NCBI GenBank assembly: GCA_003245575.1
Contig: QKCR01000091.1
Coordinates: forward strand, 1-55,330
Direction of reading: 5' to 3'
Length of the DNA: 55,330 nt
DNA from: Alphaproteobacteria bacterium
GTDB lineage: Bacteria > Pseudomonadota > Alphaproteobacteria > Micavibrionales > Micavibrionaceae
Shown: positions 1 to 55,330 of the stretch, piece by piece
Layout of the letters: the number at the start of each line of letters is the position of its first letter
Numbering within the stretch: the first letter of the stretch is position 1
Translations under genes and position numbers: made by a program
Notes under the pieces: generated by a model
Told to the model about the DNA's origin: nothing
Seen by the model: the letters and a program-made list of their open reading frames with translations, nothing else
Databases searched by the model: none

Positions 1-240
1 TTACCGTTGAGATCAGTAATCGTCCCGCCGTTAAGATCAAGAGGCGAAGAGAGTGTCACGCCATCCAAATCCAGATCCCCTGCCTGTGCAGAGTATGTGA
101 AGGTAAGAGTAGATGTTCCTGTACCTGCGCTATAAGAAGCATAGCGTGTGACGCCCCCGACATTTATGGCTATGCGTGGCGTACCACTACCTGTATTCAC
201 ATTGACGTCTTCGCTCATTGTAACAGTAAACGGAACTGAC
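1..240 (-). repeat. Copy A of a duplicated surface-protein domain
   Basis: Aligns without gaps to 1649-1888. By eye, positions 61-235 differ from the other copy at about nine bases, while positions 1-60 are more diverged. It encodes the first mature domain of the partial gene at 1-305. Confidence 0.85.
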
Positions 241-305
241 GTCCCCGCGAACGCGCTGGCGGAAGATAAGAAAAGTAGAAAGGGCGTGAGGAGAAATTTT
301 TTCAA
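1..305 (-). CDS. Secreted SwmB-like surface protein, C-terminus beyond the window
   Basis: Only the N-terminal ~101 residues are in the window. I place the start at a TTG (305) because GGAG lies about six bases upstream and the protein then opens with a clean signal peptide (two Lys, a Leu/Phe-rich core, then Ala-Ser-Ala-Phe-Ala). The mature part is a beta-rich repeat like the 'cyanobacterial long protein' (SwmB) repeats, with the segments TSTLTFTY and QAGDLDLDGV. It is almost identical to the start of the next gene, 11 bases away on the same strand, so this is a tandem paralogue. Role unknown; cell-surface or secreted is inferred from the signal peptide. Confidence 0.7.
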   Translation of the reverse strand, partial: MKKFLLTPFLLFLSSASAFAGTSVPFTVTMSEDVNVNTGSGTPRIAINVGGVTRYASYSAGTGTSTLTFTYSAQAGDLDLDGVTLSSPLDLNGGTITDLNG

Positions 306-315
306 AATAGCTCCA

Positions 316-1974
316 TTATTGCGTCAGGAGTTGAAGTTGTGTATCTGGCACACGAACAGGATAATATTTAATCTCGTTAACCCATCCGTATAATTTTGAT
401 GGCGTTCCACGGTTTGTCCCGATCGACAAGGAGTTGATAGGTGGGACGGAGATTGAAGTGTTCACGGCTCCGTTCGTGCCATCAATAGAACCTCTGACAT
501 TATTCACTTCATAAGCCATCGCACATTTGAACGGTGATCCGGGGGTGTATCCTGCTTGAGAGGCCCCATAAATGCCGACTCCACCAATAAAGATGTTTGT
601 TGCTCGACTATCAGTGCTGGCATCATTAATAACGCATTCCACAGCATTATTGGCAGTCCCATCGTTCAATGCCACTGATCCCGGATAACCGCTTCCGCCA
701 ACATACGGAATAATTGCATTTGCAAAGAGAGTTCCTTTAGAACTACCGGTCCATGCTCCAGTTGGAATCGTAAAGTTATCTGCTGCGCGAGCGGCTGTAG
801 ATCCGGTTGTAGGAATATATGATGATGGAAATGGCGTTTTTTCTAATTGAGGAGCAGCAATCCTGAATGTCGCATTAACAGGCATGCCGCTGGTTATATT
901 TGCACTCATAAATGGGCGGACATAAGAGGTGCTAGCATTCGACACGGTACCTGTTAGGCGCCATCTTGTGGTATGAAGAGCAGCACTTGTTGGAGAGATT
1001 GTTGTACTCGATCCGATCCCTCCTAAATATGACCCACCAGAGTTGTATATTTGAATTGCAATGAGAGGAAACGATATATTGGTCAAGCTTCCACCAGACA
1101 ATTTGATATAAGATGTTAAGGACCATGTATCCCCATTTACAGAAGGCACGTCCAAATTTGAAGTAAAGAAAATAGCAATTGATCCTGTTGCTGTTGGCGT
1201 TCCGGAAACTTGGACATCAACATATTTCATGTTGTTTTCTGTACCTGTTCCGACGACGTCCAGAGTGAGGCCTGATACATTCTGTTTCCCCCATCCGGTT
1301 GGCAATACGCCAACAGATGCACCAACCATCTCGGAATTTTTGATCGTGTTCGTACGGCTTTGTTCAATAAGTATTCCTCTGGGAGTCAGCGCCACAGGAT
1401 TATAGTCAATGCGCGGGACATCGTTTGACGCAACTTGTAAATCACCCGACGAGTCAAAATATGTCGCCGTAGAACTACGGGTAAAACTTCCACCTGTTGC
1501 AGTAATAAAAGAGGCAAGATCATTATAAGCAGTACCGTTTAGGGCATATCGCCCGTCGGCATCGGCTCTAAAATCCATAGAAAGAGAAGGGTAGTCTACT
1601 TTTATTCCTGAGGTGTTCGGAACAGAAAAAGTCAAATCTGTTTCCGGATTGCCATTCAGATCGGTAATAGCTCCCCCATTAAGCTCAACGGGTGATGAAA
1701 GTGTCACACCGTCCAAATCCAGATCCCCTGCTTGGGCAGAGTATGTGAAGGTAAGAGTAGATGTTCCTGTACCTGCGCTATAAGAAGCATAGCGTGTGAT
1801 GCCCCCAACATTTATGGCTATGCGTGGCGTACCACTGCCCGTATTCACATTGACGGCTTCGCTCATTGTAACCGTAAACGGAACAGTTGTTGCTGCCCAA
1901 CATAAGACAGGTAAAAGCGGGATCAAAAACGCACTAGAAAGGACAGTTATAAAACGGCTTTTATTCAAACTCAT
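316..1974 (-). CDS. Secreted SwmB-like domain plus phage-fibre-like/lectin-like surface protein
   Basis: 552 residues. A signal peptide (about 1-28, ending in a Trp-Ala-Ala region) is followed by one SwmB-like beta repeat (about 30-120). From about 130 to 215 comes a stretch found in phage head/tail fibre-type proteins: a T-A-T-Y-F-D segment, then PRIDYNPVALTPRGILIEQS and R-T-N. The remainder (about 220-552) is Gly/Ser/Thr-rich and looks like a laminin-G or carbohydrate-binding beta sandwich, ending near IKYYP. No catalytic residues are apparent. An adhesin or glycan-binding surface protein is the likely class; the ligand is unknown. It lies between the partial paralogue and the small secreted gene at 2104, all on the minus strand. 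Confidence 0.7.
   Translation of the reverse strand: MSLNKSRFITVLSSAFLIPLLPVLCWAATTVPFTVTMSEAVNVNTGSGTPRIAINVGGITRYASYSAGTGTSTLTFTYSAQAGDLDLDGVTLSSPVELNGGAITDLNGNPETDLTFSVPNTSGIKVDYPSLSMDFRADADGRYALNGTAYNDLASFITATGGSFTRSSTATYFDSSGDLQVASNDVPRIDYNPVALTPRGILIEQSRTNTIKNSEMVGASVGVLPTGWGKQNVSGLTLDVVGTGTENNMKYVDVQVSGTPTATGSIAIFFTSNLDVPSVNGDTWSLTSYIKLSGGSLTNISFPLIAIQIYNSGGSYLGGIGSSTTISPTSAALHTTRWRLTGTVSNASTSYVRPFMSANITSGMPVNATFRIAAPQLEKTPFPSSYIPTTGSTAARAADNFTIPTGAWTGSSKGTLFANAIIPYVGGSGYPGSVALNDGTANNAVECVINDASTDSRATNIFIGGVGIYGASQAGYTPGSPFKCAMAYEVNNVRGSIDGTNGAVNTSISVPPINSLSIGTNRGTPSKLYGWVNEIKYYPVRVPDTQLQLLTQ
1649..1888 (-). repeat. Copy B of a duplicated surface-protein domain
   Basis: Partner of copy A (1-240) at a constant offset of 1648 bases, in the same orientation. 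The high nucleotide identity, including silent positions, implies recent duplication or gene conversion. Confidence 0.85.
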
Positions 1975-2103
1975 TCACCTTGAAATATGCACGTCGCAAC
2001 TTTGGCGGGTGCAGGGAGATCATAGGCAAAAAAATGCCATTTTCCAAGAGAATGGGGCGAGGCATACACAACAGAAGTAAAGAAAAATTAGAAAAAAAGG
2101 GGA

Positions 2104-2529
2104 TTATTGAGCTACCGGAAGCCCAAGGGAGAATGGGCGTACAGTGCAAACAGAGTTTTGACAAGATAAAGAAGGGGGAACAGCAGCTTCACATGTTCCC
2201 ATCATATTATTTTGTTGGTTGAGCATACGGTCAAGCTTATTATAATGTTCTACTAATGCATCCAGACGGGCTTTATCTGTTACTTGTGTGGAATAAGACA
2301 GGTAAGAACGAAACCCTCCACACGGTTTATCACCATAACCAATCGTTTGACATTGATTATCACTCTCGCAACTCTGTGTGTTGCCTAGAATATTATGAAT
2401 TTCTTTATCAAGCATTTCCATTTCATCTTTCGGCGACATCGCACGATCCGCTAAAGAAAAGCTTGGAATGAAGAATACCGTAAGAAAAATAAGGAGCGGG
2501 ATAGATAAAAAGAGGGGAAAGATGCGCAT
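2104..2529 (-). CDS. Small secreted Cys-containing protein, function unknown
   Basis: 141 residues with a clear signal peptide (about 1-27, ending S-L-A). The mature part carries cysteines in SCESDNQC, PCGGF, TCEAA and SCQNSVC, so up to three disulfides are possible in the periplasm or outside the cell. The motif GYGDKPCGGFRSYLSYST is its most distinctive part. It starts 23 bases after the fliN stop on the same strand and may be co-transcribed with the fliF-fliN operon, but nothing shows a flagellar role. I do not recognise the family. Confidence 0.7.
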   Translation of the reverse strand: MRIFPLFLSIPLLIFLTVFFIPSFSLADRAMSPKDEMEMLDKEIHNILGNTQSCESDNQCQTIGYGDKPCGGFRSYLSYSTQVTDKARLDALVEHYNKLDRMLNQQNNMMGTCEAAVPPSLSCQNSVCTVRPFSLGLPVAQ

Positions 2530-2552
2530 GAAAATATCACCCTCTCGATAGA

Positions 2553-2909
2553 TTAACTTTGCTCTGACTTAACAATCTCGGTCATGGTGATACCAAGGCG
2601 ATCTTCGACCACGACAACTTCGCCCCGAGCGACGAGGCGGTTATTCACATAAATATCAATTGATTCGCCAACTTTACGATCCAGCTCAATCACGGCACCA
2701 CGACCCAGTTTCAATAGCTGAGAGACTTTCATGGAGGAACGACCCAAAACAGCTGAAATCTGGACAGGAATATCATAAATGGCCGTGACATCACTTGCCA
2801 TCGGCTCACCATAATCAAAAGGGTTTTCCTCTTCCGGGATACCTTGTGATTCAATCTCATTCAGATCAAAATCCGCAGCTCCTGCATCAGGATTTTCGGG
2901 ATCGGTCAT
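2553..2909 (-). CDS. fliN: Flagellar motor switch protein FliN
   Basis: 118 residues. The acidic N-terminal ~45 residues precede a SpoA (surface presentation of antigens) domain: YDIPVQISAVLGRSSMKVSQ, then the LGRGAVIELDRKVGE core and YVNNRLVARGEVVVVEDRLG, standard FliN features. FliN forms the bottom of the C ring with FliG and FliM and docks FliH. It overlaps the fliH stop by four bases (ATGA type), so it is translationally coupled and is the last flagellar gene of the fliF-G-H-N operon. Confidence 0.95.
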   Translation of the reverse strand: MTDPENPDAGAADFDLNEIESQGIPEEENPFDYGEPMASDVTAIYDIPVQISAVLGRSSMKVSQLLKLGRGAVIELDRKVGESIDIYVNNRLVARGEVVVVEDRLGITMTEIVKSEQS

Positions 2910-3625
2910 TGATCTTCTCCTTTATTCTCGTCATCTTCCACAGGTGCCGTATTAACTTCTATGGGCTTTTCGACACCGTCTGATTCGTTATTTTGGCTTT
3001 TTTGAGGCAAAGGAGCAAGCATATCTTCAATCGCCGTGACAATCGCCCCCACCAAAGCATCTTGTTCTCGCAGGGCTCCGCCATTTTCCCAATGCATCTG
3101 GCAGCTTCCGGTGCTCAAATCGTCACGAGCATTCAGAACGAGCCGACCGTTTGAGGATTCAATCAGTAATGCAATTTGGGCCTGAATATCGTCAAGATCT
3201 GCACGCGGGACATCTATTATGATTTTCGCACGATCCTGCAAATCCACAACATCCCGAATAACCTGAATAACTTCATCTATACTATGTTTGGCAGAAAAAG
3301 ATGGAAAGACTTTGGAGAATAGGGCGCGTGTTATATAGACCGCTTCGTCCTCAAATCTTTTTTCCCGTATTTGCTCCGCAAGAAGAAGTGACCTGATTTG
3401 ATCGTTCAATCCCGAAACTTGAGAGGCTATATATTGCTCACGACTGACACGGGCTTCTTCAAAAGCTTCTTCGCGACCTTTTAAATAGCCTTCGCGCTCT
3501 GCCGACTCCATGTCATCCAGTGAAAATACAGGTGGTGGCGGCGGTAAATCAGGATCAACTTCCTGCTTTCGACCGCTGTCAAAATTATTCAGATCAAATA
3601 GGTATTTTTTTCTTTCGTTAGCCAC
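2906..3625 (-). CDS. fliH: Flagellar assembly protein FliH (export ATPase regulator)
   Basis: 239 residues, GTG start preceded by GGGG. The N-terminus contains a PPPPP run, then a charged coiled-coil region (about 40-100, 'REGYLKGREEAFEEARV'), then the conserved C-terminal domain with an EVIQVIRDVVDLQDRAKI segment. This is the usual FliH/YscL pattern. FliH ties the FliI ATPase to the C ring through FliN, which is encoded next. fliI itself is not in the window. The last ~30 residues are acidic and unlikely to be structured. Confidence 0.88.
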   Translation of the reverse strand: MANERKKYLFDLNNFDSGRKQEVDPDLPPPPPVFSLDDMESAEREGYLKGREEAFEEARVSREQYIASQVSGLNDQIRSLLLAEQIREKRFEDEAVYITRALFSKVFPSFSAKHSIDEVIQVIRDVVDLQDRAKIIIDVPRADLDDIQAQIALLIESSNGRLVLNARDDLSTGSCQMHWENGGALREQDALVGAIVTAIEDMLAPLPQKSQNNESDGVEKPIEVNTAPVEDDENKGEDQ

Positions 3626-3675
3626 CAGAACCCCGGATGAAAATATAGACGCAGTTAATTTGGATTAATTCTCGT

Positions 3676-4698
3676 TTAATAGATCATGGCGTCTTCGTCA
3701 TTGCTTCCTTTTGCTAGTACGATCTCGCCACGAGCTTCCAGATCTTTCGCCACATTAACAATATATTGTTGAGCTTCTTCAACTTCCTTGAGACGAACAG
3801 GCCCCATGGCTGCCATATCTTCCTTCATAATCTTTGCGGCACGCTCAGACATGTTTGAGAAGAATAGATCTTTAAGTGTATCGGTCGCACCTTTCAAAGC
3901 AATCGGCAACTTGTCTTTATCTGCCGCGCGAATAACTGTTTGGACTGAAGTTGGATCAAGATTGCTAAGATCTTCAAAAGTAAACATCAATGCGCGGATT
4001 TTCTCGGCAGCATCCGGCGCTGTTTCTTCCAGAGAGCCCATAATACGACTTTCGACAGCACGTTCGAGGTTGTTGAAAATCTCGGCCATGAGTTCGTGAG
4101 AATCGCGGCGTGTCGTTTTTGCCAAATTCGCCATAAATTCTACGCGTAGCGTTTTCTCGACATCATCAAGCACTTCTTTTTGGATAGCTTCCATCCGCAA
4201 CATGCGGTGAATAACTTCCAATGAGAAACCTTCAGGCAACAATGCTAGAACGCGAGCTGCGTGATCTGTTGAAATTTTGGACAAAACCACGGCAACTGTC
4301 TGCGGATATTCTTTTTGCAGGAAGTTTGCAAGGATTTCCTCGTTGACGTTTCCAAGCTTTTCCCACATCGTCCGACCGGCAGGGCCACGGATTTCCTCCA
4401 TGATCGCGCCAATCTTGTCTTTGTTAAGACCTGCCTTAGACAAAAGTCGTTCGGTGCTTTCGTATGTTCCAACCAGAGAGCTGCTCGAAGACATTTGTTC
4501 GGCAAACTCCATAAATAGTCTTTCAACAACAGCAGAACTCACACGACCCAAATTGGCCATGGTTTGAGATATTTCTAGAATCTCATCTTCGTCCATGTTT
4601 TGGAAGATGCGAGCCGTGTGCTCTTCGCCTAACGAAAGCAGAAAGATTGCCGCTTTTTCAACTCCGGATAATGTACGATAATCCTCTTTTACGCGCAT
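3676..4698 (-). CDS. fliG: Flagellar motor switch protein FliG
   Basis: 340 residues, full length. The N-terminal domain ('[20 protein letters not shown]') binds FliF, the middle domain carries the '[13 protein letters not shown]' armadillo segment (FliG equivalent of EHPQ), and the C-terminal torque domain follows with '[19 protein letters not shown]'. FliG converts stator work to rotation and responds to CheY through FliM. Its ATG follows the fliF stop directly (TAGATG), so expression is coupled to the ring protein it binds. Confidence 0.96.
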
Positions 4699-6396
4699 CT
4701 AGGTATTCTCCTGGGACATCCATCCACGAAGAACGGATACAGTTTCTTCCGGATAAGCGGCAATGATGTCTTCCACTTTTTTCAAGGTTGATGCTTTTAC
4801 ACGGCCCTCAACTTTTTGGACGTCAATCATCTCGTCACCATCACCGGACTGGGATAAAAGAAATTCTTCAGCGCTTCCGCTAAGTGCACCTTGTCCACCT
4901 CCACCCATCATGCCCGGAGGCATCAAAGCAGGGTTTTGTCCAACAGAAGAACCGAGAAGGGTAGACGGGTCAGCATAAGGATCAATCGGACCTGGTTCGG
5001 GCATCTCTTCAGCTGCCAGCAAACGGCCTACCATTGGTTGGAGAACCAGCAAGACAACAAGGATCACCATAACGACAACTGTCAGAACTTCTGCAAAGTC
5101 GAGAATTTGAGAGCGTTCAAAGCCAAGAATTTTGCTGCCGTCATCTTCAGGTTCAGTTGCAACATCTGCGAACTGCATATTGATAACTTCAAGTTTATCA
5201 CCGCGTGTTTCATCATATCCGATGGCGGAGGAGATAAGGGATGTCAAAGATTTGATCTCTTCTTCCGAACGAGGCTTGTATGTTTTGTTGCCTTCGGCAT
5301 CTGTTTCGTATGTACCGTCAATCAAAACACCGACAGAAAGTTTTTTGACTTCACCGGACTCGCGTACAACTGAACGGACAGTTTTGCTGATTTCGAAATT
5401 GGTAGTCTCTTCTGTACGGGCTGCATTTGATGTAGGGCCACCGCCATTCAGCAAATCGGCATTCCCGCCGGGGACATTATTCTGAACGGAGACTGAACTG
5501 GAATTAGCATCTGTTTCAGAACTTTTATCTTCGATGGTTTGGGTTGATCTAACAACAGAACCTTCCGGATCATAAATCTCCTGATTTTCGCTGGTACGAT
5601 CAAAGTTTAGGTCGGCAACAACATTCGCGCGAACATTTCCATACCCGACTGTACGTCCGACCAGATCTTCGATTACACGGGTCATATGTTGTTCGTAGTT
5701 ATATTTTGCTTCCTGAGCTTTGTTGGACAGCAGGATGTCATCGTTTTGTTCTCCGCCGGCCAAAAGGACGCCTTCGGAGTCAACGATAGAAACATTTTTG
5801 TTTTTTAATCCCGGAACTGCAGATGCAACCAATGACTGGATGCCTGCAATTTGCTCACGATCCAGATTACCGTTGCCGCGCAATCTCAGGAAAACACTTG
5901 CGCTTGCCGGACGGCTTTCGCGCTGGAAAAGTTCACGTTGTGGTAAAACCAAATGAACACGTGCGCTGCGAACAGGTTCAAGCGCTGAAATTGTCCGACC
6001 CAATTCGCCTTCGAGCGCGCGCACTTGATTAATGTTTTGAACAAAGCTGGTTGTCCCAAAGCTGGATTGTTTATCAAACAACTCGTATCCCAATGACGCG
6101 CCATTCGCCAAGCCAGCCTGAGAAATCAGAACACGGGCACGACCAATATCTTTTTCGGAAACTTTGATTGTTTCCCCGTCAGCGGAAACATCATAAGGAA
6201 TATTTGCCTCTTCAAGCTTTGTTGAGATCGCAGCGGAATCCTCGGCTGACAATTCTTTGTAGAGCATTTTCATGCGCGGCGCGGAAACCTGCATAGAGAT
6301 GTAAATAAAGAAAATCAACAGGCCTAGAAGAACCGCACCCATAATGCTGAGGCGAGCAGGGCCTAGTTTCTTGAGTGTGTCTAAAAAATTGTTCAC
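4699..6396 (-). CDS. fliF: Flagellar MS-ring protein FliF
   Basis: 565 residues, GTG start. The first membrane helix is at about 18-37 (GAVLLGLLIFFIYISMQ) and a second at about 440-460 (VLTVVVMVILVVLLVLQPMV). Between them is the YscJ/FliF periplasmic domain with 'RARVHLVLPQRELFQRE'. The C-terminal ~35 residues form the FliG-binding tail. FliF is the base on which the rod, export gate and C ring assemble. First gene of fliF-fliG-fliH-fliN. Confidence 0.96.
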   Translation of the reverse strand: MNNFLDTLKKLGPARLSIMGAVLLGLLIFFIYISMQVSAPRMKMLYKELSAEDSAAISTKLEEANIPYDVSADGETIKVSEKDIGRARVLISQAGLANGASLGYELFDKQSSFGTTSFVQNINQVRALEGELGRTISALEPVRSARVHLVLPQRELFQRESRPASASVFLRLRGNGNLDREQIAGIQSLVASAVPGLKNKNVSIVDSEGVLLAGGEQNDDILLSNKAQEAKYNYEQHMTRVIEDLVGRTVGYGNVRANVVADLNFDRTSENQEIYDPEGSVVRSTQTIEDKSSETDANSSSVSVQNNVPGGNADLLNGGGPTSNAARTEETTNFEISKTVRSVVRESGEVKKLSVGVLIDGTYETDAEGNKTYKPRSEEEIKSLTSLISSAIGYDETRGDKLEVINMQFADVATEPEDDGSKILGFERSQILDFAEVLTVVVMVILVVLLVLQPMVGRLLAAEEMPEPGPIDPYADPSTLLGSSVGQNPALMPPGMMGGGGQGALSGSAEEFLLSQSGDGDEMIDVQKVEGRVKASTLKKVEDIIAAYPEETVSVLRGWMSQENT

Positions 6397-6803
6397 TACT
6401 GATTCCCGTTATGATGTGCCGGACGGCGTAAGGTCTGAGTTTTCGGAATGCGAATCGACGCGAATATACTAGGTTATTGTGGCGTCTTTCCGAAATACTT
6501 CAACTAAAATCCCGCTTTCCGAACAGGTTATACTTTTATGGTGCTTTTTGGTTTCACAAGACTTGATCCAAATTAAATTGTACCAGAAATCTGCGAATCT
6601 TTCCATAGTTGATGCTGAAAAAGGCAATAGTTTCAAGGCGGTATGATTATGTGAATCGTCACGAGTGGAGCTGTGCTCGCGTAACAAATTGATAGTGTTG
6701 AATATATTACTCAAGTTGTGAAGAAAGGGGATTAGGAAGCATTTGCCCTGACAAAATTAAGGTGTGGATATTTTGGGGGTGTGGCTCCGTAACCCTAAGA
6801 AAA

Positions 6804-6818
6804 TTAACGATTTATTTA
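6804..6818. promoter_or_regulatory. Near-match CtrA box
   Basis: TTAA-N7-TTTA, one mismatch from the TTAA-N7-TTAA consensus, about 35 bases upstream of the -35 of the rightward promoter. Position and motif are seen; CtrA binding is inferred. Confidence 0.35.
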
Positions 6819-6850
6819 CTAAAAAGTTGTTGTGTTTAGGTTGAAAATAT

Positions 6851-6879
6851 TTGACCTTTATATGCGATCAAGGTATCCT
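6851..6879 (+). promoter_or_regulatory. Sigma-70-like promoter for the FlaG-like gene
   Basis: TTGACC, a 17-base spacer, then TATCCT. Transcription would begin near 6886, leaving a leader of about 80 bases before the ATG at 6965. Confidence 0.55.
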
Positions 6880-6964
6880 GATAATAGGAGTAGGTGTATT
6901 ATGACGACGAAAGTCTAAAGTAGTGCATCTAAAAAATTGGGACCATTAGGTAAGGGACAGTGAA

Positions 6965-7453
6965 ATGATAGAGGCAGTTAATGCCATATCTTCTAATGCA
7001 CAGATCCTGCGCGCAGTAGCGGAGCAGACTGCGACGACTCAGTCGTTTGCGTCTAACCCGGCAAGAGTGCAGGCTGCAGCTGTCATTGCTCCATATTTAA
7101 GCCCACACGTAGATTTGAATGGTGGATCAAGTAAACCGATTTTGGTTGTGCGCGATTCGGAAACCGGAGAGCATGTGCGCCAGTTTCCAACAGAAGGCCA
7201 GATCCGGGCTTATCAACGTGCAAAAGACTCCCAAGCACGCGTTCAAGCGCAAGCGGTGAGTGATGCTCAATTCAAGGGCCAACAGGAACAAGCAGATCTG
7301 GTTGAAAACAGTGTCGAGTTCCGTCAAGTGCGCCAGGAAGTGAAAGTCGAGCAACAACAATCGCTGCCGGGAAGCGGGGCGACAAAGGGATCAAGTGAAG
7401 CAGCTCCGGCTGTTAGTGTCGGAAAAGGAAGCTCCCTAGATACCGAGGCCTAG
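6965..7453 (+). CDS. FlaG-like flagellar protein
   Basis: 162 residues, with no signal peptide or membrane segment. The central part (about 55-85) reads PILVVRDSETGEHVRQFPTE, closely following the FlaG-family C-terminal signature 'vvD-x-TGEvIRQiPxE'. In typical FlaG this motif ends the protein, whereas here ~80 Gln/Ala/Val-rich residues follow. It has its own promoter, diverges from fliF and meets flbT at a shared terminator. FlaG proteins influence filament length in other bacteria; that role here is inference from one motif. Confidence 0.55.
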   Translation: MIEAVNAISSNAQILRAVAEQTATTQSFASNPARVQAAAVIAPYLSPHVDLNGGSSKPILVVRDSETGEHVRQFPTEGQIRAYQRAKDSQARVQAQAVSDAQFKGQQEQADLVENSVEFRQVRQEVKVEQQQSLPGSGATKGSSEAAPAVSVGKGSSLDTEA

Positions 7454-7504
7454 TTAGGCCAGCCGTCTCGTCAGTGTGTGCTGACATCGTAAATACAAAA
7501 ATGC

Positions 7505-7532
7505 AAAAGCCGCCCATTTGGACGGCTTTTTT
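7505..7532. terminator. Bidirectional intrinsic terminator
   Basis: AAAAGCCG/CGGCTTTT hairpin with a T run on the plus strand and A's on the left arm giving a T run on the minus strand. It separates the FlaG-like gene (plus) from flbT (minus). Confidence 0.8.
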
Positions 7533-7552
7533 GTTGCCCTAAGATGGGCTGA

Positions 7553-7966
7553 TTACTGTGCCGCACTGTCAGATAGCGTTACACCGCTCGCGGTTAGTAA
7601 TTCTTCTTCATGAGAAATCAGGTCGCGTGCTTCACGCAAGGCCTTGTAATAATGCCCTTGAACAATATTGGCGTTAATTCTGGCAAAGAAGATGGCTGTG
7701 CTTGGGACTGCCGCTTGAATCATACGCAGTAACTCGAAGTATTTCGGGTGGTATTCGCGTGGATTGCGCGCGAGATACATGCACTGAATAAGAAAATAGA
7801 CCTTTTTGCAGGGGGTTACGGCTTCCTCTTCCTGCATAACATCTTTTTCCCGCAGGATGGGGGTATCGCCGGATATGTGCAGACGTGTCCGTTGTTTATC
7901 ATTGGTGATGACGGCGGAGCCAATGAGGATTTTTTCTTCCGGTTTTAAGTCTATGATAAGTGCCAT
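7553..7966 (-). CDS. flbT: Flagellum biosynthesis regulator FlbT
   Basis: 137 residues. It matches FlbT along its length: LKPEEKILIGSAVITN at the N-terminus, CKKVYFLIQCMYLA in the middle and the helical tail 'HYYKALREARDLISHEEELL'. In Caulobacter FlbT binds flagellin mRNA and blocks translation until the hook is finished. It lies 27 bases downstream of the flagellin-like gene and probably shares its CtrA-type promoter, suggesting its target could be its own operon partner. The usual partner FlaF is not seen here. Confidence 0.9.
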   Translation of the reverse strand: MALIIDLKPEEKILIGSAVITNDKQRTRLHISGDTPILREKDVMQEEEAVTPCKKVYFLIQCMYLARNPREYHPKYFELLRMIQAAVPSTAIFFARINANIVQGHYYKALREARDLISHEEELLTASGVTLSDSAAQ

Positions 7967-7993
7967 ATTTTGCCCTTTCGGAATTAATCTGAA

Positions 7994-8812
7994 TTATGAA
8001 GTTGTTCTGATGTCTTGTTGAACTTTAAAGACATTCAGCAAATCGCCTTGTGCTTCAAGTGCCAAGGATTCATCCGCATTAAGAAGGTCGCTCTCGGAGA
8101 ATAAATGCTCCAAAATGTCTTCCGTAAACAAATCTGTTTTCCCATTTCCAATCAATTCTTGTGCCTGTGTAAGAAAAGACATGGCAATTTCACAGAACTC
8201 GCGGCGGGTCTTGATAGTTGCAATATCCGAAGAGACCATATTCTTGAGAGTTGTTGCCAGATCAATCGCGTTAGAAATATCAATGCGGGAATTTTGTATG
8301 GTATGAGCGCTTGAAAAATCAGGCTCACGAATGCCTAAACCGTCAGAGGTCAGGTTAATCCCTTGTGTGACAAGGGTGGAATCGTCGTGCGGATCAAAAC
8401 GAATGACCAAGGCATCGCCTTTCAATAAGTTCACGTCTTTTCCTTTACCTGATAACATGACGTGGTCATTGAGTTTGGCAAGTGACCGCTTGTACCAATC
8501 AGCGCATTGCGCGATCTGGTCAGCGAATTTTTGCTGATAATCAGGGGTTTCAGCCATGTTTCGTGCTCGAATAGTCTGACCGCCTGCCTCCTCAAGAATA
8601 GCAATGGCTTCTTGCGTGTGGGTGAGGGCTGCTTCAAGAAGCTCAAGGTTTTTCTCGAATCCTGAAAGAACGTTGAGAAAATCACGACGCGAATTTTTCA
8701 AAAGTTCGGAAATGACTTGTTCTGCATCTTGAGACCGAGATGGCTCGACCGTAGATGCAATCTTTGAAAGCGTCTTCTGAAGTGCGGATGAAATAAAAAC
8801 TTTGGATGTCAT
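7994..8812 (-). CDS. Divergent flagellin-like protein
   Basis: 272 residues. The C-terminal half follows the alphaproteobacterial flagellin plan: 'STLVTQGINLTSDGLGI' (about 143-160), then helices with 'IATIKTRREFCEIAMSFLTQ' matching the usual L-x-x-V-Q-N-R-x-D-F segment, then a final helix. The N-terminal helices (about 30-130) fit the D0/D1 pattern loosely. The canonical end 'NEEGANLLALQTRQQL' is replaced by a diverged 'LNADESLALEAQGDLLNVFK', and the usual N-terminal N-T-N start is missing. It could be a minor flagellin, a hook-filament junction protein or a degenerate paralogue. AGGAGG precedes the ATG, and a CtrA-type promoter lies ~70-100 bases upstream. flbT follows. Confidence 0.65.
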   Translation of the reverse strand: MTSKVFISSALQKTLSKIASTVEPSRSQDAEQVISELLKNSRRDFLNVLSGFEKNLELLEAALTHTQEAIAILEEAGGQTIRARNMAETPDYQQKFADQIAQCADWYKRSLAKLNDHVMLSGKGKDVNLLKGDALVIRFDPHDDSTLVTQGINLTSDGLGIREPDFSSAHTIQNSRIDISNAIDLATTLKNMVSSDIATIKTRREFCEIAMSFLTQAQELIGNGKTDLFTEDILEHLFSESDLLNADESLALEAQGDLLNVFKVQQDIRTTS

Positions 8813-8878
8813 GCTCTGCTAGTCCTCCTTTCTGGGGGCAACGGCTAACCGGGCGCTATCCTCACGCCTAGCACAGAT

Positions 8879-8915
8879 ACTATACTCTATAAAATAATTC
8901 TTAATAGTCCTTTAA
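8879..8915 (-). promoter_or_regulatory. CtrA-type promoter of the flagellin-like gene and flbT
   Basis: A perfect TTAA-N7-TTAA box at 8901-8915 is followed, reading the minus strand, by TATAGT at 8884-8879. With a 17-base spacer the -35 hexamer falls at 8907-8902, inside the box, the usual layout of CtrA-activated promoters. The predicted transcript starts near 8872, about 60 bases before the ATG. Confidence 0.65.
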
Positions 8916-8935
8916 TGGGCAAGCTAGAAGGAACA

Positions 8936-8958
8936 ACGCCCGCAATGGCTGCGGGCGT
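8936..8958 (-). terminator. Hairpin downstream of fliK
   Basis: ACGCCCGCA / TGCGGGCGT, nine perfect pairs around a five-base loop, 30 bases past the fliK stop. The minus-strand tail is only moderately T-rich (TTGTTCCTT), so it may be a weak intrinsic terminator or an mRNA end stabiliser. Confidence 0.6.
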
Positions 8959-8988
8959 CATAAAAGTTTATTCAAACAAAAGAATATC

Positions 8989-10611
8989 TTATGCTAGAAT
9001 ATTGTAATGAACCGTTCCGGTCTCAGGATTAACCTGAATATTCATTTGGGTGTGTTCCACACTAATCCCTGATTCATCTAGGCCATCAGCAGAGAATGAC
9101 GGCCCGCCGGTACCTGAAACGTTAAAGGATGTGTCGTGTCTGGATTGCTGGGCGCCGTTTTGATTTTGCCCCATGGCTTGTCCGAATGAAGATCCACCCT
9201 GTGACAGGTCAAAGCTGAGTGAAGAATCATCCATTTTAATACCGGCAGATTCCAAAGACTGTTTCAGGTTATGAATATCGCGTTTAAGGATAAGCAAAGC
9301 ATCATCTGTCTCGGCCACGATCCGGACTTTCATGGACTCGCCTTTTTCAATACTCAAATGGACCTGAACTTTTCCGAGTTCCGGCGGATCAAGTTCCAAA
9401 GATACTTGCTGCGATTTGATCTCGCCATTTTGAACCATATTGGTCAATGTAGCTGACACAGTCTGTGTAGCTGTATGAGCAGAAGCCGCAGAGCTGTTGT
9501 TAAGAACGGGTGATGTGGAGTTCTGTTGCTGTAGCAATGCGCTCAGTCCTGATAATCCGTTCGTCGACGCTGATGTGTCAAGGAAAGATTGGGAAGGGTC
9601 ACCTGCCAACATGAAACGTGCAGAAGCGCTGCTGTCAGATGAACCGTCTAAATCCATAGACCCTGTCACATTAAGTGCACCGGACATGCCTGCAGCAGGA
9701 GTACCCTGAGCGTTGCCTTTACCCAAAGCACCGTTTTGAGCAACCTCAAAAGGAGCAAGGGGTGCAAAGGATCCGTCCTCTGACGAAGCAAAAGCTGAAA
9801 CAGTCCGTGCGCGATCGCTGGCATGTTCAACAATACCGATAGGGGCAAATTTATCTTGGGGATGTCCGCATAACAATGCTGACAATAAAGCCGGATCAAG
9901 AAGCATGTCTTCTTCAGAAATGTCACTTTCATCATCTGACTGTGGCAACAGGAATGTATCAGCAATATCTTCCGAGCTGACGGCAGTAGAAGTATCAGAA
10001 TTTGTGCTGACTTCCGTGGATTGGACGGGTTGTAGTCGAACCAAGAGAACTTGGAATGCGGCGGTGTCACCATTTGTCTGGCTTGTTGCATCTGTATTGC
10101 CATTCACAGAAACAGTGCCATTTTGATTTTTCAATGCAGATAGAGCATTCGAAATAGACTGAGCCAGCTCATCCATATTGGATGGTTGCACTGGTGCTGC
10201 CACAAGCAAAACATTCGCATTTTTTAAGGCATCTGAGTTGCTGCTGACCAATGTCGACAATTCGTCCAAAGACAAAGTCGTAATGCCGGCATTGTTTAAC
10301 CCGTCAGTCGAGACGGCGGGGGTTCCCGGAGTAAGGGCCACCAAAATTGCATTCGACAGCAAGCCTTGATCTTTAAGCGAGGACAGCAGATCTTGAAGAT
10401 CTGCATCGGACCCGTATTCGGATACAAAGTCATTCAGTGCATTTTGGTCAGGTGTGAACAGAATAATATTGGCTTTGGTATCTGTTTGGGTTTGGCCCTG
10501 CAAAAGAGAGAATATTCCCGAAAACGCAGCTTGAGCGCCTCCGACAGCAGATGCGCCACCAACAGAAGGTAGCATGGAAAAACTGGACGCAGGAGCAACG
10601 GATATAGACAT
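8989..10611 (-). CDS. fliK: Flagellar hook-length control protein FliK
   Basis: 540 residues. A long low-complexity Ser/Ala/Asn/Asp-rich region (about 1-395) is followed by the Flg_hook domain (about 400-490) with 'VSLELDPPELGKVQVHLSIE' and 'LKRDIHNLKQSLESAGI'. Such a disordered ruler plus a compact C-terminal domain that switches export specificity through FlhB is the FliK layout. Last gene of flgI-flgJ-flgN-like-fliK. A second FliK-like protein is encoded at 36424-38535. Confidence 0.88.
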   Translation of the reverse strand: MSISVAPASSFSMLPSVGGASAVGGAQAAFSGIFSLLQGQTQTDTKANIILFTPDQNALNDFVSEYGSDADLQDLLSSLKDQGLLSNAILVALTPGTPAVSTDGLNNAGITTLSLDELSTLVSSNSDALKNANVLLVAAPVQPSNMDELAQSISNALSALKNQNGTVSVNGNTDATSQTNGDTAAFQVLLVRLQPVQSTEVSTNSDTSTAVSSEDIADTFLLPQSDDESDISEEDMLLDPALLSALLCGHPQDKFAPIGIVEHASDRARTVSAFASSEDGSFAPLAPFEVAQNGALGKGNAQGTPAAGMSGALNVTGSMDLDGSSDSSASARFMLAGDPSQSFLDTSASTNGLSGLSALLQQQNSTSPVLNNSSAASAHTATQTVSATLTNMVQNGEIKSQQVSLELDPPELGKVQVHLSIEKGESMKVRIVAETDDALLILKRDIHNLKQSLESAGIKMDDSSLSFDLSQGGSSFGQAMGQNQNGAQQSRHDTSFNVSGTGGPSFSADGLDESGISVEHTQMNIQVNPETGTVHYNILA

Positions 10612-10641
10612 GATATATTTCCTTATATCTTGGAATTAACT

Positions 10642-11133
10642 TTAGACGGCCTCATTAATTGCGGTAGCCATGGGTTTTGCAGAAAGATGGGCATCAATTT
10701 TTCCTGTTCTTCCGTAACCTTTTCCGCTTTTATTGATTTTATCACGTGCAGCATCAAGGAGACGTTCTTGTATACGACGTAGGCTACGAAAACGGGCTTC
10801 ACATTGATGCTTGGATATGTCTGCCAATTCTTGCAAAGAGTCATGAGATGCCAGAATGCGCGATTTCAAAACACTATCACAATTATTCATCTCTTCCTTG
10901 CGTTGAGAAATCTCGCCAATTCCCAACTCACATTCTCGAACCAGTTTGATTTTTTCGGGTTGAAGCAGTTGGAACTTGCTCATATCCCCAACGGAGAGTA
11001 CATCAATCTCTTGCGTGTAAAGAATGATCAATCGCTCCATTTTATCCAGAACAGACTGCAAAAGTCTGTCTGCTGGAAGCCCTGACTTTGATTGGTCTTG
11101 GGCGTAGACGGGTTTCTGTCTTCTCGGGATCAT
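10642..11133 (-). CDS. flgN: FlgN-like export chaperone
   Basis: 163 residues, almost entirely helical. 'LDKMERLIILYTQEIDVLS' and 'LLQPEKIKLVRECE' follow the FlgN pattern of a leading helix with paired acidic residues and a K-x-x-L turn; the second half is basic. FlgN escorts the hook-associated proteins FlgK and FlgL. Its start overlaps the flgJ stop by four bases and fliK begins 30 bases later, so it belongs to this operon. Assignment rests on size, helical pattern and position rather than strong signature residues. Confidence 0.6.
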   Translation of the reverse strand: MIPRRQKPVYAQDQSKSGLPADRLLQSVLDKMERLIILYTQEIDVLSVGDMSKFQLLQPEKIKLVRECELGIGEISQRKEEMNNCDSVLKSRILASHDSLQELADISKHQCEARFRSLRRIQERLLDAARDKINKSGKGYGRTGKIDAHLSAKPMATAINEAV

Positions 11134-11525
11134 TCTTGACCTCCTGTGCTGGTTGGTGTTTGTAGTGTTGCGGCAGGCTGAGACGCAGATGCAGACGGAT
11201 CTTCCTGATATTTCAATAGTTCTGCCTGAATGTGTTTTGCAAGTCCGATACCGCCTTGATTGGAAATCATTTTTCCGTATTCCTGAACCATCATCCCGCG
11301 AAAGACTTCTTCGCCTTTGCCGCCGCCGAACGTGTCATCAACCTCAATCATATCGAACATCGGCTTGATCATTTCCGAGATAAACACAGCTTCGAAGTCT
11401 TTGGCTGCTTGCGCAGATTTCTCGAGTTTCAACTTGTCGGCAGAGCGGGCAAGCTTGTCGATAGATGCCTGACCTTTTGCGGTCTGGATCAGATCTTGTG
11501 TTGCTGTGACGCCGAGATTTGTCAT
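11130..11525 (-). CDS. flgJ: Rod-binding/rod-capping protein FlgJ, single domain
   Basis: 131 residues corresponding only to the N-terminal rod-binding domain: 'KAAKDFEAVFISEMIKPMF', then 'GKGEEVFRGMMVQEYGKMI' and 'GIGLAKHIQAELLK'. The muramidase domain of enterobacterial FlgJ is absent, as is usual in alphaproteobacteria, so a separate peptidoglycan hydrolase must open the wall. It follows flgI by 28 bases. Confidence 0.92.
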   Translation of the reverse strand: MTNLGVTATQDLIQTAKGQASIDKLARSADKLKLEKSAQAAKDFEAVFISEMIKPMFDMIEVDDTFGGGKGEEVFRGMMVQEYGKMISNQGGIGLAKHIQAELLKYQEDPSASASQPAATLQTPTSTGGQE

Positions 11526-11553
11526 GTTAATGTTCCGTATTCTTTCTCGTCAA

Positions 11554-12747
11554 TTACATCGTTTCAATATCAGCTTGCAAAGCGCCGGCTGCTTTAATGG
11601 CTTGCAAGATCGTAATAATTTCCCGTGGGCCAACACCGAGTTTATTGAGTCCAGTCACCAAATCCTGCAATGTCACACCACTCTCGAGAATAGCGAGCTT
11701 GGCATCGGTACCTTGATTGACTTGAATGTCTGAACGAGGAACGACAACTGTCTCGCCATTCTCTGAGAACGGGTTGGGTTGGGACACTTGGGGTGTTTCA
11801 TTTACTTTGATGGTCAGGCTGCCTTGTGCGATTGCAACTGTGCTGACGCGCACATCTGCACCCATCACAATTGTGCCGGAGTTTTCATCAATAACGACAC
11901 GAGCAATCTGGTCAGGTTGAATTGGAAGCTGTTCAATATCTGTAATCAAATCAACCATGCCGTTCGGATAATTTGAACCACGACGCAGTGTAACGGTGGC
12001 ATCATTACTTGCATAAGCTAATTCTGCAGAAGTAAAGCCGTTAATCGCCTGGGCAATACGGCGTGCCGTTGTAAAATCAGGATTTTTTAATGCCAGACGG
12101 ATTTCATTCAACCCGTTAAGATCATATTCGATTTCGCGTTCAACGATAGCGCCATCAGCAATACGTCCGCGGGTAGGGGTGTTTTGTGTAACAGTCTGTG
12201 CATCACCTGATGCTGAAAAACCTGCAATGGCAACAGGGCCTTGTGCCACAGCATAAACTTCACCGTCAGCTCCCATCAATGGCGTAACCAACAATGTTCC
12301 GCCCTGAAGATTTTTTGCATCTCCCAATGTCGAAACAGTGACATCTATACGTGATCCTTGTGTCTGGAACGGAGGCATAGTAGATGTCACCATAACGGCG
12401 GCGACGTTACCTGTATTCAGATTCTCACCTTTAACGTTAACGCCCAAACGCTCGAGCATCGCGATCAAAGATTGTTGGGTAAAAGGGGAGTTGTTGAGCT
12501 TGTCACCCGTTCCGTTCAAGCCAACGACAAGGCCGTACCCGATCAGGACGTTATCACGAACGCCTTCGATGTTGACGATATCCTTAATACGGGCGGTTGC
12601 AGCGTTCGCCTGTACCGTTACGGCAACGTAAAAGACTGCCGCAAGCCACAGACAGGACAAAATAATCATAAGACGCTTGATCAAAGCCGTTGATCCTTCG
12701 CGAAGTGTTTGTTTCATCATTGCCACCCGTTTCATTGGTATTTTCAA
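11554..12747 (-). CDS. flgI: Flagellar P-ring protein FlgI
   Basis: 397 residues from the start chosen here, a TTG at 12747 with AAGGA seven bases upstream; the ATG at 12804 has no such site, and internal ATGs at 12735 and 12720/12717 are alternatives. A signal-anchor-like segment (LMIILSCLWLAAVFYVAVTV) precedes the mature start near ATARIKDI. Conserved FlgI blocks include 'VLIGYGLVVGLNGTGD', 'VTVSTLGDAKNLQGGTLLVT' and the 'SGVTLQDLVTGLNKLGVGPR' end. FlgI polymerises around the rod in peptidoglycan, assisted by FlgA. First gene of its operon, divergent from fliX. Confidence 0.93.
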   Translation of the reverse strand: MKIPMKRVAMMKQTLREGSTALIKRLMIILSCLWLAAVFYVAVTVQANAATARIKDIVNIEGVRDNVLIGYGLVVGLNGTGDKLNNSPFTQQSLIAMLERLGVNVKGENLNTGNVAAVMVTSTMPPFQTQGSRIDVTVSTLGDAKNLQGGTLLVTPLMGADGEVYAVAQGPVAIAGFSASGDAQTVTQNTPTRGRIADGAIVEREIEYDLNGLNEIRLALKNPDFTTARRIAQAINGFTSAELAYASNDATVTLRRGSNYPNGMVDLITDIEQLPIQPDQIARVVIDENSGTIVMGADVRVSTVAIAQGSLTIKVNETPQVSQPNPFSENGETVVVPRSDIQVNQGTDAKLAILESGVTLQDLVTGLNKLGVGPREIITILQAIKAAGALQADIETM

Positions 12748-12885
12748 TATTTGGTCCTTAAAGTTAGACCTATCCGACAGAGTCCTATGCGAGAACCATG
12801 CCAATTCGGATATTCTTATATTTCAATAGGATAGATTGGCTATGCGACTGGGCAAAACTTGCCGAATGATTGACTGGGAAATTTT

Positions 12886-12894
12886 TGTTATAAT
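12886..12894 (+). promoter_or_regulatory. Extended -10 promoter for fliX
   Basis: TGTTATAAT: a perfect TATAAT with an upstream TGn extension, 33 bases before the fliX ATG; the -35 is weak, as expected for extended -10 promoters. Confidence 0.6.
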
Positions 12895-12926
12895 AAGAAC
12901 TGAAGGGGAGACAAAGGAGAATACCC

Positions 12927-13376
12927 ATGAAAATCCAAGGGCCTGATCAGACCAACAAAACGTCATCGAGCAAAAAATCATCCAAATCCGGATCTGCCGG
13001 ATCATCGAGTTTTGGCTCTCTGATTGGTGGAAGTGAGGCTGAGGCTCCTGCACATACCGCTGCAGCCAGCGCAATTGCGGGGATTGATGCTCTTTTATTG
13101 GCCCAAGAATCGGAAGACCCAACAGAGCGCGCCGCACGCAAGCGTATGCATGAGCGCGCAGATGACCTGCTCGGGCAATTGGATAAAATTAAAATCGGAA
13201 TGCTGACAGGGACCTTATCGGTCGGTAATCTGATTGATATAGCTGATGTTGTTGCCTCCCACCGTGAGAAGCTCAAAGACCCTCAACTCAGTGCGCTTCT
13301 GGATGAAATTGACCTCCGGGCCCAGATAGAAATCGCTAAAATGAAGATGGCCCTCGAGGCCTCAACAATGTTTTAG
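12927..13376 (+). CDS. fliX: Flagellar assembly regulator FliX
   Basis: 149 residues. A Ser/Lys-rich N-terminus (1-30) precedes the FliX core: 'IAGIDALLLAQ', the R-rich 'RAARKRMHERADDLLGQLD', 'KIGMLTGTLS' and the ending 'LLDEIDLRAQIEIAKMKMAL'. In Caulobacter FliX couples early basal-body assembly to the sigma-54 activator FlbD. No flbD gene is seen in this window. GGAGACAAAGGAG precedes the ATG. Confidence 0.88.
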   Translation: MKIQGPDQTNKTSSSKKSSKSGSAGSSSFGSLIGGSEAEAPAHTAAASAIAGIDALLLAQESEDPTERAARKRMHERADDLLGQLDKIKIGMLTGTLSVGNLIDIADVVASHREKLKDPQLSALLDEIDLRAQIEIAKMKMALEASTMF

Positions 13377-13515
13377 GGAAAATAGATCCTCGCAATCGCC
13401 GAATTTAAGTGGATGAACCCGTGTGTAAGGTGCTTCCGGACTTGTAATTTGGCTTCAAATTGCATAATTTTCTGCTCACTTTTTAACTCTTGCTCTAGTA
13501 TAGAAGGTAGTAAGT

Positions 13516-13947
13516 ATGTCCAAAGCAGGTAGCGCGCTCGTTCCTCAGAATTATAAGCCGACGGACGAAGAAGAGTTCATGAACCCGATCATGAAGGAAT
13601 ATTTCCGTCAAAAGTTGATCGCGTGGAGAGAAGAACTCTTGAAAGAGTCGGAAGGAACCATCCACAACACATTGCAAAGCACAGAATTGCAAAAGCCGGA
13701 TCTGGCTGACCGCGCGTCTGCTGAAACAGACCATGCTTTGGAACTCAGAACCCGCGACCGCGAGCGTAAGTTGATTACCAAGATTAATGAAGCCTTATTG
13801 CGCATTGATGATGATACGTACGGATATTGCGAAGAAACGGGTGAGCCGATCACTGTGGGCCGCCTTGATGCACGTCCGATCGCAACGTTGTCGCTTGAGG
13901 CTCAAGAGCGTCACGAGCGTATGGAACGCACTCACCGCGACGAGTAA
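13516..13947 (+). CDS. dksA: RNA polymerase-binding factor DksA, with reduced zinc finger
   Basis: 143 residues. The coiled-coil region (about 30-95) is followed by the globular 'DDDTYGYCEETGEPITVGRL' and 'DARPIATLSLEAQERHERME'. Aligned by eye with E. coli DksA, the four zinc cysteines read Cys-Thr-Ser-Ala, so the zinc site is essentially gone; similar loss is known in other alphaproteobacterial DksA proteins. The tip acidic residues are probably in 'KPDLADRASAETD'. It should bind the polymerase secondary channel and mediate ppGpp responses. Its own terminator follows. The neighbours are unrelated. Confidence 0.9.
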   Translation: MSKAGSALVPQNYKPTDEEEFMNPIMKEYFRQKLIAWREELLKESEGTIHNTLQSTELQKPDLADRASAETDHALELRTRDRERKLITKINEALLRIDDDTYGYCEETGEPITVGRLDARPIATLSLEAQERHERMERTHRDE

Positions 13948-13979
13948 TCCGTACCCATCGCACGAAATAGAGAATTTAG

Positions 13980-14009
13980 ACGCCCCTGTCCCGCGATGGA
14001 GAGGGGCGT
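13980..14009 (+). terminator. Hairpin terminator after dksA
   Basis: ACGCCCCT / AGGGGCGT with a 14-base loop, 33 bases after the dksA stop. The following bases are only partly T-rich. Confidence 0.6.
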
Positions 14010-14123
14010 TGCTCTTGCATGTTTTCCATTTGCTAATCTTTACCTGCTATAGTTGCATATCCATGGAATATATAGTATTATGGTAAAAATAAAAATGATG
14101 GTCAAATTAAGGGTTGGTGTGTG

Positions 14124-15044
14124 ATGGCAGAGGATAAGAAGAAGAAAACAGAGGCGCCTGTTGCGCCATCGGCAGTTGCAGCCCCTCAACCGCAAGCAGC
14201 TCCACCTGTTTCAAGCCAATCAAACTCATTTCTCAAAGGGATTAAAGAGTTTATCGACGGGTTTCTAAAGAATTCTGGTTTGGACAAGCTAATTGACAAG
14301 ATCAAAGAAGCTCTGGGCATAGAAACTAAACCTAAACCGGAGAAGCCCGACTCTAAACCACCAAAGAAACTCGAAGCCGAACCCACAGCAAAACCTGCCG
14401 AACCGGATGCTGCCCCAAAACCTAAACCCGCGCCTGAGGCGGCGCCATCCCAGCGCCCTGTGGCAGCACCGGCCCCAGCTGAGCCTGCAACGACCGAACC
14501 AAAAGTTGTTGAAACAGAAGTTAAAGATCCTGATCTGAAAAAATTTTACGACAGCCTCTCGCCTGAACAAGTAGAAATGCAAAAGAAAATTGCAGCATTG
14601 GGCGGAAGTCAGCCACAAGGCGAGATGATGGGCATTGGACCTGGATTTCCTGCTCAATCATACGCATTAGAAAAAAGATTGGGATCAGCAATGTATGATG
14701 GCCCATTCGACGCGAAAGAAAGGATTGCTTTCCCGTACGAGCCTTCAGAAGAGGTTGATCAGCTCAAGAAGAAATTCGAAGAGTCTTTAACACCTGAACA
14801 AAAAGCTTTATTTGATAAATATGGTGATAAAGAGCGAGAAGGGTTGAAACCATTCCGCGATAGAGATGTAGGTGGTATAAGACTAGAAGATGGTCCGTCA
14901 ACCAAGACAGATTTTCCGAGCGATTTTACCAGACTGCTAAGAGAAAACCGCACTGAATTGACAAGTCCCGTTATAGGGCAGCAACAGGGAGGGGCGGCCG
15001 TAAAGGTAGACCTTGATGCAAAAAGCGTATTAAGTGGCCCATAA
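14124..15044 (+). CDS. Pro/Lys/Ala-rich protein, function unknown
   Basis: 306 residues from the ATG at 14124; the GTG one codon earlier is less well spaced from AAGGG. Three parts: a short amphipathic helical block (about 35-65, 'GIKEFIDGFLKNSGLDKLID'), a Pro/Lys/Ala/Glu linker with repeated KPKP and EPA units (about 70-130), and a charged C-terminal part with two related 'SLSPEQ' and 'SLTPEQKALFDKYG' segments (about 140-260). No signal peptide, membrane segment or catalytic motif. It stands alone between dksA and the GGDEF-like locus, and its terminator is shared with that opposite-strand locus. No family recognised. Confidence 0.65.
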   Translation: MAEDKKKKTEAPVAPSAVAAPQPQAAPPVSSQSNSFLKGIKEFIDGFLKNSGLDKLIDKIKEALGIETKPKPEKPDSKPPKKLEAEPTAKPAEPDAAPKPKPAPEAAPSQRPVAAPAPAEPATTEPKVVETEVKDPDLKKFYDSLSPEQVEMQKKIAALGGSQPQGEMMGIGPGFPAQSYALEKRLGSAMYDGPFDAKERIAFPYEPSEEVDQLKKKFEESLTPEQKALFDKYGDKEREGLKPFRDRDVGGIRLEDGPSTKTDFPSDFTRLLRENRTELTSPVIGQQQGGAAVKVDLDAKSVLSGP

Positions 15045-15073
15045 CTTTAGAGAATATATTTTTACTGCCATAA

Positions 15074-15100
15074 AAAACGCGGAACTAATTTCCGCGTTTT
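15074..15100. terminator. Bidirectional intrinsic terminator
   Basis: AAAACGCGGAA / TTCCGCGTTTT, 11 pairs, loop of five, with T runs in both directions. It ends the Pro/Lys-rich gene and the opposing 57-residue gene, whose stop codon touches the hairpin arm. Confidence 0.85.
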
Positions 15101-15272
15101 ATTTTTCTGGATTATCGTCCTGATTTTTAGCAGCCAATGCGCGTTTTAGAACTTCAGGAATGTTACCTTTTTCTATTTCTGCAGACAGATGCTTTTCCAG
15201 CACGAAAGGATCGTCCTCGCGGAGTGGCTTTTTACCCAACGACCATAAAAGCTTATCGCGTTCCTTTCCCAT
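15099..15272 (-). CDS. Overlooked 57-residue small protein
   Basis: An ATG at 15272 sits five bases after a near-perfect AGGAGGT. The product is small and highly charged, beginning MGKERDKLLWSLGKKPLRED and ending Asn-Pro-Glu-Lys, with a likely amphipathic C-terminal helix. It starts 22 bases after the stop of the double-GGDEF gene and ends in the shared terminator, so it is the second gene of that operon. Function unknown; a partner of the upstream protein is a reasonable guess only. Confidence 0.75.
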   Translation of the reverse strand: MGKERDKLLWSLGKKPLREDDPFVLEKHLSAEIEKGNIPEVLKRALAAKNQDDNPEK

Positions 15273-15294
15273 TTCTACCTCCTGTCAAATCCCG

Positions 15295-17574
15295 TTATTT
15301 CCCAAGTTTGTTTTCCAAATGAACTCCGGATGAATGTAGAATCTCATCTGGAAAGTCAGGCCCTAACCCGCTGGTACCTCTTACGGCGCCCCCTTGAGCG
15401 CTATTGTCAAATCCTGCTCCTAGCTCGTCTTTTTTCTGAGAGGGAGCTATCAGTGCCGCTGTCGAAAACGGATCCTGAATATGCTCTGGGGAACGTCCAC
15501 CTAAAGAAAGTGTCATTTTCTCTTCGCGGAACATTGAGACTTTTTCTGCCAATACATCTCGTTGCTTTTGCAAATAGAAACCTGCTGATTTCCCATTGAG
15601 TTCAACCTGATCGGAATGTGTGACAACATCAATTCCGTTAATGTTGCGCTCTTTTTTAATGTCCTTGATGTCACCGAATGTCATACCGGCTAGTGTGGCG
15701 CGGGCTGGGTCGCTCAGGAAAATTCCTTTTCTGTCCATAAACTCGATGACGTTGGTTCCAGAAAAATTGCGTGTGTTTTCGGCAATATCGCGTTCTATCT
15801 TGCAAACGGAAACTTGTGAGAGCGGTAAGGTGATTCCATCCGCTGTTCTAACGACCGGCTTTAAAAGCATGTGAAATTCTGCGCCACCATAATGAGCAAT
15901 TTGATAATCCGAAGGTTGAACCCCATTGGATTTCATAGCGCTACGTATAATATTTTGAGTCATTTCCAACAAAACGGCATTCGCGCCATCATGTCCAAGC
16001 GCATCATTTAAGCCACCCAGGTTATGAAAGGCAGCACTGATAGTATGGGAGGAGAGCGGGCCAACGCGCATCTTCTGCGCGATTGTTTCTGTATCCTGAA
16101 CGTAATAAGCAAGTGCTTCCGGCAGATCGTTCGGCATCCAGACCCCAGCTGCCGGATCAAGAGGAGTCATGCGATAGGCATAGTCACGCACAAGGTTGCG
16201 TTCAAACATATCCTGAATATCAATAGCACGTCGCCGTAATTCTTCTTCCAAAGCAACGGCCCGTCTGGCTGCAGGCGTAGAAAATAGAGGCAGGAAAGAA
16301 GACGGTTTTTTCAAAAACTCAGGGACCTCTGATTTAAAAACCGAAAGCTTCATGGACTCGATCTCGGAAATCTTGTCGTCCATATACTCATGACGATCTG
16401 CGACGGTGAAATCCCCTTTAGGCTTCAATCGTTCAAAATATGCCTTACGTTTTTGTGATGCCTCCATGGCTCCGTTCAGGGCAGCATCAAGAGCCTCTTG
16501 TAGATCTTGTCCAGGTCCTCCGGGTTTCATGAAAGGAGTTTGATTGAAGATTTGCGTAAAGGCCTGACGCAATGTAGCGTTATCAATTGTTCCATTGCGG
16601 TCATGACCCAAGACAACTTTATTGGCCTTAATAGCAAGGTCAGCCTGTTCAACAACATGAGCCGGATCAATAGACTGCATATTGACCAACGCGACAGCAG
16701 CACCAAAACCTCTTTTTAAAGGGTCGTTCGGAGCTTTAAGGTGTGGATGGTCATGCAAACCAAGTCTGGCCATATACATCTCGATGGACTGATTAATACG
16801 CAACTCAACAGCCGTATAGTTTTTGGGGTCTATACCAGAAACAACCAGACGTAATTCGTCACCACCCGCTCGAATAGGAAGTATTTTTGAACCTTCGGGT
16901 AAAATTTCTTGCACGTCTCTTTCGATCGAGAGTGCAATCAACTTCGCAACCTTATCGGTCAGCTTGAAAGCTTCCGCTTGTGTTTCACGGAACAGTGCAA
17001 TCATCTGCTGACCATTCGGATCAGTTCGTTGGAACAGGGATTCAAAGGCCTGTGGAGTTTCAGCCTTACTCTTGATGAGATTAATCAAGTCAGCTGCAAG
17101 GGGATTGGAATGTTCTTCAAGAAGTTTTATCTGGTGAAAGTCGTTGGTTCCACCCATGTTGGAATAATCAACCTCGATCATAGTCACAGGCTGAGTGCCG
17201 AGACGGGCAAACAAATGACCCAATGCGGATGATAAACCGAGATGCGGCTTCTGCATATATCCTGTCATATTGTCAGGGGTAAAGCGTCCATAGTCCATTT
17301 CGGCAAACAACGCCCAAAGAGCGGGGTTTTCATTCCCCATATATTTCTTGGTGAGTTGGCTGCGCAGCTCGGCAGGGTGTAAAAGGCCATCAGACTTCAT
17401 AATGTCTTGAATATCGGCCAAGACCTGTTCGGCAGATGTCGGCGCGTTGGGGGGGAATTGCCCGGATTGAATCCCTTGCACAGGTTCAACAAAGCTGTTC
17501 AAAAAGGCTTGTAATTCCTTTTTGTAGAACAGGTCCTGAAGCTCAGGCAATATGTCTGTAGTCGCGTCAGACAC
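15295..17574 (-). CDS. Protein with two degenerate GGDEF domains
   Basis: 759 residues, GTG start eight bases after AGAGGG. The first GGDEF-like domain (about 130-320) has 'MIEVDYSNMGGTND' as the metal-site strand, 'IRAGGDELRLVVSG' as the signature loop and 'VVEQADLAIKANK' as the closing helix. The second (about 505-600) has 'FHNLGGLNDALGHDGANAVL' and 'AHYGGAEFHMLL', where GGAEF replaces GGDEF. The first keeps G-G-D-E and might be active; the second lacks the catalytic Asp and may bind GTP or c-di-GMP or act structurally. The ~185-residue linker is helical and charged. No signal peptide or membrane segment. The position inside the flagellar region suggests a role in motility control; this is inference. 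Confidence 0.7.
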   Translation of the reverse strand: MSDATTDILPELQDLFYKKELQAFLNSFVEPVQGIQSGQFPPNAPTSAEQVLADIQDIMKSDGLLHPAELRSQLTKKYMGNENPALWALFAEMDYGRFTPDNMTGYMQKPHLGLSSALGHLFARLGTQPVTMIEVDYSNMGGTNDFHQIKLLEEHSNPLAADLINLIKSKAETPQAFESLFQRTDPNGQQMIALFRETQAEAFKLTDKVAKLIALSIERDVQEILPEGSKILPIRAGGDELRLVVSGIDPKNYTAVELRINQSIEMYMARLGLHDHPHLKAPNDPLKRGFGAAVALVNMQSIDPAHVVEQADLAIKANKVVLGHDRNGTIDNATLRQAFTQIFNQTPFMKPGGPGQDLQEALDAALNGAMEASQKRKAYFERLKPKGDFTVADRHEYMDDKISEIESMKLSVFKSEVPEFLKKPSSFLPLFSTPAARRAVALEEELRRRAIDIQDMFERNLVRDYAYRMTPLDPAAGVWMPNDLPEALAYYVQDTETIAQKMRVGPLSSHTISAAFHNLGGLNDALGHDGANAVLLEMTQNIIRSAMKSNGVQPSDYQIAHYGGAEFHMLLKPVVRTADGITLPLSQVSVCKIERDIAENTRNFSGTNVIEFMDRKGIFLSDPARATLAGMTFGDIKDIKKERNINGIDVVTHSDQVELNGKSAGFYLQKQRDVLAEKVSMFREEKMTLSLGGRSPEHIQDPFSTAALIAPSQKKDELGAGFDNSAQGGAVRGTSGLGPDFPDEILHSSGVHLENKLGK

Positions 17575-17618
17575 GAAATGATCCCTCTAAACGTATTTCT
17601 GCGTCATTTTTCTTTCGT

Positions 17619-17624
17619 ATTATA
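17619..17624 (-). promoter_or_regulatory. -10 element for the double-GGDEF operon
   Basis: A perfect TATAAT on the minus strand, 44 bases upstream of the GTG start; no good -35 seen. Confidence 0.4.
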
Positions 17625-17720
17625 GGCTGACGCAATTAAATATTAGTTATTTTCCTAGTGTTTCCGCGAGTATAAGGCAAGAAACTTCGAAAAGGGAAGC
17701 TTTTCGTGAATGGTGGAGTT

Positions 17721-18080
17721 TCAGGAAAGACCTGCTTCTTTGGAGTCTCGGGAAATTCTGGGAAATATCGAAGTTTCTCGCATAAGCAACAAATGTCCGC
17801 GATCCTGAAGTTTTTTGAAAAGTGTCAGCGCAGCAACAACAAAGCAGGCTACGAAATTAACAAAAGACGTAATGGCATAAAGCTGGTCCTGCACAATAAT
17901 AGAGCTATACAAAGTCGCTATAAAAGCGCAGGCAACCCATATTGCCCACATACCCAGTGAGGTTGATCGAGTCTCCTCTGGAGGAGATTTATAAAGACCA
18001 TAAATTTGAGGGCAATAAGCAAGGCCGTTAACTACGGGAACAAGGGAATACAAGAAGATAAGTGTATCCTCTACAGTCAT
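17721..18080 (-). CDS. SemiSWEET/PQ-loop membrane protein (second of a pair)
   Basis: 119 residues with three predicted membrane helices (about 8-25, 43-60, 68-86) and a PQ-loop: 'AYCPQIYGLYKSPPEETRST' followed by SLGMWAIW. This is one half-transporter unit, as in bacterial SemiSWEETs that dimerise to carry sugars. A ~30-residue soluble tail with Arg/Ser extends past the third helix, longer than usual. The start overlaps the stop of the neighbouring PQ-loop gene by four bases. Confidence 0.75.
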   Translation of the reverse strand: MTVEDTLIFLYSLVPVVNGLAYCPQIYGLYKSPPEETRSTSLGMWAIWVACAFIATLYSSIIVQDQLYAITSFVNFVACFVVAALTLFKKLQDRGHLLLMRETSIFPRISRDSKEAGLS

Positions 18081-18415
18081 GCCTCAGCCTTTTCAGGATA
18101 TTTCACGGCAGAAACTGATCTTTTGAGAAGGGGAAGAAAATCGGACTGGCGTTTCCAAACGGTAATCATAATAGTCATTGTATTCCAGAATAATCCGACA
18201 CTGGCGACAATAATAAACAAAGGATCATGCAAATTGGTAATGCCGTACATCAGAGTTACGAAAGATGCACAAAGCCACATGAGCCACGCACTGAGCGAGA
18301 CAGAGCGCACTTCTTCCGAGGAAGATTTGAAAAGCTTAATAACCTGCGGGAAATAGGCAATGCTATTAACCAGAGGTAAAAATGAATACATGAGCGCAAA
18401 GACGTCTTCCATCAA
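18077..18415 (-). CDS. SemiSWEET/PQ-loop membrane protein (first of a pair)
   Basis: 112 residues, three predicted helices and a PQ-loop: 'AYFPQVIKLFKSSSEEVRSV' then SLSAWLMW. It aligns end to end with the downstream gene (shared P-L-V-N/P-V-V-N start, PQ-loop, S-L-x-x-W), so the two are a tandem duplicate that overlaps ATGA-fashion. Such coupling suggests the products meet as a heterodimer. Substrate not predictable from the sequence. Confidence 0.75.
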   Translation of the reverse strand: MMEDVFALMYSFLPLVNSIAYFPQVIKLFKSSSEEVRSVSLSAWLMWLCASFVTLMYGITNLHDPLFIIVASVGLFWNTMTIMITVWKRQSDFLPLLKRSVSAVKYPEKAEA

Positions 18416-18468
18416 GAAACTATAATTTTAATATGTTAAACCATGGTAAAAATTCACAGAGAAATGCA

Positions 18469-18500
18469 AAAAAAAGCCAGCAGTCTTGCGACTAGCTGGC
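18469..18500 (-). terminator. Intrinsic terminator of the flgF-flgH operon
   Basis: GCCAGC-AGTC / GACT-A-GCTGGC hairpin (loop TTGC) followed on the minus strand by seven T's, 68 bases beyond the flgH stop. Confidence 0.85.
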
Positions 18501-18567
18501 GGGGAGTTGGGTGGGTAAGGGTAACTCAGTAACTCAAAACTCTAAATAACTCAGACTTCTCTAAACA

Positions 18568-19332
18568 TCAGAACGGGAAGAGAATATCGTAAAGCTGTGT
18601 CCCGTAACGAGGCTGCTGGACATCGGTAATCTGTCCATTACCACCGTACGCGATACGGGCTTCGGCAATTTGTTCATAGGACACTGTATTGTCGATATTA
18701 ATGTCCTGTGGACGAACAATGCCTGCCAGTTTCAGGACGCGGTTCTCATAATTAACACGAACTTCCTGAGAACCTTGAATAACCATGTTTCCGTTTGGCA
18801 GAACCTGTGTCACGGTTGCCGCCAGTTTCATTTTGATCTTTTCTTTACGATCTGTTGTGCCATCACCTTTATAAGAGGAATCTGCATCTGCACTCGTCAA
18901 ACTGGAAGTATCCAATTCTTCAGGAAAAACCTGTGTTAATTGGGTTTCCATTCCAAGAAGGTTTGGAAGAGAGGCTCCTTCCGATGTGGTCCGTGACCGA
19001 TCGGTAGCATTCTCCATTTTACCTTTATCATCAATATCAATCAGAACGGTCATAATGTCTCCGATTGTCTTGGCGCGTTGGTCTTTAAAGAACCCTTGTT
19101 GAGCACCTGTCCAAAGAGAGTTACCTCTTTTGGCAACAACTTGTGACTCAGGCATCGGCATACTGACAGGTTTGTAACCTTTCTGATATGTCGGATTGAC
19201 GATCGCGGATTGTGGCGGTGTCTCACCGATATTCTTGACGCGATCTACAGCAGAGCAAGCTGTAAGGGTGCTTCCTGCCATCGCAATCAGAATAAAATTT
19301 CCTATTCCTATTCTTTCGCTACTCTGTTTCAT
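18568..19332 (-). CDS. flgH: Flagellar L-ring lipoprotein FlgH
   Basis: 254 residues. A lipoprotein signal peptide ends in L-T-A-C with the lipidated Cys at residue 26. Conserved FlgH blocks follow: 'GNSLWTGAQQGFFKDQRAKT', 'VTQVLPNGNMVIQGSQEVRV' and the end 'RYGTQLYDILFPF'. FlgH forms the outer-membrane bushing around the rod. Last gene of flgF-flgG-x-flgA-flgH, before a strong terminator. Confidence 0.96.
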   Translation of the reverse strand: MKQSSERIGIGNFILIAMAGSTLTACSAVDRVKNIGETPPQSAIVNPTYQKGYKPVSMPMPESQVVAKRGNSLWTGAQQGFFKDQRAKTIGDIMTVLIDIDDKGKMENATDRSRTTSEGASLPNLLGMETQLTQVFPEELDTSSLTSADADSSYKGDGTTDRKEKIKMKLAATVTQVLPNGNMVIQGSQEVRVNYENRVLKLAGIVRPQDINIDNTVSYEQIAEARIAYGGNGQITDVQQPRYGTQLYDILFPF

Positions 19333-19387
19333 GTTATCCCACCTTTCTTGTCATTTTTGACTTATTGTGAATTCTTATTTCATCCTG

Positions 19388-20380
19388 CTATTGCACTTGG
19401 ACTATTTTGTCTCCGATCACTTCAGCGCGCAGGGATTGATTGCTGCTAACATTCATGACGCGAATAAAGTCTCCTTCTGCGCCGGGCTGCATGGCTTTTC
19501 CTCTAGCTGTCAGTTGCAACGGGCCGGATGCGAAGCGGATCAGGATTTCATCGCCGCGTGCAACTAACTGCGGAGAAACAAGCTCTCGCATTTTAATTGG
19601 AGCACCGGCATCAACCATGCGGGCAGGAGTCTTTCCGATCAATTTGTCAGGATCAGTCACTGTGTCATAAGTGACGTTACGGGCCGTTACAGGGATCCAT
19701 TCAATGTCGCCGGATCCGATAATATCTCCAGCTTTGAGGGAAGACCTTAACACAGGAACATTCTGGACCTTATCGATCACTCCGCTCAAAGACAGGGTTT
19801 TAACTGGGTTGTCCGCATTTGGAGCTGCAACAACCGCAGTGAACACATCACGACCGGGCGTATAGGACATGCTGGCAATTTCAACAGTGGCAGGTAAGTC
19901 ACCAGCCAATGTTATAGACGGCACGACATTTCCGACGGTCAATTCAAAATCTCCGCTAACACCTTTCGCAACAAGCGCAGCTTTTAATGCATCTGTAATC
20001 TGTTCAGATGTGATTGTTTGGGCTGTACGAGTGACGACAACTTGGTCTAGTGCCGAGGAGGGCTGCCAATCTACATTGTACAGCGAGGCAACACGTTTAA
20101 GAGTAAGGGCGTTGATAATCATAGTTTTTCCGGGCTGAGGCGCAGCACCTAAAACGGCATCTTGTTTATCAGGCAGATCAGTAAACAAATCACTTAGGCG
20201 CACAACACGATCATTTACAGCAGTCTCGGCAACCAGATTGGCCGCAGAGGCAGTTGGAATATGCAGGAATAGGTAGAGGAGGGCATACCCAAGGCCGAGC
20301 ACAATTGCGATGCTCTTGAAAGTCAGACGGCACATATAAAGGACGCTCTGTTTTGTCTGTTCGATCTGGTACTTTGTCAT
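19388..20380 (-). CDS. flgA: P-ring assembly chaperone FlgA
   Basis: 330 residues, ATG nine bases after GGGAG. A signal-anchor helix lies at about 22-42. The C-terminal ~140 residues contain the SAF-type domain ('SSLKAGDIIGSGDIEWIPVT') and the FlgA end 'QLTARGKAMQPGAEGD'. FlgA is periplasmic and promotes P-ring formation by FlgI. The N-terminal region (about 45-200) with 'VRLSDLFTDLP' is typical of the longer alphaproteobacterial FlgA. Confidence 0.93.
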   Translation of the reverse strand: MTKYQIEQTKQSVLYMCRLTFKSIAIVLGLGYALLYLFLHIPTASAANLVAETAVNDRVVRLSDLFTDLPDKQDAVLGAAPQPGKTMIINALTLKRVASLYNVDWQPSSALDQVVVTRTAQTITSEQITDALKAALVAKGVSGDFELTVGNVVPSITLAGDLPATVEIASMSYTPGRDVFTAVVAAPNADNPVKTLSLSGVIDKVQNVPVLRSSLKAGDIIGSGDIEWIPVTARNVTYDTVTDPDKLIGKTPARMVDAGAPIKMRELVSPQLVARGDEILIRFASGPLQLTARGKAMQPGAEGDFIRVMNVSSNQSLRAEVIGDKIVQVQ

Positions 20381-20422
20381 TGTCTTACTCCCTTAATCCC
20401 TAAACTGAATATGAACGCTTTC

Positions 20423-20605
20423 TTAACCAACCAGCCCTTGCAACATGTCAGAAGCTTGGGCCAGACGTTCAAAGGTCTGGAACATGGTATTTGTGCCACT
20501 CTCTACAAACACAACAACAACGCCCGCTAATCCGATAACAGTCAGAATGCCACGAATGCTTTGAAAAATGATTTGGCTTCCGGTTGTGTCAAAATCCATG
20601 TTCAT
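20423..20605 (-). CDS. 60-residue single-pass membrane protein between flgG and flgA
   Basis: 60 residues with AGAGG upstream of the ATG. A hydrophobic helix at about 17-33 ('ILTVIGLAGVVVVFVES') is flanked by short polar ends; the C-terminal part is an amphipathic helix ending in Leu-Val-Gly. It is spaced 42 bases before flgA and 104 after flgG on the same strand, so it is embedded in the operon. No family recognised. Confidence 0.65.
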   Translation of the reverse strand: MNMDFDTTGSQIIFQSIRGILTVIGLAGVVVVFVESGTNTMFQTFERLAQASDMLQGLVG

Positions 20606-20709
20606 ATTGCACCTCTCTACTCAGTTTTTGGCCTTATCGGCTGTTTTTTCCTACCTGTTTAGCATTGCAAGAGGTGTGCCAACCTCTTGCTTTATGGATA
20701 ATTATTTAC

Positions 20710-21495
20710 CTATCTAAGCTGATTAACGGTATCCATCATCTCGTCAGAGGTGCTGATAACGTTAGAATTCATCTCGTAAGCGCGCTGGGCAGTGATCAAC
20801 AGGGTGATTTCCTTAACAGAGTCCACGTTGGACTGCTCGAGAACGCCTTGTTTGATGGTCCCGAAGTTGGTTTCGCCCGGAATACCGGCAATAGCAGCAC
20901 CGGAAGCTTCTGTTTCCATGAACATCGTGTCGCCCACAGACTCTAACCCGGCCGGATTCACAAAGTTTGCCAGTTCGATCTGCCCTAAATTCTGCATTGC
21001 GACCTGAGCAGGCATCTTGGCAAGAACTTCCCCTTGTGTGTTAACTTCGACATAAACCGCATCAGACGGGACGGTAATACCCGGTAACAGGCGATAGCCT
21101 TCGGAAGTGACGATTTCGCCGTCTTGGTTCATTTGAAAGCTACCTGCGCGAGTATAGGCCGTTTCTCCACTTGGAAGTTCGATTTGGAAGAAACCGCGAC
21201 CGTTAATTGCCAAATCCATATCCCCATCCGTAATCTGGAGAGTTCCTTGCTCGTGGGAGCGATAGGTCGCAGATGGTTTAACACCAAGACCTAAAGAAAG
21301 ACCCGCAGGAATAACGGTCCCCGCAGTAGAGGAGGTCGCTCCTGGTCTGGATAGATGTTGATACATCAAATCCTTGAATTCAAGCCGTTGCTTTTTAAAG
21401 CCGGTGGTGGTCATGTTGGCGATGTTGTTGGAAATAGTATCCACATTCATCTGCTGGGCCAGCATGCCTGTCGCGCCAATATCAAGTGATCTCAT
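20710..21495 (-). CDS. flgG: Flagellar distal rod protein FlgG
   Basis: 261 residues, the standard FlgG length. The N-terminal rod motif ('NVDTISNNIANMTTTGFKKQ') and the C-terminal 'EITLLITAQRAYEMNSNVIS' helix are present. FlgG forms the distal rod inside the P and L rings. A good AAGGAG precedes the ATG. It follows flgF by 75 bases. Confidence 0.97.
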   Translation of the reverse strand: MRSLDIGATGMLAQQMNVDTISNNIANMTTTGFKKQRLEFKDLMYQHLSRPGATSSTAGTVIPAGLSLGLGVKPSATYRSHEQGTLQITDGDMDLAINGRGFFQIELPSGETAYTRAGSFQMNQDGEIVTSEGYRLLPGITVPSDAVYVEVNTQGEVLAKMPAQVAMQNLGQIELANFVNPAGLESVGDTMFMETEASGAAIAGIPGETNFGTIKQGVLEQSNVDSVKEITLLITAQRAYEMNSNVISTSDEMMDTVNQLR

Positions 21496-21570
21496 AATAG
21501 TCTCCTTTACGTCTTACCCTTATTAGTTAGTCTTACCGTTTGTCCGTATTCGGTCGAATGTCATCTGAAA

Positions 21571-22305
21571 TTAGGATGCTTTTTCGCCGATTTTTTTGAT
21601 CGCATTCACTTGACGATCATGTTCGTTATTAATCATCCGCATCGTGGATTGATAGGTACGCAGAATTTCAATCATCCGCGTCATTTCTTGAACGGGGTTC
21701 ACATTTGAACCTTCCAGATACCCTTGCTTTACAACCGTTTCCGTCGCTGCGCGTCCTGTGTCTTTTGAAGAGTATAATCCGTTTCCTTCAGGGGTCAGGG
21801 ATTGAATATTGTCAAACTCGACAACAGAAATTCGCCCCACAATATTTCCGTCCGCAGAAATATCTCCGTCATCAGTAATGATGACTTCATTGGCTCCTGC
21901 CGGAATGGCAATCGGGTTACCGCCCGGGCCGGACACTCTGAACCCGTCAGATGTCACAAGCTCGCTGTTTGAATTGAGAGTAAAGTCTCCGCCGCGCGTA
22001 TATTGGATGGCTCCACTGGGGGCCATAACTTCAATGAAGCCCGGACCATTCAGGGCAATATCATAAGTCCCGCCTGTTGCTGAGATCGAACCGGGAGATG
22101 TTGTGTCATACTGGCCCATATCATAGACCATCGATAACGAGTCCTGATTGGTATATCCGGAGCTTTTGGCGATATATTCTTCAAACATCGGGTTCTGGGC
22201 CCGATATCCGGCAGTGTTTGCGTTCGCAACGTTGTTGGCAACCAGCGTCATGGCGTGGTCTAAAACCAACTGTCTTGATAATCCGACGTATAAACTGTTT
22301 TCCAT
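21571..22305 (-). CDS. flgF: Flagellar proximal rod protein FlgF
   Basis: 244 residues. It has the rod motif 'LVANNVANANTAGYRAQN' near the N-terminus, 'FIEVMAPSGAIQYTRGGDFT' in the middle and the closing helix 'NPVQEMTRMIEILRTYQSTM'. First gene of the flgF operon, divergent from fliL. Confidence 0.95.
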   Translation of the reverse strand: MENSLYVGLSRQLVLDHAMTLVANNVANANTAGYRAQNPMFEEYIAKSSGYTNQDSLSMVYDMGQYDTTSPGSISATGGTYDIALNGPGFIEVMAPSGAIQYTRGGDFTLNSNSELVTSDGFRVSGPGGNPIAIPAGANEVIITDDGDISADGNIVGRISVVEFDNIQSLTPEGNGLYSSKDTGRAATETVVKQGYLEGSNVNPVQEMTRMIEILRTYQSTMRMINNEHDRQVNAIKKIGEKAS

Positions 22306-22671
22306 TATCTATTCCCTTTACCCTTGATGTCAGGTCAAACCCTTTACGGTTCCCTGATCTCATTGCGAAACCCGTGCCAACACAAAAAAATAAGGAAAAT
22401 CAAAGGATTGCTGAAGATGGGATCAAGGGGGACGGCGGAGGTTGCTAGGAAAAATATGTCTTCTGAAAATGATTTTCCCGAACATTTATCTCGCGTGCGG
22501 CATTTTTTTCCCCCTGAGTTAAGAGAATTCTCCACAGGGCTCTATATCAATTCATATAAGCGGTTTGAACAGGGGGCTGCTGTTCTATAGAATAAGAAAA
22601 ATACTGATTCCCGAGTTCAGGCCAATTCGGCCTTTCTGACCAATAGTTTAAGACAATATGGAAGCAACTTT
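22306..22671. other. 366-base divergent region between flgF and fliL
   Basis: Contains the weakly supported 44-codon frame at 22456-22590 and a 10-base palindrome GAGAATTCTC at 22523-22532. No perfect CtrA box or clear sigma-54 site (TGGCAC-N5-TTGC) was seen by eye. AAAGGGA before flgF and GGAAG before fliL are ordinary ribosome sites. Confidence 0.4.
22456..22590 (+). CDS. Possible 44-residue small protein upstream of fliL
   Basis: The ATG lies six bases after AGGA and the frame runs to a TAG. The product begins MSSENDFPEHLSRVRHFFPP and has a charged/aromatic composition that is not obviously random. It could equally be chance in the flgF-fliL spacer; conservation in relatives would decide. 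Confidence 0.3.
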   Translation: MSSENDFPEHLSRVRHFFPPELREFSTGLYINSYKRFEQGAAVL

Positions 22672-23280
22672 ATGAGCGAAGACACAGCCGATAAAGGCCA
22701 GACATCCGACCAAGTCAACGAAAACGGTGATGTAGAGCCGATTGATGACGGCGGCGGAAAAATGAAAAAGATCATCATGATCGTGATCCCGCTCTTGCTT
22801 TTGATAGGGGGGGGCGCAGGTCTTTATTTTACAGGAACACTGGACAAGCTTCTTGGTAAAGAAGAAGCCGCACAAGAAAGTGCCGATGGGGGCCACGGTG
22901 AAGAAGCCGGTGGTCATGGAGAAAAAGCGGCGGAAGGTGAAAGCGGCGGACATGGCGGAGAAGGCGAGCATGCCGCTGGGGCCGTATTCATGAAAATTCC
23001 CGATCTGATTGTGAACCTGACAAGTACCGGACAACCACGTTACTTGCGACTATCTATCCAGTTAGAGCTCAACAGCGAAGAAGATATGAAAAAAGTTGAG
23101 ATGGTCATGCCGCGTGTCGTTGACCAATTCCAGACATATCTCAGAGAGCTACGCGTAGAGGATTTGCGCGGGTCAAAGGGGATTTATCGGTTGCAAATGG
23201 AATTGCTGGCCCGTGTTAATGCGGCAGCGGCTCCTGTAGAAGTCAAAGATGTGCTTTTTCAGGAAATTCTGATACAATAA
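22672..23280 (+). CDS. fliL: Flagellar basal-body protein FliL, Gly/His-rich linker
   Basis: 202 residues. An acidic cytoplasmic N-terminus (1-30), one membrane helix (about 33-54, IIMIVIPLLLLIGGGAGLYF), a Gly/His/Glu-rich linker (about 73-103) with three GGHG repeats, then the FliL periplasmic domain with 'DLIVNLTSTGQPRYLRLSIQ' and 'VKDVLFQEILIQ'. FliL sits around stator units and supports torque or stator retention. The His-rich linker is unusual. First gene of the fliL-fliM-DUF6468-motE run. Confidence 0.93.
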   Translation: MSEDTADKGQTSDQVNENGDVEPIDDGGGKMKKIIMIVIPLLLLIGGGAGLYFTGTLDKLLGKEEAAQESADGGHGEEAGGHGEKAAEGESGGHGGEGEHAAGAVFMKIPDLIVNLTSTGQPRYLRLSIQLELNSEEDMKKVEMVMPRVVDQFQTYLRELRVEDLRGSKGIYRLQMELLARVNAAAAPVEVKDVLFQEILIQ

Positions 23281-23370
23281 CCATAAAAATACGCATCTGG
23301 CCTGCTTTTTGTATAGGAAGAGAAAGATGTATAAAAACAGTAAGATGGATACCGGAAGGATGATCTGCCG

Positions 23371-24477
23371 ATGAGCGAAACAGATCAGATGAGCGATGAA
23401 GAACGCCGTATGATGGAGGAATGGGAAGCCATGTCCGGCGACGGCGATTCTGGCGACGCAAACCTTGAAATGGATGAAGTACCCTCGGTCGGCGGTGGCG
23501 GCGAAGAAGGCCCCGGCGGCGCGCGTATTCTCAACCAGGCAGAGATTGACTCGCTTTTGGGATTTGACAGCGAAGGTCACGAAGAGGAAACCTCGGGTGT
23601 CATGGCGTTGATTAACGCTGCCCTTGTCAATTATGAACGCTTGCCGATGCTGGATATTGTTTTTGACCGACTGGTCAGGCTGATGTCCACCTCTTTGAGA
23701 AACCTGACTTCAGATAACGTTGAAGTTTCTCTCGACCAGATTTCAACAGTCCGGTTCGGGGATTATCTGAACTCTATTCCGTTACCGGCAATGCTGACCG
23801 TCTTCAAGGCTGAAGAATGGGATAACAACGGTTTGATCGTTGTGGATAGTGCGCTGATTTACTCTGTAGTGGATGTACTTCTTGGTGGACGCAAAGGGAC
23901 TCCATCTATCCGTGTCGAAGGTCGTCCTTATACCACAATTGAAACAAAACTTGTTGAGCGGATGTTGAATGTATCCTTACATGATATGTCCACGGCATTT
24001 GACCCTTTGTCTCCGGTCAGCTTCAAGTTGGAAAATATTGAAACCAATCCACGTTTCGCAGCAATCACCCAATCCGGAAACGCGTGCGTACTCGTTCGTA
24101 TGCGCATTGATATGGGCGATCGTGGCGGGCGTATCGAAATATTGATCCCGTATGCGACGTTAGAACCGATCCGCGAACTTTTGCTCCAGATGTTTATGGG
24201 GGAAAAATTCGGACGGGACTCAATCTGGGAAACTCACTTGACCAATGAATTATACATGACGGATGTCTATATGCAGGCTGTGATGGGGGAAAAGACCGTC
24301 ATGCTTCGTGATATGCTTAATTGGAAAAAAGGCACAACGATCATGTTTAACACCAAACCAAGCGATGAAGTCGAGCTGCGCTGTGGTGATTTTACAATGT
24401 TTGCCGGACCTATGGGACAAAAAGAAGGAAATATTGCTGTCAGGATCGAGAAATATATTCCACCCGAGAAAGAATAG
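23371..24477 (+). CDS. fliM: Flagellar motor switch protein FliM, extended acidic N-terminus
   Basis: 368 residues. About 50 acidic and Gly-rich residues come before the CheY-binding peptide ILNQAEIDSLLGF (about 53-65), which normally sits at the very N-terminus. The middle CheC-like domain ('YERLPMLDIVFDRLVRLMST') and the C-terminal SpoA domain ('NWKKGTTIMFNTKPSDEVEL') are complete. FliM receives phospho-CheY and passes the switch signal to FliG. Confidence 0.95.
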   Translation: MSETDQMSDEERRMMEEWEAMSGDGDSGDANLEMDEVPSVGGGGEEGPGGARILNQAEIDSLLGFDSEGHEEETSGVMALINAALVNYERLPMLDIVFDRLVRLMSTSLRNLTSDNVEVSLDQISTVRFGDYLNSIPLPAMLTVFKAEEWDNNGLIVVDSALIYSVVDVLLGGRKGTPSIRVEGRPYTTIETKLVERMLNVSLHDMSTAFDPLSPVSFKLENIETNPRFAAITQSGNACVLVRMRIDMGDRGGRIEILIPYATLEPIRELLLQMFMGEKFGRDSIWETHLTNELYMTDVYMQAVMGEKTVMLRDMLNWKKGTTIMFNTKPSDEVELRCGDFTMFAGPMGQKEGNIAVRIEKYIPPEKE

Positions 24478-24545
24478 TGTCGGGAGGAGTAAATTTTGTT
24501 TTTAGTAGTAAGAATGCGTAACACTTAAAAAATAGAAAGTCTGCC

Positions 24546-25142
24546 ATGTCTGGGTTGATGTTGGGTTTTGATCTGGTAATTATTGTGATGCTTGGCGCAA
24601 CGATTTTCTATGCGGTGCGTTTGAGTAAACACCTGAGTATTTTCAGATCAAATCGTTCGGAAATGGAACGTTTGATCCGTGAATTATCAATGCAGATCAC
24701 GCGCGCGCAAGAAGGAATCTCGACACTTGATGAAATCTCGACCACAACAGGTGAAGATTTACGCAAGATGGTCGCAAAAGCCCAAGGTCTGTGTGACGAA
24801 CTATCCCTAATGACCGAAGCCGGAGATTCTCTGGCGGAAAGATTGGAAAAGCTCGCGACAAAAAACAGAGAAATTGCAGATGATATAGGACAGAATGTCG
24901 TCAGTAGTGTGTATCCGGGACAGAAAGCGTCTTCATCTTCTGCATCACGATATGAAGAGACTCTTCCCAAAGCAGACAAACAAAGAATTGTTCCAACTCT
25001 CGAACCATCCTTCGCAATTCGCGATCCTGATTATGATGGGGATGAAGGGAGCTTTGACGACATGGATGACTCGGGTTCATTCCTGAGTAAAGCCGAAAAA
25101 GACTTGGCTGCGGCGCTCAGAGGGCGCGGTGGTAAAAAATAA
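24546..25142 (+). CDS. DUF6468 flagellar-cluster membrane protein
   Basis: 198 residues. One N-terminal membrane helix (about 5-24, GFDLVIIVMLGATIFYAVRL) is followed by a long helical coiled-coil region with 'FRSNRSEMERLIRELSMQIT' and heptad-like 'EDLRKMVAKAQGLCDEL'. The C-terminal ~60 residues are Ser/Asp/Lys-rich. Genes with this pattern regularly follow fliM in Rhodospirillales-like genomes; the role is unknown. Between fliM and motE. Confidence 0.75.
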   Translation: MSGLMLGFDLVIIVMLGATIFYAVRLSKHLSIFRSNRSEMERLIRELSMQITRAQEGISTLDEISTTTGEDLRKMVAKAQGLCDELSLMTEAGDSLAERLEKLATKNREIADDIGQNVVSSVYPGQKASSSSASRYEETLPKADKQRIVPTLEPSFAIRDPDYDGDEGSFDDMDDSGSFLSKAEKDLAAALRGRGGKK

Positions 25143-25178
25143 TTTGATAGATAGAACCATTTTTGGTGAAGGATTGCT

Positions 25179-25952
25179 ATGACCAAAGGTCTCGGGAAAT
25201 TTATTTCAACGCGATTGCGTTTGCTGCCTGTACTTATTGCTGTGGCAACATTGGCATTTATCGTGAGAATAGGGGACGCCGTTGTTACAATGCGTGACTT
25301 GTCTGGTGTGGCTTATGCCGAAGATGCCAAGAAAGAGGCTCATGACGAGCCTGTAAAGGCATCAGACTCCTCAGCCGAAGCATCAGGGACACAACCCTCT
25401 ACCGATCATCTGGCATCTTCAACGGCTGATGACATCAGCCTTCCGTCTATGGACGGGAAAGAACCGAAGCCTGTAGAAGATGTGACCGAAGATGTCATGA
25501 AAAAATGGGAAGATGCTAACGACGTCGACACGGAATACTCCGACATCAAACAGGAAATGTATAAAGATCTGGTTGATCGCCGCAGATTGCTGGATGAACG
25601 AGAGCAAACACTCGAGAAGAGGGAAGCATTGCTTAATGCCGCCCAGCTTGAACTGGACCGTAAATATAAAGAGATGGCAGGCTTGAGGGACGAAATACAA
25701 TCTCTTCTTAAAAAGCAATCAGATGAAGAGGCCGCTCGTCTGAATTCTTTGGTCAAAATCTATACAGGAATGAAACCAAAGGATGCTGCTCGCATTTTTA
25801 ACACGCTGGATATGGATATTCTTGTTGAGGTAATTGGTCGCATGCCTGAGAGCAAGTCAGCACCTATCCTTGCGGGTATGGATGCGGACCGCGCGCGCGC
25901 GCTGACAACCTTGCTGGCGGAACAGAAAAAATTGCCAGATATTCCGCAATAA
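25179..25952 (+). CDS. motE: MotE-family flagellar protein (MgtE N-domain-like)
   Basis: 257 residues. An N-terminal membrane or signal helix (about 15-32) precedes an Ala/Asp/Ser-rich linker, a long coiled coil (about 105-175, 'RRLLDEREQTLEKREALLNA') and a compact C-terminal domain 'YTGMKPKDAARIFNTLDMDI' plus 'GRMPESKSAPILAGMDADRA', which is MgtE-N-like. MotE in rhizobia chaperones the periplasmic motor protein MotC; the assignment here rests on layout and position after fliL and fliM. Confidence 0.75.
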   Translation: MTKGLGKFISTRLRLLPVLIAVATLAFIVRIGDAVVTMRDLSGVAYAEDAKKEAHDEPVKASDSSAEASGTQPSTDHLASSTADDISLPSMDGKEPKPVEDVTEDVMKKWEDANDVDTEYSDIKQEMYKDLVDRRRLLDEREQTLEKREALLNAAQLELDRKYKEMAGLRDEIQSLLKKQSDEEAARLNSLVKIYTGMKPKDAARIFNTLDMDILVEVIGRMPESKSAPILAGMDADRARALTTLLAEQKKLPDIPQ

Positions 25953-26250
25953 ACCGCAGATACTCGCTCTTTATACCTTCACCATTCCTAATGTCATAAT
26001 GTTTGAGTGAGGTAATACGAAAGTATTGGGTCATCATTTTGCATTTACGATAAATAGTGCTAATATGCGTCCGCAAGATGCATTTGGACTTTAAAAACAG
26101 GGCATCCATATAGCCTTTTTAGGCGCAGAACCTTCCTGCTGCGTAGTATTTTATTAATCTTTTCATGAAATTATTGAGTTTACTGGGCCTATCGGTCTGA
26201 AAAGAATCAAACCATCTATTACTTTAAGTCACTCTAAGGAGCAGAGAAAA
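25953..26250. other. 298-base spacer upstream of cheY
   Basis: Holds a predicted promoter (26039-26066), a small hairpin AATAC-GAAA-GTATT (26014-26027), and inverted repeats in the long leader (GCCT-TTTT-AGGC near 26113-26124 and CGCAG/CTGCG just after). The last, followed by a mixed T-rich stretch, could be a weak terminator or leader structure. No gene seen. Confidence 0.45.
26039..26066 (+). promoter_or_regulatory. Sigma-70-like promoter for cheY-cheZ
   Basis: TTGCAT, a 16-base spacer, then TAATAT. It predicts a leader of about 175 bases before the cheY ATG. Confidence 0.5.
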
Positions 26251-26637
26251 ATGTCCGTCGATAAGAATATGAACGTCCTCATCGTTGACGATTACAAAAC
26301 CATGTTGCGCATCATCGGCAACCTGCTGAAACAACTGGGATTTAACAATGTGGATGAAGCTACGGACGGATCCATGGCTTTGGAAATGTTCAAAAACAAG
26401 AGTTATGGTCTGGTTATTTCTGACTGGAACATGGAGCCGATGTCAGGCCTTGATCTTCTGAAACAGGTCCGCACTTTGCCTGCGAATGCAAACGTACCGT
26501 TTGTAATGGTCACAGCAGAAAGCAAAACCGAGAATGTCATCGCCGCAAAACAAGCAGGCGTGAGCAACTATATTGTTAAGCCGTTCAATGCCGAAACATT
26601 GAAGACCAAATTGGTTTCTGTACTGGGTGATTTCTAG
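26251..26637 (+). CDS. cheY: Chemotaxis response regulator CheY
   Basis: 128 residues, a single receiver domain. Acidic pocket Asp13/Asp14, phospho-acceptor Asp58 ('LVISDWNMEP'), switch Thr88, Tyr107 and Lys110 are all present. Phosphorylated CheY binds FliM and changes rotation. AAGGAG precedes the ATG, and cheZ follows 33 bases later. No cheA, cheW, cheR or cheB is in the window, so the kinase is elsewhere. Confidence 0.95.
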   Translation: MSVDKNMNVLIVDDYKTMLRIIGNLLKQLGFNNVDEATDGSMALEMFKNKSYGLVISDWNMEPMSGLDLLKQVRTLPANANVPFVMVTAESKTENVIAAKQAGVSNYIVKPFNAETLKTKLVSVLGDF

Positions 26638-26670
26638 TCCAATCAAAAAAATAGGGATCAGGGAAAAGAT

Positions 26671-27267
26671 ATGGAAACAGCGAGCAAAGGCATTCGCCGT
26701 GACAAGGTTATAAATCTGATTAACTCGGTGATCGAGAAAGTTGGTGCTGCCGATGAAATCTCGAGAGAGCATATCTACGCAGAACTAAAAGATCTGCACG
26801 ATATTATCGAAGCAACGCGCAACGAGATTAATGCTACACGTGTGACAGATATTTCCGGAACACATATTCCAACTGCAACAGACGAGTTGGATGCGGTAGT
26901 CGCTGCAACAGAAGTTGCAACAGGGACTATTATGGATGCGTGTGATGCCATGACCGAATATGCCGAGCAATTGGATCCTGCCCACAAGGATTTTACAGTC
27001 ATGCAAGTGACAAAAATTCTTGAAGCCTGTTCCTTTCAGGATATTACCGGACAGCGTATAACCAAGGTTGTCAGAAGCCTGAAAACCATTGATGAAAAAG
27101 TCTCGAACCTGCTTCAGGTTTTGGGGGACAAGCTTCCCGCCCATACATCGGCAACTGAAGCCGAGGATGAGAGAACAGGGGATGCCCGTTTGTTGAACGG
27201 CCCACAAATGACAGACAAAGCAATCTCTCAGGACGAAATTGATAAATTGCTGGAAGATCTCTTCTAG
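26671..27267 (+). CDS. cheZ: CheY-P phosphatase CheZ
   Basis: 198 residues, mostly long helices. The active-site helix contains the conserved 'ACSFQDITGQRITKV' at about 118-132, and the last 12 residues QDEIDKLLEDLF form the CheY-docking tail after a flexible linker. CheZ removes the phosphate from CheY at Asp58. Its tail closely resembles the FliM CheY-binding peptide encoded 3.7 kb upstream. Confidence 0.93.
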   Translation: METASKGIRRDKVINLINSVIEKVGAADEISREHIYAELKDLHDIIEATRNEINATRVTDISGTHIPTATDELDAVVAATEVATGTIMDACDAMTEYAEQLDPAHKDFTVMQVTKILEACSFQDITGQRITKVVRSLKTIDEKVSNLLQVLGDKLPAHTSATEAEDERTGDARLLNGPQMTDKAISQDEIDKLLEDLF

Positions 27268-27300
27268 ACAGTCCCGAAAGATAAGCAAGGAAATGGAATT

Positions 27301-27328
27301 AACCCCTTATATTTTGGGGGTTTTTTCG
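27301..27328 (+). terminator. Intrinsic terminator after cheZ
   Basis: AACCCC / GGGGTT hairpin followed by TTTT, 34 bases past the cheZ stop. Confidence 0.8.
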
Positions 27329-27382
27329 TTTTGAGGCCGAGGACTTGTTGCCCTGATATGGCAGCTGTGGCACTTTCTGTAT

Positions 27383-27937
27383 ATGAACCGAATCTGGCGC
27401 CATCTATCATCTGTTATGGCATATGCATTGCTGACCTCGGCGGCCACAACCTCTGTGTCCGTGGCTCAGGCTATTGCAGCCGATTTGCAGATGAAAGTAC
27501 GCGGCAGTGATCATAATGATTATTCGCGGCTGGTATTCGAAGGAGCATCAACCCCGAAATACACAATCAAACAAGATCAACATTCTGCCGTCATTACTTT
27601 TGAGACACCTGTTTCTTTGCAAGTTGAAACATCACCACCTGAAAATCTGGAACGCATCGAATCCTACAAAAAACTCTCGGATCGACAAGTTGAAATAGAC
27701 TTTCCGTCAGGAATTAGCCTGCGCCATTTTACTCTCGATAAAAAACTGATTCTGGATTTCAAAGGACAAGCTAAACCACAAGCGACAAAGACCGCAGCAA
27801 CTCCGCAAAGTAAAACTACGCCGCCTGTAAAGAAAACAGAGGCTTTAGAAAATAAAAACCCGACTGATCTGACAGAGGCAATGGCCATATCTGAAACAAG
27901 ACGACTCCAAAAAAGAGAAGGAAACAGCCTCAGCTAA
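27383..27937 (+). CDS. AMIN-domain N-terminal part of a split AMIN-TPR protein
   Basis: 184 residues. A signal peptide (about 1-33, 'AQAIAADLQ') precedes an AMIN-like beta domain (about 35-130) with 'HNDYSRLVFEGASTPKYTIK' and 'ISLRHFTLDKKLILDFKG', then a Lys/Pro/Thr linker. The last ~19 residues look out of frame: in the frame one base on, the open frame starting at 27873 reads 'KQDDSKKEKETASAKPDQ' and continues into the next gene with matching linker composition. Removing one A near 27894-27896 joins them. AMIN domains bind peptidoglycan. No ribosome site is obvious. Confidence 0.6.
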   Translation: MNRIWRHLSSVMAYALLTSAATTSVSVAQAIAADLQMKVRGSDHNDYSRLVFEGASTPKYTIKQDQHSAVITFETPVSLQVETSPPENLERIESYKKLSDRQVEIDFPSGISLRHFTLDKKLILDFKGQAKPQATKTAATPQSKTTPPVKKTEALENKNPTDLTEAMAISETRRLQKREGNSLS

Positions 27938-27980
27938 GCCGGATCAGGGCGATCATCAAAAAGAGCAAATTGAAAAAGCG

Positions 27981-30608
27981 GTGTCAAAAAATGCGATACT
28001 CGAGAAACATATTGTTGTTGATGAAGCCAAAGAGAATACAAAAGATCAGGAAGTAGGTGCTCTGACAGAAGAACACAAAGCTCCGGAACTGAAAATTATC
28101 CCACATACAATTAATGTGGCCGGAACCACGTCCTTTGCACTGGCAGTGTTCGAGAAAAGTGACAAGCTATGGTTTGTTATTGATAAGCCCGAGGTTGTTG
28201 TTCCCCCTCAATTTGAAGGGCCATATCGCTCCAAATTCGACGGGTTCGAACGCATGACATCCGGAGATATTACAATCTTCAGAACAAAGCGTCCGAAAGA
28301 CTATACATTAAATGGCAGCGGGGGCGGTTTGGTTTGGGATGTCAAAATGACCGGTCCTAAAGACGGAACTTTTGAGCCTGAGCCCCTGGTCAGAGCAGAT
28401 AATGTCCCCGGAGATGCCGGACCAAGTTTGCTGTGGCCTGCACCGACATTTCATCGCGCAGCCAAAATTACTGACCCTGATACGGGAGAAACTATCTGGG
28501 TCGGGATGGTTGATGAAGCCAGAGATTTTACAGGAGCGCAACAACGCTTCGCAGAATTAGAATCTCTTCCGTCCGTTATCGGTATGGCGCTGGTTTCTAA
28601 AGTTGATGATCTGACCGTTGCAAAAGTACCGGAGGGGGCCTTAATTACAAGACCTGAAGGTCTTGCCTTGTCGATGAAGAAAGATTTGCTTCCCTATAAG
28701 AATGAAGCAAAAGAAGAGACTGATGATAAGGAAAAAAGCGGTAGTCGTATCTATAATTTCACCGATTGGGAAGGTGGAAGTACGATGGCTGATGTGTATG
28801 AAAACCAGCGTCTGATTTTGTCGGGTCTCCAAGAACAAACCGATTTGAAAAAAACAGAAGGCATGTTGTTCTTGGGGCGAATGATGTTGGCACATGGCCT
28901 TGCTCCGGAAGCAAAAGGATTCTTTGATCTCGCTGAAAGTTATACGCCGGAACTCTCGGAAAACACAGAATACAAGGCTTTGAGAGGGGCTTCGGAACTT
29001 TTGTCAGGTCATTTCAAATCTGCATTTGAAAATCTTAGTAATCCCGTTCTCGATCAGATTGATGAAGTCAAAATATGGAAGGCCGCAGCATTATCAGGAT
29101 TAGATGATTGGCAACAGGCTGCCAAGACGCTACCTGTGAATGTCGCTCTAATTAAAACATATCCGAAAGAAGTTTTCTTCCCCATCGCATTAAGACTGTC
29201 CGAAATCGCTTTGAGAGAAGGTAATCAAAATAAAGCTGAAAAAATTCTTGATATGCTGGAAGCCAGAAAGGGCGAAGGCATGTCTTTGGCATATGAGTCC
29301 GCATTAGATTATCTCAAAGGGGAATATGCGCGTCAAAAAGGCGACATCGAAACAGCTAAGAATCTGTGGTCGCAACTGGAAACTGGTCAGGATGATCTCT
29401 ACCGAGCCAAATCACGTTTGGCTATGGCAACCCTCCGTTATGGTGAAAAAGAAATCACAATTGATAAGGCGATTGATACACTCGAGGGCTTGCGTTACGC
29501 ATGGCGCGGAGACGAGTTGGAAACTTCCATCAATTACAACCTAGGTAAACTCTACCTCGAAAAAGGAGAGCCTATTAAGGCGCTTAGTTTGATGCGCCTT
29601 GCAAGTGGCCTTATTCCAAACTCCGAAATGGGGAAAACCATCAATCAGGTTATGCACGCGACCTTCCGCGATTTGTACATGACCGATAAGATACAAGACC
29701 TTTCGCCACTCGAAGCTCTGACTATGTATGACGAGTTCTCCGAGCTGGTTCCTCAAGGCGCAGAAGGGGACCGCTTGGCGCGTCAATTGGCGGAACGTTT
29801 GGCTGATGTTGATTTGTTGCCGCGTGCAATTAATCTGCTGAAAGGTCAAGTAGATTCAAGGCTATCAGGATTGGATGGTGGAACAGTGGCCATTCGTCTA
29901 GCATCCATGCAAGTATTGGATAACAAGCCTGAAGACGCTCTTAAAACGCTCGAACAAGCCACCAATTTCCTGAAAGATGTTCCGACTGAAGAAGCGGAGC
30001 CAAAACGTCGTCAGATCGCATTGCTTAAAGCCAAAGCCTACTCTTTGATGAATAAGCCTCAGGATTCATTTGAAGCACTCAGTCTCTTGTCTCAGGATGA
30101 GGATGTTTTAAGACTGCGTGCGGACATCGCGTGGAAATCAAAGAAATGGCAAGAGGCCGCCGACTCTTTGGAGCAACTAGTTTCCAAGCAAAATATATCT
30201 TTGACCCGTCCATTAACCGAAGCTCAGGCCAAGTTAATCATGGACTGGGCTGTGGCTCTATATTTGGCAGATAACCGCTATGTTCTTGCTAATTTGCGCG
30301 AAAGATATTCTGATTCCATGAGCCAAACATCTCGTGCCAAAGAATTTGAAGTGATTACGCGCCCGAGACAAAATATTCTACTGGCGGATCGTGATACTAT
30401 TAAGGGGATCATCGGGGAAACGGATATGTTCCGCGACTTCTTGCAAAGTTTAAAAGAAGATTTGACTGGGCCGGTAAAAGAAAAGCCGCAGACATCCTCA
30501 AAGGGCTCAAAACCGATCGGCGAGCCGAGACGTGAGCCGCCGAATATTCCGGATGCCTTGAAAAATACTCCTCCCGAAATAAAGACGGACGAAGTTCTCG
30601 CTGACTAA
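27981..30608 (+). CDS. TPR-like C-terminal part of a split AMIN-TPR protein
   Basis: 875 residues from an in-frame GTG with no visible ribosome site; the frame is open upstream to 27873, supporting an unbroken ancestral gene of about 1070 residues. The first ~100 residues continue the beta-rich region ('HTINVAGTTSFALAVFEKSD'). From about 250 the protein is helix-repeat, with TPR-like units such as 'EGMLFLGRMMLAHGLAPEAK', 'NYNLGKLYLEKGEPIKALSL' and 'DALKTLEQATNFLKDV'. Likely periplasmic if joined to the signal peptide. Flagellar or motility association is inferred only from position after cheZ. Confidence 0.65.
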   Translation: MSKNAILEKHIVVDEAKENTKDQEVGALTEEHKAPELKIIPHTINVAGTTSFALAVFEKSDKLWFVIDKPEVVVPPQFEGPYRSKFDGFERMTSGDITIFRTKRPKDYTLNGSGGGLVWDVKMTGPKDGTFEPEPLVRADNVPGDAGPSLLWPAPTFHRAAKITDPDTGETIWVGMVDEARDFTGAQQRFAELESLPSVIGMALVSKVDDLTVAKVPEGALITRPEGLALSMKKDLLPYKNEAKEETDDKEKSGSRIYNFTDWEGGSTMADVYENQRLILSGLQEQTDLKKTEGMLFLGRMMLAHGLAPEAKGFFDLAESYTPELSENTEYKALRGASELLSGHFKSAFENLSNPVLDQIDEVKIWKAAALSGLDDWQQAAKTLPVNVALIKTYPKEVFFPIALRLSEIALREGNQNKAEKILDMLEARKGEGMSLAYESALDYLKGEYARQKGDIETAKNLWSQLETGQDDLYRAKSRLAMATLRYGEKEITIDKAIDTLEGLRYAWRGDELETSINYNLGKLYLEKGEPIKALSLMRLASGLIPNSEMGKTINQVMHATFRDLYMTDKIQDLSPLEALTMYDEFSELVPQGAEGDRLARQLAERLADVDLLPRAINLLKGQVDSRLSGLDGGTVAIRLASMQVLDNKPEDALKTLEQATNFLKDVPTEEAEPKRRQIALLKAKAYSLMNKPQDSFEALSLLSQDEDVLRLRADIAWKSKKWQEAADSLEQLVSKQNISLTRPLTEAQAKLIMDWAVALYLADNRYVLANLRERYSDSMSQTSRAKEFEVITRPRQNILLADRDTIKGIIGETDMFRDFLQSLKEDLTGPVKEKPQTSSKGSKPIGEPRREPPNIPDALKNTPPEIKTDEVLAD

Positions 30609-30617
30609 TTAAAAAGA

Positions 30618-31100
30618 TTAAACCTTTTTTGAAGGGCGATTTTCTCTAAGATAAACTTGTATCCCCGCAATGAGAGGCATAAGAGCGATAGCTAGAAATA
30701 TGCCAAAAATCATTAAATGCTTCTGAATATCAGCGTCTAGCATGACAAGAACATTGCCATTACTTTGTATTGTATAAATGACTTTTACCTTTTGCCCTTT
30801 TTGGTAAACTCCCTGTGGTCCGCCGCTATCATTATCGATGAATTCTTGTACGTTTCCGTTATGATCTATATATAAAACGATCGGCATATAAACATACTTG
30901 CTTTTTTTATCGCTCAAAGATATGCGAGGCTTCCCCCAATACTCACCTTTAATAATGCCATCTGTAACATGCTTGTCTGCTTGAATAGCAAAAAACTTGT
31001 ACTCAACAAATATGCCAAAACCCAATCCGGCAAAAAACAAAAGAGTTGTAAGAAAAAGGATTTGAATAGGATTGTTTTGTGATGATGAGCTATTCTTCAT
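30618..31100 (-). CDS. DUF3592-like membrane protein
   Basis: 160 residues with membrane helices at about 12-32 and 128-150. Between them is a DUF3592-type extracytoplasmic domain: 'YVYMPIVLYIDHNGNVQEFI' and 'GVYQKGQKVKVIYTI'. It begins two bases after the fliP stop, so it is the last gene of fhlB-fliO-fliP. Its composition is more AT-rich than fliP, suggesting a later addition. Function unknown. Confidence 0.7.
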   Translation of the reverse strand: MKNSSSSQNNPIQILFLTTLLFFAGLGFGIFVEYKFFAIQADKHVTDGIIKGEYWGKPRISLSDKKSKYVYMPIVLYIDHNGNVQEFIDNDSGGPQGVYQKGQKVKVIYTIQSNGNVLVMLDADIQKHLMIFGIFLAIALMPLIAGIQVYLRENRPSKKV

Positions 31101-31102
31101 GG

Positions 31103-31939
31103 CTATTGTTCTGTAGGCGAGTTATCCAAAACTTCCGTTGGTAATGTTCCCACCAGATTATTGGCATCCATCTGGAAGCTCTTGATCAGTGATCCGCACA
31201 CCAGATTCCATCCGTCAACTAGGACAAAGAACACAATCTTGAACGGCAATGAAATCACAATCGGCGGAAGCATCATCATACCCATCGACATGAGGATAGA
31301 AGATGTCACGATGTCGATTACCAGAAACGGTAAGAACAACATAAAGCCGATTTCAAAAGCACGGCGCAGTTCCGAGATCATAAAAGCAGGGATAACAACC
31401 GTAAGAGACAGATCCTGAGGTTTCTCGACTTTTTGTCCGCCTGCGGCATCCACAAACAATTGCAGATCTTTTTCACGGGCGTGTTTCAGCATAAAGATCT
31501 TGAACGGATCAGTGGCTTTATAAAAAGCATCCACTTCGTCCATTTCTTCATTCATTAAAGGTTTGATCCCTTGTTCATAGGATTGTTGGAATGTTGGGCC
31601 CATCACGAAGAATGTCAGAAACAAAGCAAGAGAGATCAGTACAGTATTTGGTGGAGACTGCTGCAATCCGATAGCAGAGCGCAGAAAAGACAATACGACC
31701 ACAATCCGTGTAAAAGATGTCATCATAATCAGGATAGAAGGTGCCAGTGACAAAACAGTCAGCAGAGCCATCATCTGAACAACGCGTCCGGTCACTGAGC
31801 CGTCTGCTTCGTTATTCATGTCCAGGCTGAGGACTTGAGCGAAGGAGGGGAACGCATATAGAGCCGCAACCATAAAGCCGGAAAAGACCAGCAGGAACTT
31901 TAAGGAAAAAAGACGGGACAAAGTTTTCTTAGGCATCAT
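31103..31939 (-). CDS. fliP: Flagellar export gate protein FliP
   Basis: 278 residues from the ATG at 31939, which overlaps the fliO stop; the longer TTG start is less likely. A signal-like N-terminal helix is followed by the FliP domain: 'IVVVLSFLRSAIGLQQSPPN', the soluble loop, then 'ISELRRAFEIGFMLFLPFLV' and 'MLPPIVISLPFKIVFFVLVD'. FliP forms the core of the export gate with FliQ and FliR, encoded divergently nearby. Confidence 0.95.
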   Translation of the reverse strand: MMPKKTLSRLFSLKFLLVFSGFMVAALYAFPSFAQVLSLDMNNEADGSVTGRVVQMMALLTVLSLAPSILIMMTSFTRIVVVLSFLRSAIGLQQSPPNTVLISLALFLTFFVMGPTFQQSYEQGIKPLMNEEMDEVDAFYKATDPFKIFMLKHAREKDLQLFVDAAGGQKVEKPQDLSLTVVIPAFMISELRRAFEIGFMLFLPFLVIDIVTSSILMSMGMMMLPPIVISLPFKIVFFVLVDGWNLVCGSLIKSFQMDANNLVGTLPTEVLDNSPTEQ

Positions 31940-32222
31940 GACTATCTGTTGTCGGTGGTGCGGTAAATCCGGATTCGACAACAGTTTCGCCCGAAGCGCC
32001 TAAAATAACAAGATGTTCGGTATCATCTCTCCTCAGGATAATTGCTTTACGTCGAGGATCAAGCGGGAGAACTTCGACAATTCTAAGCCTCTTTTTTGTA
32101 CCTGTAGGAATTTGAACGGGTCCGTTCAATCCTAATTTCTTAAGAATAAGCCATAATCCACCCATCAACCCGAGCACAAGAAACAGAGCCATAATAGCGC
32201 GGAGAAATTCAGTTGATTCCAT
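31929..32222 (-). CDS. fliO: Flagellar export gate assembly protein FliO
   Basis: 97 residues. One membrane helix (about 9-27, IMALFLVLGLMGGLWLILKK) and a cytoplasmic beta domain with 'RLRIVEVLPLDPRRKAIILR', the FliO signature region. It assists FliP complex formation. It lies two bases after fhlB and overlaps the start of fliP. Confidence 0.88.
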   Translation of the reverse strand: MESTEFLRAIMALFLVLGLMGGLWLILKKLGLNGPVQIPTGTKKRLRIVEVLPLDPRRKAIILRRDDTEHLVILGASGETVVESGFTAPPTTDSHDA

Positions 32223-32224
32223 AA

Positions 32225-32629
32225 TTACTCTTTCTTCTCATGTGCGTCCGGCGCTTCAACGGCCTTAGCCAATTCTGCGGCGTCAAACAGGGCGTCAAAC
32301 GGATTGGGTTGGTTATTGGCTTTATAGACATAGGACATGACCTCGGCAACCGCCAAAAAGGCTTCAGAGGGAATAGGGCTTTCCAACTCGATTTTGGCAA
32401 GCATCTCGGCAAGCACAGCATCTTCGCGAACCTTGACGCCATTCTCAAAAGCCAGCTGCAAAATCTGCTCGGCAATTTTTCCCCGTCCGGCTGCGGCAAT
32501 GCGTGGTGTCAGGTCATTTTCATCGCCGACTTGAAGGGCCACAGCAGTCTGATTTTTAGGCTTTTTGCTTATATTTGAAGGGGTTACGCCATTTTCATAA
32601 ATATCAGTGGTGGGGGGCTCTTTTGGCAT
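32225..32629 (-). CDS. fhlB: FhlB, stand-alone FlhB C-terminal-like protein
   Basis: 134 residues from the ATG at 32629; the frame runs further upstream but only across the divergent flgB. It resembles the FlhB cytoplasmic domain after autocleavage: 'QTAVALQVGDENDLTPRIAA', then 'GRGKIAEQILQLAFENGVKV' and 'SPIPSEAFLAVAEVMSYVYK'. Such short FlhB homologues occur beside export genes. It may work in hook-length switching with FliK. First gene of its operon. Confidence 0.82.
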   Translation of the reverse strand: MPKEPPTTDIYENGVTPSNISKKPKNQTAVALQVGDENDLTPRIAAAGRGKIAEQILQLAFENGVKVREDAVLAEMLAKIELESPIPSEAFLAVAEVMSYVYKANNQPNPFDALFDAAELAKAVEAPDAHEKKE

Positions 32630-32689
32630 GGTTCTCGCAATGATGTTTAAGGAAATACAGATCCATAAGTAAACATAAGGGTAAGGATC

Positions 32690-33106
32690 ATGACAATTGA
32701 AAATATCGGCCTTTTTCAGGCTATGAACGCAAAAATGAGATATTTGGCTCAACGCCAGAACGTAATTTCCCAGAATGTCGCAAACGCTGACACCCCTGGC
32801 TATGTCTCCCAAGATCTCAATAAAGTGGATTTCTCTCGCATGGTCGAGAGAGTTGGGTCTCAAAATAAAATGCATGTATCGTTGGAGACGTCAAATCCAG
32901 CACACCAATTACCTGAAAATCAGGCGGCAAATCCTAAGGAAATTAAAAACAAGAAACCATTCGAGGTTTCTCCTGACGGCAACGCTGTTATTTTGGAAGA
33001 ACAGATGGTCCGTTCCAGCGAAACACAAATGGATTATAGCCTGATGCTGAACCTTTATCGTAATAACGTCGATATGATCAAAACAGCTCTGGGTTCAAAT
33101 AAATAA
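32690..33106 (+). CDS. flgB: Flagellar proximal rod protein FlgB
   Basis: 138 residues. Rod motif 'NVISQNVANADTPGYVSQDL' near the N-terminus and a C-terminal helix 'DYSLMLNLYRNNVDMIKTAL'. First gene of flgB-flgC-fliE-fliQ-fliR; AAGGATC precedes the ATG. Confidence 0.95.
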   Translation: MTIENIGLFQAMNAKMRYLAQRQNVISQNVANADTPGYVSQDLNKVDFSRMVERVGSQNKMHVSLETSNPAHQLPENQAANPKEIKNKKPFEVSPDGNAVILEEQMVRSSETQMDYSLMLNLYRNNVDMIKTALGSNK

Positions 33107-33124
33107 TAGGGAAGGGAGAAAAGA

Positions 33125-33538
33125 ATGTCTGACATCATCAACACCATGAAAATCTCCGGCGCAGGTATGCGTGTTCAAAGTGAACGTGTGCGCGTCATTG
33201 CCCAGAACATGGCAAATGCCGACACAGCTCCAAGCAAGCCGGGCGAACTCCCATACACACGCAAAACTATCACCTTCAAAAACCAGCTTGATCGTGAAAC
33301 CGGCGAAAAGCTTGTTCAGGTTGATAAAATCGAACAGGACAAAAAGGCAGACTACGTTAAAAAATACATGCCCGGTCACCCTGCCGCTGATGCAGACGGA
33401 TATGTGATGATGCCAAATGTTTCAAGCTTGATCGAAATGATGGATATGCGTGAGGCATCCAAGTCCTACGAAGCGAACCTGAATATGTACACACAAACAC
33501 GGGATATGGCCGCAAAAACCATTGATATTTTGAGATAA
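33125..33538 (+). CDS. flgC: Flagellar proximal rod protein FlgC
   Basis: 137 residues. Rod motif 'VIAQNMANADTAPSKPGELP' and the closing 'SKSYEANLNMYTQTRDMAAK' helix. It follows flgB by 18 bases after GGGAAGGGAG. Confidence 0.95.
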   Translation: MSDIINTMKISGAGMRVQSERVRVIAQNMANADTAPSKPGELPYTRKTITFKNQLDRETGEKLVQVDKIEQDKKADYVKKYMPGHPAADADGYVMMPNVSSLIEMMDMREASKSYEANLNMYTQTRDMAAKTIDILR

Positions 33539-33596
33539 AAGTCACATTTTAACGTTTGATGTGATAGAATAATAAGAGTTCAGAAAAGAGGATAAC

Positions 33597-33923
33597 ATGG
33601 CAGATATGATCGCAAATCCTGCAGCAGCAGCCAGCGCATATGCCAATACGGCAAAAACAGCATCCATATCGGATGGACTGAGTGGCTCCGCCTCGTCTGC
33701 ACCACAAACATCCTTCGGGACCCTGTTGGAAGACAGTGTCCGTAATTCAATTGAAACCTTGAAGCAAGGGGAACGGGCGTCAGCCGGTGGAGTTACGGGA
33801 ACTATGGACCCGTTGACAATCACCCAAGCCATCACAGATGCCAAACTGACATTGGAAACAGTGGCAGCTGTCCGTGACGCAGCTCTTGAAGCCTACAATA
33901 AAATCCAAAGTTCTGCGATTTAA
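33597..33923 (+). CDS. fliE: Flagellar hook-basal body protein FliE
   Basis: 108 residues. A low-complexity Ala/Ser start, then the FliE helix block 'SFGTLLEDSVRNSIETLKQG' and the C-terminal 'LTITQAITDAKLTLETVAAV'. FliE joins the MS ring to the rod. AGAGG precedes the ATG. Confidence 0.92.
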   Translation: MADMIANPAAAASAYANTAKTASISDGLSGSASSAPQTSFGTLLEDSVRNSIETLKQGERASAGGVTGTMDPLTITQAITDAKLTLETVAAVRDAALEAYNKIQSSAI

Positions 33924-33990
33924 CTTTATATTCTCCTTTGGCATAAAATTCAGGTTTGCCACGCTGGAGAATCGCGCCTAGAATGCATCC

Positions 33991-34257
33991 ATGAACGAAG
34001 AAGAAGTCATCGAACTGGTCCGCGAGTCCATCATGCTCAGTATTGAACTGAGCGCGCCTGTTATGCTTGTTGGACTTGTCGTCGGTACTGCAATTGCCTT
34101 GGTTCAGGCCTTAACGCAAATTCAGGAAGTGACCTTGGTCTTCGTCCCGAAAATTCTGGCGATTTTTCTCGCAATCTTTATTGGACTGCCGATGATGACT
34201 GTAACCTTGATTGAATTCATGAACGTGATTGCCGACAGGATTGTCGCGATCAAATAG
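33991..34257 (+). CDS. fliQ: Flagellar export gate protein FliQ
   Basis: 88 residues, two membrane helices (about 16-38 and 50-73) and the conserved 'ALVQALTQIQEVTLVFVPKI'. Normal length for FliQ. No strong ribosome site is visible upstream. Confidence 0.94.
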   Translation: MNEEEVIELVRESIMLSIELSAPVMLVGLVVGTAIALVQALTQIQEVTLVFVPKILAIFLAIFIGLPMMTVTLIEFMNVIADRIVAIK

Positions 34258-34277
34258 AAAGGCCATAGCAAAACATC

Positions 34278-35054
34278 ATGGCCGAGGGCGATCTCCAAAC
34301 ATTTCTGACAACGGGTGTCTTTGCTTTTATGCTGACATTCGTACGCATGGGAACAGTTCTGCTCTTGATGCCCGGTATAGGCAATGCGTATGTTCCGGGA
34401 AATGTGAAGTTGAACTTCGCGCTGGCATTTTCGTTTGTCCTTTTTCCATTGATACAATCAAAAATCCCGACGCCGCTTCCCGGTACATTCATGCTGTTCA
34501 CTCTGATTATTATGGAGTTTATCGTAGGGATGTTCATAGGAACAATTGCCCGTATATTGCTCTCCGCACTGGATATTGCGGGTATGGTAATCTCGACCCA
34601 ATCGTCACTTGCAAACGCCCAGATTTTTAACCCTGCCTTTGCCGCACAAGGGTCTGTTGTAGGAGGGTTTATCACGCTGGCGGGGACGTTATTGATTTTT
34701 GTCACTGACCTGCATCAATTAATCATTTCGGCTATGATCCACTCTTACGAGATTTTTCCGATAGGGAAGGTCCCTGATGTTTCGTCAATGACCATGTTGC
34801 TTGTACGTGAAGTATCCTATGCTTTTCTGGTTGCCATTCAAATGACCGCCCCGTATTTTGTGGTCATCCTGTTGCTCTATATCGGTATGGGGATCATGTC
34901 TAAGCTGATGCCGCAAGTGCAGGTTTTTATGATTGCCGTTCCGGTACAAATCTGGATCGCACTTGTGCTATTTACGCTCACAGTATCGACGATGATGTAT
35001 GCATGGCTCACTTGGTTTGCCAACGGCATGTCCATATTTCTACCGCAAAGCTAA
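34278..35054 (+). CDS. fliR: Flagellar export gate protein FliR
   Basis: 258 residues, several membrane helices. Conserved segments: 'FMLTFVRMGTVLLLMPGIGN', 'SALDIAGMVISTQSSLANAQ', 'NPAFAAQGSVVGGFITLAGT' and 'MSKLMPQVQVFMIAVPVQIW'. FliR closes the gate ring with FliP and FliQ. flhB, often next, is absent; transcription meets the opposing gene at 35065. Confidence 0.95.
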   Translation: MAEGDLQTFLTTGVFAFMLTFVRMGTVLLLMPGIGNAYVPGNVKLNFALAFSFVLFPLIQSKIPTPLPGTFMLFTLIIMEFIVGMFIGTIARILLSALDIAGMVISTQSSLANAQIFNPAFAAQGSVVGGFITLAGTLLIFVTDLHQLIISAMIHSYEIFPIGKVPDVSSMTMLLVREVSYAFLVAIQMTAPYFVVILLLYIGMGIMSKLMPQVQVFMIAVPVQIWIALVLFTLTVSTMMYAWLTWFANGMSIFLPQS

Positions 35055-35064
35055 ATCAGGAAGC

Positions 35065-35985
35065 TTATTTTTTTGACACTTCGTATTTGCTGAAGAATTT
35101 TATAGTGTCGCTTTGGGCCTGTTTCCATCTAGGCAGTTCGGAATAGGGCATGGTCAGGAAATAGGTCTGACCTTTCCCGTCTTCAAAAATCTGACGGCAA
35201 GTAAAGCCCTTTGGAAAAGAAATTTTCTGCATATCCTCTTGGGCCGGGAACTTCTCACCACAAACCTCGCGCGCTGCCATTAGTTTACCAGCATCTTTCA
35301 GCTTGTTTTCTGCTTTGAGTTTATCCGCAAGGGCAATACAAAATTCCGAGGTTGGGGCAACATTGGGCGATGTGCAGTCTAATACGGTTCTGCCGCTCGG
35401 AGCAGCATCACTGATATAGATAATCTTGATCGGTGAAGAGTGGACAGACTGTAAATTGCGAGGGTCTATTGTGCTGAAATATTTCAGGCCATATTGGTTT
35501 CCTGAAGGAAAAGGCTTCGCGCCGCTTTTCTTCATGCTCTCAGAAATCTCGTTAAAATTTATAGTGCGGGCTGCAACCGCCAATGTTCGCCTGCGCCCGT
35601 CTTCTGTGACTTTATCAATGGGATCATTTTTGCTGAACATGTGCGCAACGGATGAAGTAAAATCCGGATAGACGAAATCGAGAACGAGCATGGAGTTTGG
35701 TGAAATGGTAAAGCTGTCCTCTACATGATCAAAGGGAAGGATGTAGGCTTTGGGGATTTCATATGATCGCTTGCTTCCCGAAAAGGTAACAACTGATTTC
35801 TTGGCGTATAGCTTGTCTGACTGAATGTCAGATAGGGACGTAATCCCAATATTATTTAGGAATTTCTGAAAAGTTCCGAGTTGTTCTGGAGGGAGAGGCG
35901 TGTCTTCAGCCATCGCCGCCACATTCAGTAAAAGAAGAGCCGCTATGGCAAGAATAACAGATTTAACATGCATGGAACGGATCAT
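35065..35985 (-). CDS. Secreted protein, function unknown
   Basis: 306 residues. A signal peptide (about 6-26, ending A-M-A) and a mixed alpha/beta mature part with four Cys ('VLDCTSP', 'FCIALADK', 'VCGEKF', 'FTCRQIF') that could form two disulfides. Segments such as 'PIKIIYISDAAPSGRTVLDC' do not match a family I recognise. It stands alone between fliR (convergent) and rpsU. Confidence 0.65.
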   Translation of the reverse strand: MIRSMHVKSVILAIAALLLLNVAAMAEDTPLPPEQLGTFQKFLNNIGITSLSDIQSDKLYAKKSVVTFSGSKRSYEIPKAYILPFDHVEDSFTISPNSMLVLDFVYPDFTSSVAHMFSKNDPIDKVTEDGRRRTLAVAARTINFNEISESMKKSGAKPFPSGNQYGLKYFSTIDPRNLQSVHSSPIKIIYISDAAPSGRTVLDCTSPNVAPTSEFCIALADKLKAENKLKDAGKLMAAREVCGEKFPAQEDMQKISFPKGFTCRQIFEDGKGQTYFLTMPYSELPRWKQAQSDTIKFFSKYEVSKK

Positions 35986-36071
35986 GAGAACTCCTGCGAG
36001 TAAGTTATATAGGGAAAGTGTATAGAATTTTGAGGGTAGAAACAGTCTTTTTTAGCTAATTCTGAAATAAA

Positions 36072-36094
36072 AAACCGCCACAAACGGGCGGTTT
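36072..36094 (-). terminator. Intrinsic terminator of rpsU
   Basis: AAACCGCC / GGCGGTTT hairpin followed by a T run on the minus strand, 31 bases past the rpsU stop. Confidence 0.85.
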
Positions 36095-36124
36095 AAAATC
36101 TTTAGGCATATGGACGAAGCAAGA

Positions 36125-36331
36125 CTAGAAGCCTTGACGCTCTCTACGCTTACGGTCCAGCTTACGCCAACGACGAACGGATTCGGCCTTTTCGCGTTTC
36201 TTCTTCTCGGAAGGTTTTTCGAAGTCACGACGCATTTTCATTTCACGGAAAATACCTTCGCGCTGCATTTTTTTCTTCAACACACGCAGAGCTTGCTCAA
36301 CGTTATTGTCACGAACTGATACAGTTACCAA
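36125..36331 (-). CDS. rpsU: Ribosomal protein bS21
   Basis: 68 residues, TTG start nine bases after AAGGGG. It begins [20 protein letters not shown] (after Met) and is strongly basic throughout, ending R-R-E-R-Q-G-F, the standard bS21 form. It helps the 30S subunit select start sites. Monocistronic, with its own terminator. Confidence 0.95.
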
Positions 36332-36423
36332 CTAAAATCACCCCTTTCCGGTCTAGAATAGGCGGACTTTGTACCATGTTGGGGAATCATTGCAAGTAAA
36401 AAAGACAGAAAAACCCACAAAAA

Positions 36424-38535
36424 TCAGGCATTCAGGGTTGACGCTTCAAGCTCATCCCCAAAATCAACCCATTGGTCTGGCCGAAATTGGAAACTCAGAT
36501 CTCCTACAAGCTGCGATCTTTCAACGGCTCCTGCATATATCTGCTTCATGCGGGATTGCATAGGCGTGCTCAATGGAGTGCGCGTACGCATCACCAAATC
36601 AAGGCGCGTAGATGCCTCTGATGGTTGTAAGAAACCGTCAATTTGAACGTCCCCCATTCGGGAAAGGTTAAGGTCAAAGAGGAAGCGCATGCGTCGCCGT
36701 TTGCGTTCTGCCTCATCTTCAGGGCTTTGTTCCATTTCCTTGTAATATAAGGGAATTTTATGAATATTCTGATCCCATGTGAACGGGATGTAGACACCGC
36801 GCCAATCACCTGAAATGGCGGTATTCTCGCCACGACCGTTACGTGTGATTTCTGTGCTCAAGGCATCAAGTAAAGACTTGCCACGCGCTGATTGACGCAG
36901 CAAATCAAGTGCATTTGATGGCATAAAGCTCTCTAGATCTCCGCCCCTGAACAGACTTAGGAAAAGGGTGGCTAAGGCCCCTAAATTAGCGGGATGTGCC
37001 GGAGACGGGAGCATATTGGACATGGCGTGGGCTGCGGATGCCGCTGTTAGGCCTGCGCCCAAATTACTTGCAGCCTGCATTTGCAGAAAATCTAGAATAT
37101 CCTGTAGGCTTGTCCAAATCGGGTTTTTCGCGGCTTCAATGGGCTGACCGAGCGGTTGAACGGATAAAAATAATCTTGAAGCTACAGACGAAGATGACTC
37201 GGCGGTGCTTGTGGAGGTGGATATGCCCCCTGGAAGGCCGGCGGTTAAGTTATCTGCCTGAAATTGCATAGCATAATACTGGGGAATGGAGCTGCCTGAC
37301 GGAAGCAAGGCTAGAATGGGTAGATTTTGGCTTGTCGCTCCAACCATCTGCCCGACTGTTGTAAACGTGCTTAAACCGGCTGTGGAATGTGAACCCGTTC
37401 CTCCCGATTGAAGTGTTACGAAAATCTGCCCATTATTAAGTGAGACACTTCTGTTCGTTCCCGAGAGGTCAGGGATATGCCCGATTGCAGCTGACATGGG
37501 CGTGGGCGAAGGAGGACTTGTTAAGGATTGAGTTGAGGATATGGGTCCACCAAACGCCGTTTTTGAGGGGGCGGAAAACGGAGATGGTAGAAAGCTTTCT
37601 CCCGCATTCTCTGACGCAGAATTCGGGAAAATATGCGTCGCAAGAATTTGGGCATCCAATGATGCGGATGGAGAAAAAAGACCTTGGCCTAAAAGAGCAT
37701 TTGAGGCGCCATCTTTAAGGGGGCCAATAAGGGAATTATTAGATAAACCAGACAATTGAAGAATATTCTTGATATTTTGAATCAGGGAATTTGACGTGTC
37801 ATCTGGTGCATCAACAAGGCTGCCTGGTATAGTAATTTGAGAAAGAAGCGCAGCAATGCCCGACTTAAGTGCACCAGTTTGAGGGCCGTTAGCCTGTTGA
37901 TAGAACTCTACCAATCCGCTGAGGATTTGTTCAAGCGAGCTTGTAGATGCAAGAGGGCCTGCGCCTATATTGTTCAGAGCAGATGGGGAAATCGGGGTAA
38001 GACGAACATATTGCCCGATTTCAAGGTTGCCTTTGGCAATGGGGGCATTGGCTCGTGATTCTGCCAAAGATTGTGTTAAAGCCTCTGATTTGGATGAGAT
38101 GACATTTTCTAACGTCCTAGGATCAATATGCGAGGACCTATCCAGTCGTGTGGGTTCTTGCTGCGTTTCTGCGCGAATGGTTTGAGCAAGTGTAGGGGCT
38201 TGTTGCTGGGAGGAACTTGATGATTGCGTAGAGCTATCAGGTCTTATCTGTGCACTTTGGGGAGGTCGACCTGCGGGAACATCAATTTCTATTCTTGTTC
38301 CTTTTGGAAGTGATTGACGGTCCTTTAAAACCAACTCAACAAGTCCGCGCTCTGTTTCAACTAAGACACTTCCGCGATCAGTTTGTCCCGTAACTTCACC
38401 TCGAAGTTGAACGGGAGAGGCATTGCTCTCAAGACTGGATGGAACGGCAATAAGCTTAACCGCAACGGCTTGAATGGCAGCCTTGACGCTTTGCGTCGCC
38501 TGAAGAGGGGGTAAAATGGGCGGACCTGAAGACAT
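36424..38535 (-). CDS. Large FliK-like protein
   Basis: 703 residues. The N-terminus has a small beta domain (about 45-90, 'LRGEVTGQTDRGSVLVETER') followed by a long Ser/Gln/Pro/Gly-rich region (about 95-540). The C-terminal ~150 residues contain 'RRRMRFLFDLNLSRMGDVQI', 'DGFLQPSEASTRLDLVMRTR' and 'VGDLSFQFRPDQWVDFG', a FliK-related domain seen in alphaproteobacterial flagellar loci, different from the Flg_hook domain of the fliK at 8989. It lies directly downstream of flhF-flhG. An extended -10 lies six bases before the ATG, so the transcript may be leaderless. Confidence 0.65.
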   Translation of the reverse strand: MSSGPPILPPLQATQSVKAAIQAVAVKLIAVPSSLESNASPVQLRGEVTGQTDRGSVLVETERGLVELVLKDRQSLPKGTRIEIDVPAGRPPQSAQIRPDSSTQSSSSSQQQAPTLAQTIRAETQQEPTRLDRSSHIDPRTLENVISSKSEALTQSLAESRANAPIAKGNLEIGQYVRLTPISPSALNNIGAGPLASTSSLEQILSGLVEFYQQANGPQTGALKSGIAALLSQITIPGSLVDAPDDTSNSLIQNIKNILQLSGLSNNSLIGPLKDGASNALLGQGLFSPSASLDAQILATHIFPNSASENAGESFLPSPFSAPSKTAFGGPISSTQSLTSPPSPTPMSAAIGHIPDLSGTNRSVSLNNGQIFVTLQSGGTGSHSTAGLSTFTTVGQMVGATSQNLPILALLPSGSSIPQYYAMQFQADNLTAGLPGGISTSTSTAESSSSVASRLFLSVQPLGQPIEAAKNPIWTSLQDILDFLQMQAASNLGAGLTAASAAHAMSNMLPSPAHPANLGALATLFLSLFRGGDLESFMPSNALDLLRQSARGKSLLDALSTEITRNGRGENTAISGDWRGVYIPFTWDQNIHKIPLYYKEMEQSPEDEAERKRRRMRFLFDLNLSRMGDVQIDGFLQPSEASTRLDLVMRTRTPLSTPMQSRMKQIYAGAVERSQLVGDLSFQFRPDQWVDFGDELEASTLNA

Positions 38536-38541
38536 GCTACC

Positions 38542-38547
38542 AGTATA
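38542..38547 (-). promoter_or_regulatory. Extended -10 immediately before the FliK-like gene
   Basis: TGTTATACT on the minus strand (hexamer at 38547-38542), only six bases before the ATG at 38535. A transcript starting at the usual distance would begin at about the A of the ATG. Confidence 0.45.
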
Positions 38548-38554
38548 ACAGAAA

Positions 38555-38597
38555 AGCCCCGGAGAGCTAAGGCATAACTGGCCTGTGATCCGGGGCT
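38555..38597 (-). terminator. Terminator after flhF-flhG
   Basis: AGCCCCGGA / TCCGGGGCT, nine perfect pairs around a 25-base loop, followed on the minus strand by TTTTCTG, 34 bases past the flhG stop. Confidence 0.75.
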
Positions 38598-38630
38598 ATT
38601 TCAATTATCTTGTTGTGCGGCAAGGAAAAC

Positions 38631-39482
38631 TTAACCGCGACCAGCTTTTAGCAAAGATTTGGCCTCTTCAACCATCTCTTTGTAGGCGTATTGCGCAATC
38701 TTCTCGATGTCACCTGCTGCATCACAGTTCGGAGAACGGGTCAGCAATGGGGTTTGGTGACGGATGGTTTCTTTAACTTTTGGGTCCTGGCGAACCATTC
38801 CTGCCAAAGGAGGGGACAGACGCAGGAAGTTTTCACAAGCCTTGAGTAAGGTTTTGTATGTTTTCTCGCCTTCGGTTTTACTGCTGGCCATATTAACGAC
38901 AACAGAAACATTTTTGGACATGCCCGCTGCTGATCCCAATTTGATGAAGGCATACGCATCCGTCAAAGAAGTTGGCTCGTCAGTAGACACCAGTAAGGTG
39001 CGAGTTGCGCAGGCCGAGAACATACGCACAGTACGGTCAACACCGGCACCAAGGTCAATGATGACTACATCATAATCGTCTGCCAATTCGATGAGTTGGT
39101 CGCGAAGCATGGCAAGACGTTGGCTTGGTAAAGCTGAAAGGGATGCTTGACCTGAACGGCCTGCAATAATATCAAATCCGCCATCTTCGTAACGTTGAAC
39201 AACTTTATCCAAAGAAAGGCGTCCACGGATCACATCGTTCAAATCGCGCTTTGGCATCAGGCCCAATTGCACGTCAACGTTGGCTAGTCCCAAATCACCA
39301 TCAAACAGCAAGACTTTCTTGCCCATGCGGCTAAGTGCGTGGGTGAGGGAGATCGAGAAGAATGTTTTCCCGACGCCACCTTTTCCTGATGCAACGGCGA
39401 GAATATTCTTTCCGCGCGGGAAAGATGATCCTGACGTATCGGTTGAAGAGATTGATTGTGCGATCTTGGTATCTGTAGCCAT
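38631..39482 (-). CDS. flhG: Flagellar number regulator FlhG (MinD/ParA-type ATPase)
   Basis: 283 residues from the ATG at 39482, which has AGGA eight bases upstream; the ATG at 39491 overlaps the flhF stop but lacks a site. Deviant Walker A 'ASGKGGVGKTFFSISLTHAL', Walker B-type 'YDVVIIDLGAGVD' and 'VLLFDGDLGLANVDVQLGLM' identify the FlhG/FleN/YlxH family. FlhG controls flagellar number by stimulating FlhF GTPase. Coupled to flhF. Confidence 0.92.
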   Translation of the reverse strand: MATDTKIAQSISSTDTSGSSFPRGKNILAVASGKGGVGKTFFSISLTHALSRMGKKVLLFDGDLGLANVDVQLGLMPKRDLNDVIRGRLSLDKVVQRYEDGGFDIIAGRSGQASLSALPSQRLAMLRDQLIELADDYDVVIIDLGAGVDRTVRMFSACATRTLLVSTDEPTSLTDAYAFIKLGSAAGMSKNVSVVVNMASSKTEGEKTYKTLLKACENFLRLSPPLAGMVRQDPKVKETIRHQTPLLTRSPNCDAAGDIEKIAQYAYKEMVEEAKSLLKAGRG

Positions 39483-39487
39483 TATCG

Positions 39488-40582
39488 TCATCCTGTCGTT
39501 TTGTGGCGTGAATGTGAGGAAGTAGAGGTTTGAGAGCTTTGCTCCGAACGGGCTGACTTTTGATCAGATCCGGACGGAAAGAAAAATGAGGCGAGTTTGC
39601 GTGGTGACAGAGGCTCCAGACCATCTGCGACGCTGGTTGTTGCGCTATAATCTGCAAAGGATAGCCCACCTTGTTGAGCGGCGCAAAGCAAACCACCGAG
39701 GCGACGCGCAATATCAAGGCGCGTTGCCACCATGCGTTTAACTCCGAGCGCAGAAAAGATGCGTGCCATTTCTCCGGTCTCGATAGCATCGCCTGCTGCG
39801 GCAATAGTCAACACGGGTTCAATATCTCCGACAGCGATCAGGCGTGCTAGGGCCGTCATGTCGCTGGTAGCAAACGGATTAATGCCCGGCGTATCAATCA
39901 AAATTTGGTCCATATGGCGCAAAGAGGCGATTTGGCGTTTCAAATCTTCCGCAGTCCGCGCCGTCTTGAGCTCGATATTCAAAAGTTTTGTAAATGCCTG
40001 AAGCTGTTCAATAGCCCCGGCGCGAACGACATCGGTTGTGATTACTGCAACCTTCAGGTCGTCAAGAACCGCACGTGCAGCTTGCTTGGCAACAACCAGA
40101 GTTTTCCCTGCGCCGGGTGTGCCGACAAACATCAGAGCTTTTTTGTAAGGAACACTGGGGAGTGGCGTATAGGTAAATAGAGAATCTAGTGCGCCGACAA
40201 AAGCAATTGATGGTTCATCAACGCTGAGAACTTCGGCACAATTTACGATTTGGTCCAGAACTTCTTCGGGGACACCGTGCGAGAGCATGACATCAATAAT
40301 AGTCTCTGCAAGGCTATCATTCTCATCAATTTCGTCATCATATTGAAGCCAGTCATCTTCATCGGCAACGCTGCCATGAAGTTCTTGTCCGAATTCGAAC
40401 GCAATAGCACGTGCCCGCGCCGTAGCAGCAGGCATGTCATCCTCGATCGCAGCAGTCACGCGCACCGATTTTCCGCCATTCTCTTCACGAGTAGCGATGA
40501 TAATGGCGTCTTCTCCAAGAGCTTCGCGCACTAACTGCATTGCTTCGGTCATAGTTTTTGCATAAAACGACTTGAGTCGCAT
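39488..40582 (-). CDS. flhF: Flagellar placement GTPase FlhF (SRP-type)
   Basis: 364 residues. N-terminal basic/helical region with 'KTMTEAMQLVREALGEDAII', a variable acidic stretch, then the NG domain: P-loop GTPGAGKT (about 155), 'VAVITTDVVRAGAIEQLQAF', 'DQILIDTPGINPF'. The final region is short of some longer FlhF proteins. FlhF sets the pole for the first flagellum. A perfect CtrA box lies about 110 bases upstream. Confidence 0.93.
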   Translation of the reverse strand: MRLKSFYAKTMTEAMQLVREALGEDAIIIATREENGGKSVRVTAAIEDDMPAATARARAIAFEFGQELHGSVADEDDWLQYDDEIDENDSLAETIIDVMLSHGVPEEVLDQIVNCAEVLSVDEPSIAFVGALDSLFTYTPLPSVPYKKALMFVGTPGAGKTLVVAKQAARAVLDDLKVAVITTDVVRAGAIEQLQAFTKLLNIELKTARTAEDLKRQIASLRHMDQILIDTPGINPFATSDMTALARLIAVGDIEPVLTIAAAGDAIETGEMARIFSALGVKRMVATRLDIARRLGGLLCAAQQGGLSFADYSATTSVADGLEPLSPRKLASFFFPSGSDQKSARSEQSSQTSTSSHSRHKTTG

Positions 40583-40691
40583 GGGTGGGATTCCAGACTG
40601 ATTCGCTTACAGTATAGTCAATCTGCCGATTCCTGACCAGCACAATATCAAACAAATATAAAAGGGCGCACCCTATCTGACCACATAAAGG

Positions 40692-40706
40692 TTAATGGAG
40701 TGTTAA
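40692..40706 (-). promoter_or_regulatory. Perfect CtrA box upstream of flhF
   Basis: On the minus strand TTAA-CACTCCA-TTAACC: both TTAA halves at exact N7 spacing, plus the extra CC seen in many CtrA sites. It is the nearest regulatory motif to flhF; no clear -10 could be fixed. Confidence 0.6.
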
Positions 40707-40733
40707 TAGATTCTTGACCTGAATTTATCTTGA

Positions 40734-40773
40734 AAAAATCAGGCTGATTATTTGCATAAATAATTAATCGGCC
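40734..40773 (-). terminator. Probable terminator after the chemoreceptor gene
   Basis: Minus-strand GGC...ATTATT / AATAAT...GCC hairpin with internal mismatches, followed by a run of six T's, between the chemoreceptor stop (40807) and flhF. Confidence 0.45.
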
Positions 40774-40806
40774 AAAAATATATCATAGGGAGGGGGCGGT
40801 GCAGGG

Positions 40807-42201
40807 TTATTTGCTCATATCCCCTAACAAGTTCAAGACTTCAACTGAAGATGTTTCAACCACGTCGATTTCCTTGAGGGCACCATCAACATCATTGTTG
40901 TTGTATTTTTGAGCAGCCTGAATACCGTGCTTATGAACTTCGATATGTGCTGCTTCAAGTTTTTTGAAAGAAGGCAAGTCTCTATAATCTTTAGACGCTT
41001 CGGAGTAATACCATTTACCCAAGCGGCAGGATTTGTGATCTGCCAGATTATTTGGATCAAGGTGAAGTCGCCCCGCAGCCATGGAGGAGAGCTTTTTCTT
41101 CCAGATAACATGGTCAGATTTGGCGAGGCTAACTGTTGTATGATCGAGTTCAAAATCCGGGAATTTTGAAATAGCAGCAACCAGATCTGTTTCCGATGCA
41201 TCCATTGAATCAAGCGTATGTCCGACCAGATCCAGACTTTCTTGGGTGGTTGTGGCAATTTCACTGACGTTGGACGAAATTTCCGATACGGCAGCATCCT
41301 GATCGCGGACGATAGACATGATTTCCCGCATTTGTTCGGAAACGCGCTCCGCATTTTCTTGAATATGCGAAATTGAGGTTTGGCTAACATCCAATTTTTC
41401 GCGTCCTGTGCCGACAGCATTAGCAACGTCTTCCATGAGGGAGGATATTTTGGCTGTAACATCCGTTAGAGCTTGAACTTTTTGCTTAATATCATCTGCT
41501 GACTCAGCCGTTTGTTCGGCAAGGCCTTTAACTTCACTCGCCACAACTGCAAATCCTTTTCCGGCTTCACCTGCCCGTGCGGCCTCGATTGTGGCGTTCA
41601 GGGAAAGAAGCTTCGTTTTCTCGGAAATGTCTGAAATGATTTTTAGGATACGATGGATTTCTTCTGTGCTTGTAACAAGCTCTTCTACTTTTGCACCGGT
41701 TTCGGAAACAACATTGGCGATCTGGTCATTAGCCATCCCAAGTTCACGAGAAGAATGTATACCTTCATTTACGAAGTCAGACATAGTCGAGGTATATTCC
41801 CCTACAGATTGAACTGTTTCAACGATTGAGCTGGATGAAGAAGAAAGTTCTTCCAAAGCGGCAGCCATCCCTTGGGAGCGGTGATTGATTTCTTGAGAAA
41901 TACGGTTGAGCTTCGCGCCATAATTACTGGCTTCATTAATGTGGACAGAGAGAGAAACAGTCCTCTCCATATCGGATTGGTAACGGCCCTTCATCTTGAG
42001 AACCGAGTCTTTGCAAGAGGTCAGACCGAATTCTTCACAAACCTGGACAGCTTGAGCGAACTTCCCTTCGCATAGCATTCCTAGCAAGCGCTCCATATCT
42101 GTAATCTGTGGGCCGGAAGGCGCAGCAGCCTCCGTCAGGGATACTACAGAAGCATCACTTTGCGAAGGAGAGGTTGATTTTGAGAAAAAAGAGAATGCCA
42201 T
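40807..42201 (-). CDS. Soluble chemoreceptor with C-terminal CZB zinc-binding domain
   Basis: 464 residues with no membrane segment. N-terminal ~90 residues with a Cys-containing '[20 protein letters not shown]' segment, a signalling coiled coil (about 95-340) with the conserved hairpin tip '[20 protein letters not shown]', and a C-terminal CZB domain (about 355-460) carrying the expected ligands: His in 'SDHVIW', Cys in 'CRLGKWYY', and 'HIEVHKHG'. CZB receptors sense zinc and oxidants such as hypochlorous acid. The methylation helices look normal, and the protein ends without a CheR pentapeptide. Confidence 0.9.
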
Positions 42202-42336
42202 GTGTAAACTTTCAGAAGAGAGAGGAGCTGATAAATTTCTATATATTTATATTCTATCATATAGAAGGTGATACGCCTAGAGTCAGTCGCTTCTAAAGTT
42301 CCAATTTTGAGTGATTTGATGTCGCAGTTACTCTTT

Positions 42337-42360
42337 CGTAAAACAAAAAAACGTTTTACG
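42337..42360. repeat. Perfect inverted repeat with A7 loop
   Basis: CGTAAAAC / GTTTTACG, eight perfect pairs around AAAAAAAC, in the 203-base gap between the acidic unknown and the chemoreceptor. On the minus strand it is not followed by T's, so a regulatory site or cruciform is as likely as a terminator. Confidence 0.7.
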
Positions 42361-42404
42361 GCAAATTTAGGGAGATGATAAAAGAAGTGATGAGCCCGAG
42401 AGAA

Positions 42405-43175
42405 TTAGAAGTTTAAAGGGCTGTTTGCAAAAGGTGACAAAGGTGCGGGCTTGTCATCCACAAACACGACAGACTTAGGCTTTGCATCTGCTTCAGGCAC
42501 AGGTGCTGGTGCAGCAGAAGGATCACTTGTTGTTGCTGTAGTGCCACTGCTGGCTTTTCCAAAATCTGCCCCTAATTGGGCGTCGCTCTGAATACCGGGA
42601 CCGTACACAACGTCATGAGTGATCATTTCAATCCCATTGATGGAAGTGGACGCGTCAATAATAAGTTGTTCTGTATGAGTTGTGGTAATTGCGCCGTAAT
42701 AGGGGTCTACATAATGTTCCGATTGTGGATCATTAGCTGCATTATAGGTACAGGCGAAACCATCATCCCCAAATATTTCAGGGCTTTCTTCAACCATCTG
42801 CTCCCAACTTGTATATGTGAGTGGGGTATATAATTCATCTTGATGTGGATCAAAATCATATTCATCATAGTCGACGATCTCGGTCACCATGGATGCATAG
42901 TTCTGTCTGAAAGATGCGGCTTTTTGTTGCTGACGTTGCTGCTCTTTTTCAGGAGATTCATCGTCATCATGACCGTTCAGATAAATGCCAAGATAGTCTT
43001 TGTTTGCCCGACCTAGAATTCCGTTGTTGTGAATAAGTGGGTTGAACTTACTGGGATCGTTAATGAGCGCCTCTTCATGAAGGCGGAGCTGTTCATTATG
43101 ATCCAGATCACGATCAACCGAACCTGTATGTTCGATTTGTTTGTGATCGTCATGTCTTTCTTGTGTTTCGCCCAT
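42405..43175 (-). CDS. Acidic protein, function unknown
   Basis: 256 residues from the ATG at 43175; the GTG at 43184 is an alternative. Very acidic, with Asp/Glu/His/Gln clusters ('NGHDDDESPEKEQQRQQQKA', 'VDYDEYDFDPHQDELY'), a Ser/Thr/Ala/Pro tail and no signal peptide, membrane segment or catalytic motif. It looks largely disordered. AT-rich upstream region with TATACT at 43205-43200. Family not recognised. Confidence 0.6.
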   Translation of the reverse strand: MGETQERHDDHKQIEHTGSVDRDLDHNEQLRLHEEALINDPSKFNPLIHNNGILGRANKDYLGIYLNGHDDDESPEKEQQRQQQKAASFRQNYASMVTEIVDYDEYDFDPHQDELYTPLTYTSWEQMVEESPEIFGDDGFACTYNAANDPQSEHYVDPYYGAITTTHTEQLIIDASTSINGIEMITHDVVYGPGIQSDAQLGADFGKASSGTTATTSDPSAAPAPVPEADAKPKSVVFVDDKPAPLSPFANSPLNF

Positions 43176-43199
43176 ATTTTTCACACCATCTAATTGCGT

Positions 43200-43205
43200 A
43201 GTATA
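43200..43205 (-). promoter_or_regulatory. -10 element for the acidic unknown gene
   Basis: TATACT on the minus strand, 24 bases before the ATG; the -35 is weak. Confidence 0.35.
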
Positions 43206-43313
43206 TATATTTGACAGAAAACATTTAATTTTACGTAAATATTTGATTAACAGCCTTGAATTTACCCATATTTGTACGAAAATTGTCCGGGATGAAAAAT
43301 AGCTCGGCTTTTA

Positions 43314-43370
43314 TCACGGGTGGCAGCCATAAGCCCGTCTTGCGCCCTTTTCATTTGGGGCTGAGGGTGC
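43314..43370 (+). promoter_or_regulatory. Structured 5' leader candidate upstream of sucC
   Basis: Two consecutive potential stems: ACGGG/CCCGT (43316-43320 with 43334-43338) and GCGCCC/GGGTGC (43342-43347 with 43365-43370, one G-U pair). They lie 67-120 bases before the sucC ATG in an otherwise AT-rich spacer. Regulatory function is inference. Confidence 0.3.
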
Positions 43371-43437
43371 TATTTCAGAGGGGCAAAATTGCAAGAATGA
43401 TTCTCTTACGAAAATCTGTCTAACCGGAGAAAATAGA

Positions 43438-44643
43438 ATGAATATCCATGAATATCAGGCCAAAGAACTTCTGGCAAAATACGGCGTAGCTGTTCCGAAA
43501 GGAATTCCTGCAATGTCTGTAGAAGAAGCTGCTGCTGCAGTCGATCAACTTCCTGGGCCTTTGTATGTTGTAAAAGCTCAAATCCACGCTGGTGGACGCG
43601 GAGCTGGTAAATTCAAAAATAATCCGGAAGGCAAGGGCGGTGTTCGTCTGTGCAAATCCAAAGACGAAGTAAAAGCTGCTGCCGAAGCCATGATGAATCA
43701 GGTTTTGGTTACCAAGCAAACAGGCCCTGAAGGAAAAGAAGTTCAGCGTCTGTATGTTACTGACGGTGTGGACATCAAAAAAGAATACTACTGCTCAGTC
43801 GTAATGGACCGTGGCACTTCCCGCGTAACTTTCATGGTGTCTACAGAAGGCGGTATGGATATTGAAGAAGTTGCAGAAACACATCCTGAAAAAATTATAA
43901 AAGCTTCCATTGATCCTGCATCCGGAATGTCAGGCTTCCACGCTCGTAAATTGGCGTTTGGCCTAGGACTTGAAGGAGACGCGCTGAAATCAGCTCAAAA
44001 ATTCTTCGTTGCTCTCTATAAAGCATTCACAGAATTGGACTGCTCGATTGTTGAAATTAACCCGATGATCGTAACTGATAAGAACGAAGTTGTCGCCCTT
44101 GATGCGAAAATGAACTTTGATGAAAACGCGTTGTTCCGTCAGAAAGCTGTTGCTGAAATGCGCGACGAAACTGAAGAAGATGAAAACGAACGTGAAGCCA
44201 AAAACTGGGAACTGTCATATGTTCGCATGGACGGAAATATCGGTTGTATGGTGAACGGTGCAGGTCTCGCGATGGCAACCATGGACATCATCAAACACTA
44301 TGGTATGGAGCCGGCCAACTTCCTTGATGTCGGCGGTGGAGCAACGACCGAGCGTGTTACTGCAGCTTTCAAGATCATTCTCTCTGATCCGAAAGTTCGC
44401 GGTGTTCTCGTCAATATCTTCGGCGGTATCATGAAATGTGACATCATTGCCAACGGCATCATTGCTGCTGCAAAAGAAGTATCTCTCTCTGTTCCGTTGG
44501 TTGTTCGTCTTGAAGGAACAAACGTTGAGCTAGGAAAAGATATTCTGAACAACTCGGGACTGCCGATTATTGCAGCTGACAATCTCGATGACGCAGCTCG
44601 TAAAATTGTTGACGCAACCAAAAAAGCTTTGGCTGCTGCCTAG
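43438..44643 (+). CDS. sucC: Succinyl-CoA synthetase beta subunit
   Basis: 401 residues. N-terminal ATP-grasp part beginning [20 protein letters not shown] with '[16 protein letters not shown]' and the C-terminal CoA-ligase part with '[20 protein letters not shown]' and '[20 protein letters not shown]'. It makes succinate and ATP or GTP from succinyl-CoA with SucD. GGAG precedes the ATG, and sucD follows 21 bases later. Confidence 0.98.
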
Positions 44644-44664
44644 TAAAAGAGAAGGAATGAAACA

Positions 44665-45540
44665 ATGTCTGTATTAGTCAATAAAAACACAAAAGTGATC
44701 TGCCAAGGCTTCACCGGAGCGCAAGGCACATTCCACTCAGAGCAAGCCATCGCATACGGTACAAAGATGGTTGGTGGTGTAACACCCGGTAAAGGTGGAA
44801 CCAAACACCTTGATTTGCCGGTGTTCAACACAGTTCTGGAAGCTAAAGCGGAAACAGGATGCAATGCATCTGTTATCTATGTACCGCCACCATTCGCAGC
44901 TGATGCGATTCTGGAAGCAATCGACGCTGAAATCGAGTTGGCTGTCTGTATCACAGAAGGTATTCCTGTTCTGGATATGGTCAAAGTCAAACGCGCATTG
45001 AGCGGTTCAAAAACACGTCTTATCGGACCAAACTGCCCAGGTGTTATTACTCCGGGCGAATGCAAAATCGGGATTATGCCTGGTCACATTCACAAGCGCG
45101 GTAAGGTCGGGATTGTCTCCCGTTCCGGTACGTTGACATACGAAGCTGTTCACCAAACCACAGCTGCTGGCTTGGGGCAGTCCACCTGTATCGGTATTGG
45201 TGGGGATCCGGTAAACGGAACCAACTTCATTGATGCGTTGGATATGTTCTTGAATGACGACGAGACCGAAGCAATCATCATGATCGGTGAGATTGGTGGT
45301 TCTGCAGAAGTTGACGGCGTTGAATTCTACAAAGCACATGCCAAGAAGAAACCGATTGCAGGCTTCATCGCTGGCGCAACCGCTCCAAAAGGTAAACGCA
45401 TGGGCCACGCCGGTGCGATTATTTCCGGTGGTAATGACACGGCAGAAGTTAAAATTGCAGCCATGAAGGCCGCAGGCTTCGTAGTTGCAGAAACACCTGC
45501 GCACTTGGGTGAGGCAGTTTTGAAAGCAATTGCCGCTTAG
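44665..45540 (+). CDS. sucD: Succinyl-CoA synthetase alpha subunit
   Basis: 291 residues. CoA-binding N-terminal domain ('[20 protein letters not shown]') and the ligase domain with the phospho-histidine at about residue 248 in '[16 protein letters not shown]'. Forms the enzyme with SucC. A strong terminator 25 bases downstream separates it from the unknown locus that follows. Confidence 0.98.
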
Positions 45541-45564
45541 GTTTTTAAGTAATATTCTTTATAG

Positions 45565-45589
45565 AAAGCGGGGGATTTCCCCGCTTTTT
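45565..45589 (+). terminator. Intrinsic terminator after sucCD
   Basis: AAAGCGGGG / CCCCGCTTT hairpin followed by T's, 25 bases past the sucD stop. Confidence 0.85.
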
Positions 45590-45661
45590 CTATTTTCCCA
45601 TTGCCTTCCTATGAATTTTTTGCATAACTAAAAGAAAAAATTCGAACAGGTCGAGAACATC

Positions 45662-46495
45662 GTGGCAGATTTTTTGAGACAGGCATGGGAATGCCTTGAG
45701 CATCATGACCATGCCGTGTCATTGCAGGAACGCGCTGAATATATCACCGAACTTCTCCAGTCCGATGGGGTGACGCATGAATATGACCTGGGTGATGAAG
45801 GACGTAAAAATATTAAAAGCCGCTTTGCTGATCGCCGCGTTGTCTTGAACACGGCTGCAATAGATTCTCTATTAAAAGTTCTCTTCGCACGGAGGCAACT
45901 TGTAACTGCAGCCCATACGTTATCCCACATTATTCAGAGCGAAGAGTTCGCACGTGCTTATGTCGGTTTATCAGGGGATATTGTTAAAGAATCGGATGAT
46001 TTAGGGGAAGCTGCTCGACAAATTTTTACACGAGAGGCATATCTGATTGCATACGAATTAAAGAGGAGCATGACTTTTCTGGGGCCTCCTGACCGATATA
46101 ATTCCGGATACCATTTTGATCTTCAAAAACTACACGCAGCCTTTTACAGGATGTGTGATAAATCAGATTTATTTACCTTTGAAGGAGCGCGAGCCGCAGC
46201 ATCACATCCTCTGGGGCTTGTTGCGGAAGAAGTCTCGAACTGTGCGATTGATCTGGCAAATGCACAATTGGAAGCCGCGCAGACTTTGGTTATCGCGGAG
46301 CATTTCTTGAAGGTGGCAAAACCTGAAAATAAGGCGCATGCGCTGTCTTCCGATGTTAAAAAAGGAGTGCATTTGAATGCACAATTTTATCTTAGGTCAT
46401 TAGAGCTTTGGCTGAATGCGGCTCAGAAATTTGAAAGCTATGCTCGGGAAATTTCCCCGGGCGTATACGGGCAAGTCCCTGAATATGAATTTTAA
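45662..46495 (+). CDS. Unknown gene 1 of the suc-locus cluster
   Basis: 277 residues, GTG start; a possible promoter (TTGCCT, 16 bases, CATAAC) lies at 45601-45628. The product is almost wholly helical and cytoplasmic: 'QAWECLEHHDHAVSLQERAE', 'AAIDSLLKVLFARRQLVTAA', 'AAQTLVIAEHFLKVAKPENK'. No catalytic motif, signal peptide or membrane segment. First of five consecutive same-strand genes between sucD and odhA. No family recognised. Confidence 0.65.
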   Translation: MADFLRQAWECLEHHDHAVSLQERAEYITELLQSDGVTHEYDLGDEGRKNIKSRFADRRVVLNTAAIDSLLKVLFARRQLVTAAHTLSHIIQSEEFARAYVGLSGDIVKESDDLGEAARQIFTREAYLIAYELKRSMTFLGPPDRYNSGYHFDLQKLHAAFYRMCDKSDLFTFEGARAAASHPLGLVAEEVSNCAIDLANAQLEAAQTLVIAEHFLKVAKPENKAHALSSDVKKGVHLNAQFYLRSLELWLNAAQKFESYAREISPGVYGQVPEYEF

Positions 46496-46537
46496 CATAA
46501 TTTAAAGTCCTCTATCGCTGAGGAGTGGGAAGTTGAA

Positions 46538-47434
46538 ATGTCAGTGTCACTAGAAGATTGTCTTGATCAACAAATTGTTCTTAGGAACGCATATGACGCG
46601 ATTGTAGGGCATGCAGAAACGCCGCTTCAAATGAAAGCGGCAGAGTTCTGTCTTGGTGAGTTGGCCGCCGCAGAAAACAGAAATGCGTCCTCCGCATCAA
46701 GGGTGCATGCGCTAACTATTTCGTTCTTGAAAAGGGCGCAGGTAAGGACTCGTTTTCATGTGTTTGCGCTGGCAGATTTGGTGCAGTTGGATCATGTGAG
46801 TAAGAAATTTGCACAAAATGAGGCGAGACAAAATCCGGAATCTTTAGTCTATAAAGGATGTCATGATTTGGTGGCGCGGCGGCGGGATCAAATCGTTAAT
46901 ATTCAAGTAAAAATGACAAATTTTGAAAGACTAAGGAAAGGGCTGTCCAAAGTATATCCTGTAATGGAAGATGAGGATAGGGAGCTGAAATGCATGCGTG
47001 CGAGCTTCAAAGTAGCGGCAAATAACTCGAACAATCATATCAAGTTAATCAATCTAAGGGATAAAACCGGAATAGTTGATTGGGATTACATGCTGGGAAA
47101 TAAACCTGCTGTGGCACCTGCGGCTGAATTAGCAGTCATGCAAGATAGACTCCTTCAATTTCTACCGGTAGAGGCAGATGCTGCCCAACAAGAAGCGCAT
47201 CAGGCATTAATATTTCTGGATATGGTTAGGTGCCATCAACATTGGCTAAAAACTGTGGCGGGATCAGCTTTTCCCCAAGAGGAAGTGGCTCAGCTAGCTG
47301 AGCTCGCAGGGTTCTTAGAAAATCATATTCAAATTGGGATGGAGGTATCTGAAGGGCTAACTGCTGATCTGGAAAAAGTAACCTCCATGGGACGGGTAAT
47401 CGCTAACCCGACAAAAATGCCCTCATTTAAGTAA
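46538..47434 (+). CDS. Unknown gene 2 of the suc-locus cluster
   Basis: 298 residues, preceded by GAGGAG and GGGAAG. All-helical and cytoplasmic, with 'DQQIVLRNAYDAIVGHAETP', 'RRRDQIVNIQVKMTNFERLR' and 'HQALIFLDMVRCHQHWLKTV'. No recognised motif. It follows gene 1 by 42 bases and precedes the three-paralogue block by 44. Confidence 0.65.
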   Translation: MSVSLEDCLDQQIVLRNAYDAIVGHAETPLQMKAAEFCLGELAAAENRNASSASRVHALTISFLKRAQVRTRFHVFALADLVQLDHVSKKFAQNEARQNPESLVYKGCHDLVARRRDQIVNIQVKMTNFERLRKGLSKVYPVMEDEDRELKCMRASFKVAANNSNNHIKLINLRDKTGIVDWDYMLGNKPAVAPAAELAVMQDRLLQFLPVEADAAQQEAHQALIFLDMVRCHQHWLKTVAGSAFPQEEVAQLAELAGFLENHIQIGMEVSEGLTADLEKVTSMGRVIANPTKMPSFK

Positions 47435-47478
47435 AAAGCCTCTTTGAAGGCGGTTGTTTTTGGGATATTCTACACTCC

Positions 47479-48042
47479 ATGACAAGTTTAGCTACATTAC
47501 CTGAAGATATTCAAAGTCTCATCGTAAAACTCCCGTTCCGCGTGGGGTATTACATTTCCGCGAGCGATACGACCGGAGGAGATGAAGCTGATGATGCAGA
47601 AATGCGCGCATTGGAAAATATCGTAACATTCTATGTTGAAGATACTTTGAAATCGGAGTTCGCGACGGAAGCAATGCTGGAAATGCTCCGGAAAAGAGAG
47701 CACTGGGAGGCATGGAAGGAGCATATCGAGATCGTTCCTGAAGAATGTTTGAAAATGTCCGAAGCTCTTATCGGATACATCGAATTAAAAGAAGTTGTCG
47801 CCTTCAAAAATAACCTGCTCGAAATAGCAATCTCTGTTGCACAGGCTTATCGCGAATTTGATCATAATGTTTCTACATTTGAAAAATTTTCTACCTATTT
47901 TGCTATTCTGTTGAAAAGAATTCAGGCGCTGATGGCAGGACAGGAAATTCAGTCTACGGATGCAATGCTTAATATTAGCCGTGAAGAAAAAATGGCAATC
48001 GGGCTATTGGCCGACTCATTAGGCATCCAGGTTAAACTCTAA
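47479..48042 (+). CDS. Unknown gene 3 of the suc-locus cluster, paralogue A
   Basis: 187 residues. Features shared with the next two genes: an aromatic/Ser-Asp block 'FRVGYYISASDTTGGDEADD', a W-x-x-W pair ('HWEAWKEH'), and the helix 'EIAISVAQAYREFDH', then a C-terminal helix after 'NISREEKMAIGLLADSLGI'. Helical and soluble. No clear ribosome site. First of the tandem trio. Confidence 0.65.
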   Translation: MTSLATLPEDIQSLIVKLPFRVGYYISASDTTGGDEADDAEMRALENIVTFYVEDTLKSEFATEAMLEMLRKREHWEAWKEHIEIVPEECLKMSEALIGYIELKEVVAFKNNLLEIAISVAQAYREFDHNVSTFEKFSTYFAILLKRIQALMAGQEIQSTDAMLNISREEKMAIGLLADSLGIQVKL

Positions 48043-48063
48043 TCAATTTATCGCGAGGACAGC

Positions 48064-48609
48064 ATGTCGGGCTTGCAAAGATTTGTTCCAAAAGAGCAGG
48101 AATTACTCTCTGGGATTTTATACCGTATCGGGTATTGGATTTCCCATGTTGATGATACGGATGAGGGAGATGAATCAGAGCAAATCGAACATCGCCAGTT
48201 AATGGGGTCGTTACAAAAAATATCTAAAGCAGCCAAAGCAGGTGCGCTTGTAAACGAAATGGCCTCGGAGTCTCTTCGGCAAGAGCAAAGCTGGGGCCGC
48301 TGGCAAGATATGAATGATGCCATTCTCGATGACGTATCATTTGCGGCAACCTTGGTAAAAGGGCAGGGTACGCCTGAGGAATATAATGTGTTCTCGAAGG
48401 CGTGTATGATGATTGCAACATCTGTTGCACACGCTTTCCGGGAAGAGCCGGACAATATGCCTGAAAATGACGGGTATTTCTCGTGGCTGGCTGAAAAGGC
48501 GAATAATCTGGTTATGTCCCTGACAGATAAAGAGGGGATGAAAGATCTTAATGTTTCTCCCGAAGAAGATAATGCACTGCATGCGCTATGGGACATTCTT
48601 AGAAAATGA
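48064..48609 (+). CDS. Unknown gene 4 of the suc-locus cluster, paralogue B
   Basis: 181 residues, AGGA six bases before the ATG. It has the family features 'YRIGYWISHVDDTDEGDESE', 'SWGRWQDMN' and 'MIATSVAHAFREEPDN', ending 'VSPEEDNALHALWDIL'. Clearly homologous to genes 3 and 5. Its stop overlaps the start of gene 5. Confidence 0.7.
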   Translation: MSGLQRFVPKEQELLSGILYRIGYWISHVDDTDEGDESEQIEHRQLMGSLQKISKAAKAGALVNEMASESLRQEQSWGRWQDMNDAILDDVSFAATLVKGQGTPEEYNVFSKACMMIATSVAHAFREEPDNMPENDGYFSWLAEKANNLVMSLTDKEGMKDLNVSPEEDNALHALWDILRK

Positions 48610-49124
48610 CCTTGCCGCTTAATCCGAAAGAAAAACAGGAACTGGCGCGCATTATGTTGCGATGTGCTATGTGGGTTTCTATCTCGGATGAGGCCGGAGG
48701 TAACTCCTCTCAAAGTGCAGAAGAGCGTGTTTTGAAACGTCGTATTCAGACGCTCTATAAATCAGCAAGAACAGGAACAGATGAAAGGGAAATTCTGGGG
48801 GTTATCCTCTCGAATACCCAATATTGGCGGGCATGGTGTGAAGATTTGATTTCCCTGATGCCCGAGATTAGGTCAGTCTCCCCAAGATTTCCTATCCCGA
48901 TGCGAAAAATTGCCTTGGGGTTGGCGACAGATGTGGCTACCGCTTTTGAGGAGCGTTCGGCTTTATCATCCTTCTTAATGCGCACAGGTTTGCGGTTTAA
49001 ATCCATCTTTTCAAAGTCAGATTCCTTTCTCTCCCCTGAGGAGAGAGCAAGCATTTCCGCCAGTGAAATGGCAGCTTTGAAGGAGTTAGCTCTGGCTCTG
49101 GAAATATCGGATTTTCATATTTAG
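48606..49124 (+). CDS. Unknown gene 5 of the suc-locus cluster, paralogue C
   Basis: 172 residues, overlapping gene 4 by four bases (ATGA). Family features: 'LRCAMWVSISDEAGGNSSQS', 'YWRAWCEDL' and 'GLATDVATAFEERSA', ending 'ISASEMAALKELALALEI'. The first block's position is shifted (A-M-W for G-Y-W), so this copy is the most diverged. odhA starts 147 bases later. Confidence 0.7.
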   Translation: MTLPLNPKEKQELARIMLRCAMWVSISDEAGGNSSQSAEERVLKRRIQTLYKSARTGTDEREILGVILSNTQYWRAWCEDLISLMPEIRSVSPRFPIPMRKIALGLATDVATAFEERSALSSFLMRTGLRFKSIFSKSDSFLSPEERASISASEMAALKELALALEISDFHI

Positions 49125-49271
49125 GAATCCCTCTTGTATCTGGGACAATTTAACCCAAATTAACCTGAGAATTCTGAGTATTTTTTCTCAAACGGGGCTG
49201 TATTCCCGTATGACAAAAGTGCTAATATCTCCAACCAATTCATCCGTTGATAACAATTTAGAGAACAAGAC

Positions 49272-52184
49272 ATGTCGAGCGCATCAAATCTCAAAACTAT
49301 TCTTACAGGCGTGAATGCCGAATATATTGCAAACTTATACCGAGAATACCTTAAATCTCCGATGTCGGTAGACTCAAGCTGGCAAGCAGTCTTTGCTGAA
49401 ATGCAGGATGATGAAGCTGCACTCCTCAAACAAATGGTAGGGGCAAGTTGGGGCGAAGGCGAATATCGTGCGCCATCTGTTCCATTCGGACATATGAACG
49501 CCGATGCCGATCAAATTACAACCTCGCACGCACCGGCAAATCAGTATGCACGCAGAAGTGCTGGACGTGATGGTTTAAACCAAAGCGAGATTGAACAGGC
49601 AACGAGAGACTCGATCGCGGCACTTATGATGATCCGCGCATATCGTGCCATGGGTCACTTTGCTGCTGATCTGGACCCTCTGGGACTGAAATCATCGGAA
49701 TATCACAAGGAACTTGATCCAAGCTTCTATGGATTTGGCCCGCAAGATGTTAACCGCAAGATTTATATCGGCGGTGTTCTGGGGATGGATTACGCAACCA
49801 TCAAGGAAATCCGTGATGCCTTGCATGGTATTTACTGCGGTAAAATCGGTGTGGAGTTCCTGCACTCAGTTTCTCCTGAAGAAAAAAGCTGGATTCAACA
49901 ACGTATCGAGGCAACTCGTAACCACACATCCTTTACACACGAAGAAAAACAACGTTTCTTCGACCATTTGGTTGCTGCAGAAGGCCTAGAGCGGTTTATT
50001 CATACCAAACATGTTGGAACAAAACGTTTCGGGGTAGATGGTGGTGAGAGCTTTATTGCATCTCTTGAGGAAACAATTTTCCGCTGTGGTGAACTTGGAT
50101 GTGAAGAAGTTGTTCTTGGGATGGCGCACCGTGGCCGTCTGAACGTTTTGACCAATGTGGTTGGTAAACCATATACGGCATTGTTTGCTGAGTTTCAGGG
50201 TATGTCTTCCAATCCTGAAGACATTTTGGGAACAGGTGACGTAAAATATCACTTGGGCTACACCAACGATAAAAAATATGGTGAAAACACTGTTCACTTA
50301 ACATTGACTGCCAACCCGTCCCACTTGGAGGCGGTTAATCCTGTGGCAATCGGTCGTACACGCGCTAAGCAATTCCAGCGCGGGGACTCCGAGCGCAACA
50401 AAGTTGTCCCGATTTTGATCCATGGTGACGCGGCATTTATTGGTCAGGGTGTTGTTGCCGAGACACTGATTATGTCAGAATTGCACGGATACCGTGTAGG
50501 TGGAACGATCCACATCGTGATTAACAACCAGATCGGCTTTACCACAATGCCGAAATACTCACGTTCTGGACCTTATTGTACTGATATGGCGAAAATCCTA
50601 TCGGCGCCGATTTTCCACGTTAACGGAGATGACGTTGAGGCCGTGATCCATGTATCCCGTCTTGCTGCGGAATTCCGTCAGACCTTCAAGAAAGACGTGG
50701 TGATAGACATTTTCTGCTACCGTCGTTATGGGCACAACGAGGGAGATGAGCCTTCCTTTACCCAGCCTCTGATGTACAAAAAGATCAAGACGCTGGATAA
50801 CGTTCGTGAAATTTATGGTCGCACATTGGTCAGTCAAAAAGTCCTAAGTGAAGATGAAACCAATGCCGTTGTTCTGAGCTTCCAGAAAAAGCTTGATGAG
50901 GCATTTGAAGCAACCAAGAGCTTCAAGCCGAATAAGGCAGATTATCTGGAAGGCTATTGGGCAGGCTTGCGTGTAGCGCATGGTGATGCGCGCCGAGGAG
51001 AAACCGGAATTTCGAAAGAAAAGTTCGAGCATCTTGGAAGAGTTTTGACCAGCTATCCGTCCGATTTTAACATCAATCCGAAAATTGCCCGTCAGCTTGA
51101 GCAAAAAGCGGACATGTTCAAAACAGGGGAAGGATTTGATTGGGCAACTGCTGAAGCCTTGGCTTTCGGGTCCTTGCTGGATGAGGGGCATCATGTGCGC
51201 CTGTCCGGAGAAGATGTTGGTCGGGGAACATTCTCCCACCGCCATGCCATTATGTACGATCAGGAAAACGAGAACAAATACTTACCTTTGCGCAATATAT
51301 CTGAAAATCAGGCAGTCTTTGAAGTTCACGATAGTCCGCTCTCAGAATTTGCTGTTCTTGGATTTGAACTCGGGTATTCATGGGCTGAGCCAAAAGCACT
51401 TGTCATTTGGGAAGCGCAGTTCGGTGACTTCGTCAACGGTGCGCAGATCATCATTGATCAGTTCTTGGCGGCATCTGAAAGCAAATGGTTGCGTATGTCG
51501 GGTCTTGTAATGCTCTTGCCGCATGGATTTGAAGGGCAGGGGCCTGAACACTCATCAGCCCGTCTTGAACGCTTCTTGCAACTCTGCGCAGAAGAAAACA
51601 TGCAGGTCACCAATATCACGACCCCTGCAAACTACTTCCACGCATTGCGTCGTCAGCTTCACCGCGACTTCCGTAAGCCGCTTATTAATATGGCGCCTAA
51701 GTCATTGCTGCGTCATAAACTGGCAGTGTCTAAAGCTGAATTGTTCACGGAGCAGAGCACATTCCACCGTGTTCTGTGGGATGACCACCGCGCCGAACTG
51801 AAACAAGGCAAAGACGTAAAACGTATCGTTCTGTGTAGCGGTAAGGTCTACTATGACTTGATGGAAGAGCGCAATAAGCGGGAAATCAAGGATGTCCATA
51901 TCCTGCGTTTGGAACAAATTTATCCGTTCCCTGACAAAGTATTGGAAGAAGAGCTGGCCCAATATCCGAATGCAGACGTGGTATGGTGTCAGGAAGAACC
52001 TAAAAACCAGGGTGCTTGGTTCTTCGTCAACCCAATGATCGAAGATGTTTTGACAGCCATTAAGCATAAGGCTGGTCGTCCGAAATATGCAGGCCGCATC
52101 GCAACGGCAGCACCTGCAACGGGCTACGCTAAACGTCACGCGATGGAGCAAGCAAGGCTGGTTGATGAAGCCATTACTTTGTAA
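49272..52184 (+). CDS. sucA: 2-oxoglutarate dehydrogenase E1 component
   Basis: 970 residues, the usual size for SucA/OdhA. 'GMAHRGRLNVLTNVVGKPYT' (about 285), the thiamine-diphosphate motif 'GDAAFIGQG' (about 385) ending in NNQIGFTT, 'RYGHNEGDEPSFTQPLMYKK' and the C-terminal 'CQEEPKNQGAWFFVNPMIED' are present. It decarboxylates 2-oxoglutarate in the TCA cycle, passing succinyl to the E2 enzyme. sucB and lpd, commonly next, are absent: a terminator and mucR follow. Confidence 0.97.
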   Translation: MSSASNLKTILTGVNAEYIANLYREYLKSPMSVDSSWQAVFAEMQDDEAALLKQMVGASWGEGEYRAPSVPFGHMNADADQITTSHAPANQYARRSAGRDGLNQSEIEQATRDSIAALMMIRAYRAMGHFAADLDPLGLKSSEYHKELDPSFYGFGPQDVNRKIYIGGVLGMDYATIKEIRDALHGIYCGKIGVEFLHSVSPEEKSWIQQRIEATRNHTSFTHEEKQRFFDHLVAAEGLERFIHTKHVGTKRFGVDGGESFIASLEETIFRCGELGCEEVVLGMAHRGRLNVLTNVVGKPYTALFAEFQGMSSNPEDILGTGDVKYHLGYTNDKKYGENTVHLTLTANPSHLEAVNPVAIGRTRAKQFQRGDSERNKVVPILIHGDAAFIGQGVVAETLIMSELHGYRVGGTIHIVINNQIGFTTMPKYSRSGPYCTDMAKILSAPIFHVNGDDVEAVIHVSRLAAEFRQTFKKDVVIDIFCYRRYGHNEGDEPSFTQPLMYKKIKTLDNVREIYGRTLVSQKVLSEDETNAVVLSFQKKLDEAFEATKSFKPNKADYLEGYWAGLRVAHGDARRGETGISKEKFEHLGRVLTSYPSDFNINPKIARQLEQKADMFKTGEGFDWATAEALAFGSLLDEGHHVRLSGEDVGRGTFSHRHAIMYDQENENKYLPLRNISENQAVFEVHDSPLSEFAVLGFELGYSWAEPKALVIWEAQFGDFVNGAQIIIDQFLAASESKWLRMSGLVMLLPHGFEGQGPEHSSARLERFLQLCAEENMQVTNITTPANYFHALRRQLHRDFRKPLINMAPKSLLRHKLAVSKAELFTEQSTFHRVLWDDHRAELKQGKDVKRIVLCSGKVYYDLMEERNKREIKDVHILRLEQIYPFPDKVLEEELAQYPNADVVWCQEEPKNQGAWFFVNPMIEDVLTAIKHKAGRPKYAGRIATAAPATGYAKRHAMEQARLVDEAITL

Positions 52185-52202
52185 ACGACAAAAGAAGTTA
52201 AG

Positions 52203-52232
52203 AAAAAAGGCGGAGGATTCTTCGCCTTTTTT
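52203..52232 (+). terminator. Intrinsic terminator after sucA
   Basis: AAAAAAGGCG / CGCCTTTTTT hairpin with T run, also usable by the opposing mucR transcript. Confidence 0.85.
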
Positions 52233-52250
52233 ATATCTGTACTCTGTGAC

Positions 52251-52685
52251 TTAGCCGCGCTTCGCTGTAGTCTTTGTGGCGGCTGTACCGAGGCCAATAT
52301 CTTTTGCCAATTTACTGCGTTGTTTGGTGTAGTTGGGAGCAACCATGGGATAATCATGCGGCAATCCCCAACGTTCCTTATATTGCTCGGGCGTCATATC
52401 ATAGGCAGTTTTTAGGTGACGTTTCAGCATCTTGAGTTTTTTACCGTCCTCTAGGCAAACAATATAATCAGGCATAACTGATTTACGGATGGGAACGGCA
52501 GGTTGTGGACGTTCTCCGATTGATGTTGCTGCCTTTGTTTCGCTGCCCAAAGTAGATAGGGTGCGATAGATGCGCTCGATCAGGGCAGGGATTTCAGGGG
52601 CGGCAACTGTGTTGTGCGAGAGGTGGGATGCCACAATCTCGGCAGTATAAGAAAGTAATTCTGAATGTTTATTATTGTCTGCCAT
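52251..52685 (-). CDS. mucR: MucR/Ros-family transcriptional regulator
   Basis: 144 residues. The C-terminal zinc-finger-like region contains 'YIVCLEDGKKLKMLKRHLKT', then 'MTPEQYKERWGLPHDYPMVA' and 'PNYTKQRSKLAKDIGLG', the full MucR signature. The single Cys after Y-I-V fits the CLEDGK variant seen in many MucR proteins. MucR proteins bind AT-rich DNA and often repress flagellar or surface-polysaccharide genes. The AT-rich upstream gap (52686-52777) could be its own target. Confidence 0.93.
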   Translation of the reverse strand: MADNNKHSELLSYTAEIVASHLSHNTVAAPEIPALIERIYRTLSTLGSETKAATSIGERPQPAVPIRKSVMPDYIVCLEDGKKLKMLKRHLKTAYDMTPEQYKERWGLPHDYPMVAPNYTKQRSKLAKDIGLGTAATKTTAKRG

Positions 52686-52777
52686 AAGGATACACCGTCA
52701 AATTAAATAAAAATAAGTCTTATTATTTTGGTATATCTAAATATTCGGAGTAAAATCAAGTAATATTATAATTGGAG

Positions 52778-53578
52778 TTATGCAAGTTCACGGCCGCGGT
52801 CACGTGCTGCCAGAACGGCGCGAGTCATAATTTCCACCAATCCATGTGCATCATCCATGAGCACCGTGAGCGCCGCTTCGGTTGTCCCACCAGGGCTTGT
52901 CACATTCTGTCGCAAGGTTTCAGCGGAAGTCGTAACATCGACGGAACATAGAGCGCCCGCACCTATCACAGTCTGTCTCGCTAATGTCATAGAGAGTTTA
53001 GGAGGAAGCCCGACATTTTCCCCTGCTTTGGAGAGTGCTTCAATCAAATGAAACACATAAGCAGGACCTGACCCTGAGACGGCTGTCACGGCATCCATCA
53101 AATCTTCATCGTCAATCCACTCGGCAATGCCTACGCTAGAGAGGAGCAATGAGGCTAAGTCTTTCTGGAATGTAGTCACATGCGCGTTGGAACAAAGAAC
53201 ACTCATACCATATCCGATAGCTGCGGGCGTGTTGGGCATTACGCGAATAATCGGCTGTGATGTGCGCGTCAGCTGTTCAAAATATGCAATCGTTTTGCCT
53301 GCCGCAATCGAGATAATAAGTGTCGTAGGTGAAAGAAGTGCGCTGATTTCCTGAACTGTTTGGGTCATTACCTGCGGTTTGACGGCCAGAATAACTGCAT
53401 CAAATGACGCGTCATGAATGTCAGAGGCTACGCGGTATTGGGCATCAGAAGAAGCTGGGTCAACAACTGTGATGGACAGGCTCGGGTGTTTTGTTGTCCA
53501 GCCATTTAGTAAAGCACCACCCATCTTGCCGCAACCGACCAACAAAATGTGGGACTGGGAAACGGGGGGAGGCATCAT
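52778..53578 (-). CDS. proC: Pyrroline-5-carboxylate reductase ProC
   Basis: 266 residues. NAD(P)-binding 'HILLVGCGKMGGALLNGWTT' at the N-terminus, 'VIRVMPNTPAAIGYGMSVLC' (I-R-V-M-P-N-T-P core) and the substrate loop 'AVSGSGPAYVFHLIEALSKA', with 'NVTSPGGTTEAAL' near the end. Last step of proline synthesis. It follows the ybjN gene by 21 bases, so an operon ubiK-ybjN-proC is likely. Confidence 0.95.
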   Translation of the reverse strand: MMPPPVSQSHILLVGCGKMGGALLNGWTTKHPSLSITVVDPASSDAQYRVASDIHDASFDAVILAVKPQVMTQTVQEISALLSPTTLIISIAAGKTIAYFEQLTRTSQPIIRVMPNTPAAIGYGMSVLCSNAHVTTFQKDLASLLLSSVGIAEWIDDEDLMDAVTAVSGSGPAYVFHLIEALSKAGENVGLPPKLSMTLARQTVIGAGALCSVDVTTSAETLRQNVTSPGGTTEAALTVLMDDAHGLVEIMTRAVLAARDRGRELA

Positions 53579-53599
53579 GATTTTTCCTGAACAAATAAA

Positions 53600-54121
53600 T
53601 TACGACAGACCGACGGTCGGCATCAGAGCAAGCGCAAGCTGATCTTCATCATGGGTCTTTTCGGAAGCCAGCATCATAAATGCAGGATAATGCATATCAC
53701 ATTCTTCCATAGTGATTTGGATCAGATCAGCCAGCTGGTCAACAATTTCCGGTCCAACAGACAAACCACGCAACATTTGCGTATAACGGAAACATGGGAT
53801 CATGCTCTCGACTGAGAGATGAAAATGCCCAAGCCATAATTGTGTATTGATCTCGTTAATGGTTCGACAGGCTTTCTCATAATGGAAATCTGCCAATCGA
53901 ACATCATACTCGGCGCAAAACTGGATAACTTCCTGAGAATCGTTCCACAAGAACATCATGCGATAAATTCCGTGCTTCCCTTGAAGTTCAAGGTACAATT
54001 CATCCCTGTTCATACGGGAATAGGTCCAGTTCTGACGAACCAGAATATCCTCAACTCCGTCCAAAGGGTTGGAATATTCTTCCATATAATTGTCCTCAAG
54101 GGCTTGGTTGGATAACGTCAT
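53600..54121 (-). CDS. YbjN-domain protein
   Basis: 173 residues. YbjN pattern: 'VEDILVRQNWTYSRMNRDEL' near the start, 'LWLGHFHLSVESMIPCFRYT' in the middle, and the acidic end with 'MEECDMHYPAFMMLASEK'. Soluble, no signal peptide. YbjN proteins in other bacteria affect stress or motility traits, but no catalytic role is established. Between ubiK and proC. Confidence 0.8.
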   Translation of the reverse strand: MTLSNQALEDNYMEEYSNPLDGVEDILVRQNWTYSRMNRDELYLELQGKHGIYRMMFLWNDSQEVIQFCAEYDVRLADFHYEKACRTINEINTQLWLGHFHLSVESMIPCFRYTQMLRGLSVGPEIVDQLADLIQITMEECDMHYPAFMMLASEKTHDEDQLALALMPTVGLS

Positions 54122-54171
54122 TCTTGATCTCCCCGATCCGAATCTGGGTTAAATTTTGCACATTGGCAAAA

Positions 54172-54564
54172 TTAGGCACGTTTCTTAGCAGGCTTTTTTG
54201 TCGCTGATTTTTTAACAGCTACTTTTTTCGCCGGAGCTTTCTTGGCAGCAGGCTTCTTAGCAGCGGATTTTTTAGGGGTATCTTTTTTGGCAGGAGCTTT
54301 TTTCGCAGCAACTCCAAGAAGAGCTTCCAGCTCCGCAATACGGGCTTTCATTTCTTCTTGCTCAAGGCGCAGTTTGGTCACGACGCCTTGCAGACGATCA
54401 ACATCATCATTAGCAGCTGAACCGGAAAGAGGGGATGCCGGAAATTTCTCACCCATTTGGTCTTTCAGGCCTTCACCGACTTGTTTACCGATAGCGGCCA
54501 AAACACTGGCGGCTCCTCCGGCAACACGGGTCAAATCATCAAAAAGTTTGTTGTCGAGTGGCAT
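54172..54564 (-). CDS. ubiK: UbiK-type accessory factor with histone-H1-like tail
   Basis: 130 residues. N-terminal amphipathic helix 'LFDDLTRVAGGAASVLAAIG' and a coiled coil 'VVTKLRLEQEEMKARIAELE' make up the UbiK/BMFP core (about 1-85). The last ~45 residues are almost only Lys, Ala and Pro in AAKKPAAKKAPAKK-like repeats, resembling histone H1 tails. The UbiK core helps ubiquinone synthesis enzymes associate at the membrane; the basic tail might bind nucleic acid or acidic lipid. First gene of its operon. Confidence 0.85.
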   Translation of the reverse strand: MPLDNKLFDDLTRVAGGAASVLAAIGKQVGEGLKDQMGEKFPASPLSGSAANDDVDRLQGVVTKLRLEQEEMKARIAELEALLGVAAKKAPAKKDTPKKSAAKKPAAKKAPAKKVAVKKSATKKPAKKRA

Positions 54565-54704
54565 GACAGATCACCTTGCACTGCAAATAATTTTTTAGGA
54601 GTGGAAAGAGTGTTACCACCAACAGGGAAGGCTTGCAACCACTCCTAAAAGGGCTTAATCAGGTTTCAGTGGATAACATTCCGGAATACGGAAAGGATAG
54701 TGAA

Positions 54705-55330
54705 ATGATTATCGTTACTGGCGGGACAGGCTTTATCGGATCAAACCTTGTGGCAGGGCTTGAAGAGGCTGGTCACAAGAGAATAGTAATATGCGATAGT
54801 CTGGGTTCTGAAGATAAATGGAAGAATATCGCGAAACGGAGATTGCATAACATCATCCCCCCGAGCCGCCTGTTGGAATATCTGGATGAGCACGCAGGGG
54901 AAGTTGAAGCTATCTTCCATATGGGTGCTATCTCTTCAACGACCGAAAAAGATGCGGATTTGATTATCGAGACAAACTTTGTTTTGACGCGCACTCTATG
55001 GAATTGGTGTGCCCGTAACAAAGTTCGTTTCATATACGCATCATCCGCCGCAACTTACGGAGACAGAACAGAAGGCTTTGATGACGAAGATACTCCTGTC
55101 TTTTTATCAAGTTTGCGTCCGCTAAACCCTTACGGCTGGTCTAAACACCTGATGGATAGGTACGCATCAGGGATTATCTATAAAGAAGAAGAAGGGGGAG
55201 TACCCCCACAATGGTGTGGTCTAAAATTCTTTAACGTCTATGGACCGAACGAATATCATAAAGGCGATCAGATGAGCGTAGTCTGTAAGCTCTACCCTCA
55301 GGTCGCAGCCGGAGCTTCGGCCCGATTGTT
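54705..55330 (+). CDS. ADP-glyceromanno-heptose 6-epimerase-like, C-terminus beyond window
   Basis: The first 208 residues are present; the rest lies outside. ATG eight bases after AAGGA. The Rossmann start 'IIVTGGTGFIGSNLVAGLEE', the 'MGAISSTTEKDADLIIETN' loop and 'YASSAATYGD' with catalytic Ser, and the Y-x-x-x-K pair in 'NPYGWSKHLMDRYA' are seen. The 'KFFNVYGPNEYHKGDQMSVV' segment is typical of HldD (RfaD), which makes the heptose of LPS inner core. Related epimerases share the fold, so the exact substrate is probable, not proven. Confidence 0.82.
   Translation, partial: MIIVTGGTGFIGSNLVAGLEEAGHKRIVICDSLGSEDKWKNIAKRRLHNIIPPSRLLEYLDEHAGEVEAIFHMGAISSTTEKDADLIIETNFVLTRTLWNWCARNKVRFIYASSAATYGDRTEGFDDEDTPVFLSSLRPLNPYGWSKHLMDRYASGIIYKEEEGGVPPQWCGLKFFNVYGPNEYHKGDQMSVVCKLYPQVAAGASARL

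Follow-up and report, generated by a model that had tools for sequence, protein, structure and literature searches.

The alphaproteobacterial sucCD-sucAB operons have a core gene order of sucC-sucD-sucA, which brings together the genes for succinyl-CoA synthetase and the E1 component of 2-oxoglutarate dehydrogenase (E1o; SucA, also OdhA). In Actinobacteria, 2-oxoglutarate dehydrogenase is the target of OdhI/GarA, FHA-domain inhibitors that are themselves controlled by Ser/Thr kinases. A further point of comparison is TerB, whose helical domain contains a pair of acidic helix-turn motifs; in TerB-like proteins, the carboxylates have been proposed to constitute a divalent-metal site. Here, we analyze a suc locus from an alphaproteobacterium assigned to Micavibrionaceae, contained in a window (i.e., the whole stretch of DNA analyzed) of 55,330 nucleotides. 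The locus displays the same core order, to which the operons of the window's taxonomic family add one to three copies of genes encoding a protein family of ~180 aa, defined in the present analysis from genes 3-5 and termed T, whereas those of the window's genus additionally feature fast-evolving genes (X genes) behind a terminator.

Architecture of the sucD-sucA interval

The original prediction, made from the window alone, held that the interval from sucD to sucA contains five genes on the same strand, separated from sucCD by a terminator. All five open reading frames are present on the + strand (Table 1), downstream of a hairpin followed by a T-tract. The finer details of the prediction were also borne out: genes 4 and 5 overlap as ATGA at 48606-48609, with the start of gene 5 lying over the stop of gene 4, and sucA starts 147 bases past gene 5. 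No comparable + strand terminator was found in the window between this hairpin and sucA, and an Rfam search of positions 43000-49500 returned no match.

Table 1. Features of the suc locus in the window
Feature	Position	Strand	Remarks
sucD (succinyl-CoA synthetase alpha)	44665..45540	+	upstream anchor; 76-97% identity to relatives' sucD
intrinsic terminator 3′ of sucD	45563..45589	+	12-pair stem, T-rich tail
gene 1 (X1), ~280 aa, fast-evolving, genus-level	45662..46495	+	GTG start; remote homologs in the same slot of congeners
gene 2 (X2), ~300 aa, fast-evolving predicted long-helix bundle	46538..47434	+	same slot in 5 congeneric genomes, including the window's
gene 3 (T, class B), 187 aa, predicted all-helical	47479..48042	+	
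gene 4 (T, class A), 181 aa, paralog of gene 3	48064..48609	+	
gene 5 (T, divergent genus-level third copy, class B side of tree), 172 aa	48606..49124	+	
sucA/odhA (2-oxoglutarate dehydrogenase E1)	49272..52184	+	downstream anchor

Several other genes surround this interval. On the - strand, 42405-43184 encodes a 259 aa protein, divergent from sucC and without a Pfam match, which shows just 26-37% identity in congeners whose SucC is more than 90% identical, making it another fast-evolving neighbor at the suc locus. On the 3′ side of sucA, a ROS/MucR regulator (52251-52685, - strand; E 2e-50) and a YbjN-family protein (53600-54121, - strand; E 5e-15) keep their places in several congeners. Across the family, numerous unrelated genes have been inserted, on either strand, into the sucC-sucD and sucD-sucA intervals (loci L040, L041, L045, L046, L047, L050, L052, L055, L062, L063 and L033); read by eye, these include cysK, serine acetyltransferase, ROK-kinase-like, DedA-like and periplasmic solute-binding-like genes, which is unusual in such a core operon.

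T, a family of predicted all-helical proteins

A whole-genome search recovered the predicted paralogy of genes 3-5 beyond chance, in which gene 3 as query retrieved gene 4 (E=8e-11) as well as gene 5 (E=7e-5). The T profile matches genes 3, 4 and 5 (8.5e-66, 8.1e-59 and 2.9e-39, respectively), and a version lacking the sequences labelled third-of-three still retrieved gene 5 (E=3e-19) and reported neither gene 1 nor gene 2. These two genes are unrelated to genes 3-5 in profile-profile comparisons (HHalign of X1 or X2 versus T, probability 0.2-0.5%). The motifs named in the original prediction are conserved in 120 T sequences, where, in gene 3 numbering, they correspond to S27, D/E30, W76-x-x-W79, V120-A121-x-A123 and E126. 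At predicted helix ends, the four acidic residues D/E30, E41, E126 and E170 are conserved at 99-100% in both of the T classes described below: D or E occupies position 30 in 99% of the sequences and E126 likewise occurs in 99%, and E41 and E170 are found in 100%. S167 is likewise seen in 99%, and W76 and W79 in 95-96%. Since S167-x-x-E170 sits at a helix start and could be a simple capping box, we treat a ligand site formed by these residues as a conditional prediction.

The AlphaFold model of T is a confident all-helical structure (pLDDT 82, pTM 0.81). None of genes 1-5 has a match above noise in Pfam, NCBIfam, PHROGs or PADLOC, in line with the original description of the five as unknown genes. 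For T, the best PDB match by sequence profile has E 0.17, and the best Foldseek matches have E 0.47 (PDB) and E 0.23 (viral models). The best VIA match of T, to the non-haem globin of the stressosome (3zta) at Z 5.1, is followed by haemoglobins and was treated as noise. Longer open frames suggestive of T domain fusions turned out to be upstream read-through, with no clear second domain. We found no literature on the locus, and the main text of the transcriptome study of Micavibrio aeruginosavorus ARL-13 (PMC3189940) does not mention sucA, succinyl-CoA or oxoglutarate. By these searches, T is a new protein family without recognizable relatives.

T is widespread in one taxonomic family

Of the 104 genomes in the GTDB-style family to which the window belongs, 96 carry T. 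M. aeruginosavorus ARL-13 is a member of this family, and the genome taken as that strain shows the layout sucD-T-T-sucA, its two T genes lying at about 646.4-647.7 kb of the chromosome. Many carriers are named Micavibrio, a genus that the local NCBI taxonomy places in Bdellovibrionota, yet many carrier records are titled Alphaproteobacteria bacterium. In a sample of the class (385 genomes), T was found in four genomes only, all members of the window's family, and in a sample of the phylum (398 genomes), only in the window's own genome. Near-complete members of the family without T exist (G020, G011 and G027), so that T is not an obligate subunit of the enzyme; as congeners of the first two, G457 and G459, carry T, it was probably lost more than once.

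Outside this family, T occurs in two genomes from another family of the same order (G510 and G512), where both copies sit away from sucA and may represent horizontal transfers. These are lone T genes (L169 and L170), the one placed in the tree being of class A; by eye, a HigA-like antitoxin gene lies beside one and a hybrid histidine kinase near the other. In two order-mates outside the family (L183 and L185), sucD and sucA are adjacent, with no T. No relatives of T were found in phages and viral contigs; for pattern searches, T pattern A1 proved too divergent, and the usable pattern A2 matched genome contigs and no viral contig.

T is a conserved component of the suc operon

Among 61 distinct T loci, sucD lies upstream on the same strand in 51 and sucA downstream on the same strand in 48, with sucA within 300 bp of T in 43 of the latter (median 102 bp). 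Terminators are present in 2 of these 43 T-sucA gaps and, where sucD and T are no more than 200 bp apart, in 2 of 25 gaps. A position directly before sucA and/or after sucD, on the same strand and with no terminator before sucA, is near-universal for T in the family, and the usual order is sucC-sucD-T-T-sucA, often with other genes inserted in between. We infer this order to be that of the ancestral operon. The few T copies adjoining unrelated genes, such as mutL, asnB, transketolase and an rRNA/tRNA methyltransferase (sequences read by eye), have neighbors with no theme in common.

The expectation of linkage conserved in related genomes held for genes 3-5, which are tied to sucD/sucA family-wide. 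The conception of all five genes as a single inserted unit is not supported, as genes 3-5 are a family-wide component of the operon to which genes 1-2 are later genus-level additions.

Rapid evolution and genus-level range of genes 1 and 2

Genes 1 and 2 have no ortholog in most relatives. In congeners, the slot is taken up by a single same-strand ORF or by two, with lengths of 270-320 aa. Six of these group with gene 2 (group X2); gene 1 has remote homologs at this site in three further congeners, with which it makes up group X1 (HHalign E 5e-5 over 228 columns, probability 67%). Profile comparison recovered no relation between X1 and X2. The X2 profile finds only five genomes of the window's genus (the window's included) and one marginal match, and gene 1 by itself had no match in genome contigs. 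The X genes evolve far faster than their neighbors: their identity between congeners is ~25%, as against 83-91% for the SucA of these congeners relative to that of the window. The window and three congeners (L033, L034 and L037) have a hairpin or terminator after sucD and X genes between it and T, and a hairpin at the 3′ end of sucD is rare where T directly follows sucD. Genes 1-2 are later, fast-evolving insertions at the level of the genus, lodged between the sucD terminator and T.

The gene 2 model is a long-helix bundle (pLDDT 84.6, pTM 0.83) with weak likeness to many bundles, and the X2 alignment features invariant columns at M1, L15, R48, R133, L136, E146 and E212. We rejected a ferritin-like/diiron bundle for this protein, there being no conserved ExxH and the best VIA match (bacterioferritin, Z 9.8) falling within the noise range for bundles.

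Two paralogous classes of T under strong selection

In a tree of 120 T sequences, 50 tips form class A (gene 4 type) and 70 form class B (gene 3 type together with gene 5); the split has a support of 0.996 and falls on the longest internal branch between genes 3 and 4. Both classes are present in 41 of the 61 T loci, and the tree portrays A and B as two ancient paralogous classes, with gene 5 an extra, longer-branched and mainly genus-level copy. Three genomes (G032, G036 and G503) have their A and B genes on separate contigs or at a distance from each other and retain both even though one copy has left the locus, which favors a joint function of the two classes. Selection on T is strong (dN/dS 0.03-0.12): simple counting estimates for one genome pair (G005/G002) gave 0.031, 0.082 and 0.116 for T1, T2 and T3, beside 0.027 for sucA, 0.043 for sucC and 0.177 for the X2 gene.

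Functional predictions and alternatives

No match to a known family was found and the linkage of genes 3-5 is strongly conserved, so the two outcomes that the original prediction had named as contrary to it did not materialize; a regulatory or structural role for the genes is possible. Our preferred reading, held tentatively and with somewhat less than even confidence, is that T serves the 2-oxoglutarate dehydrogenase/succinyl-CoA synthetase step, with which it would be co-expressed, as an accessory component, probably a heteromeric and regulatory one. Genes 3-5 would encode lineage-specific small soluble helical proteins as accessory products of the suc operon, with classes A and B potentially acting together as a heteromer or a division-of-labor pair. 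Their carboxylates could make up a site for a ligand or, along the lines proposed for TerB-like proteins, for a divalent metal, and the A/B pair might bind or modulate E1o (SucA) and/or succinyl-CoA synthetase. The pair would thereby match flux through the 2-oxoglutarate/succinyl-CoA node to the expression of the operon. Genes 1-2 may share a transcript with T and sucA and would not be needed for the T system. The operon position, the ancient paralogous pair, the constraint on the sequences, the carboxylates, the clade restriction and the occasional loss are observations; the joint action of A and B and their role at this enzymatic step are what we infer. Operon membership alone is no proof of a physical or regulatory link to SucA, and neither fold nor sequence matches gave independent support for T as a regulator.

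The main competing explanation, which we regard as quite possible if somewhat doubtful, is that T has its own growth or stress function unrelated to 2-oxoglutarate metabolism and that the suc operon only supplies strong growth-phase expression. The locus does accept unrelated genes: sucC and sucD have ORFs on either strand between them, and in L040/L041, genes read by eye as cysK, serine acetyltransferase and ROK-kinase-like separate T from sucA; T copies elsewhere adjoin varied genes, and some lineages without T still keep sucA. However, other insertions vary, whereas T is the sole non-suc component kept at this locus across ~35 genera, and in the three genomes with a moved A or B copy, the other copy still adjoins sucD, which speaks against this explanation.

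It is also conceivable, though unlikely, that T belongs to the TerB-like helical fold (PF05099/COG3793) as a divergent offshoot, with carboxylates binding a divalent metal and a function in metal or envelope-stress handling. A motif reading of T pointed to TerB as the only sequence lead, which stays below threshold. In a profile-profile comparison with a TerB profile built from alphaproteobacterial sequences, T aligned weakly, in register over most of the domain, at an HHalign score of 23-24; this exceeds all 100 column-shuffles (at most 20.2) and all 26 unrelated families (at most 17.5), but the probability is just 6-16%. The four near-invariant acidic positions of T occur in the same order as the two D...E motifs of TerB, but T has an insert of ~36 residues at the second motif. 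Moreover, Pfam TerB was not among the hmmscan matches listed for genes 1-5 and 66 T members, none of which passes that model at its gathering score, and TerB structures were absent from the listed Foldseek and VIA matches to T. The genomic context also differs, and a TerB search of the window's genome gave, among the matches listed, only other contigs.

A recent insertion of genes 1-5 as one module of mobile or phage origin is very improbable and, for T, strongly disfavored: unknown genes do stand inside a housekeeping locus, and genes 1-2 are fast-evolving and genus-restricted, but T is family-wide and ancient with no relatives in phages and viral contigs, gene 2 has none in plasmids, and no PHROGs match rises above noise.

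The accessory reading would make T comparable to OdhI/GarA as a small protein dedicated to the same enzymatic node in one lineage, an analogy that would extend to the role alone, T being predicted to be all-helical, with no FHA match, and formed of ancient paralogs within the suc operon itself. Its boldest form, which we consider rather improbable, posits that T-A and T-B constitute a dedicated heteromer that, in a lineage of predatory alphaproteobacteria, regulates 2-oxoglutarate dehydrogenase in response to a metal or ligand and switches TCA flux between the non-growing attack phase and growth on prey, as a proteobacterial counterpart to OdhI/GarA with a different fold. If T regulates or scaffolds the enzyme, this node of central metabolism would have a new control mechanism, perhaps coupled to the switch of the predators between non-growing and growing states. 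T marks the succinyl-CoA/2-oxoglutarate step in essentially the whole family, including the Micavibrio predators, and, regardless of its role, is a new family of proteins whose synteny can serve as a diagnostic marker of this clade.
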